Source: a virus. From it: DNA of 29,532 nt. The DNA is taken from positions 1 through 29,532 of IMG/VR virus record IMGVR_UViG_3300047550_004999. The stretch is one strand, 5' to 3'. Numbering within the stretch: position 1 is the stretch's first letter; each line of letters begins with the position of its first letter. The notes under the pieces were generated by a model. The model was given only the letters and a program-made list of their open reading frames with translations. It was not told the DNA's origin and ran no database searches. A program made the translations under genes and the position numbers. Shown one piece after another: positions 1 through 29,532 of this stretch.

Positions 1-467
1 CTTACGCGCTAGAGCGCAATTACACGCTTCCGGCATCGGATACGACTCTTGAGCAGTATTTGATTCGAGCTATGGATTGGCTCGAAGCCAAACGAGCCAG
101 CTTTCAAGGCTCGAAAACTCTTGCCACGCAAGCTCTCCAGTGGCCTCGCCAGGATGTTTACATTGACTGCGAGGAGTTTGCCAGTGATGAGATTCCTGTT
201 GAGTTAAAAAAGGCTCAAGTTGAACTGGCAATTGCTATAAATTCAGGCTCGGCTTTATTCCCGCCTTCTCCGACAAGTTCGATGAATGCAGGCCCAGTTA
301 CCCGCAAGATTGTTGGGCCAATCGAAATGCACTACTCCGATAAAGCCGCTTATACAACTGGCATTACCAGTGATGGCACTTACCGAATACCCACTGTGGA
401 AAACCTGTTGAAACCGCTTTTCTCAGCCTGTGGGAATGGGGCATTCGTTAAAACTGTCAGGATTTAA
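1..467 (+). CDS. Neck adaptor protein, DnaT-like family (5' partial)
   Basis: The reading frame is open from base 3, so the gene starts upstream of the window. The visible part is about 154 residues. It resembles the phage family annotated as DnaT-like ssDNA-binding protein, which in tailed phages lies between capsid and tail genes and acts as a head-tail adaptor. Supporting features are the helical pattern around EQYLIRAMDWLEAKR, the motif TQALQWPRQDVY, and the helix IPVELKKAQVELAIAI. These match the family pattern of a W-L helix, then Q-x-L-x-W-P-R, then I-P-x-x-(V/L)-K-x-A. The next gene starts two bases after the stop. The adaptor role is inferred from family and position; DNA binding is not shown by the sequence. 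Confidence 0.7.
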   Translation, partial: YALERNYTLPASDTTLEQYLIRAMDWLEAKRASFQGSKTLATQALQWPRQDVYIDCEEFASDEIPVELKKAQVELAIAINSGSALFPPSPTSSMNAGPVTRKIVGPIEMHYSDKAAYTTGITSDGTYRIPTVENLLKPLFSACGNGAFVKTVRI

Positions 468-469
468 GC

Positions 470-862
470 ATGGCAGACCTTTACGATGATCTCCAAGCAA
501 CTGTCATTGCTCTCATCGAGGAGTTTACTCCCGATGGGCCGAATGCCGTTTGGAAAAGTCGCGGCAATAACAATACATTTCCCAATCAACCTTGGCTTGG
601 AACAGCAGGCACCGTAGTTGAATATCCGGTGCGAATGCTGCTTTTACCTTACGATTTGAAAGATTGGGCTTATTTGAAATATCGCAAAGAAACTGGAGTT
701 AGCGAAGGATACCAACAAGCCTATATGGCAAAGCAGACTTTTGAGCCAACTTTGCGAGATTCGGTTGTAGTAAATGGACAAGAGTTTTCCATTTTCGCAA
801 TCCATGATAAGATTATGCCCGCAACAAAAACCCTTGTTTACCTGATAGAACTTGCCCAATGA
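470..862 (+). CDS. Head-closure / head-tail connector-like protein
   Basis: A 130-residue protein placed between the neck adaptor and the tail terminator, the usual slot of the head-closure (stopper) protein in lambda-like and HK97-like phages. It has no cysteines and no membrane segment. It alternates predicted strands, such as GTVVEYPVRMLLLPYD and FEPTLRDSVVVNGQEFSIFA, in the way expected of a small beta-barrel connector. Its stop overlaps the start of the next gene in an ATGA junction, so the two are translationally coupled. I recognise the position and general fold pattern rather than a specific motif. A different minor neck protein is possible. Confidence 0.55.
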   Translation: MADLYDDLQATVIALIEEFTPDGPNAVWKSRGNNNTFPNQPWLGTAGTVVEYPVRMLLLPYDLKDWAYLKYRKETGVSEGYQQAYMAKQTFEPTLRDSVVVNGQEFSIFAIHDKIMPATKTLVYLIELAQ

Positions 863-1308
863 ACATTGGCGATGCTCGAAACGCGATTTGCTCGCATTTT
901 TACGAGCATTGGCGACTCAAAGCCCCTACTATTGTGGGTTATGAGCCGGAAGTTCGATGGTGGAACAGGGAGGTTAAAGAGCCCCCACCTAAGACGCAGC
1001 ATTGGGTACGGTTTTCAATGGAAACCGTTTCCAATGAACAAACTTCGATGCGGGGTCCGGTCGTCGAGCAATATGGAAAAAGGCATACGAACATCGGACT
1101 GGTGTTCATTCAGCTTTTTTTCTCAAAGTCGTCTTTAGTCAAAGACGATGACATTGCGCTGTCAGTGATAGCCTCAGAACCGTTTTACAAAGCCATTCCG
1201 AATAAGATTTGGTTTCGCAATCCGCGAATCCAAGAATTGCCGGAAGAACAAAATTACTTTCGCGCCAACGTACTCGCGGAATACGAATTTGATCACGTTG
1301 TATTCTAG
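859..1308 (+). CDS. Tail terminator-like protein (DUF4128 / gpU-like)
   Basis: A 149-residue protein. The N-terminus (DARNAICSHFYEHW, then a short stretch to VRWWNRE) fits the tail-terminator-like DUF4128 family, where a helix is followed by a strand carrying aromatic residues and then a conserved W-V-R strand, here HWVRFSMETV. The C-terminal strand (FRANVLAEYEFDHV) also fits. Terminator proteins cap the tail tube when it reaches full length and join it to the neck. It starts by overlapping the previous stop (ATGA) and lies nine bases before the tail tube gene, the expected order. The family match is judged by eye. Confidence 0.65.
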   Translation: MNIGDARNAICSHFYEHWRLKAPTIVGYEPEVRWWNREVKEPPPKTQHWVRFSMETVSNEQTSMRGPVVEQYGKRHTNIGLVFIQLFFSKSSLVKDDDIALSVIASEPFYKAIPNKIWFRNPRIQELPEEQNYFRANVLAEYEFDHVVF

Positions 1309-1317
1309 GAATCAAAC

Positions 1318-3282
1318 ATGACAGCATTTAGCAAAAAAATTGATAGTAACGTCACTGGTTTGGCCTTTGCCGAAGAAGTCTCTTTGGGTAATCTGCCCAC
1401 GGGGACCGCACAAATGGTCAACATCGTTTACAACGAAGATGGCTTCGGCACTTCGTTCGCTCCAGGTAGCGGTCCTCCCCTTTCTGGCATCGGTCTGAGC
1501 TACGTTGTGAGTACGAGTGCTTTAGCGATCACGATGGTGACTCGCGAAGTGCTTACCGAGTTCTACGTTCGAATCAACCATATTCGCGGTGGTGTGACGA
1601 TTGCAACCAATGTCGGCACCTACGTCAGCGACACTCCCGGCTTGTTTACTTCGGCAGTTTCGGCTGGTCACGCTCGTCGTTTCAGCGGTGGTCCAATCAA
1701 CGTGGTCCAGACCGTTGTTCTCAACATGAGCTTGAGCGCCGTTACTTTCCAATCGGGCGATCAGATTATCGTCGAAGTTTCCCGAGTCACCGGTTACACC
1801 AATCGCTCGTTCCGCTCGGCCTATTACATCGGAAACGAACTCGCAACCTGGCGATCTCTCGAACCGAACTCCTACGAGGACTTCGGTGGTGAATTGACTT
1901 TGCTTGCTCGCAATCCAATTAACTCGTCTCGTCAACGCAAGAAGGGCGTTATTTCCGATTTGGATGCTTCAGGTGGCTTCAATACCGACCTGACCCAAAA
2001 CGGTTTGACTCGCCTCATGCAAGGCTTTTTCTTCGCGAATGCTCGCGAAAAGACTTCCAGCCTCAACTTGCAAGGCAGTCGATTGACCGTCACCAGTTTT
2101 GCCGCCGCAACCGGTATTACCCTCGGTGATAGCGGTCACTTGGCCTTTAGTGTGGGCAACATTGTTCGAATGACTGGGATGGCAGTTGCCGCCAACAACG
2201 GCAACTTTGTGGTCAGTTCGATTACAAGCCCGAACGTAGTTTTGACTCCTGCGCTTTCGACTGAAGGCAGCTTTGCATCGGGCGCTCGAATCGAAGTCAT
2301 CGGACACCAGTTCGGTTCTGGGATTTGTAGTATTGCTGCCGCTACCGGTGCCGCTCGTCTAACCATTTCAGCCGGTTCGTTCGCGACTCTCGGCTTGAAT
2401 GTTGGCGAATGGATTTACCTCGGTGCTGACACGCTGGCGAATCGGTTTGCAAGCAACTACGGTTATGCTAGGGTCAAGGCAATCGGAACCACTACCCTCG
2501 ACCTTGATGAATGCACTTGGACCGTCACAACCGATGCTGGAAGTGGCAAGTCGATTAACCTTTATTTTGGTACTTTTTTGCGAAACGAAAAAGACCCAAC
2601 TTTGATTCGCCTTCGCAGCTATCAACTTGAACGAAGTCTTGGCTACGATGACAACGGTTTGATGAGCGAATACCTCGTCGGTGCCGTTGCCAACGAATTC
2701 ACAATGAATTTCGATTCGGCTGATAAGATTAACTGCGATCTCACTTTTGTGGGTAAAGATGTTCAGCAGCGCCGGGGTGTCGATGGTGTTAAGGGTGGAA
2801 CTCGGGTTGCAGCAGCACTTGAAGACGCTTTTAATACTTCAAGTGATGTTTACCAAATGCGATTGTACGTTGTTGATTCAACGACAATTACTCCAACTTC
2901 GTTGTTTGGTTACGTCATGGATGGCAATATCACAATCAACAACAATGTTGCTGGTTTGAAAGCAATTGGCGAACTTGGTAACTTTGACGTAAAAGTTGGT
3001 GACTTTGAAGTTGGTGGAGAACTAAATTGCTACTTCGACACAATCGAAGCTGTCAGCGCGGTTCGAAGCAATTCCAATGTTGCTTTCAATGCAATTCTTG
3101 CAGCAGATAATGCTGGAATGACTTTTGACATTCCTTTGCTCGCTCTCGGAAACGGTCGTGCGACTGTAGAAAAAGACGAGCCGATTATGTTGCCTTTGGA
3201 AAGTTCGGCTGCTGAAAATGCAAACGGCTATACCTTATCGGCAACTTTGTTTACTTGGTTGCCAACTTTGGCAATGACCTAA
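1318..3282 (+). CDS. Major tail tube protein with a large N-terminal inserted domain
   Basis: A 654-residue protein that should polymerise into the tail tube. Two blocks match tail tube proteins of this phage group: residues about 1-28 (IDSNVTGLAFAEEVSLGNLP) and residues from about W178 (WRSLEPNSYEDFGG, ARNPINSSRQRKKG, DLDASGGFNTDLTQ, RLMQGFFFANAREK). From my knowledge of the family these blocks are normally almost adjacent: the LP-T segment runs within a few residues into W-x-x-LEPNSY. Here about 145 beta-rich residues (about 29-174) separate them, which looks like an Ig-like or jelly-roll domain displayed on the tube. The remaining C-terminal part is also long and beta-rich. The start has AGGAATCAAAC upstream. 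Tail tube identity is fairly sure; the nature of the insert is inference. Confidence 0.82.
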   Translation: MTAFSKKIDSNVTGLAFAEEVSLGNLPTGTAQMVNIVYNEDGFGTSFAPGSGPPLSGIGLSYVVSTSALAITMVTREVLTEFYVRINHIRGGVTIATNVGTYVSDTPGLFTSAVSAGHARRFSGGPINVVQTVVLNMSLSAVTFQSGDQIIVEVSRVTGYTNRSFRSAYYIGNELATWRSLEPNSYEDFGGELTLLARNPINSSRQRKKGVISDLDASGGFNTDLTQNGLTRLMQGFFFANAREKTSSLNLQGSRLTVTSFAAATGITLGDSGHLAFSVGNIVRMTGMAVAANNGNFVVSSITSPNVVLTPALSTEGSFASGARIEVIGHQFGSGICSIAAATGAARLTISAGSFATLGLNVGEWIYLGADTLANRFASNYGYARVKAIGTTTLDLDECTWTVTTDAGSGKSINLYFGTFLRNEKDPTLIRLRSYQLERSLGYDDNGLMSEYLVGAVANEFTMNFDSADKINCDLTFVGKDVQQRRGVDGVKGGTRVAAALEDAFNTSSDVYQMRLYVVDSTTITPTSLFGYVMDGNITINNNVAGLKAIGELGNFDVKVGDFEVGGELNCYFDTIEAVSAVRSNSNVAFNAILAADNAGMTFDIPLLALGNGRATVEKDEPIMLPLESSAAENANGYTLSATLFTWLPTLAMT

Positions 3283-3301
3283 TTTTGAAAGGAACCTGAC
3301 G

Positions 3302-3709
3302 ATGGCTTTGAAGGATTTGTTTGGTACGAGCAAGGAACTGGAGACTCAAGGAGCCTGGTGCGTTGTTGACAAAACCGATGATGGGGAAATGAAGTTTCTG
3401 CTTGCCTACGCTGGCAGCAGCAACAAGCAATTCCTCAAGGAATCTGCTCGGCTTGCTCGGGGCAAGCGAGTTGGTGCCAACAACGTCGAAATGACTCAAG
3501 AGTTGACCAAGGAAGTTTTTGTCAACAGCATCATTCTCGGTTGGGAAAATGTTGTGGTGAAGAAGGGTGAAAAACCGCTTGCCTACAACAAAGAGAATGC
3601 CAAGATGCTGCTTGATGAATTTCCGGCGCTCTTTGATCTCCTCTCCTTGTTCGCTACCGATATTTCCAACTACCAGATTGACGACCGGGAGGAAGTCGCA
3701 AAAAACTAA
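3302..3709 (+). CDS. Tail assembly chaperone, lambda gpG-like (zero-frame product)
   Basis: A 135-residue protein immediately downstream of the tail tube and upstream of the tape measure gene, the position of lambda gpG. A good ribosome site (AAAGGAACC) precedes the ATG. It is a mixed helix-strand protein ending in a helical domain (AKMLLDEFPALFDLLSLFA). Such chaperones coat the tape measure protein and recruit tube subunits. The last codons before the stop are GCA AAA AAC TAA, forming an A-AAA-AAC slippery heptamer. A fraction of ribosomes should therefore shift by -1 and make a longer GT-type protein of about 256 residues. Sequence similarity to gpG itself is not obvious; the call rests on position and the frameshift architecture. 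Confidence 0.8.
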   Translation: MALKDLFGTSKELETQGAWCVVDKTDDGEMKFLLAYAGSSNKQFLKESARLARGKRVGANNVEMTQELTKEVFVNSIILGWENVVVKKGEKPLAYNKENAKMLLDEFPALFDLLSLFATDISNYQIDDREEVAKN

Positions 3710-3746
3710 CCGAATTCCTCGATTACGAACTGTCAATCGGGGAATT
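3700..3746 (+). promoter_or_regulatory. Programmed -1 ribosomal frameshift signal
   Basis: The slippery heptamer A AAA AAC (3700-3706) is in the correct X-XXY-YYZ phase relative to the upstream frame and directly abuts its TAA stop. After a 6-nt spacer there is a 12-bp stem (3713-3724 with 3735-3746, eleven Watson-Crick pairs and one G-U) closed by a 10-nt loop. Slipping back one base enters a frame that stays open from CTA (3706) to 4071. Heptamer, spacer and stem all match the classical -1 frameshift design, and lambda-like phages are known to use one at exactly this locus. Confidence 0.92.
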
Positions 3747-4071
3747 GGACGACATGATTGCAAAGCAAGCACGACGAGCCGGAAGAGATATTCCTGACCG
3801 GCTCAAAAATGCTCCTGAGCTACCGCTTGATTTGCAATTCTACTTCGAGGCTTTTTGCGAACTTAATTCTTGTCGCTCAGTTGGTTTTGCACCTGGGCCG
3901 ATTCCGATAACAGCAATTTTTGCTTATGCAGAACACTACGGTGTAACTGGATTTGAGGAACAAGACCTGATTTACTACGTTCAGGTTTTGGACCGCAAGT
4001 TCTTGGAGTTTGCCGACAAGAAAAGTAAGCAGCAAAGTAAAAGCAGCAAGCCAGCGAAAAAGGGTAAATGA
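3706..4071 (+). CDS. GT-type chaperone extension, made by -1 frameshift
   Basis: This frame lies -1 relative to the preceding chaperone and is open from the slippery site, so the fusion continues ...VAKN then LTEFLDYELSIGELDD. It adds 121 residues for a total of about 256. The extension is helical (LDLQFYFEAFCELNSC, DLIYYVQVLDRKFLEFA) and ends in a basic tail (KKSKQQSKSSKPAKKGK). By analogy with lambda gpGT, the T part should bind tail tube subunits while the shared N-terminus binds the tape measure protein. Independent initiation at TTG 3745 is conceivable, but that codon lies in the hairpin and has no good ribosome site. The stop overlaps the next start in an ATGA junction. Confidence 0.82.
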   Translation, partial: LTEFLDYELSIGELDDMIAKQARRAGRDIPDRLKNAPELPLDLQFYFEAFCELNSCRSVGFAPGPIPITAIFAYAEHYGVTGFEEQDLIYYVQVLDRKFLEFADKKSKQQSKSSKPAKKGK

Positions 4072-4505
4072 TGGCAGAACCGACTCTCTATCATTTATCG
4101 TTATACGTTAAGCGGATTGGTCGGCAAATTTCCGATCAATCCGCTAAGTACGTTAAAGCTGCCGCTCGGGCAGTCCTAATCGATCTGGCAAAAAATAATC
4201 CTGTCGATACTTCTCTTTCTGTATCGAACTGGACTGTGGGTATCGGCTACAGCCCTGTAAATCTGATTCCGCCTCACTTTCCAGGCGTAAAAGGCTCAAC
4301 TGAAGCAGCGAGCCGAGCCCAGACCATTGCTTATGGTCGCAAGATAATCAATATGTATAAATCTCGCCAAGTTTTGCATATTTCCAACAATGTCGATTAC
4401 ATTACTTATTTGGAAAGTAGCCACAAACCAAAAGCTGGCTTTGTTGCAAGAGCCGTGATTAAGGGCAACTTGGCGACCAAAAAAGTTAAACTAATCCTGA
4501 AGTGA
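4068..4505 (+). CDS. HK97 gp10-like tail completion protein
   Basis: A 145-residue protein between the tail chaperones and the tape measure gene. It has the ordered blocks typical of the HK97 gp10-like group: an N-terminal helix (AARAVLIDLAKNNPVDTS), then LSVSNWTVGIG, a strand and loop segment with IINMY, then ISNNVDYITYLES, then KAGFVARAVIKG. In related proteins these read as P-V-D-T-G, N-W, I-x-N-N-x-P/D-Y and G-F-V-R. Proteins of this family complete the tail or neck. Two ATG codons (4068 and 4071) are possible starts. Its place next to the tape measure rather than in the neck cluster is seen in several siphophages. Confidence 0.65.
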   Translation: MMAEPTLYHLSLYVKRIGRQISDQSAKYVKAAARAVLIDLAKNNPVDTSLSVSNWTVGIGYSPVNLIPPHFPGVKGSTEAASRAQTIAYGRKIINMYKSRQVLHISNNVDYITYLESSHKPKAGFVARAVIKGNLATKKVKLILK

Positions 4506-4512
4506 GATCCCA

Positions 4513-7500
4513 ATGAGTAATCGGATTGACATTGAGATTCGCGATAGGATTGACGACTCCATCGCCAAAAAACTGGCGCAAATTGCTGCTGCTGCTAAAG
4601 CTGCACATATCCAAATCACAGCATTAAAACAGAGTCTTACTGGCACAACGACCAATGTAAATAGATTGGCAAGGGCTCTTACCGCTAGTGCTATTGCGGC
4701 TAGGGCATCTAGTAATCAAGTTTCTCAAAAAGTTACTGCGTTGGGCCGATTACGAGCGGCTTATAATAGTGTAATCACTGGCGCAGGGAATCTTACTCGA
4801 AGATGGTTAGGCTTGCGAAGTTCAGCAATGCTGCTTAACAGCGATATGCTTTCGCTAATTCGGACTTTGCGAACAGTTTCGGGTATCGTTGTTATCGCTG
4901 GTGTTGGTAAGGGTATTCTGGATTCGGCTGATGCTTTCCAGGTAATGCGAAATCAGTTGTCTGGAGTGACAGCTAACAGTCAACAACTCACAACTGTTCA
5001 AAACGAACTTTTCAAAGTTTCTAATCGAGCCCGAGTGCCAGTCGGGGACATGACTAAAGCATATCGTCGCTTCGATATGGCTTTGGCTGCGGTCGGTGCG
5101 TCTCAACGCGAATCCCTCGACGTTACTGAAACTGTGGGCAAACTGCTCACAATGAACGGTGCCTCGGCTCAAGAAGCCGGTGCAGTTCTCTTGCAATTGT
5201 CGCAAGCATTCAATAAGGGCAAGCTCGATGGTGACGAATTCCGTTCGGTCGCAGAGCTTATGCCTCAGATCCTTGACGCTGTTGCCAAAGCCGCTGGTAA
5301 GAGTCGAAAAGACATTTATGAAATGTCTCGCGATGGTAAGATCAATATCGAAATGCTGCAAAAAGCATTTAGAGCTATCAAACCTTCGGTTGATGCTGCG
5401 TTCAAAGATTTACCAGTGACTATTGGGCAATCTTTGACAATTTTACAAAATAATCTAGTTGCTTTTTTTGGAAAGTTAGATAAGCAATGGGGATTTAGCA
5501 AAAGTGTCATTGAGATGATTGATTACGTCTCAAATAATTTGCCTCAAGTTTTAAGAATGATCGAAGGTGTGCTTCTTGGGAGTTTTGTTGCTGGAATTGC
5601 AACAATTTACACCGCTCTTACTGTTTTTACAGGAGGATTGTTTACTGTTTATTCGATGCTTGGTCTTATAGTCGCTTACATGACAGCTTTTGGCGACAAA
5701 ATTTACGTTGCTGGACAGAACTTTTACACTCTCAGAGACGTTGTATATGGTATTTATAGGCTTATTTCTGAATTTTTATCAGATGTTTTCAATGTCAATG
5801 TGACTAAAGGTTTCGGTCAAAACATTGTTGATTATGTTCTTTTGCCAGCTTACAAGTTTTTAAGAGAAATAATTCAGAACATTACTACTCTGATTATTAC
5901 GGTTTACCAAACATTACGCGATGTGTTTTCAGCATATAGTGCTGCTAGAAAATTGATTACTGGTGAACCAAACATTGATCCTGAAAGAAGAAGTATACTT
6001 TTTCAACAAAGTAAGCTAAACGGACAAGAACTACCTGATGATTTTCGAAGAAGAAATCCAGCGGAATTATTTGTTGCAATTCTTGCCGAAGGCTCTCGTC
6101 TAGCAGCAGAGCAGTTTGCAAGAGGAATTGTTTGGGCAGCATCAGAATTTGTAAAAATTATTTCTAGTCATATCAGTCCGATATTTGTTGAAATTTACAA
6201 CAAATTTATCAACGCAATAAATAATATACCTTTTCTAAACGCCAACATTCCAACAGCTACTTATGATGCTGATTCAATGAATGCTGAAATAACAGCTATT
6301 CAGCAAAAAATTGATTCTTTTTTAACAATAACTCCTGAAAAATACCCAACTCTTTTAACTTTTGGAGAGCAGTTCTTAAAAAATTGGCAAGAAAATTTAC
6401 CTAAAATTTCTGCTGTATTTGACCAAATCGAAAATAGAGTTATTGAATTTAGCAAACAAAATGCTTATCAAAGATATTTAGGGGAATTGACATTAGTTAA
6501 TCAACTTTCAGGTATTTATGATGTTCTTAACGAAAAAGCTCAAAGCGCACTTAATTATTTTTCTAACCTTTGGGATGTTACAATCACTTATATTAAAGGT
6601 TTGTTAGACCAACTTCTATCTGCAATCAATACTGTTTTGGGAGCTTTAAGTGGTCTTGGTGGAGCGGCAAGTGCAATTTTGGGTTTGTCTGGAAAACAAT
6701 CGGCGGCTGGTCTTGGTCAAATTGGAACAGCTATGTTCCCAATGGGTGCGCTTGGAATGCAAGGCCTGGGTTCAATCGGGCAAGGCATTTACGATTATCT
6801 CGGAAGCGGTTTGCGTACACAAAACGAATTGTTGGCAAAAATGGCTACTTTGTATGGCAACGCTGGGAATGCTGCCGCAGACTTTGGAAATAAAGCCACA
6901 AATAGCATGAATGGGCTCAACAACGCGACTGGTGACGCGATGGGTACTTTCATGCAGCTTGCCCAGCAAGCCTTCGGTCACGTTACTGACGCGATTATCG
7001 AATTCACGAATACTGGCAAGTTCGAGTTCAAAAAGATGCTCAAAGCAATCGTCGATGATTTGCTTCGTTTCTTCTTGAATCGCTTTTTCCAAAAGATGCT
7101 GTTCTCCATTTTCGGTGGTGGATTTGGCGGTATGGGTGGTATGATGGGCGGCATGATGGGCGGCATGGGCGGCTTTGGATTTGCTGCTGGCGGTTACACT
7201 GGTAATCTGCCTACAGGTCAAGTTGCAGGCTTTGTCCACGGTCAAGAATTTGTCATGCCAGCCGGTGCGACCAAACGCAATCGGCCTGTCCTCGAAGCAA
7301 TGAAGCGAGGGGCAAATGTTACAACCACTTCGACCGGTCGAAGCAACGTCCAGATGAATGTCTCGGTCAAGAATTACACCGATGGTAATATCCAGGTTCG
7401 TCGAATCAACCAAACCGATGTTGAAATCATTGCTACTCAGGTTGCCGAGCGAACTGTGCAAGAACGCACACCTCGTCTCGTAGCTAATGAAATTCGCAAC

Positions 7501-7560
7501 GCTAACAGTCGAATCAGCAAATCGCTTAATGACTCAACCCAAACTCGTCGTCGCCGCTAA
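4513..7560 (+). CDS. Tail tape measure protein
   Basis: A 1015-residue protein, the length ruler for the tail. At roughly 1.5 angstrom per residue, a general rule for tape measures, the tail would be about 150 nm. The N-terminal third carries the tape-measure domain signature, best seen around QLSQAFNKGKLDGDEFRSVA and MPQILDAVAKAAG. Hydrophobic stretches at about 113-137 and 349-395 could form the membrane-inserting part used during DNA ejection. The C-terminus has a Gly-Met-rich tract starting near residue 868, followed by a GGYTGNLPTG and HGQEFVMPAGATKRNRPVLE segment common in phage tape measures. The middle (about 5420-6650) is markedly more AT-rich than both ends. The stop overlaps the next start (TAATG). 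Confidence 0.95.
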   Translation: MSNRIDIEIRDRIDDSIAKKLAQIAAAAKAAHIQITALKQSLTGTTTNVNRLARALTASAIAARASSNQVSQKVTALGRLRAAYNSVITGAGNLTRRWLGLRSSAMLLNSDMLSLIRTLRTVSGIVVIAGVGKGILDSADAFQVMRNQLSGVTANSQQLTTVQNELFKVSNRARVPVGDMTKAYRRFDMALAAVGASQRESLDVTETVGKLLTMNGASAQEAGAVLLQLSQAFNKGKLDGDEFRSVAELMPQILDAVAKAAGKSRKDIYEMSRDGKINIEMLQKAFRAIKPSVDAAFKDLPVTIGQSLTILQNNLVAFFGKLDKQWGFSKSVIEMIDYVSNNLPQVLRMIEGVLLGSFVAGIATIYTALTVFTGGLFTVYSMLGLIVAYMTAFGDKIYVAGQNFYTLRDVVYGIYRLISEFLSDVFNVNVTKGFGQNIVDYVLLPAYKFLREIIQNITTLIITVYQTLRDVFSAYSAARKLITGEPNIDPERRSILFQQSKLNGQELPDDFRRRNPAELFVAILAEGSRLAAEQFARGIVWAASEFVKIISSHISPIFVEIYNKFINAINNIPFLNANIPTATYDADSMNAEITAIQQKIDSFLTITPEKYPTLLTFGEQFLKNWQENLPKISAVFDQIENRVIEFSKQNAYQRYLGELTLVNQLSGIYDVLNEKAQSALNYFSNLWDVTITYIKGLLDQLLSAINTVLGALSGLGGAASAILGLSGKQSAAGLGQIGTAMFPMGALGMQGLGSIGQGIYDYLGSGLRTQNELLAKMATLYGNAGNAAADFGNKATNSMNGLNNATGDAMGTFMQLAQQAFGHVTDAIIEFTNTGKFEFKKMLKAIVDDLLRFFLNRFFQKMLFSIFGGGFGGMGGMMGGMMGGMGGFGFAAGGYTGNLPTGQVAGFVHGQEFVMPAGATKRNRPVLEAMKRGANVTTTSTGRSNVQMNVSVKNYTDGNIQVRRINQTDVEIIATQVAERTVQERTPRLVANEIRNANSRISKSLNDSTQTRRRR

Positions 7561-8264
7561 TGCAAAAGTTCGCCATTCCACCAGAATCGGAAAGCTATAG
7601 CGTCAAGGATGGCGTTAGCTTCGTGTCAGTCGCCTTGGAAGGCGGCTTATCGCGCCGTCGAGCAGACGTTATCAATACTGCCTCGAAAGCTCAGGTAACT
7701 TGGTCATTCGACCGAAACGAATACGATTACTTCCGAGCTTTTTTCGATACCGCGACAATGAAGGGCTCTTTGCCTTTCATCCTGGAGTTGGTTGTCGATA
7801 AGCATTATCGTCAAGAATATGTCTGCGCATTTATCGAAGATACACTTGAACTATCTGAAGTTAGTGGTCATTCATATCGCGTCAAAGCTGATCTTGAAGT
7901 TATTCCAAAACGTCCAGATCATGTCGGAAATCAATCTCTGATTGACAGCTATTCAACGACTCCCGCTGTGGGCTACCCGCTTGCTGTTTTGATCGCGACC
8001 GAGGACGACGATACTTTAAGTTCTGACGGAACATTTATTTTCCCATTTGGAATTCTCGCTTCGTTCAATGTCAACGAAGACGACGATTCGTTTACAATTA
8101 CCGGCAACTCTCAAGTGCCAGAACTTCTCGCAGTCGCTTCGATTACAGAAGATACCGATACAATCACTTCAGATGGAACTGCTGCTGGCGTTGCTAACTA
8201 TGCAATTCTAACGGCAACTGAAGATGCAGATTCTTTAACGGCAACTGGTACTGGAATTGAATAG
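7560..8264 (+). CDS. Minor tail protein (gpM-like position) with acidic C-terminal repeats
   Basis: A 234-residue protein directly after the tape measure. Residues 1-120 form a beta-rich domain (YSVKDGVSFVSVALEGGLSR, then VTWSFDRNEYDYFRAFF, then LPFILELVV), which by position should be the distal-tail or M-like baseplate protein. Residues 145-234 are four copies of a 24-25-residue repeat with an acidic core: EDDDTLSSDGT at 148, EDDDSFTITGN at 173, EDTDTITSDGT at 197 and EDADSLTATGT at 221. Similar A-x-x-x-E-x-x-D-(T/S)-x-x-(A/S)-x-G-T repeats occur in phage tail proteins of unknown role. A metal-binding or surface-display function is possible but not shown. Confidence 0.65.
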   Translation: MQKFAIPPESESYSVKDGVSFVSVALEGGLSRRRADVINTASKAQVTWSFDRNEYDYFRAFFDTATMKGSLPFILELVVDKHYRQEYVCAFIEDTLELSEVSGHSYRVKADLEVIPKRPDHVGNQSLIDSYSTTPAVGYPLAVLIATEDDDTLSSDGTFIFPFGILASFNVNEDDDSFTITGNSQVPELLAVASITEDTDTITSDGTAAGVANYAILTATEDADSLTATGTGIE

Positions 8265-8272
8265 GAGCAATC

Positions 8273-8680
8273 ATGGCAATCAATTACTCAACAACTGTTC
8301 GTAACGCAAAACTTGATGCGGTTGAAACCGCAATCGGAACCAGTCCAATTCTTCGAATTCGCAGCGGCTCAAAACCGGCCACCTGTGCTTCGGCAGATAC
8401 GGGGACTGTTCTTGTTACAATGACTTTGCCTTCCGACTGGATGGCAGCAGCGGCTTCGGCAAGCAAGGCTAAGTCTGGCACTTGGTCTGATACATCGGCT
8501 GATGCTACCGGAACAGCAGGTCATTTTCGCGTATATGATTCGACTGGCACAACCTGTCATATCCAAGGTTCTGTAACCGCAACTGGTGGTGGTGGGGACA
8601 TGACATTGGACACAACTTCGATTACTTCAGGTGGTACAGTTACGGTAAGCACCTTTACTCTCAATGCCGGTAATGCCTAA
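8273..8680 (+). CDS. Small beta-rich tail-associated protein
   Basis: A 135-residue protein preceded by a strong ribosome site (AGGAGCAATC). It begins MAINYSTTVRNAKLDAVETAIG, followed by LRIRSGSKPA, LVTMTLPSDW, DSTGTTCHIQGSVTATGGGGD and a Thr/Ser-rich end (TTSITSGGTVTVSTFTL). This layout matches a phage protein family often found among tail genes: an N-terminal helix and then repeated short strands with T-G-T-A motifs. Its function has not been established as far as I know. A baseplate or decoration role is inferred from position only. It contains two cysteines and no signal peptide. Confidence 0.6.
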   Translation: MAINYSTTVRNAKLDAVETAIGTSPILRIRSGSKPATCASADTGTVLVTMTLPSDWMAAAASASKAKSGTWSDTSADATGTAGHFRVYDSTGTTCHIQGSVTATGGGGDMTLDTTSITSGGTVTVSTFTLNAGNA

Positions 8681-9180
8681 TGTCTCGGCTTTCAGAATTC
8701 TTTCTGAATTCAAACTCAAATGTTGTCTTGCTGGAATTGGTTGAGTTCAAACATCCCAATTTCAGCCAGACTCATCGTGTCGTGCGCAATAAGACCGATG
8801 GTGTAACAGTCAGACTCGAAGATGGCACCTACGCTGTTTTCGATTACTATCCACTGAAGATTACTCCATCTGGCAGCAGTCTTGACCTCGACTTTGGATT
8901 CAAAATTGAATTTGGCGATTTGGGCGAGGCTTTGCCGCAAGAGTTGGATTTGGTTGCAGCGAACAACGGATTTAGCATTCGGCCTGAGATCATTTTCCGA
9001 ACCTACCGCTCGGATGATTTGGAATCGATCTTGCAGGGTCCGCTTTACCTAGAATGTTCCGAATTTACCTTTACCAAAACAGGAGCAGCATTCGAAGCTA
9101 AAGCCCCGAACTTAAATATAAGTCGAACTGGAGAGATTTACACGTTTCAAAGATTCCCAATGCTCCGTGGGTTTCTATGA
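8680..9180 (+). CDS. DUF1833 minor tail protein (lambda gpL-like)
   Basis: A 166-residue protein. The N-terminus (LLELVEFKHPNFSQTHRVVRN, TVRLEDGTYAVFDYYPLKI) and the motif FGDLGEALPQELDLVAAN, followed by PEIIFRTYRSDDLESILQGP, are characteristic of DUF1833, a tail-tip family that occupies the slot of lambda gpL. It lies just upstream of the NlpC-like gene, as L lies before K in lambda. The start overlaps the previous stop (TAATG) and the stop overlaps the next start (ATGA), so expression is tightly coupled. No Fe-S cysteine set like that of lambda gpL is visible; the only cysteine is in YLECSEF. Confidence 0.78.
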   Translation: MSRLSEFFLNSNSNVVLLELVEFKHPNFSQTHRVVRNKTDGVTVRLEDGTYAVFDYYPLKITPSGSSLDLDFGFKIEFGDLGEALPQELDLVAANNGFSIRPEIIFRTYRSDDLESILQGPLYLECSEFTFTKTGAAFEAKAPNLNISRTGEIYTFQRFPMLRGFL

Positions 9181-9527
9181 TCAATCTCGACAAGTTCTTT
9201 TCCAAGCAATACGATTCCCGCGACTACAACTGTTCGCACTTCGTTCGAGACGTTTGGCTCGAACTTGCCGGGACAGATTTAGCTGGAATGCTCTGTGCCT
9301 GGAATAGCGGCAAGCTCGATGAGGCAATGCGTCATCGCAAAGATTTGATCAAGCTGGACAAGCCGGTCGAACCTTGCATTGTGCTTTTCCAAAAGCCAAA
9401 CACTCCTCCCCACGCTGCTATCTGGACAGATGGCAATGTCTTTCATCTGACCGATGGCGGCGCTAGGCTTGACGATTTTGATTGCGTCTCTCAGTGTTAC
9501 TCCAAGTGGAATTTTTACCTATGCTGA
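9177..9527 (+). CDS. NlpC/P60-like cysteine peptidase (lambda gpK-like)
   Basis: A 116-residue protein with the core of the NlpC/P60 fold. Cys19 lies in YNCSHFVRDVW, the usual nucleophile helix, and His79 lies in PPHAAIWTDG, the usual strand carrying the general base. A third polar residue probably follows in the strand NVFHL. In tailed phages such a protein sits between L and J and is thought to cut peptidoglycan cross-links at the tail tip during entry. It lacks the N-terminal JAB-like domain of lambda gpK, so this is a short form. The start is in an ATGA overlap and the stop overlaps the J gene start (ATGCTGA). Confidence 0.8.
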   Translation: MINLDKFFSKQYDSRDYNCSHFVRDVWLELAGTDLAGMLCAWNSGKLDEAMRHRKDLIKLDKPVEPCIVLFQKPNTPPHAAIWTDGNVFHLTDGGARLDDFDCVSQCYSKWNFYLC

Positions 9528-12500
9528 AAAAAGTAATCATTGGCGAAAATTCACTTGACTCGCAGACTTGGCAAGAGTTTGAGACTGAGAACGTCATCGA
9601 ATTTATAATGTCCAGGTGGAGTAAATTTCCTGACAACACTCGGATTTATCACAATGTCGTAACCCAAGAATCCGACATTACTCCGACAAACGAGGAACAG
9701 ATTCTTGCTTTGAATAAACTTGAGGGAACGATTTACATCGTCACCTATCCAAGTTTCTTTTTCATCGGCTTGTTTACGGCTTTCAATGGGCTATTTGGAA
9801 TTCTGCTGCTCGGGCTGATCAGCTATTTGCTGCGACCCAAGCCGCCTGTTCCAAAGAACACTCAGGAGAATAGTCCGAACAACGGTCTGAGCAATCGAAT
9901 CAACGAGGCTCGACCGCTTCAGCGAATTCCAGATATTTTCGGCAAGGTTCGCTCAACTCCTGACTTGATCGCCAAGCCTTTCATGGTGTTTGAGAATCAC
10001 CGCGAAGTCGAATATGCCTACTTCTGTGTGGGCAGAGGCAGCTATTTGATCGAGGATGTTCTGGATGACGTTACTCCGATTGAGGATATTGCTGGCACAA
10101 GCGTGATGGTCTATGGGCCGGGAACAAGCCCACACACTCTTGCTGGACCGGAATTGACTATCGGCACTCCGTTTACAGAACGAGTCTGGACTGCTAGCAA
10201 AAGCAACTCGGTCAATGGTCAAGTTCTTCGAGCGCCTAACGCCAGTGAAATTGAAGGCGAAAACGACTTAGCCTTTGTTTGGCCGGATCAGATTGTCAAC
10301 ACCGGCGAACTGAACTTCGAAGAATACTTTGCCGTCGATGATGACCTGACAATCAAGGATTCTACCTACACCAAGAATGAAATCACGGTTAACCTGGATG
10401 GCACTTACAAAGTCCTCGCCGTCACTGGACAAAGCATTAGCTTGGTGAATCCGGCTTTAGTCAATCCAAAATGGGCCGACCTGACCAACTTCCCAAACAG
10501 CCAAACCGAATTCTATAGCCCGACAATTTACTCGACTGCTGAGAAGTGGGTTGGGCCTTTCACGGTCGAAGATCCATACGCCTTGTATTGCAATTTTGTT
10601 GCAGTCAACGGTCTTTACAAAGACAACGGTAAGAAGCAAACTCAGTTTGATGTTGAGATTGAAGTTCAATTTACTCCAGTAGATGCAAATGGAAATGTAA
10701 TTGGGCCAATGCAGGATGGCGAAGTTACCGTTATCGGTTCTTCTGCACTTCGCAATAGTCGAGCGGCAACGCTTAAATACACAGTTGCGCCTAATGCCAA
10801 TACAAAGGGAACTTATTGGGAAGTCAGAGCAAGACGACTTACTCCAATGGACAAAAAGTTCCAAGGGCGAATCATCGACGAGATCCAATGGCGGGATCTT
10901 TATATCATGGAATACGTCACTAAATCTGACTTTGGGAATGTGACGACAATTTATGCCAAGACTTACGCAACCAGCGGGGCGCTCTCGATTAAAGAACGCA
11001 AGCTGAACTGCCATGCAACTCGCAAGATTCCGGCTCTTGTGACGGGAACAATCGATCAGCTAACAACCGAGCTTTATCCCACAAGTGATGCTCGGCTTAT
11101 TCTGATTGCCGCTTGCCTTGATCCTTACATCGGAAGGAGAAATGTAAGCCAAGTTGATTTTGACAACATTGACCGTCAAGTCGCAAGAATAATTGATTAC
11201 TTCGGAACGGATCAAATCTTGCGATTTAATCACACTTTCGATGACGCAAATCTTTCGTTTGAAGAAACAGTCAGTTCGATTGCCGAAGCTATTTTCTGCA
11301 AAGCCTATCGTTTTGGTAGCAAGATTCGACTCAAGTTTGAACAGCGAAGCACCGTCAACCGAATGCTGTTCAATCATAGAAACAAAATCCCTCGCAGCGA
11401 GCAGCGAACTATTCAGTTTGGCACCTTTGAAGACAATGACGGTGTTGATTTTGAATACATCGATCAAGAGGATGGCGCGACTCTCAATTTCCTGATCCCC
11501 GAGGATGGATCAGCGGTCAATCCAAAGAAGGTCCAATCTGTAGGCATTCAGAGCGAACTACAGGCTCATTTTCATGCCTGGCGAACGTACCAGAAGATCC
11601 TTTATCAAAATGTCGGGGTTGAGTTTGAAGCGACTGCCGAGGCTTCGCTGCTGGTAATCAACGACCGAATTCTAGTTGCTGACAACACTCGCCCTGACAC
11701 TGTTGACGGGCAAATCATGTCGCAGAACGGACTCAACATCGGCTTGAGCCAGCCTTTTGTGCCGGTCGCCGGTAAGTCTTACACGATGGCAATTCAGCAC
11801 TTTGATCAGACCGTCGAGTTGCTGCCGATTGTCTCAGTTCCGAACGAATACGAAGTTGTTCTATCCAAGCCGCCAAAATTGCCTTTGGTCATGGAACTTG
11901 AGCGATATGCTCAGACCACTTACATCATCACGGCAAACGATTCACCAAGGGAAAAAGCGTTTTTGGTTCAAGAAAAAGAGCCAAAAGACAATTTCACGAT
12001 TAAGATGAATGCGATCAATTATGATGATCGATATTACAGTCACGACACAGATTACATTAACGGACTCATCGACGGCGAGCTTGAACCCATCTTCACGGCT
12101 GACTTCGAAGAACATAACGTGCCTGCTGGCGGTTTCTTGTTAGTACCTAATCCTGGCGGATTCACAACCAGCGCCATCGACGGTGTGGAAATTCAGAACA
12201 ATGTCGCTGGAATTGGACCGGCAGCGCAAGGCGACAAGCATTGCGAACTGGATGGTCAAAAGGTCATGTGGCGAGATTTTACCACTACCGTCAATAGACG
12301 TTACCGACTTCAGCTTAACTACTCAGGTCGCCCCGGCTTAAACGAAGTCGATAACGCTATCGCACTTTACTGGAACGGTCTTTACGTTCAAACATTTACT
12401 GTTGATTCGCGTCAAGTTACTGAAACAGACTGGCAGTATTTTGAAATTAATCTCGCCAAAGCCACCAGTACGACAACTCGATTAGAATTCAGAGCCTTGA

Positions 12501-12562
12501 ATCCAAATCCTAGTTTTGGACAAGGCGGCTTGCTAGATAACATTCGGCTCTACGGAGTTTAA
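9521..12562 (+). CDS. Tail tip / host-specificity protein J, fused to a gpI-like N-terminus
   Basis: A 1013-residue protein. I chose ATG 9521, which overlaps the previous stop, over an in-frame ATG at 9482. The N-terminus to about residue 75 looks like a gpI-type segment. It is followed by a hydrophobic segment (about 77-103, FFFIGLFTAFNGLFGILLLG). From about residue 120 the sequence is J-like: RINEARPLQRIPDIFGKVRS, DLIAKPFMVFENHREVEYAY, and further on fibronectin-like and phage tail domains. Residues about 852-1013 look like a separate jelly-roll domain (TADFEEHNVPAGG, IDGVEIQNNVAG, CELDG, LQLNYSGRPG, WNGLYVQTF, GLLDNIRLYGV), reminiscent of DUF642-type carbohydrate-binding modules. The protein should form the tail tip and contact the receptor. 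Confidence 0.88.
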   Translation: MLKKVIIGENSLDSQTWQEFETENVIEFIMSRWSKFPDNTRIYHNVVTQESDITPTNEEQILALNKLEGTIYIVTYPSFFFIGLFTAFNGLFGILLLGLISYLLRPKPPVPKNTQENSPNNGLSNRINEARPLQRIPDIFGKVRSTPDLIAKPFMVFENHREVEYAYFCVGRGSYLIEDVLDDVTPIEDIAGTSVMVYGPGTSPHTLAGPELTIGTPFTERVWTASKSNSVNGQVLRAPNASEIEGENDLAFVWPDQIVNTGELNFEEYFAVDDDLTIKDSTYTKNEITVNLDGTYKVLAVTGQSISLVNPALVNPKWADLTNFPNSQTEFYSPTIYSTAEKWVGPFTVEDPYALYCNFVAVNGLYKDNGKKQTQFDVEIEVQFTPVDANGNVIGPMQDGEVTVIGSSALRNSRAATLKYTVAPNANTKGTYWEVRARRLTPMDKKFQGRIIDEIQWRDLYIMEYVTKSDFGNVTTIYAKTYATSGALSIKERKLNCHATRKIPALVTGTIDQLTTELYPTSDARLILIAACLDPYIGRRNVSQVDFDNIDRQVARIIDYFGTDQILRFNHTFDDANLSFEETVSSIAEAIFCKAYRFGSKIRLKFEQRSTVNRMLFNHRNKIPRSEQRTIQFGTFEDNDGVDFEYIDQEDGATLNFLIPEDGSAVNPKKVQSVGIQSELQAHFHAWRTYQKILYQNVGVEFEATAEASLLVINDRILVADNTRPDTVDGQIMSQNGLNIGLSQPFVPVAGKSYTMAIQHFDQTVELLPIVSVPNEYEVVLSKPPKLPLVMELERYAQTTYIITANDSPREKAFLVQEKEPKDNFTIKMNAINYDDRYYSHDTDYINGLIDGELEPIFTADFEEHNVPAGGFLLVPNPGGFTTSAIDGVEIQNNVAGIGPAAQGDKHCELDGQKVMWRDFTTTVNRRYRLQLNYSGRPGLNEVDNAIALYWNGLYVQTFTVDSRQVTETDWQYFEINLAKATSTTTRLEFRALNPNPSFGQGGLLDNIRLYGV

Positions 12563-12795
12563 TTGCTGTTGAGCCACCATCGCCAGGAATCGTCGGGTTT
12601 CCAGCGAGAATCGGCAACTTCAAGCATTAAAGGGGCAACTTTTTGAATCGCAGGAAAATCGTCATGCTCCCGTAGGCTTTCGCACCATCCCATAATGAAA
12701 ATGCGAACGATATCACTAAGCTGATGATCTGGAATTGGATTAAAACCGTAGACCAATTCCATGCACTCGAAAAATGCCTTGCGCATTTCTTTCAT
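12559..12795 (-). CDS. Small uncharacterised protein, last gene of the leftward operon
   Basis: A 78-residue protein that I do not recognise. It is mostly helical, with four tryptophans near the C-terminus (SRWKPDDSWRWWL) and the segment HQLSDIVRIFIMGWCESLRE. It starts in an ATGA overlap with the DNA polymerase stop, so it is coupled to it. It ends on a stop codon that shares bases with the stop of the convergent tail tip gene. The coupling argues for expression with the replication genes. An internal ATG four codons in would give a 75-residue product. Confidence 0.6.
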   Translation of the reverse strand: MKEMRKAFFECMELVYGFNPIPDHQLSDIVRIFIMGWCESLREHDDFPAIQKVAPLMLEVADSRWKPDDSWRWWLNSN

Positions 12796-14666
12796 ACGAA
12801 TAACTCCATTTGCTTAAACTTGTTTCCGTAACCCATGTCTGACAGCATCTTTTTCGCCCGAGCGATATACCAGCCGTAATCAATATCCTTCGGCATTTTG
12901 TCGGGCATTTCCATTACTGGATACCCGCCGCAAGAATCGGGGACCATCGCGCCATTGCTGACGTAACGAATCGGCCTGAAGTCATTGGTTCGCATGTACC
13001 AGCGAATGACTTTGCCAATGTATTCTCGGTCTTTCTCAGCGCCACCTTTAACTTTTCTGACAATCACGAATTTGCTGAATTCGCGACTGTTGCGAATTGT
13101 TGCTTCAATCGGGATCTCGTCGCGAAGGAAAAGCATGACTGCCTCGGAGCAAATGTTCGCGTCAGGATTCTTCATCAGCATTTCACGGTTCGGCTCTTTC
13201 ATCGAAAGCAGATTGACAAACTCGCCTTTCGCCTTGATCGAATCGTCTCGGCCAATGGCAATGTAGTTGTTTACATCGCGAGCGTAGTAGGCTTTGTAGC
13301 TGCTTTCCTCAGTCTTAAAACCGGTAATCTGCTCCCATTGAGCAAAGATTGTTCGAGCCTCGTCAATCTTCCAGTGTGAGCAGTAGATGACGATACCATC
13401 GGTATTGGCCGAGCGAACACTAATCCCGCACCATTCGAGCATTTCGATCAGCATGAGCAAAGAAAGCTGTCCGGTAATCGTCACCTGGATTAGCAAGTTC
13501 GGAGCGTAAATCGCAGAATACTTGTTGCCAAACTTTCCGAAGGCTCCGTTGATTGTAATCTTCAGGGAGTCGGCAGTCGTCTTGTCCTTATCTCGCTTGG
13601 CTTGCAATCGACGGCGAACAATGTCACCGTAGGTGTCAAGAAAAGCCGGTCCAATATGCTCAGGGAAAAGTTTTTCCCGCAAGATAATTGCAGGGTAATA
13701 GGATTCAACGTCTCGGTCGATGATTACCATTTCCTCGTCGGCAATCAGAATCATTGCCTTCTCGCAAGAATGTAAGCCGCCAATGCCGAGTTGGTACTTG
13801 CTCTTACCAATCTTCACCTGAGTCTCAGCGAATTCAGGCGGCATAATGAGTTTGCCATTCTCGTCAATCTTGAATTCAGCAGCGCGAATCTTCGCAAGCA
13901 CTTCTTGCAAATCCTCCGTGTAAAACCGAATGAAGTCAGGTACTTGATACGAAAAAATACTGCTTTTTGTTACAGTCGGCTTGGTCGGAATCTTTCCAGT
14001 CAATTCGCTAATTTCTTTCTTGATTACCGCTTCGGCAATTTGAGCATCGGACTTGCTCCGCAAATCGAGTCCGTATTGCTCGCCAATTCGCTTTCGTAGT
14101 TCAATTGCCTTTTCCAGCTTGCGGTACAATTCTTCAGTCTGAGCCAAGTCGTTGATGCAGTATTCTCGCACGATTGCCGCTTCCTGGCGATTCAACTCTT
14201 TATTGGGATCGAACGGCAAATCCTGCATTCGCTTAGTGTGCATTCTTCCACCGTACTGCTTGAGCGAGGATAGACCGGCAGAAGGAGCGACTTCGATCAA
14301 GTCAATGGAGTTGGCTACTCCGCAGCGAAAATTGTAAGAGGCTTCAATTTCGCTAGGCTTCATTTCGCTGAAGATGATGGCATCGGAAATGCCTTTCAGT
14401 TGCTCAGTCCAAATGCCGTCGATTGCTGCCCACAGCAGAAGCTCGTCATAGGCTTTGCAGTTGAAGCCGATGATCTCGAACGTCTCGATAAACCATCTGA
14501 GAATCGAGGGGTTAAGCTCGGCATCTGGCGACCGCTCGAATACGATCAGATTGCCGGTCTTGAGCGACTTAAATGCGGCGAAAAAGAAGTTGCTGAAACA
14601 CTCTACGTCAAAAATAAAAGCGTTTCCGTACTCACTTTGCAAATCAATCGGCGTTAGATACTTCAT
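12792..14666 (-). CDS. Family B DNA polymerase with 3'-5' exonuclease
   Basis: A 624-residue replicative polymerase. The start at 14666 is chosen because GGAGGAG sits at the right distance upstream; an in-frame start 17 codons earlier has no such site. Exonuclease motifs: D20-V-E22 (Exo I), N69 and D74 in GFNCKAYDEL (Exo II), Y169 and D173 in YCIND (Exo III). Polymerase motifs: D319 in DVESYYPAI (motif A), K369 to G377 in KITINGAFG (motif B), and ANTDG with D423 (motif C). Motif C has Asn where many family B enzymes have the first Asp of DTD. GIGGLHS at about 294-300 lies between the exonuclease and polymerase parts. Neighbouring helicase, nuclease, SSB and Sak4 genes make a self-contained replication set. 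Confidence 0.9.
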   Translation of the reverse strand: MKYLTPIDLQSEYGNAFIFDVECFSNFFFAAFKSLKTGNLIVFERSPDAELNPSILRWFIETFEIIGFNCKAYDELLLWAAIDGIWTEQLKGISDAIIFSEMKPSEIEASYNFRCGVANSIDLIEVAPSAGLSSLKQYGGRMHTKRMQDLPFDPNKELNRQEAAIVREYCINDLAQTEELYRKLEKAIELRKRIGEQYGLDLRSKSDAQIAEAVIKKEISELTGKIPTKPTVTKSSIFSYQVPDFIRFYTEDLQEVLAKIRAAEFKIDENGKLIMPPEFAETQVKIGKSKYQLGIGGLHSCEKAMILIADEEMVIIDRDVESYYPAIILREKLFPEHIGPAFLDTYGDIVRRRLQAKRDKDKTTADSLKITINGAFGKFGNKYSAIYAPNLLIQVTITGQLSLLMLIEMLEWCGISVRSANTDGIVIYCSHWKIDEARTIFAQWEQITGFKTEESSYKAYYARDVNNYIAIGRDDSIKAKGEFVNLLSMKEPNREMLMKNPDANICSEAVMLFLRDEIPIEATIRNSREFSKFVIVRKVKGGAEKDREYIGKVIRWYMRTNDFRPIRYVSNGAMVPDSCGGYPVMEMPDKMPKDIDYGWYIARAKKMLSDMGYGNKFKQMELFV

Positions 14667-14754
14667 CCTCGTCTCCTCCAATGAGCCAAGCCCAGAATAG
14701 TAAACAAAAACTAACAATCGATCCGGCTATCAAATCTCCAGGTAAATCGAACAT
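14644..14754 (-). CDS. 36-residue membrane micro-protein
   Basis: A short frame starting on an ATG that overlaps the helicase stop codon (TGATG) and ending 23 bases inside the polymerase gene. It reads MFDLPGDLIAGSIVSF, continues hydrophobic to WAWLIGG, and ends with an acidic tail (DEDEVSNAD). Residues about 9-26 form one membrane helix. It has no strong ribosome site and would depend on coupling to the helicase. The tight overlaps and clear membrane-plus-acidic-tail design make it plausible, but it could be chance. No function is recognisable. Confidence 0.45.
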   Translation of the reverse strand: MFDLPGDLIAGSIVSFCLLFWAWLIGGDEDEVSNAD

Positions 14755-16400
14755 CAGAAAACGTACTCCAAAACTTTAGGATATTTGCCTCCAGAATCCA
14801 CACGAATCTTTCTTGGAAGTCGGCAAGCTGGAAATTGATCGTAGGCTTCTTGAGTCGATTGCGGAATTTGATCGCCAAAGTGTTGCCGCCACCAATCAGC
14901 CGCGACTTTCTTGGGGTAGCCTGTTCCTTCGAAGCAAAGCCAAACATTAAAGATTCGGTATCCCGAGAGATAGCTGACCTTAAGGCTTGGTGGCTTGTCG
15001 GCTTTGCGATGAATCGAGCGAGTCACCATATCCACTTGGAGAATTTCAATTTCCGAATCTGAATTTGCGACAATGTTTTCGGTAGAAGCAGACTTGCGAA
15101 TCTTGACTTTGAACAAGAATTCTTTTCCGCAACCACAGCAAATCCTGGCAGTCGTGTGATTGTAGGCATTACAGGCCGGGCAGAGTTTCATTGGGACTTC
15201 GCCAGTTCCCTTACCTCGCTTCTTTGGAACGCGAGGATCGTTGATTGGACCGAGCCGCGAAACATTCCCGGCAAAGTCCAGCACTAGGCAATTTTTCTTT
15301 CCTCCAGCTTCGATTGCTGCTTTTCTGTTTACTAGCGATTGAAGTTGTTCAATCGTCCAAGCAGGATGGTAGTACGGTCGAGTCCCGCGACCGTACTTTT
15401 GAACGTGCAAAACAATGCTCGTTGTTGGTCGCAAGTCCACAATGCAATCGACTTTCGGATGATCGAAGCCGGTCGTCAGCAAGTTGTTGGAAACGATTGC
15501 TCGAAAGCGACCTTGTTTAAAAGCCTCGATTCGGTCGTCGCGAGTTTGATCGTCGAGCTTAGAATGGACTACCGTAGCTGCCACTCCCACAGCATTGAGC
15601 ATATCCGTCAGATGCTCGCAGTTCTCAAGTCCAGCACCAAATACCATCCAGCTTTGCCTGTCGTGGGCAAGAGCCAATGTTTCCTCGATGGCAGACCGCA
15701 TAATTGGGATCTTATCGACCGCAGCCGCCAGTTCTTTTTGGTTGTAGTCGTTCGCCAGGATTGAGACTGAGCTAATATCAATCGCAGTCGAAGTTGACTT
15801 CGGAACCAGTGTGGTCAGATAGCAATCTTCAATCAGCTTGTTGAATTCGTTGAGGCCTGTAATGTCGTAGCAAATATCGGTAAAGATTCCGCCATCGGTC
15901 AAATATCCCTGTCCCATCCGAAAGGGAGTCGCGGTCAAACCGATTACCTTCAGATAAGGGTTAATCGCCTTCAGTTCAGCAATCGTTTGCTGGTACATCG
16001 ATTCCTCGTTCGGGCTAATCAAATGAGCCTCGTCAACGAATAGAATGTCCCGATGACCGATCTCAGCAATTTTGTTTCGAGCCGATGCAATTCCTCCAAA
16101 GACAATCGGCGCAAATGCTTCTTTGCGACCAAGGCCAGCCGAGTAGATACCGAGCGGCGCAGTCGGCCAAACCTCAAGCATCTTTTGAGCATTCTGCCGA
16201 ATCAATTCCTTGACATGAGTGAGCAGCAGGAATCGCGAATTAGGCCACTGACGCATCGCCTGAGCAATGAACAGTGGTGGAATCAGAGACTTGCCCGTTC
16301 CCATCGGCATCGCGATTAGCGGATTGCCGCTATTCCCTCGGGCAAAGTAATCGACCGTCGAATCGACAGCTTCGATCTGGTAAGGGCGAGGGACAATCAT
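14754..16400 (-). CDS. SF2 DEAH-type helicase with zinc-finger insert
   Basis: A 548-residue superfamily 2 helicase. Visible motifs are a Q-like PRPYQIEAVD near the N-terminus, Walker A GTGKS (34-38), DEAH (123-126), LTATPFR (155-161), TGFDHPKVDCIVDLRPT (motif V region) and QKYGRGTRP (334-342, motif VI). A four-cysteine zinc-binding segment follows: C407, C410, C422 and C424 in CPACNAYNHTTARICCGC. The C-terminal 120 residues (LKVSYLSGYRIFNVWLCFEG, KKVAADWWRQHFGD) form an extra domain that I know from phage helicases but whose role is unclear. The start ATG coincides with the end of the Cas4-like gene at 16400. It should unwind or remodel DNA for replication or recombination. Confidence 0.9.
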   Translation of the reverse strand: MIVPRPYQIEAVDSTVDYFARGNSGNPLIAMPMGTGKSLIPPLFIAQAMRQWPNSRFLLLTHVKELIRQNAQKMLEVWPTAPLGIYSAGLGRKEAFAPIVFGGIASARNKIAEIGHRDILFVDEAHLISPNEESMYQQTIAELKAINPYLKVIGLTATPFRMGQGYLTDGGIFTDICYDITGLNEFNKLIEDCYLTTLVPKSTSTAIDISSVSILANDYNQKELAAAVDKIPIMRSAIEETLALAHDRQSWMVFGAGLENCEHLTDMLNAVGVAATVVHSKLDDQTRDDRIEAFKQGRFRAIVSNNLLTTGFDHPKVDCIVDLRPTTSIVLHVQKYGRGTRPYYHPAWTIEQLQSLVNRKAAIEAGGKKNCLVLDFAGNVSRLGPINDPRVPKKRGKGTGEVPMKLCPACNAYNHTTARICCGCGKEFLFKVKIRKSASTENIVANSDSEIEILQVDMVTRSIHRKADKPPSLKVSYLSGYRIFNVWLCFEGTGYPKKVAADWWRQHFGDQIPQSTQEAYDQFPACRLPRKIRVDSGGKYPKVLEYVF

Positions 16401-17266
16401 CAGCCGATTCCCTTGTGGTTATCACATCCGATTTGAATGAATTCAGCAGGAATCTCTACATTTCCGTGAAGACCGCATAACCAACTTCCATCCTGTCCTG
16501 GAGAAGCGTATTTGCAAGAACGGCAGTTCTTTTCCACTGCTTGATCGTAATGGCAAATAGATTTAAATGTGCAAAATTTACAGATAAAATTGGCGGGGCT
16601 GAATGCAACCTTTGTGGGAGGCTCTTGAGCCAACACAATGTCTCGGGCTTTTTCGATGTAGTCGATTGCGATGGCTTCGTCGAGCTTGAGCAGTTCAAAA
16701 TGGATCGAATCGTTGTTTTTGTTCACAGCGATGAACAGGGCATATCTCATTTTTGGTTCGGAAAGATGCCCGTAGATATTCATCTGAGCCCAATACTCGG
16801 GCTTGTTAATTTTGACTTTTTCTTTAACCATCCGATTCCAGTTCGTGTCGGACATGGTTTTGACTTCGGCCAAAATCCATTCGTCGATTCCAAACTTTGC
16901 AGGCAATTTTATTCGAGCATCCATCGATCCGCCAAAATGACCATCGTGGATTGAGACTCGCCATTGCTTCTGAGTCTCGGGGTCAAGATCGTGTACCTCG
17001 CAGCCGATCCCCCGCAGGTATGTCCAAATAAGTTCTTCTTCGCGCCGCCCACGCTCAAAGATTCGGTGAGTCCTGCCGTCAATCTTTTCAGCTTGAGCCC
17101 AACGGAAGGCATACCATAGCTGCCTGGAACAAGGTTTACCAATCACCGAAGCTCCGAGGTGCTTGCGAAAACCATCGCTGTAATGCGTTTGGCAAAAATC
17201 ATCAATCTCGCAAGAGATTGTTTCCGCCAAATCGGATCTGACCGTCGAATTTTCTAAATCAATCAT
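16400..17266 (-). CDS. Cas4/RecB-like PD-(D/E)XK nuclease with Fe-S cysteines
   Basis: A 288-residue nuclease. Core motifs: GASVIGKPCSRQLWY (38-52), FGGSMDARI with D116, LAEVKT with E134 and K136 (the E-x-K pair), and QMNIY (161-165). C46 plus C229, C232 and C238 (ICKFCTFKSIC) reproduce the one-plus-three cysteine layout that holds a 4Fe-4S cluster in Cas4 and AddB-type nucleases. A second set (C248, C251, C264, C281) follows in an extra C-terminal segment and may bind another metal. There are no CRISPR repeats or cas1/cas2 genes here, so a replication or recombination exonuclease role next to the helicase is more likely than spacer acquisition. Confidence 0.88.
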   Translation of the reverse strand: MIDLENSTVRSDLAETISCEIDDFCQTHYSDGFRKHLGASVIGKPCSRQLWYAFRWAQAEKIDGRTHRIFERGRREEELIWTYLRGIGCEVHDLDPETQKQWRVSIHDGHFGGSMDARIKLPAKFGIDEWILAEVKTMSDTNWNRMVKEKVKINKPEYWAQMNIYGHLSEPKMRYALFIAVNKNNDSIHFELLKLDEAIAIDYIEKARDIVLAQEPPTKVAFSPANFICKFCTFKSICHYDQAVEKNCRSCKYASPGQDGSWLCGLHGNVEIPAEFIQIGCDNHKGIG

Positions 17267-17267
17267 A

Positions 17268-18023
17268 TTAACCCCACTGCTTTGCCATTGCGTTTGCGAT
17301 ACCCGAATAAGTTATGCTTCTCAATTTCCATCTATCTTCAGATGGTCCGAGTTTGTTTTGTCCGCTGTCGGTTTGATTAGCCCATCTTTTTTTGCCATTC
17401 ACTATTCTTGGCTTAATAACTTCAGTTGATTCCAGAAGAGTTAAATTTTTTAACCACAAAGCTGTTTGTTTGCTGGCATCGTGACCGAATTGCCAAGGTT
17501 GAATAATTTGATCGGCAGGGCGAATCGCGGTTCCAATTCGACCAATCGGATTTTCAATTGCAATTCGTTCAATCGGTGCATTCATAAGCGATTGAACAAA
17601 ATCCAAGGCTTCTTGGGTCTTTGCCTCTCGGCCTTCAACTCGTTTGTTCCAATGCAGACCAGAACTGCAAAGATAGGTGCAAGGCGGATGCGCGATCATC
17701 AAATCCCAACCTTGATTGATAGGTTTTCCAAACAGTTCGCCTTCGATGACTTTGTATTCAATACCTTCCATTGTTGGACCAATGCAGGGACATTCATCAT
17801 CTGGCATTTGAGAAACATCGCAAAAACCATTTCCATTGGGATCGCAATCGGCACTAAATCGAACAGGAACCCAACCTTCCAAAATCTTCAAAACATCGAT
17901 CTGAATGTGCCAAGCAGGGTCAGATTCGCACGGTAAAATGTCGCAACTCCAAGCTTCATGTCCTCTCGCAATGAAAGCATCTCGGACAGTTCCGCTGAAT
18001 TCACAGGCAACAAGCACTCTCAT
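17268..18023 (-). CDS. C5-cytosine methyltransferase-like protein with a cysteine-rich insert
   Basis: A 251-residue protein. The ATG at 18023 overlaps the upstream stop (ATGA) and is preferred over one 14 codons earlier. The N-terminus MRVLVACEFSGTVRDAFIA resembles the SAM-binding motif I of DNA cytosine methyltransferases. HPPCTYLCSSG (PPC at 113-115) matches the catalytic motif IV, and IENPIG resembles motif VI (ENV in typical enzymes). Between motifs I and IV is an insert with C60, C68, C78 and C80 (CDPNGNGFC, CPC) that could bind zinc. The protein is much shorter than standard Dcm-type enzymes and lacks an obvious target recognition domain. It is a known phage family, but whether it methylates DNA or makes another modification is not clear. 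Confidence 0.7.
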   Translation of the reverse strand: MRVLVACEFSGTVRDAFIARGHEAWSCDILPCESDPAWHIQIDVLKILEGWVPVRFSADCDPNGNGFCDVSQMPDDECPCIGPTMEGIEYKVIEGELFGKPINQGWDLMIAHPPCTYLCSSGLHWNKRVEGREAKTQEALDFVQSLMNAPIERIAIENPIGRIGTAIRPADQIIQPWQFGHDASKQTALWLKNLTLLESTEVIKPRIVNGKKRWANQTDSGQNKLGPSEDRWKLRSITYSGIANAMAKQWG

Positions 18024-18820
18024 ATTTTGATTCCAATCTGAATTCGTTCTTTGATTGATTCGCAATTCGAGGCTGAAATATCGGTCGTGATTGAATGCCT
18101 GGAAAGAGAATGAGCGACCGTAGAAGTCGTTCCAGAGCCACCGAACGGATCGAAAACCAAGTCGCCCGGCTGAGTGTAGGCACCGATGGCTCGAATTAGA
18201 TACCGTTCTGGCAATTGGTTCGGATGAGCTTTGCGCCGCTCCGCATTATTGCCCTGTACGCGACCCCATCGCTCTTGAGGCTCCGTGGGCTCAATGACAA
18301 GCTGATCATCGTTTGTAGCGAGCCCCCAGACCGTTCCTGGCGGAACCATGCCCTTGTAACGGCTCGATTCGACTCGCTTGTCGCCCATTCGCAGCCGCTT
18401 AGACTCTATCAACACGTTTTCCACAAACCATTTTCGCTCTCCTGGTTTGCGAAGAACGGTCGCTCGGCAATGACTTTGAATCCAGTTGTTGAAATTACAT
18501 TGGCCGAAGTTGTAGGCCCAAATTATTTCAGTTTCGATGAAATCGAAAAGATTTAATTCAAGCATTGCCGCATAAAAAGATTGATTAACTTTCGGACTGC
18601 CGTGAATCATCATTGCGCAGCCGGGTTTCAGCTTTCGCCAGCAAAGATCAATCCAGTCCTCGGTAAATCGAGCGTAAGCAAGATCGCTCATTTTATCTTC
18701 GTAACCATCGTATTCTTCGCCAATGTTAAATGGCGGATCAGCAAAGATAAAATCGAATGAAGCCCAGCATTCGCTCAAATAAACCCGGCAATCGGAATTG
18801 ATCACTTCAGCCGTAATCAT
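18020..18820 (-). CDS. DNA N6-adenine/N4-cytosine methyltransferase, beta class
   Basis: A 266-residue methyltransferase. The catalytic motif DPPF (28-31, in FADPPFNIGEEYDG) comes before the SAM-binding motif FDPFGGSGTT (223-232), the order that defines the beta class. HPNQLPERYLIRAIGAYTQPGD just before it is motif X-like. The middle region (about 100-180) is the probable target recognition part. No restriction endonuclease gene is next to it, so it is best seen as a solitary phage methyltransferase that could protect the genome from host restriction. It starts in an ATGA overlap with the micro-protein upstream and ends in an ATGA overlap with the C5-like gene. Confidence 0.92.
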   Translation of the reverse strand: MITAEVINSDCRVYLSECWASFDFIFADPPFNIGEEYDGYEDKMSDLAYARFTEDWIDLCWRKLKPGCAMMIHGSPKVNQSFYAAMLELNLFDFIETEIIWAYNFGQCNFNNWIQSHCRATVLRKPGERKWFVENVLIESKRLRMGDKRVESSRYKGMVPPGTVWGLATNDDQLVIEPTEPQERWGRVQGNNAERRKAHPNQLPERYLIRAIGAYTQPGDLVFDPFGGSGTTSTVAHSLSRHSITTDISASNCESIKERIQIGIKI

Positions 18821-18909
18821 CGGAATCCCTCAATCAATGACCAAATTCCTAAGCAGAGCATAATCCAAATGCAGCAGTAAATCAGAAACAAAAGAATTTC
18901 ACTTCCCAC
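18817..18909 (-). CDS. 30-residue membrane micro-protein (GTG start)
   Basis: A short frame starting at GTG 18909, inside the end of the coiled-coil gene, and ending with a TGA that overlaps the methyltransferase ATG. GGAAGG lies a few bases upstream of the GTG. The product is almost entirely one hydrophobic helix (ILLFLIYCCIWIMLCLGIW) with a short polar end. It fills the gap between two otherwise separated genes with the same overlap style as its neighbours, which supports it. A chance frame cannot be excluded. Confidence 0.42.
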   Translation of the reverse strand: MGSEILLFLIYCCIWIMLCLGIWSLIEGFR

Positions 18910-19108
18910 TTTTGCCTTCCAAAATGAGAATCTTTTGCGCTGCTTCGTAAATGAGATTTTGCTTTTCTTCAAGCAACTTCTGCAATCTTTCGATTTCCTC
19001 AACCAACTTCGTCGCAGTTTTAATTGAGACAATGAATGAGGCTTTCTCCTGACTTGTTTTAACAATTCGGATTGCTTCTTTTGCTGTTGCTATTTCAGTC
19101 TTAGGCAT
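18899..19108 (-). CDS. Small coiled-coil protein
   Basis: A 69-residue protein with heptad-like spacing (IKTATKLVEEIERLQKLLEE), so residues about 28-63 probably form a coiled coil. A good ribosome site (AAAGGGAG) precedes the ATG. It lies between the tRNA-like gene and the methyltransferase unit. It has no cysteine or tryptophan and no signal peptide. I do not recognise a family. Small helical proteins in phage replication operons can be partners of larger enzymes, but nothing here points to a particular one. Confidence 0.6.
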   Translation of the reverse strand: MPKTEIATAKEAIRIVKTSQEKASFIVSIKTATKLVEEIERLQKLLEEKQNLIYEAAQKILILEGKSGK

Positions 19109-19139
19109 TTACTTTTCTCCCTTTAACTACCAAAATGTC

Positions 19140-19157
19140 CACGAACTTAATTTCGTG
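19140..19157 (-). other. Hairpin 3' of the tRNA-like gene
   Basis: CACGAA (19140-19145) and TTCGTG (19152-19157) form a 6-bp stem with a 6-nt AT-rich loop. On the - strand it lies ten bases after the 3' end of the tRNA-like gene and before the coiled-coil gene. It has no T-run, so RNA processing or end protection is more likely than termination. Confidence 0.4.
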
Positions 19158-19166
19158 AACATCGAA

Positions 19167-19237
19167 TCGTCCCGGCTGGATTCGAACCAGCAACTTCAGG
19201 CTTGTCGCCTCGCGTCTACCAATTCCGCCACAGGACA
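19167..19237 (-). tRNA. tRNA-like gene with compressed anticodon arm (Leu-type body)
   Basis: On the - strand the sequence has a 7-bp acceptor stem (TGTCCTG with CGGGACG, including two G-U pairs), a D arm GCGGAATTGGTAGACGC typical of leucine tRNAs, and a perfect T arm (GCTGG, TTCGAAT, CCAGC). The part between the D and T arms is only about 19-20 nt. It folds best as AGGC-GACAA-GCCT, a 4-bp stem with a 5-nt loop, instead of 5 bp with a 7-nt loop. There is no long variable arm as leucine tRNAs need and no proper U33-anticodon context. No CCA is encoded. It is either a decayed tRNA or a tRNA mimic. Confidence 0.62.
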
Positions 19238-19244
19238 GGTCGAA

Positions 19245-19559
19245 TTACCGACCAAACCATCGTCGTCGAGGAGTCTGCACGAAAGCGCCGCGACCGACAC
19301 AGTAGTTGCCCACGCAGGCAATCTCGGTAATCGAGCCGCTGACGAGCAGAGCCCGATGACCTGGCGAGCGCATCCACCACTGGCGAGCCTGAGCCTCAGT
19401 GGCAATTCCGCTGCTCATGTAAATCACTTCAGCGCCTCTCCATGTCGAATCATGGCGAAACACCCGAGTTCGATTCATTTGAGACGCATAATCGTAGGCA
19501 GACTGAGCAAAACACTCCGTTGCCAATAGTCCAAGCACAAATGCAATGAACAACTTCAT
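19245..19559 (-). CDS. Exported CAP-domain (SCP/PR1-like) small protein
   Basis: A 104-residue protein starting at ATG 19559, with GAAAGGATT upstream. An in-frame start five codons earlier is less well placed. Residues 1-18 form a signal peptide (MKLFIAFVLGLLATECFAQS, cleavage likely after Ala18). The rest matches a minimal CAP domain: H36 (VFRHDS), E44 (RGAEVIY), the hallmark WWMRSPGHRALLV with H68, and a closing ACVGNYCVGRGAF with two cysteines that could form a disulfide in the periplasm. The C-terminus is basic (PRRRWFGR). CAP proteins have varied extracellular roles. An exported CAP protein in a phage replication operon is unusual; an effect on the host envelope is speculation. Confidence 0.75.
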   Translation of the reverse strand: MKLFIAFVLGLLATECFAQSAYDYASQMNRTRVFRHDSTWRGAEVIYMSSGIATEAQARQWWMRSPGHRALLVSGSITEIACVGNYCVGRGAFVQTPRRRWFGR

Positions 19560-19580
19560 CGCGAATCCTTTCAAAAGGGG

Positions 19581-19609
19581 AAAGAAAAAGGGCAGGGTTG
19601 CCCCTGCCC
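19581..19609 (-). terminator. Rho-independent terminator after the SSB gene
   Basis: Read on the - strand, GGGCAGGG (19609-19602) pairs perfectly with CCCTGCCC (19597-19590) around a GCAA tetraloop, followed by TTTTTCTTT. It starts eight bases past the ssDNA-binding protein stop. It would strongly reduce transcription into the CAP gene and the downstream replication genes. Confidence 0.88.
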
Positions 19610-19616
19610 CAGAAAA

Positions 19617-20207
19617 CTAGCGAGCCCAAGGTGCCGATGCCGCATTCCCAGCCGGGGTAGGAACCGTAAAGCCAGCAGGCGCAGGTGCCGCAGGAACCGG
19701 AGCAGCAGCGACCGGAGCAGCAGGCACAACCGGAGCGGCTGGAACCATCGTCGGAGCAGCAGTTGCTTGCCGCTGAGCGCCCGGACGATTACCGGCAACG
19801 TCGAGGACTCGGGCAATCTCGGTGTAACCCTTGTTTCCGCCCTCTCCGCTTTGCAGCTTAACAATGACCCTGAATGGTCGATTGTAGAGCGTAGAACAAT
19901 CTTGGAATGCTTGGGTCTGACCGACAACCCAGCAGATTGCTGAGAGTTGGCTGAGAGCGATTTGAACAGCGACCGCTTCGCGGTGGCCGATATTCAGCCG
20001 GTAAACACCCTCTGCCCCTCGGTGTGAGCCTTCGGTGATCTGAAGATGCAGAACCAGCATTGTGCCGGTGCCGTCCTTCGTTTGCTGCATTTCCGAGCCA
20101 GTAATCACAACAACGTGACCCTTATCGTCGGAAACTGGCAAATTGTTGCCCCCGCCAGTGGTAGGAGCAATTTGGTTCGGATCAAAAAACATAGGTAGCG
20201 TAGTCAT
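19617..20207 (-). CDS. DUF669-family ssDNA-binding protein
   Basis: A 196-residue protein with a ribosome site (GAGGAG) upstream. The first 140 residues match the DUF669 group, phage ssDNA-binding proteins found next to Sak4-like recombinases: MFFDPNQIAPTTGG at the start, GHVVVITGSEMQQTKDGTG, LVLHLQITEGSHRG, RLNIGHREAVAVQIALSQL and NRPFRVIVKLQSGEGG. The C-terminal 55 residues are a Pro-Ala-rich flexible tail (VPAAPVVPAAPVAAAPV), ending APWAR, where typical SSB tails are acidic. It should coat single-stranded DNA for the polymerase and recombinase. It follows the Sak4-like gene by 21 bases and ends just before a strong terminator. Confidence 0.82.
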   Translation of the reverse strand: MTTLPMFFDPNQIAPTTGGGNNLPVSDDKGHVVVITGSEMQQTKDGTGTMLVLHLQITEGSHRGAEGVYRLNIGHREAVAVQIALSQLSAICWVVGQTQAFQDCSTLYNRPFRVIVKLQSGEGGNKGYTEIARVLDVAGNRPGAQRQATAAPTMVPAAPVVPAAPVAAAPVPAAPAPAGFTVPTPAGNAASAPWAR

Positions 20208-20228
20208 AGTGACTCCTCAAGAAAAAAA

Positions 20229-20891
20229 CTAACCGCGAAGTTTGGAAAAAACGTGATTCAAATCGGGGAATTCAAATGGGGCAATTGCTTGACACCGTGA
20301 CTTCCCACAATACTGATTGTCCTGAAACGTGCGAAGCGCTCGCTTCACTTGGTTGTCTGCCGCATCGGTCCACACCTGGTAGTAGTAGACTTCATCCACC
20401 AGATGAGGCAAAAGCTGCGAAAGATTCTGTCCTGGCATATTTGGACCGTAAATCAATCCGCCAGAAAAATCCTTGATCCGATCTTGCTTTGCGATGATGT
20501 AGACATTGTGACCTGACTTGAGATCACGCAGTCTACGAACATGAGCGAGAATTCGATCCTGCATTTCACCGTAGGCTTGCCGAGCGTCCTTGTGTACTGG
20601 CTTCTGCTCTCGCAGAATCATTTCGGCAAGCTCGGTAATGTCATCGACACAGAGCGTCAAAAACTGCTGCCCGCTTTTCTCAACCGCATCCAAAGCAGCT
20701 ACGAATTCCTTTTCGCTTTTGCAAGCGATGAATGGAACATCATGTTGCCTCAGACTCGCCAGTCCTTGATCCATGCTCAGGACAATCGGTGCTGGTGCCG
20801 TTGCGATCATTCTCGTCTTGCCGCAGCCAGTTGGGCCGTAGCAAAGTATCGTAGTCCCATTTCGAAGACTGTTGGTAGACTCGATTTTCAT
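20229..20891 (-). CDS. Sak4-like RecA-family ATPase (single-strand annealing recombinase)
   Basis: A 220-residue ATPase. Walker A is GPTGCGKT (19-26) and the Walker B strand is FLTLCVDDITELA. The pattern GTTILCYGPTGCGKTRMIATAP, PIVLSMDQGLASLR, then HNVYIIAKQD and DFSGGLIYGPNMPG fits the Sak4/AAA_24 group that pairs with a phage SSB for recombination-dependent replication. The ATG at 20891 is preferred over a TTG four codons earlier because GAGAG precedes it. It directly precedes the DUF669 SSB gene, the usual pairing. Its 5' end overlaps the C-terminal part of the CsrA-like frame by about 150 bases. Confidence 0.85.
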   Translation of the reverse strand: MKIESTNSLRNGTTILCYGPTGCGKTRMIATAPAPIVLSMDQGLASLRQHDVPFIACKSEKEFVAALDAVEKSGQQFLTLCVDDITELAEMILREQKPVHKDARQAYGEMQDRILAHVRRLRDLKSGHNVYIIAKQDRIKDFSGGLIYGPNMPGQNLSQLLPHLVDEVYYYQVWTDAADNQVKRALRTFQDNQYCGKSRCQAIAPFEFPDLNHVFSKLRG

Positions 20892-21051
20892 TTGTTCTCT
20901 CAATGCGATGAATTTTGAATTTGCGGTCTGCGATTATTGCGAGCTTGACATAATTTTTTTGAATTTTGTCAACGTCGATAATCAGTTGGTCGCCTTCCGG
21001 CGTAAGAATAAGGATTCCTTCCTGTTTGGCCCTTCCAATGATCAGTGGCAT
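20740..21051 (-). CDS. csrA-like: CsrA-like RNA-binding regulator with overlapping C-terminal extension
   Basis: Residues 1-55 match CsrA/RsmA: EGILILTP, GDQLIIDVDKIQKNYVKLAIIADRKFKIHRIER, following the family pattern of G-D-x-I-x-I-x-V, then V-(K/R)-L-(A/G)-I-x-A-(P/D), then I-H-R-x-E. CsrA dimers bind GGA motifs in mRNA leaders and alter translation. A strong ribosome site (AAGGAGA) precedes the ATG, which abuts the upstream stop. CsrA proteins usually end near residue 60, but this frame continues to residue 103 and overlaps the Sak4-like gene in another frame. Residues 56-103 have no CsrA similarity. The core call is fairly safe; whether the long tail is real is open. Confidence 0.7.
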   Translation of the reverse strand: MPLIIGRAKQEGILILTPEGDQLIIDVDKIQKNYVKLAIIADRKFKIHRIERTNENRVYQQSSKWDYDTLLRPNWLRQDENDRNGTSTDCPEHGSRTGESEAT

Positions 21052-21545
21052 TACGCTTTCTCCTTCGGCGGTTGCAAAACCAATTGAGGCGAACCCGGCT
21101 TGACTTCGATCAAGCTGTCAATTTTCTTCAGCAACTCAGCCGATTGCTGATCGTCTGGATTGCCGTTAACGGTCGAGACAAGCTGCTTGTACTTGGAAAT
21201 GCTGATCTCAGACTTCCATCGAAACAATTCTTCGAGCCAATTTGGCAATTCGCATTCCACCGACATAACGTCATCGTTTTTGCCAGTGACCTTGTAGGTC
21301 TGCGATTTGGTGGCTTTTAACGACCAGCCAGCGCCAAGCTGAACAGTTTCGGTGCCATCAACTCGCTCGGAATCGAAATTGTCGGCAATGATCTTCTTGC
21401 GAAGATCTGATTCAATGTCACCCAATTGTTTGGTGACCTGGCGAAGTCGATCCCAGAGAAGAATTTGCTCATCGCGGCTCAGATTGCTCGCGTGTTCCTT
21501 CGCAGCCTCAGATTCCATTTTCAAAATGTCACACACATCCAACAT
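21051..21545 (-). CDS. First gene of the leftward replication operon, unassigned
   Basis: A 164-residue protein with an excellent ribosome site (TTGGAGGTACG) before ATG 21545. The N-terminal half is helical (EQILLWDRLRQVTKQLGDIESDLRKKI). A strand-rich middle follows (VDGTETVQLGAGWSLKATKSQTYKV), then helices, and a C-terminal end VKPGSPQLVLQPPK. I have seen this layout in phage proteins located next to Sak4 and DUF669 genes, but I do not know an established function. Its place as the first gene under the leftward promoter suggests early, abundant expression. The stop shares a base with the CsrA-like start. Confidence 0.72.
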   Translation of the reverse strand: MLDVCDILKMESEAAKEHASNLSRDEQILLWDRLRQVTKQLGDIESDLRKKIIADNFDSERVDGTETVQLGAGWSLKATKSQTYKVTGKNDDVMSVECELPNWLEELFRWKSEISISKYKQLVSTVNGNPDDQQSAELLKKIDSLIEVKPGSPQLVLQPPKEKA

Positions 21546-21592
21546 CGTCGTACCTCCAATGAAAAAAGCAGAAAACTCTCAAAGTTTCAACA

Positions 21593-21621
21593 AGATTAAG
21601 GACTAAATTGTGTATCGTCAA
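21593..21621 (-). promoter_or_regulatory. Leftward promoter of the replication operon
   Basis: On the - strand there is TTGACG (21621-21616), a 17-bp spacer, and TAATCT (21598-21593), about 48 bases before the first start codon of the leftward operon. The -35 box matches the sigma70 consensus in five of six positions; the -10 box is weaker. Confidence 0.55.
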
Positions 21622-21639
21622 GGGGATCTTGGAACTTTA

Positions 21640-21654
21640 CCAAAAAATTTTTGG
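21640..21654. promoter_or_regulatory. Palindromic operator candidate CCAAAAAATTTTTGG
   Basis: A perfect 15-bp inverted repeat, with CCAAAAA and TTTTTGG arms around a central A. It lies between the divergent promoters, centred 26 bp upstream of the leftward -35 box. The same arms recur in a second inverted repeat in front of the other leftward promoter (27496-27522). Confidence 0.55.
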
Positions 21655-21679
21655 CTTGCAACCTAGAAGTTTTGGGCTT
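21648..21679 (+). repeat. Tandem half-sites TTTTTGGCTT / TTTTGGGCTT
   Basis: Two similar ten-base sites (21648-21657 and 21670-21679) start 22 bp apart, about two helical turns. The first overlaps the rightward -35 box and the second fills the spacer up to the -10 box. This fits a repressor site for the adjacent HTH protein. Confidence 0.4.
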
Positions 21680-21684
21680 AAGAT
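21656..21684 (+). promoter_or_regulatory. Rightward promoter of the HTH and primase genes
   Basis: TTGCAA (21656-21661), a 17-bp spacer, and TAAGAT (21679-21684), about 20 bases before the HTH start codon. Both boxes match the sigma70 consensus in four of six positions. The transcript leader would be short and contain the GAAAGGAGA ribosome site. Confidence 0.5.
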
Positions 21685-21704
21685 TCCCGCGAAAGGAGAC
21701 TTTT

Positions 21705-21923
21705 ATGGTCAAAAAATTCAATCGAAGGCCGACTTTGGCCGAAAAAACGAGAGAACTGCTGCAAAACCGCCGCAGAACTCTCACAATTGCGGAAATTTCT
21801 TATCGGCTCGGTGTCAGCGAAAACTGGGTATCGCTTTTTGCGACTGGCAAAATCAGCGATCCTTCAGTGAACACGATTCAGGATCTTTACGAGCTTTTGA
21901 CAGGTCAGCATTTGGAATATTGA
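21705..21923 (+). CDS. HTH (Cro/CI-like) DNA-binding regulator
   Basis: A 72-residue protein starting at ATG 21705, with GAAAGGAGA eight bases upstream. The core (LTIAEISYRLGVSENWVSLFATGKI) is a helix-turn-helix with the usual A-x-x-L/I-G-V-S turn. It is followed by PSVNTIQDLYELLTG, the fourth and fifth helices of the XRE family. The N-terminus is basic (MVKKFNRRPTLAEKTRELL). It lies beside a divergent promoter region with palindromic and tandem sites, the standard place for a Cro-like switch. Its targets are probably those sites. The helicase-primase gene follows by seven bases and should share its transcript. Confidence 0.82.
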   Translation: MVKKFNRRPTLAEKTRELLQNRRRTLTIAEISYRLGVSENWVSLFATGKISDPSVNTIQDLYELLTGQHLEY

Positions 21924-21930
21924 GACACGG

Positions 21931-24300
21931 ATGGAAATCACAAACAAAATCCCGATGGAAATGCGCGCCGTGGATCAGTGGGTCTGCTGGAGATTTGAGC
22001 AGCGAGGCAACTCGCGACCTACAAAGATTCCGATTGATGCCAAGAGCGGCAGACTGGCAAATGTCAATGATCCCGGCACTTGGTCTAGTTATCAGCAAGT
22101 CGTGGACACCTTTGGTCACGGGGGTGTCAGCGGAATCGGATTTGTCTTGACGCAAGCAGATCCGTTTTGCTTTATCGATTTGGATTCAACCGATAATCCA
22201 GAAGAAATTGCTGCTCAGGTAGAGATCAGCAATTCGATTCATTCTTACCAAGAGATCAGTCCTGGCGGTGGTTTGCACATCATTTGCAAAGGGACTGTTC
22301 CCTGCGGTCGTCGCAAGGGAAAGATTGAAATTTATTCTTCGCAACGATATCTCACGATGACTGGCATCGCGTGGAAGGAATGCGAGATAACTTTTCAGCA
22401 GGGTAAGATTTCGCAGATCTGGGAAAGCCTCGGATCAGAAGAAATTCAAAAGGCTCGGTACGATGGCAATTCCCCACAGATAGCTGACGATCAGCAAGTG
22501 ATCAACATGGCGAGCGCCGCTCAAAATGCTGAGAAGTTCCTGAATTTGTGGCACGGAAATTTCGGCAAGTATTACGCGAGTCAATCCGAAGCCGACCTGG
22601 CGTTGATCAATATCTTGGCATATTACACTCAAAACCGGGAACAGGTCGCGAGACTGTTTCGGTTTTCTGCTCTTGGTCAGCGTCAGAAAGCTTCGCGGGA
22701 TTCTTACGTTAACGTGATGATCGAGAAGGCATTTGATCAGCTTGTTCCACCGATTGATCTGAGCGCTATTCAAAACCAGATCAGATTGTTTCGGTCTGAA
22801 AACAAGCAGAATCCGATTGTGGTCGAGGAGAGGAATTTTCCGAACATGATTGAACGCAGGCCGATAAAGATTGAGGAAACCCAAAAGAGGGATTCCGACA
22901 TTTATTCGGTTCCTCCGGGATTGCTCGGTGACATTGCTCAGTGGATTTACCAGTCGGCACCTCGGCCTGTTCCGCAAATCGCCCTGGCGGGCGCTATTGG
23001 CCTTATGGCAGGGATTTGTGGCAGATCCTACAACGTCAGTTCTACCGGACTCAATCAGTATGTCATGCTCCTCGGAAATACCGGTGTTGGCAAAGAAGCG
23101 ATCAGCAGTGGCATCAGCCGGTTGATTGACATCATCCGCTTTCAAATGCCGCAGATTGTGGATTTTATTGGACCTTCGGATCTGGCTTCAGGTCAAGGTC
23201 TGATCAAATGCCTATCCGATCATCCCACCAAAAGCCTTGTTTCGATTATGGGTGAGTTTGGGATTCGACTTCAGCAAATCAGTTCGCCAAAAGCAATCGG
23301 GGCAGACTCGATGTTGAAAAGAGTTCTCTTGGACCTGTTCAATAAATCAGGTCGAGGGAATGTTGTTCGGTCAACTGCCTACAGCGACTCGGAGAAAAAT
23401 ACGAAGTCGATTGAATCGCCAGCTTACTCGATCATCGGTGAGAGTGTTCCCGAGAAATTTTACGAGGCAATCGACGAGGATATGATCAGCAGCGGGTTGC
23501 TGCCCAGATTCCTGGTGATTGAATATCTCGGCAATCGCCCGCCTTTGAACGAGAACCATAACGGAGTCTATCCCTCGCAGCAATTGGTTCAGGGCATCTG
23601 CAATCTGGCGACTCAGAGTTTGCAGCTGATCAATACTCGGCAAGTGATCGATATCAAGTTCTCGAAAGAGGCTTTGGAATTTTTGCGCAAGCTGAATGAC
23701 GAATGTGACTCGCGGATTAACGGCAGCAAGGCAGACATCATCAGAAACCTTTGGAACAGGTGCCACATCAAGACGATGAAGCTTGCGGCTTTGGTCGCAG
23801 TTGGCATCAATCCTTACGATCCGTGCATCGACCTGGATGCAGCGCAGTGGGCAGAAAAGATTGTGCGAGACGATATCGAAAGGATTTCTGAGCGGTTCCA
23901 TGCAGGGCGAATTGGCGAGTCTGGCAGCGAAGGTGAGCAGATGCGTGAGGTAATGCGAGTGGTGATTGATTACGTCACCCAAGACTTTGAGGAACTTGCT
24001 CAGTATGGCAGCAAAATCTCGATGGCAATGCACGACAGCTTCATCGTGCCTTACTTTTATCTCAGCCGCCGGTTGATCAACACGAAGCTGTTTCGCAAAG
24101 ATCCAATTGGCAGCACCCGCGCAATAAAAAGGGCAGTTCAAAACCTCGTCGATAATGCCGACTTGGCTAGACTGCCCGCGCCACAAGTGATGACGAATTT
24201 TGGCTTTTCTGGGGAATGCTACATCCTATCGAACATGGAAACTCTCGAAGCAGCGAAACGGACCAGAATCAATCGGCTCGGTGTCAATAGATTGACTTGA
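21931..24300 (+). CDS. Primase-polymerase fused to a DUF3987-type helicase
   Basis: A 789-residue replication protein. The N-terminal part matches archaeo-eukaryotic primase-polymerases of the phage NrS-1 type: DQWVCWRFEQR and PTKIPIDAKSG at the start, catalytic D83 and D85 in FIDLDS, SPGGGLHIICKG with H116, and KIEIYSSQRYLTMTG with E133 and R139. The C-terminal part is a DUF3987-like ATPase with Walker A GNTGVGKE (382-389), a Walker B-like strand SLVSIMGEFG and a sensor-like SPAYSIIGES. The combination can prime and unwind at an origin. It is on the opposite strand from the polymerase, SSB and other replication genes. The start lies seven bases after the HTH stop with only a weak ribosome site. 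Confidence 0.87.
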   Translation: MEITNKIPMEMRAVDQWVCWRFEQRGNSRPTKIPIDAKSGRLANVNDPGTWSSYQQVVDTFGHGGVSGIGFVLTQADPFCFIDLDSTDNPEEIAAQVEISNSIHSYQEISPGGGLHIICKGTVPCGRRKGKIEIYSSQRYLTMTGIAWKECEITFQQGKISQIWESLGSEEIQKARYDGNSPQIADDQQVINMASAAQNAEKFLNLWHGNFGKYYASQSEADLALINILAYYTQNREQVARLFRFSALGQRQKASRDSYVNVMIEKAFDQLVPPIDLSAIQNQIRLFRSENKQNPIVVEERNFPNMIERRPIKIEETQKRDSDIYSVPPGLLGDIAQWIYQSAPRPVPQIALAGAIGLMAGICGRSYNVSSTGLNQYVMLLGNTGVGKEAISSGISRLIDIIRFQMPQIVDFIGPSDLASGQGLIKCLSDHPTKSLVSIMGEFGIRLQQISSPKAIGADSMLKRVLLDLFNKSGRGNVVRSTAYSDSEKNTKSIESPAYSIIGESVPEKFYEAIDEDMISSGLLPRFLVIEYLGNRPPLNENHNGVYPSQQLVQGICNLATQSLQLINTRQVIDIKFSKEALEFLRKLNDECDSRINGSKADIIRNLWNRCHIKTMKLAALVAVGINPYDPCIDLDAAQWAEKIVRDDIERISERFHAGRIGESGSEGEQMREVMRVVIDYVTQDFEELAQYGSKISMAMHDSFIVPYFYLSRRLINTKLFRKDPIGSTRAIKRAVQNLVDNADLARLPAPQVMTNFGFSGECYILSNMETLEAAKRTRINRLGVNRLT

Positions 24301-24388
24301 TGAAAATCGCGATGGCAATTACAAGGTAGGCTATCGCCCCGAGAAAATATCCGAAGTTTTGTTCGTTCTTATTGGTTCGTCGTGCCAT
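24284..24388 (-). CDS. 34-residue membrane micro-protein
   Basis: A short frame with a strong ribosome site (GAAAGGATTTG) before ATG 24388. It reads MARRTNKNEQNFGYF, then a hydrophobic helix LGAIAYLVIAIAIFI, and ends KSIY. The basic N-terminus followed by one helix predicts an inner-membrane protein with the N-terminus inside. It overlaps the end of the preceding leftward gene by 20 bases and the 3' end of the primase gene on the other strand by 17. The ribosome site makes it the best supported of the three micro-proteins in this window. No function is recognisable. Confidence 0.6.
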   Translation of the reverse strand: MARRTNKNEQNFGYFLGAIAYLVIAIAIFIKSIY

Positions 24389-24584
24389 AAATTTCAAATC
24401 CTTTCACGTTGATGGAGTTCAAAACGGACTCGAATGCTCGGTGGTATTCACCGACACCGCAGCGCAGACCTTTGGTCGGAGTACACTGCTTCAGACATTC
24501 CCGGCTTGCGCCGACCGTGCCTGACTTTTGCATTTCGCGAATCGTCGCGAGGATGTTGGTTCTTAAAATCTCTTCGCTAGTCAT
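24369..24584 (-). CDS. Small uncharacterised protein
   Basis: A 71-residue protein beginning with a helix (SEEILRTNILATIREMQKSG), followed by a cysteine-containing loop (CLKQCTPTKGLRC) and a second helix (EYHRAFESVLNSINVKG). Its ATG overlaps the previous stop (ATGA), so it is coupled to that gene. The three cysteines could bind metal, but the spacing is not a known finger. I do not recognise a family. Confidence 0.55.
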   Translation of the reverse strand: MTSEEILRTNILATIREMQKSGTVGASRECLKQCTPTKGLRCGVGEYHRAFESVLNSINVKGFEIYGTTNQ

Positions 24585-24826
24585 CGAATAATTTCTCCCG
24601 GTAATGAGTCAAAGAATCTGCGCGCGGCAGAAAGGGAATCGTAGCTATTTTGGTATATCGGGCTCTTTGCCTGCTCAGTGGTGTCGATCACGCGCACCAC
24701 GAACACGCCTCCCGAGAACATCAGCACGGAATACACATCGCAGTCGATTGGTCGCGATGAATCTGTGGACTTGTGTTCGGTTTGACCGGCAAGGAATGCG
24801 GTCAGGTTTGGTCGAAGATTTGCCAT
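24581..24826 (-). CDS. Small uncharacterised protein
   Basis: An 81-residue protein starting MANLRPNLTAFLAG, with a strand pair (CDVYSVLMFSGGVFVVRVID) and a helix (SYDSLSAARRFFDSL). An alternative start at 24871, preceded by AGGTCAA, would add 15 residues. Neither start has a strong ribosome site. The layout suggests a small alpha-beta fold. It is coupled to the next gene by an ATGA overlap. The 197 bases upstream hold only a weak GC hairpin (24991-25010) without a T-run. Confidence 0.55.
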   Translation of the reverse strand: MANLRPNLTAFLAGQTEHKSTDSSRPIDCDVYSVLMFSGGVFVVRVIDTTEQAKSPIYQNSYDSLSAARRFFDSLPGEIIR

Positions 24827-25023
24827 AAAATGCCATTTCTGCCCGACTGGGCTGAAAATTGACCTCCGCATTTGACCTATAACGAGCGATCTCGGGTCGG
24901 CTCGATGTTTGACCCGCCCGAAATTATCGTGCGTCAGACGGTCAACCCAACTCCACAACTTTAATCACTACTGCAAAGCTACAGACCGTCGAGCCCGCAT
25001 TCGCAGGCTCTCAGGTCAGTACC

Positions 25024-25719
25024 CTAAACCGTGTATTCGTTTTCAATTGCGAAACGGTACAGGTAACGTTCTAACTCTTCGAGATTGTCGCTGCGATATT
25101 CATCTCGACCGATCAGCAAATACCAACGACCTTCTTCAAGGTTCGTTGAATTGCTTTTCCATGACTGCGTGTCTTCAATGCTAAGATCATCGCAATACAA
25201 TCGCCCTGAAACGCCCAAAAGTGTTTCTTCGCCAATCGCCTCCCCGATGTTTTGGCAATCACGACCAGTCTGGCGGAATTGCGCAAACGTCATGACTTCA
25301 ACCTCGCGCCAATTCAGGTGGGCATAATCCCAGAGATCATCGTCTTCGTTAACACCTGATGCCCACACTGATGCCAACAACAGCAGCATATTGGAATCGC
25401 AGAAATCGTCGGGATAAGCTTCGCCAGATAGCAATTTTGCCATCTGCTCTGCGGTCACGGTCGATTCCAGCAATCGCCGGTAATGTCTTGCAGCTTCAAT
25501 TCGCATTTGCTTGCGATTAGAATTGCCAGCTTGAGCAATCGTCACGGATTCAGGAGCAGCCTTGCACAGCGCGTCGAAGAAATCCAATCCAAGTCGAACA
25601 TCAGACTTTGATATGTTTTCGTTCTGGTCGATGCAGAGCAGGTTGTCCATCAGATTTGCAATCGTCTTGGAACCGCAGGTCTTGCGCAAAAGTTCGGCTA
25701 GTTCGTTCAATTTGTTCAT
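25024..25719 (-). CDS. Uncharacterised protein, 231 residues
   Basis: Starts at ATG 25719, preceded by AAAGGAAACAC and overlapping the upstream stop (TAATG). The protein is helical and acidic, with no membrane segment or signal peptide. It contains KTIANLMDNLLCIDQNENIS, RLLESTVTAEQMAKLLSGEA, a hydrophobic helix SNMLLLLASVWASGVNEDDD, and a C-terminal part with strands (GRLYCDDLSIED, GRWYLLIGRDEYRS). I do not recognise a family. It is coupled to the 193-residue protein upstream, and the two probably act together. Confidence 0.62.
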   Translation of the reverse strand: MNKLNELAELLRKTCGSKTIANLMDNLLCIDQNENISKSDVRLGLDFFDALCKAAPESVTIAQAGNSNRKQMRIEAARHYRRLLESTVTAEQMAKLLSGEAYPDDFCDSNMLLLLASVWASGVNEDDDLWDYAHLNWREVEVMTFAQFRQTGRDCQNIGEAIGEETLLGVSGRLYCDDLSIEDTQSWKSNSTNLEEGRWYLLIGRDEYRSDNLEELERYLYRFAIENEYTV

Positions 25720-26300
25720 TACAGTGTTTCCTTTTTCCAGAGATCCCAAGCAGCATTCCACTCAGCGTTTTGCTTGTCGTCGTTCACATCGCAGTGGCCG
25801 TCGAGATCTTCGAAGACCTCAAGCATTACCTCGTTCGCGTCGAGAAAGTCGTGCGAATGGCAGACGTTTGAATTCTGCTCTTCGCGATTCAATTTCAGGA
25901 CTTGGTTGTACTTCACAGATCCCAAATCGCATCGCAGTTTGTAGTCAAACAACCACGCGATAATTTTGGCTCGTTCATTCAAGTCGCGGAATGCCCATTT
26001 GCGCCACATCTCAACGTGTTCGATAACGTCTTGTGGTTTGTTGGTCGAGAAAATCGGGTTCAGTTCCCCTTCTTGGTTTCGATTGAACAGGCCGAATACA
26101 TTTTGACTTTGGCAGTTAAGTTCGCGACTATCGGGATCTGCGTAGTCAACGAAGAGGATAAATGCGCCGTTTGACAATTTCGGGCAGCAGTCGCCACCGT
26201 AGCTGTCGTCGATGAAACCAAATCGTTTCAAGTCGCGCTCCATTTGCCGGAACAATTCCAGATTGTCGAACCCTCCGAATTGATTAGTTACAGTCTGCAT
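25719..26300 (-). CDS. Uncharacterised protein, 193 residues
   Basis: Starts at ATG 26300, with AGGAGAAC upstream. The N-terminus has a loop with two adjacent cysteines (DDSYGGDCCPKLSNG) followed by a strand AFILFVDYADPDSREL. A middle helical region follows (DVIEHVEMWRKWAFRDLNER), and the C-terminus is rich in Asp, Asn and Trp (NDDKQNAEWNAAWDLWKKE). Strongly acidic overall. Acidic small proteins in early phage regions are sometimes DNA mimics or host inhibitors, but nothing here proves that. It is followed directly by the 231-residue gene. Confidence 0.62.
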   Translation of the reverse strand: MQTVTNQFGGFDNLELFRQMERDLKRFGFIDDSYGGDCCPKLSNGAFILFVDYADPDSRELNCQSQNVFGLFNRNQEGELNPIFSTNKPQDVIEHVEMWRKWAFRDLNERAKIIAWLFDYKLRCDLGSVKYNQVLKLNREEQNSNVCHSHDFLDANEVMLEVFEDLDGHCDVNDDKQNAEWNAAWDLWKKETL

Positions 26301-26314
26301 CGTTGTTCTCCTGA

Positions 26315-26560
26315 TTAGTAGCTGGTTGGAAAGAATGCCTTGGTTTCGCGTTTGATGCCTGTCTTGTGATATGCGACGACTTCATCGTGGGCAATTTCAC
26401 AAAGTTCTTTGATGGTCGCTGCCGACTTCCAGCCGGTCTTGGTCAGAACGTCAAAATGCGCATCGTCTGCGACATCAATCTCACAACCGAGGAGCGTGAG
26501 AGTTGTGCAGGCCCAAGTAAAATTTCGGCGTTGGATGACTTTCTTTCGATTTGGTTTCAT
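26315..26560 (-). CDS. Small uncharacterised protein
   Basis: An 81-residue protein starting at ATG 26560, preceded by AGAGGTTCC. A longer frame upstream has no ribosome site. The N-terminus is basic (MKPNRKKVIQRRNF), followed by strands and helices (LTLLGCEIDVADDAHFDVLT, SAATIKELCEIAHDEVVAYH). It could be a small nucleic-acid-binding protein by its basic start, but I see no specific motif. It lies 14 bases before the acidic 193-residue gene. Confidence 0.6.
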   Translation of the reverse strand: MKPNRKKVIQRRNFTWACTTLTLLGCEIDVADDAHFDVLTKTGWKSAATIKELCEIAHDEVVAYHKTGIKRETKAFFPTSY

Positions 26561-26603
26561 GTTGGAACCTCTGAAAAGTAGAAGGTAGCTGCCATCGTCA
26601 GAC

Positions 26604-26640
26604 CGCCCGCACAACCGGGCGATGACACCCCGAGGGGTGT
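26604..26640 (-). other. Two adjacent GC hairpins between genes
   Basis: CGCCCG pairs with CGGGCG (26604-26609 with 26616-26621) and ACACCCC pairs with GGGGTGT (26625-26631 with 26634-26640). They lie just after the first gene of the leftward accessory operon and upstream of the second. There is no T-run on the - strand, so they may set mRNA stability or processing rather than end transcription. Confidence 0.45.
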
Positions 26641-26646
26641 TTCGGC

Positions 26647-27198
26647 TTAAGTTCCGAGAATTGCTTTTCGCCACTGGTCACCGGCAACCGAGGAGGTTTT
26701 GCCTTTGGACTGGTTAAAAACCAGCACTTGGCAGAAGGTGTCGCAGTGGTCAGCGAACCGGCGGGCAACCTCGCGATTTGCCTGCTGCTGGTCTTTGGCG
26801 ATTCGGTACAGATTGTCGGACTCTTGAAATTTCCAGTAGTCCGGCGCGTCAGGGTACGGCACCAGAGCGAACGATTCCGCGAGCATCTCCAGCTGCATCG
26901 TCGCGTTGATGATTGTGCCGAGGTAGCTGCTGGACTTGCCCATGTGGTAATGGAGCAGCTTGCAGAAGGTAGCTTTGAGGCATCTTTCGCGGGCGGCTTC
27001 GTCGATGGCTCCCTTGTCAACGTAGCCGGTCCAAGACAGCGGTCTGGCGCGGGTCTTGGTTTGGGCTTCATTGAAGCAACCGGCGAAACCTCGTCGCATC
27101 AAATCGACTTCGGCATCGGTCGGCACAAAACCGTTGACCCGGCGGCAGAGAACGAGGATTTGGTCGAACAACTCATTAACCGGCAATTTGGCTTGCAT
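26647..27198 (-). CDS. Uncharacterised protein, first gene of the leftward accessory operon
   Basis: A 183-residue protein starting at ATG 27198 with ACGGAGATC as ribosome site; the frame is open further upstream, but no better start exists. It is mostly helical: NELFDQILVLCRRVNGFVP, VDLMRRGFAGCFNEAQTKTR, ATFCKLLHYHMGKSSSYL, MQLEMLAESFALVPY and REVARRFADHCDTFCQVLVF. It has no membrane segment. I do not recognise a family. It is the first product of the operon behind a structured GGA-rich leader, so it is the gene most exposed to leader-based control. Confidence 0.65.
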   Translation of the reverse strand: MQAKLPVNELFDQILVLCRRVNGFVPTDAEVDLMRRGFAGCFNEAQTKTRARPLSWTGYVDKGAIDEAARERCLKATFCKLLHYHMGKSSSYLGTIINATMQLEMLAESFALVPYPDAPDYWKFQESDNLYRIAKDQQQANREVARRFADHCDTFCQVLVFNQSKGKTSSVAGDQWRKAILGT

Positions 27199-27203
27199 CG
27201 AAA

Positions 27204-27336
27204 GATCTCCGTGTTCCCGAGCGGGCAAAGATTGTGGTTTTCGTCTGAAAATGTCCCGCTCGGGCATTTCTCGACGTTTTGACAGATTTTGAGATTCTGC
27301 CAGATCTCCAGATCTTGGGGTTTCCCGAGGATCTCC
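27204..27336 (-). repeat. GGAGATC boxes in the leftward leader RNA
   Basis: Read on the - strand, GGAGATC occurs at 27336-27330, 27309-27303 and 27210-27204; the last copy is the ribosome site of the first gene. A related GAGATC lies at 27409-27404. The whole leader (27457-27199) contains nine GGA triplets, the core recognised by CsrA-type proteins. Confidence 0.5.
27216..27264 (-). other. Long-loop hairpin next to the ribosome site
   Basis: CCCGAGCGGG (27216-27225) and CCCGCTCGGG (27255-27264) form a perfect 10-bp GC-rich stem around a 29-nt loop. On the - strand it ends five bases before the GGAGATC ribosome site of the first accessory gene, so it can influence ribosome access. Confidence 0.6.
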
Positions 27337-27457
27337 GGTTTCCCCACAAGTCTCGGTTTGCCGGTGTTTTGCCGTCAAATCCTGAGATTCCTGGGTCTTT
27401 GCAGATCTCACAAATCGCACGTTTGCAGCGAAATGCGAGAAGTCTCAAAACATTAAA

Positions 27458-27485
27458 AGTCTAATCGGTAATTTGATCGAGTCAA
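27458..27485 (-). promoter_or_regulatory. Leftward promoter of the accessory operon
   Basis: On the - strand there is TTGACT (27485-27480), a 16-bp spacer, and TAGACT (27463-27458). It lies about 260 bases upstream of the first gene, leaving a long leader. The -35 box resembles that of the replication operon promoter (TTGACG). Confidence 0.5.
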
Positions 27486-27495
27486 CTGGAGTTTA

Positions 27496-27522
27496 TCCAA
27501 AAATTGTGTTTCAATTTTTGGA
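27496..27522. promoter_or_regulatory. 11-bp inverted repeat with CCAAAAA/TTTTTGG arms
   Basis: TCCAAAAATTG (27496-27506) and CAATTTTTGGA (27512-27522) are perfect inverted arms around TGTTT. The centre is about 24 bp upstream of the leftward -35 box, close to the geometry of the similar palindrome at 21640-21654. It is a likely binding site for a shared regulator. Confidence 0.6.
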
Positions 27523-27758
27523 AAGTCTTAAATTCAAAAGGGGAATCGTTTGAATCGGCTCCTCGGAGAGGGTCGATTTTCCCTTGCCGCACGGGAAATG
27601 CGGCGGTTTCTCCTGACGGCAGGGGTGATACAAAACATACAAAATATGTTGAGGTCGAAATCGCTCTTGCCGTCAAAAGGAAATGCGGGGTTTTTTGTGG
27701 CAAAACATACGGTTATAAAGAATATGGTGAATTTTTGCCTGTTCTGCTGGCAGGAAAA

Positions 27759-27788
27759 GGGATTTTGCCCTAGGGGGATTTTGCCCTA
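27759..27788 (+). repeat. Tandem GGGATTTTGCCCTA repeat
   Basis: Two exact copies of GGGATTTTGCCCTA (27759-27772 and 27775-27788) are spaced 16 bp apart. GGG and CCC at the ends of each unit make each copy partly self-complementary. It lies directly before the AGCGCT array. Confidence 0.6.
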
Positions 27789-27797
27789 TTACCGTAG

Positions 27798-27863
27798 AGC
27801 GCTTTTTAAGCGCTTTTTAGCGCTTTTTAAGCGCTTTGAAGCGCTTTTTACTAGTATAGCGCT
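27798..27863. repeat. Helically phased AGCGCT array (iteron-like)
   Basis: The palindrome AGCGCT occurs at 27798, 27809, 27819, 27830, 27840 and 27858. The first five steps are 11, 10, 11 and 10 bp, which averages 10.5 bp, one helical turn. Most copies are followed by TTTTTA or TTTGA. All the first five sites would face the same side of the DNA. Confidence 0.72.
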
Positions 27864-27870
27864 AGTAAAA
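27846..27870. repeat. Inverted repeat closing the AGCGCT array
   Basis: TTTTACTAG (27846-27854) and CTAGTAAAA (27862-27870) are perfect 9-bp inverted arms around a 7-base loop that includes part of the last AGCGCT. The AT-rich tract begins directly after it. Confidence 0.6.
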
Positions 27871-28064
27871 TAAGGGGATTTTTATATCTATATATAGGTT
27901 ATATTTGCCATATTTTCGTTAAAAACAGGCCATTTTCCCTTGTAGGCATAATCGATACGACCCGTATTCGCCCCCTAACCGGCAGATATCCCCCTGACGG
28001 CAGGATCTGCCCGTTTGATACGCACGCCCTAACCGTTAAAATCGGCCTTTTATTGGCACGCGAT

Positions 28065-28094
28065 TTGCATTGTAAAATTTTCGGGAAATATATT
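28065..28094 (+). promoter_or_regulatory. Candidate rightward promoter of the GP88 unit
   Basis: TTGCAT (28065-28070), an 18-bp spacer, and TATATT (28089-28094), about 75 bases before the first gene. The match is moderate but it is the best sigma70-like pair in the region. Confidence 0.42.
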
Positions 28095-28169
28095 TAATTT
28101 TCCGTTACCGTTTGACGATCTAACGGTTATAGTTGATGCAGTTCGAAACAATTACACGGAGTAAAAACG

Positions 28170-28355
28170 ATGAATAGCTTACTTGAATCGATTGATCACG
28201 TTCTGATTTCGGTTTACCAGCACAATTCCGAGGCGGATTTGCTGCGATCCTGTTTGCTGCGACTGCGGGCAAACGTGCAGGGCGACGATCGCGAGTTTGA
28301 TGATTTGCTTGCCGAATTGCAAGCAAATGCGACCAGAGTAGGAAAGGGCGAATAG
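28170..28355 (+). CDS. Small helical protein upstream of GP88
   Basis: A 61-residue protein with a good ribosome site (CACGGAGTAAAAACG) before the ATG. It is predicted all-helical: LLESIDHVLISVYQHNSEAD, LLRSCLLRLRANVQGDD and FDDLLAELQANATRV. It ends one base before the start of the GP88-like gene, so the two are co-transcribed and probably work together. No family recognised. Its base composition is intermediate between the AT-rich block on its left and the GC-rich gene on its right. Confidence 0.68.
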   Translation: MNSLLESIDHVLISVYQHNSEADLLRSCLLRLRANVQGDDREFDDLLAELQANATRVGKGE

Positions 28356-28356
28356 C

Positions 28357-29289
28357 ATGAAATACACCCCAAAGTTTACCAAAGCGCAGGCGCTTGAATT
28401 TGCTCGATTGTGTGGCTCTGCTGATTTGCCTACTATCATCGCCCGGGCGCGGGCAATTGCCGCCAAACTGCCCAAGGGCCGGGGCAAACGCGCCGCTAAT
28501 AACTGGCGCGGTTATTTCCTGCGGTTCGCGGATGCCCTATCGGTTGGCGCGATTCCGTTTGCTATTTTTGCGCTCGACGGGAATAGCAAATTGCCATTTG
28601 CTGCATTTTCGACCCTGCCGATTGTGACCTGCCCCGGCGCGGGTGAATGCGCGGGAATCGGGGCGGACGGTTTGCCCGATTTGGCGCGGGCGTGGTGCTA
28701 TTCGCTCCGGGCGTGGCGATATCCTGCCGCATTCCTGCGGCAGTGCCAAAATACGATTTTAATCCGGTTTCGCCCCGATGCAGTCGCGGGCGCATTTGCT
28801 GCCCTGCCCCGCTCGATTGTCCTGCGGCTGTACGTCGACGGCGATATCGACTCGGCAGCGACTGCTCGATTTTGGTTCGCCCTACTCAAATCGCGCCCGG
28901 ACGTTTGCGCCTATGGCTATTCCAAGTCGCTCGACATACTCGACGCGCTCGCGGGCGATATCCCGCCCAACTATACGCTCAACCTATCATCGGGCGGGCG
29001 GTTCGACGGGGCGGAAGATCTGCGGCAGCGACTGCGGGCGCAGCAATTCACCCGGGGCGACTTTGTAGCGGTTAGAATCGAGGGCGACTTCGCGCGAGGT
29101 TTCGCCCGCTATTCCGATCCCGCCTATCATCGGGCAGTGAGGGCGGCAGCGGAGCGCGACGGCCTCGGGCGCGTGTTCAGCTGCCCGGGGCAATGCGGCA
29201 GCTGTACTGCTCGCGGGCATGCCTGCGGCACGCGAACCGATAGCGGCGCGCATTTGGTGCCGCTTACAATTGCAATCGGTGTTCACTAG
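28357..29289 (+). CDS. GP88-family protein (phage gene product 88-like)
   Basis: A 310-residue protein with GGAAAGGG upstream of the ATG. From about residue 70 it matches the GP88 family, known from mycobacteriophages and other mobile elements: FALDGNSKLPFAAFSTLP, VTCPGAGECAGIGADG, AWCYSLRAWRYPAAFLRQCQ, LRLYVDGDIDS, VCAYGYSKSLDILD and YTLNLSSGGRF. The C-terminus has a cysteine set (CPGQCGSCTARGHACGT) that, with the earlier CPGAGEC and CYS cysteines, may bind a metal or Fe-S centre. The function of the family is not established to my knowledge. It is strongly GC-rich (a hand-counted line, 28981-29040, is 42/60), unlike the rest of the window, so it was probably acquired separately. Confidence 0.78.
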   Translation: MKYTPKFTKAQALEFARLCGSADLPTIIARARAIAAKLPKGRGKRAANNWRGYFLRFADALSVGAIPFAIFALDGNSKLPFAAFSTLPIVTCPGAGECAGIGADGLPDLARAWCYSLRAWRYPAAFLRQCQNTILIRFRPDAVAGAFAALPRSIVLRLYVDGDIDSAATARFWFALLKSRPDVCAYGYSKSLDILDALAGDIPPNYTLNLSSGGRFDGAEDLRQRLRAQQFTRGDFVAVRIEGDFARGFARYSDPAYHRAVRAAAERDGLGRVFSCPGQCGSCTARGHACGTRTDSGAHLVPLTIAIGVH

Positions 29290-29322
29290 CCCGCAGGGCG
29301 GGCAGCAAACGGAGCGGGCAGC

Positions 29323-29353
29323 AAACGGGGCGCAAATCGCGCCCCGTTTTTAT
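29323..29353 (+). terminator. Rho-independent terminator after GP88
   Basis: AAACGGGGCGC (29323-29333) pairs perfectly with GCGCCCCGTTT (29339-29349) around AAATC, and the T-run continues to 29351. It lies 33 bases after the GP88 stop. A strong terminator for the rightward unit. Confidence 0.92.
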
Positions 29354-29480
29354 TTGCGCACCCAGGGCGCACCCAGGGCGCAGGCGGGCGGGCGAATGCG
29401 AGCGAATGCGGGCAGCAAATCGGCAGCGAATGCGGGCGGGCAGCGAATGCGGGCAGGGCGCAGGGCGCAGGGCGGGCAGC
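29354..29480. repeat. GC-rich short repeats
   Basis: Words such as GCGAATGCG (four copies, at 29392, 29402, 29426 and 29443), GCACCCAGG and AGGGCGC recur at irregular spacing. No reading frame is convincing. The repeats resemble slippage-prone, selfish GC-rich sequence more than a defined site. Confidence 0.6.
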
Positions 29481-29491
29481 TGTACAATATT

Positions 29492-29532
29492 TGCCCGCCC
29501 TGCATTGTATTTAAGCGGGCAGAGTATACAAT
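29492..29532. promoter_or_regulatory. Symmetric two-way promoter-like element
   Basis: TTGTAT (29505-29510), a 16-bp spacer, and TACAAT (29527-29532) read rightward. The same bases read leftward give TTGTAT (29531-29526), 16 bp, and TACAAT (29509-29504). TGCCCGC and GCGGGCA (29492-29498, 29515-29521) form an inverted repeat over it. Window end cuts the context. Confidence 0.4.

Follow-up and report, generated by a model that had tools for sequence, protein, structure and literature searches.

What function is served by five copies of a short palindrome, AGCGCT, set at steps of 10 to 11 bp between two divergent gene blocks of a tailed phage? The DNA analysed (the window, the whole stretch of 29,532 nucleotides) carries tail, tape-measure and replication genes, and an earlier note had suggested for the palindromes a cooperative filament or wrap, possibly at an origin or a partition site. 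We are inclined, with somewhat more belief than doubt, to regard the array and the AT-rich tract beside it as a phage replication origin, whose short iterons would be read by the phage's primase-helicase. The locus consists of the following parts.

27199 to 28169, no strand: 971-bp gap in which no gene was called, flanked by divergent gene blocks; the minus-strand gene on its left starts at 27198
27759 to 27788, plus strand: two direct copies of GGGATTTTGCCCTA, immediately left of the array
27798 to 27850, no strand: AGCGCT array, AGCGCTTTTTA units with phased T-tracts, proposed iterons (from the chain scan and the curvature peak)
27846 to 27870, no strand: 9-bp inverted repeat with a 7-nt spacer and a sixth AGCGCT
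27878 to 27927, no strand: tract with 82% AT, proposed as the DNA unwinding element

The palindromes start at 27798, 27809, 27819, 27830 and 27840, at the steps of 11, 10, 11 and 10 bp that the earlier note had given. A T5 tract directly follows the palindrome in four of the five copies, making the unit AGCGCTTTTTA; in one unit the T-tract is broken (TTTGA) and the palindrome is intact. The inverted repeat and the very AT-rich tract that the note had placed after the palindromes were confirmed as well: the arms TTTTACTAG and CTAGTAAAA (27846-27854 and 27862-27870) are 100% complementary, a sixth AGCGCT at 27858 spans the junction of spacer and right arm, and the 50 bp from 27878 have the highest AT content of any 50 bp in G001, a 46,607-bp contig that includes this region. 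ATAT cores can be seen by eye in the tract at steps of 8, 9 and 9 bp. Outside the array region AGCGCT occurs twice in the window, at 20335 and 22762.

The AGCGCT array is real and beyond chance. The longest chain of a single palindromic hexamer at 9-12-bp steps has five members in the real genome; in 200 second-order Markov genomes it has two (152 times) or one (48 times), and three were reached in 0/200. The array was the only match in a scan of the whole 46.6-kb contig for chained exact 6-mers, and the 5-mer version of the scan found two weaker places besides it. Tandem Repeats Finder gave its top score in the window, 92, to a 21-bp unit repeated 2.5 times, versus 85 for the 10-bp reading; thus the array also admits a reading in units of two helical turns, each with two palindromes. 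A second 11-bp tandem, GCGCACCCAGG, is found at 29356-29382 in 2.5 copies, its lag-count score being 13 versus 15 for the array.

Contig G001 is 99.997% identical to the window over 29,173 bases and identical across 27600-28200, so the array in G001 is no evidence for conservation. The 46.6-kb contig starts and stops within the GP88 gene. The left edge of the gap was set by codon usage and the right edge is an ORF at 28170 that the same codon-usage gene caller leaves uncalled, as it does GP88. That the array is coding was rejected, the 107-aa ORF spanning it (27550-27873) having a codon-usage score of -12. The gap is flanked by the following genes.

24369 to 27198, minus strand: leftward block of genes without assigned function, between the primase gene and the array gap
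28170 to 28355, plus strand: 61-aa ORF, first to the right of the gap, with no confident family match
28357 to 29289, plus strand: GP88-family gene (PF17338, E 1.9e-16), for which neither sequence nor fold gave a confident PDB match

Other elements were noted in the same genome: a type II hammerhead ribozyme between two genes of the leftward block (26583-26647, minus strand; RF02276, 46.7 bits), a CsrA-like protein encoded at 20740-21051 (minus strand; PF02599, 29.4 bits against a cut-off of 27), and a tRNA called by Rfam at 19167-19237 (minus strand, 36.3 bits) and unreported by ARAGORN. The GP88 gene region (28357-29474) is GC-rich, with 64% GC in 28501-29500 versus 47% for the contig, and is followed by GC-rich tandem repeats.

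The earlier note had proposed that the array be looked for in related phages, and as a sequence it was not found there. The array region has no match among 50,697 phage records, and an exact 27-base array pattern occurred among viral contigs in the near-identical contig alone and in no genome contig. A looser 11/10-step pattern found the near-identical contig and eight others with three copies each, none of them similar to the window in DNA. Two earlier patterns fail to match the array itself, so their results tell little; one of them gave five contigs, none with DNA similarity to the window. That search led to L006, an unrelated 159-kb viral contig that carries AGCGCTTTACC five times at 11-bp steps (5242-5301), with five AGCGCT.

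Repeats of other sequences are, on the other hand, common beside the primase gene in related phages. Loci were collected with a profile built from four primases, and the best 80 of 95, of which 79 are distinct, were kept with the window's own kin included; 65 loci have at least 600 bp 3' of the primase, and 52 non-redundant ones (<80% primase identity) were left after 13 were dropped. Four of the 52 (L167, L168, L170, L171) match the primase in its N-terminal third only. Repeated 7-mers at lags of 8, 9, 10 and 11 bp number 26, 68, 31 and 25 in the first 400 bp of these 52 loci, versus about 2.4 each in shuffles; other lags, e.g. 13, 17-21 and 27, are also elevated. At least two matches at lags 8-11 are present in the 400 bp 3' of the primase in 25 of the 52 loci, as compared to 145 of 2,045 other tiles (Fisher p 7e-15) and 7 of 156 AT-matched tiles (p 4e-12). 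Leaving out the four N-terminal-third loci gives 22 of 48; fewer than two repeats at the tested lags were found in 27 of the 52. With cores chosen by rule, chains of at least five members occur in 12/52 loci and both orientations in 13/52, versus 0.0 and 0.05 under a Markov null that loses local AT-rich patches. A stricter cluster scan of whole loci found a cluster in 11 of 49, seven of these beside the primase. Furthermore, in 35 of the 53 loci that are long enough (redundancy left in), the most AT-rich 50 bp falls between -50 and +2000 relative to the primase stop, against 5.4 expected if it were placed uniformly.

A layout that recurs among the relatives has, after the primase gene: i) a first run at 10-11-bp steps, from about +7 to +60 (e.g. 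11, 22 and 33 in L142; 30, 40 and 51 in L151; 7 and 18 in L132); ii) a second run at 8-10-bp steps, from about +73 to +111; and iii) a third, reversed run at 8-10-bp steps, from about +154 to +217. The repeated words vary among relatives and include TCTAA, TATAAT, CTTACA, TCTTAT, GTTATA, AGTGAT and TATAAGG. The earlier note had attached importance to single-turn phasing on one DNA face. That emphasis is weakened by the relatives, whose steps are 8-11 bp and most commonly 9; tight packing of the sites thus seems more general than one-face phasing. A motif resembling CAAGGACTTAG recurs, by eye, directly after the AT-rich tract in several post-primase gaps (e.g. L148, L144, L162, L093).

The window array may be the local form of this module of repeats and AT-rich DNA. 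It matches the relatives in its step, which is that of their first run, and in the adjoining AT-rich maximum. What sets it apart is that it is palindromic, has five copies and shows no clear reversed 9-bp triplets; in most relatives the runs are shorter and the sites non-palindromic, often with reversed triplets at 8-9 bp. Its own match to the 9-bp AT tandem motif of the relatives is weak (27891, 5.7 bits, third on the plus strand of the contig), while the motif reaches at least 10 bits in 29 of the best 40 loci. The array is also 3.5 kb from the primase gene, with reversed genes between. Such displacement has precedent, since L109, L162, L099 and L104 have a similar element, recognized by eye, set away from the primase at about 1.0-2.1 kb after it. 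The closest relative, L008, ends 55 bp after its primase gene and has AAAAAAAGCCC and AAAACAAGCC there, 11 bp apart; this A-rich 11-bp repeat is marginal, as 33 of 847 own tiles score equally high.

The protein most likely to read the repeats is the primase-helicase. The relevant features of the window are as follows.

21705 to 21923, plus strand: 72-aa helix-turn-helix-like gene (PF13560, E 0.00075, under the curated cut-off), ending just 5' of the primase gene
21931 to 24300, plus strand: primase-helicase, proposed initiator, carrying the NrS-1-type helix bundle PF22763 and DUF3987, with a winged helix modelled at its C-terminus
24049 to 24108, plus strand: primase-helicase codons 707-726, the segments that best track repeat identity among relatives

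The helix-bundle domain scores 39 bits against a cut-off of 27.9. The primase shares 46-47% identity with its counterparts in Burkholderia phage KL1 and Escherichia phage Halfdan (host E. coli K-12 MG1655 in its record), and the gene order is similar to that of both phages. Genus names in the records of relatives are Kilunavirus and Lokivirus, and Septimatrevirus is a name for some relatives. The C-terminal domain is modelled as a winged helix with pLDDT 87. Its Foldseek neighbors are winged helices such as MarR, the best at a weak E of 0.04, and a VIA match to CMG helicase chain 4, which from the chain name is presumably MCM4, is also weak (Z 8.6-8.9).

Two genes were considered as setting the repeat sequence, the primase-helicase and the small gene before it. 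Most of 28 phages examined have a small helix-turn-helix-like gene immediately 5' of the primase; in L106, L100, L150, L147, L116 and L152 it is replaced, by eye, by a ribbon-helix-helix-like protein, and Pfam gave no match for the four of these six proteins searched. L106 has TCTAA repeats and L100 has TATAAT, in common with phages of the other small-gene type, with which they also share the primase helix; thus the small gene is seemingly not what sets the repeat. Across 389 sliding 12-residue windows of the primase, residues 709-720 best follow repeat sharing once overall identity is removed (partial r 0.44, 0/300 permutations; 20 phages, labels partly assigned by eye). With automatic labels the best window is 713-724 (r 0.297, 7/200 permutations; 25 phages left from 29 loci once proteins that contained stops or were no longer than 600 aa had been dropped). 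L144 was omitted from the last alignment for an internal stop. Residues 29-42 (r 0.37, 0.35) also reach the 95% permutation line of 0.351 in the 20-phage scan, and do not in the 25-phage scan. Repeat sequence is therefore linked statistically to one winged-helix segment of the primase-helicase, better than to the other segments scanned.

The segment reads NKRLxAxA in four of five TCTAA phages, and QRR or QRK followed by LxxAA in four of six TATAAT phages; QRR/QRK and TATAAT repeats also go together, by eye, in L109, L162, L099, L104 and L149. The window phage has SRRLINTK. The covarying residues form model helix 59-66 and what follows it, not the next helix, which in winged helices is usually the recognition helix and lies in the major groove.

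GP88, the gene on the other side of the gap, was also considered and was rejected as a lead. Among the best 80 of 111 GP88 loci, tandem repeats are found within 400 bp downstream of the gene in 11 of 26 loci versus 16 of 478 control tiles. With a non-coding control, near and far coverage are 3.2/3.9%, 3.4/1.9% and 5.6/1.5% at three ORF cut-offs, and the paired Wilcoxon tests are not significant (p 0.65, 0.53 and 0.12). The lag peaks 5' of GP88 are not helical, and the protein has no initiator-like fold. L022, L024 and L025, which belong to one GP88 cluster (90% identity, single linkage), have 21-23-bp repeats of differing sequence about 0.5-0.75 kb before GP88. Also before GP88, L026 has sites of the DnaA-box-like sequence TTATCCACA and L025 has TTATGCACA.

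A model for replication start can be drawn from these features. Several copies of the initiator would occupy neighboring short iterons along a strongly curved stretch of DNA, and the adjoining AT-rich tract would melt and serve as the place where synthesis is primed. The likeliest initiator would be the phage's own primase-helicase, bound through its C-terminal winged helix; it would then prime on the opened strands in the manner of NrS-1 polymerase. That this protein binds the array and that replication starts there is suggested by the genomic comparison. Of the sites on which other initiators act, the DnaA box TTATNCACA is absent from the 46.6-kb contig. The cumulative GC skew, a check proposed in the earlier note, did not place an origin at the array: its detrended minimum is near 21593, and skew may also track gene direction. 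The suggestion of an origin nonetheless gains support from the closely spaced repeats that relatives have next to AT-rich DNA in the neighborhood of the primase gene, and from the predicted curvature of the array; the partition alternative offered with it does not, as described below.

A broader proposal, which we put forward tentatively and would not be surprised to see fail, is that these primase-helicases are one-protein initiators: the winged helix reads phage-specific 8-11-bp iterons, the helicase opens the DNA and the primase primes it, iterons and protein segment change together, and the window carries an extreme, relocated form. If true, the origin could be found beside the primase gene in many related genomes, that of Halfdan included, and a single protein would recognize, open and prime it. 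The paired changes of repeat and protein segment would then amount to a testable code, which would explain why the array has no sequence counterpart.

The strongest rival is an operator array, in which dimers of a phage regulator, e.g. the 72-aa helix-turn-helix-like protein, would sit on the palindromes and control divergent promoters in the gap. The position between divergent gene blocks, the perfect palindromes that fit a dimeric repressor, and the presence of such a gene all speak for it. However, relatives with the same type of small gene carry other repeats, and a promoter scan of 24000-29532 found four sites versus 4.0 expected, none of them in 27780-27930. A regulator would also leave the adjoining AT-rich maximum unexplained. 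We judge an operator to be unlikely, although it deserves to be kept in mind.

Curvature could also be the function in itself, the phased T-tracts shaping a promoter, gyrase or packaging site independently of any protein, with the palindromes incidental. Predicted curvature along the contig indeed peaks at the array in six of eight settings, and the array takes second place in the remaining two. With a Bolshoy-type wedge model it ranks first for windows of 53, 63 and 105 bp and second for 42 bp; with an AA-only model the windows of 42, 53 and 63 bp all put it first, and that of 105 bp puts it second. The wedge values of both models are assumed ones. But the GCGC parts are as exact as the T-tracts, and the TTTGA unit keeps its palindrome, making this explanation improbable. 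Curvature as a family trait was rejected, since curvature and AT content peak at one and the same place in just 2 of 38 loci, the genome studied here being one of the two.

Transcriptional terminators or a structured leader RNA, with tandem hairpins followed by U-runs on the plus strand, are a poor explanation. The RNA fold is better than those of 200 shuffles (z -3.45), but a scan for terminator-like sites (GC-containing stem, at least 5 T in 8 bases) listed 11, none of them at the array, the best 7-bp stem is followed by only 4 T (by eye), no plus-strand gene is called upstream within the gap, and Rfam found nothing above the gathering score in the gap, the array included. Neutral tandem duplication without function is poorer still. 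The sequence is in no relative found, the unrelated L006 also has five AGCGCT at 11 bp, and the window has its second 11-bp tandem; against this speak its position at the extremes of curvature and AT content and the repeat habit of the relatives. A partition centromere like parC of plasmid R1, in which five ~11-bp direct repeats in a row are bound by ParR, resembles the array in repeat number and step, but has the least to commend it of all, since the ParB_N and integrase families have no match in the contig and six leftward-block genes of unassigned function no partition-protein match (in the StbA/ParM search, the controls gave no match anywhere).

The replication origin with short iterons read by the primase-helicase is thus the reading carried forward. 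Iteron origins are already known, and the form proposed here would be a variant; none like it is described in the literature searched, which was mostly open-access and represented by listings and the openings of abstracts, and in which no description of replication origins in related phages was met. Three known systems come close to it.

SaPI origins lie immediately 3' of the rep helicase gene, and it is the C-terminal domain of this helicase that recognizes them (PMC7581432). The SaPI/SCCmec-type arrangement is similar in having short repeats near a replicative helicase gene whose product here has a modelled C-terminal DNA-binding fold, and the 13/52 relatives with both repeat orientations add to the likeness. 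Repeats directly 3' of the helicase gene are found in 25/52 relatives, whereas the window site is palindromic and in a gap 3.5 kb downstream, behind reversed genes. Unlike in those systems, the helicase is fused to an NrS-1-like primase and the repeats vary between phages.

The iterons of ori-lambda are bent, and an AT-rich region of 40 bp lies next to them (PMC5043065). As in ori-lambda and the iteron plasmids, the repeats of the window are on curved DNA next to an AT-rich tract. The unit, however, is 10-11 bp (or a 21-bp double) instead of 19 bp, and the initiator families lambda O (PF04492) and Rep3 (PF01051) have no match in G001, while positive controls matched in 12/14 and 6/14 genomes.

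NrS-1 polymerase requires a template sequence of 8 nt (PMC7102993 and PMC8718748), which is present in two copies, one per strand (PMC7102993). The window differs in having an array, and its phage has a separate DNA polymerase gene as well. The likeness to NrS-1 is that the primase carries the NrS-1 helix-bundle domain, and that here too a specific short sequence may mark the origin.
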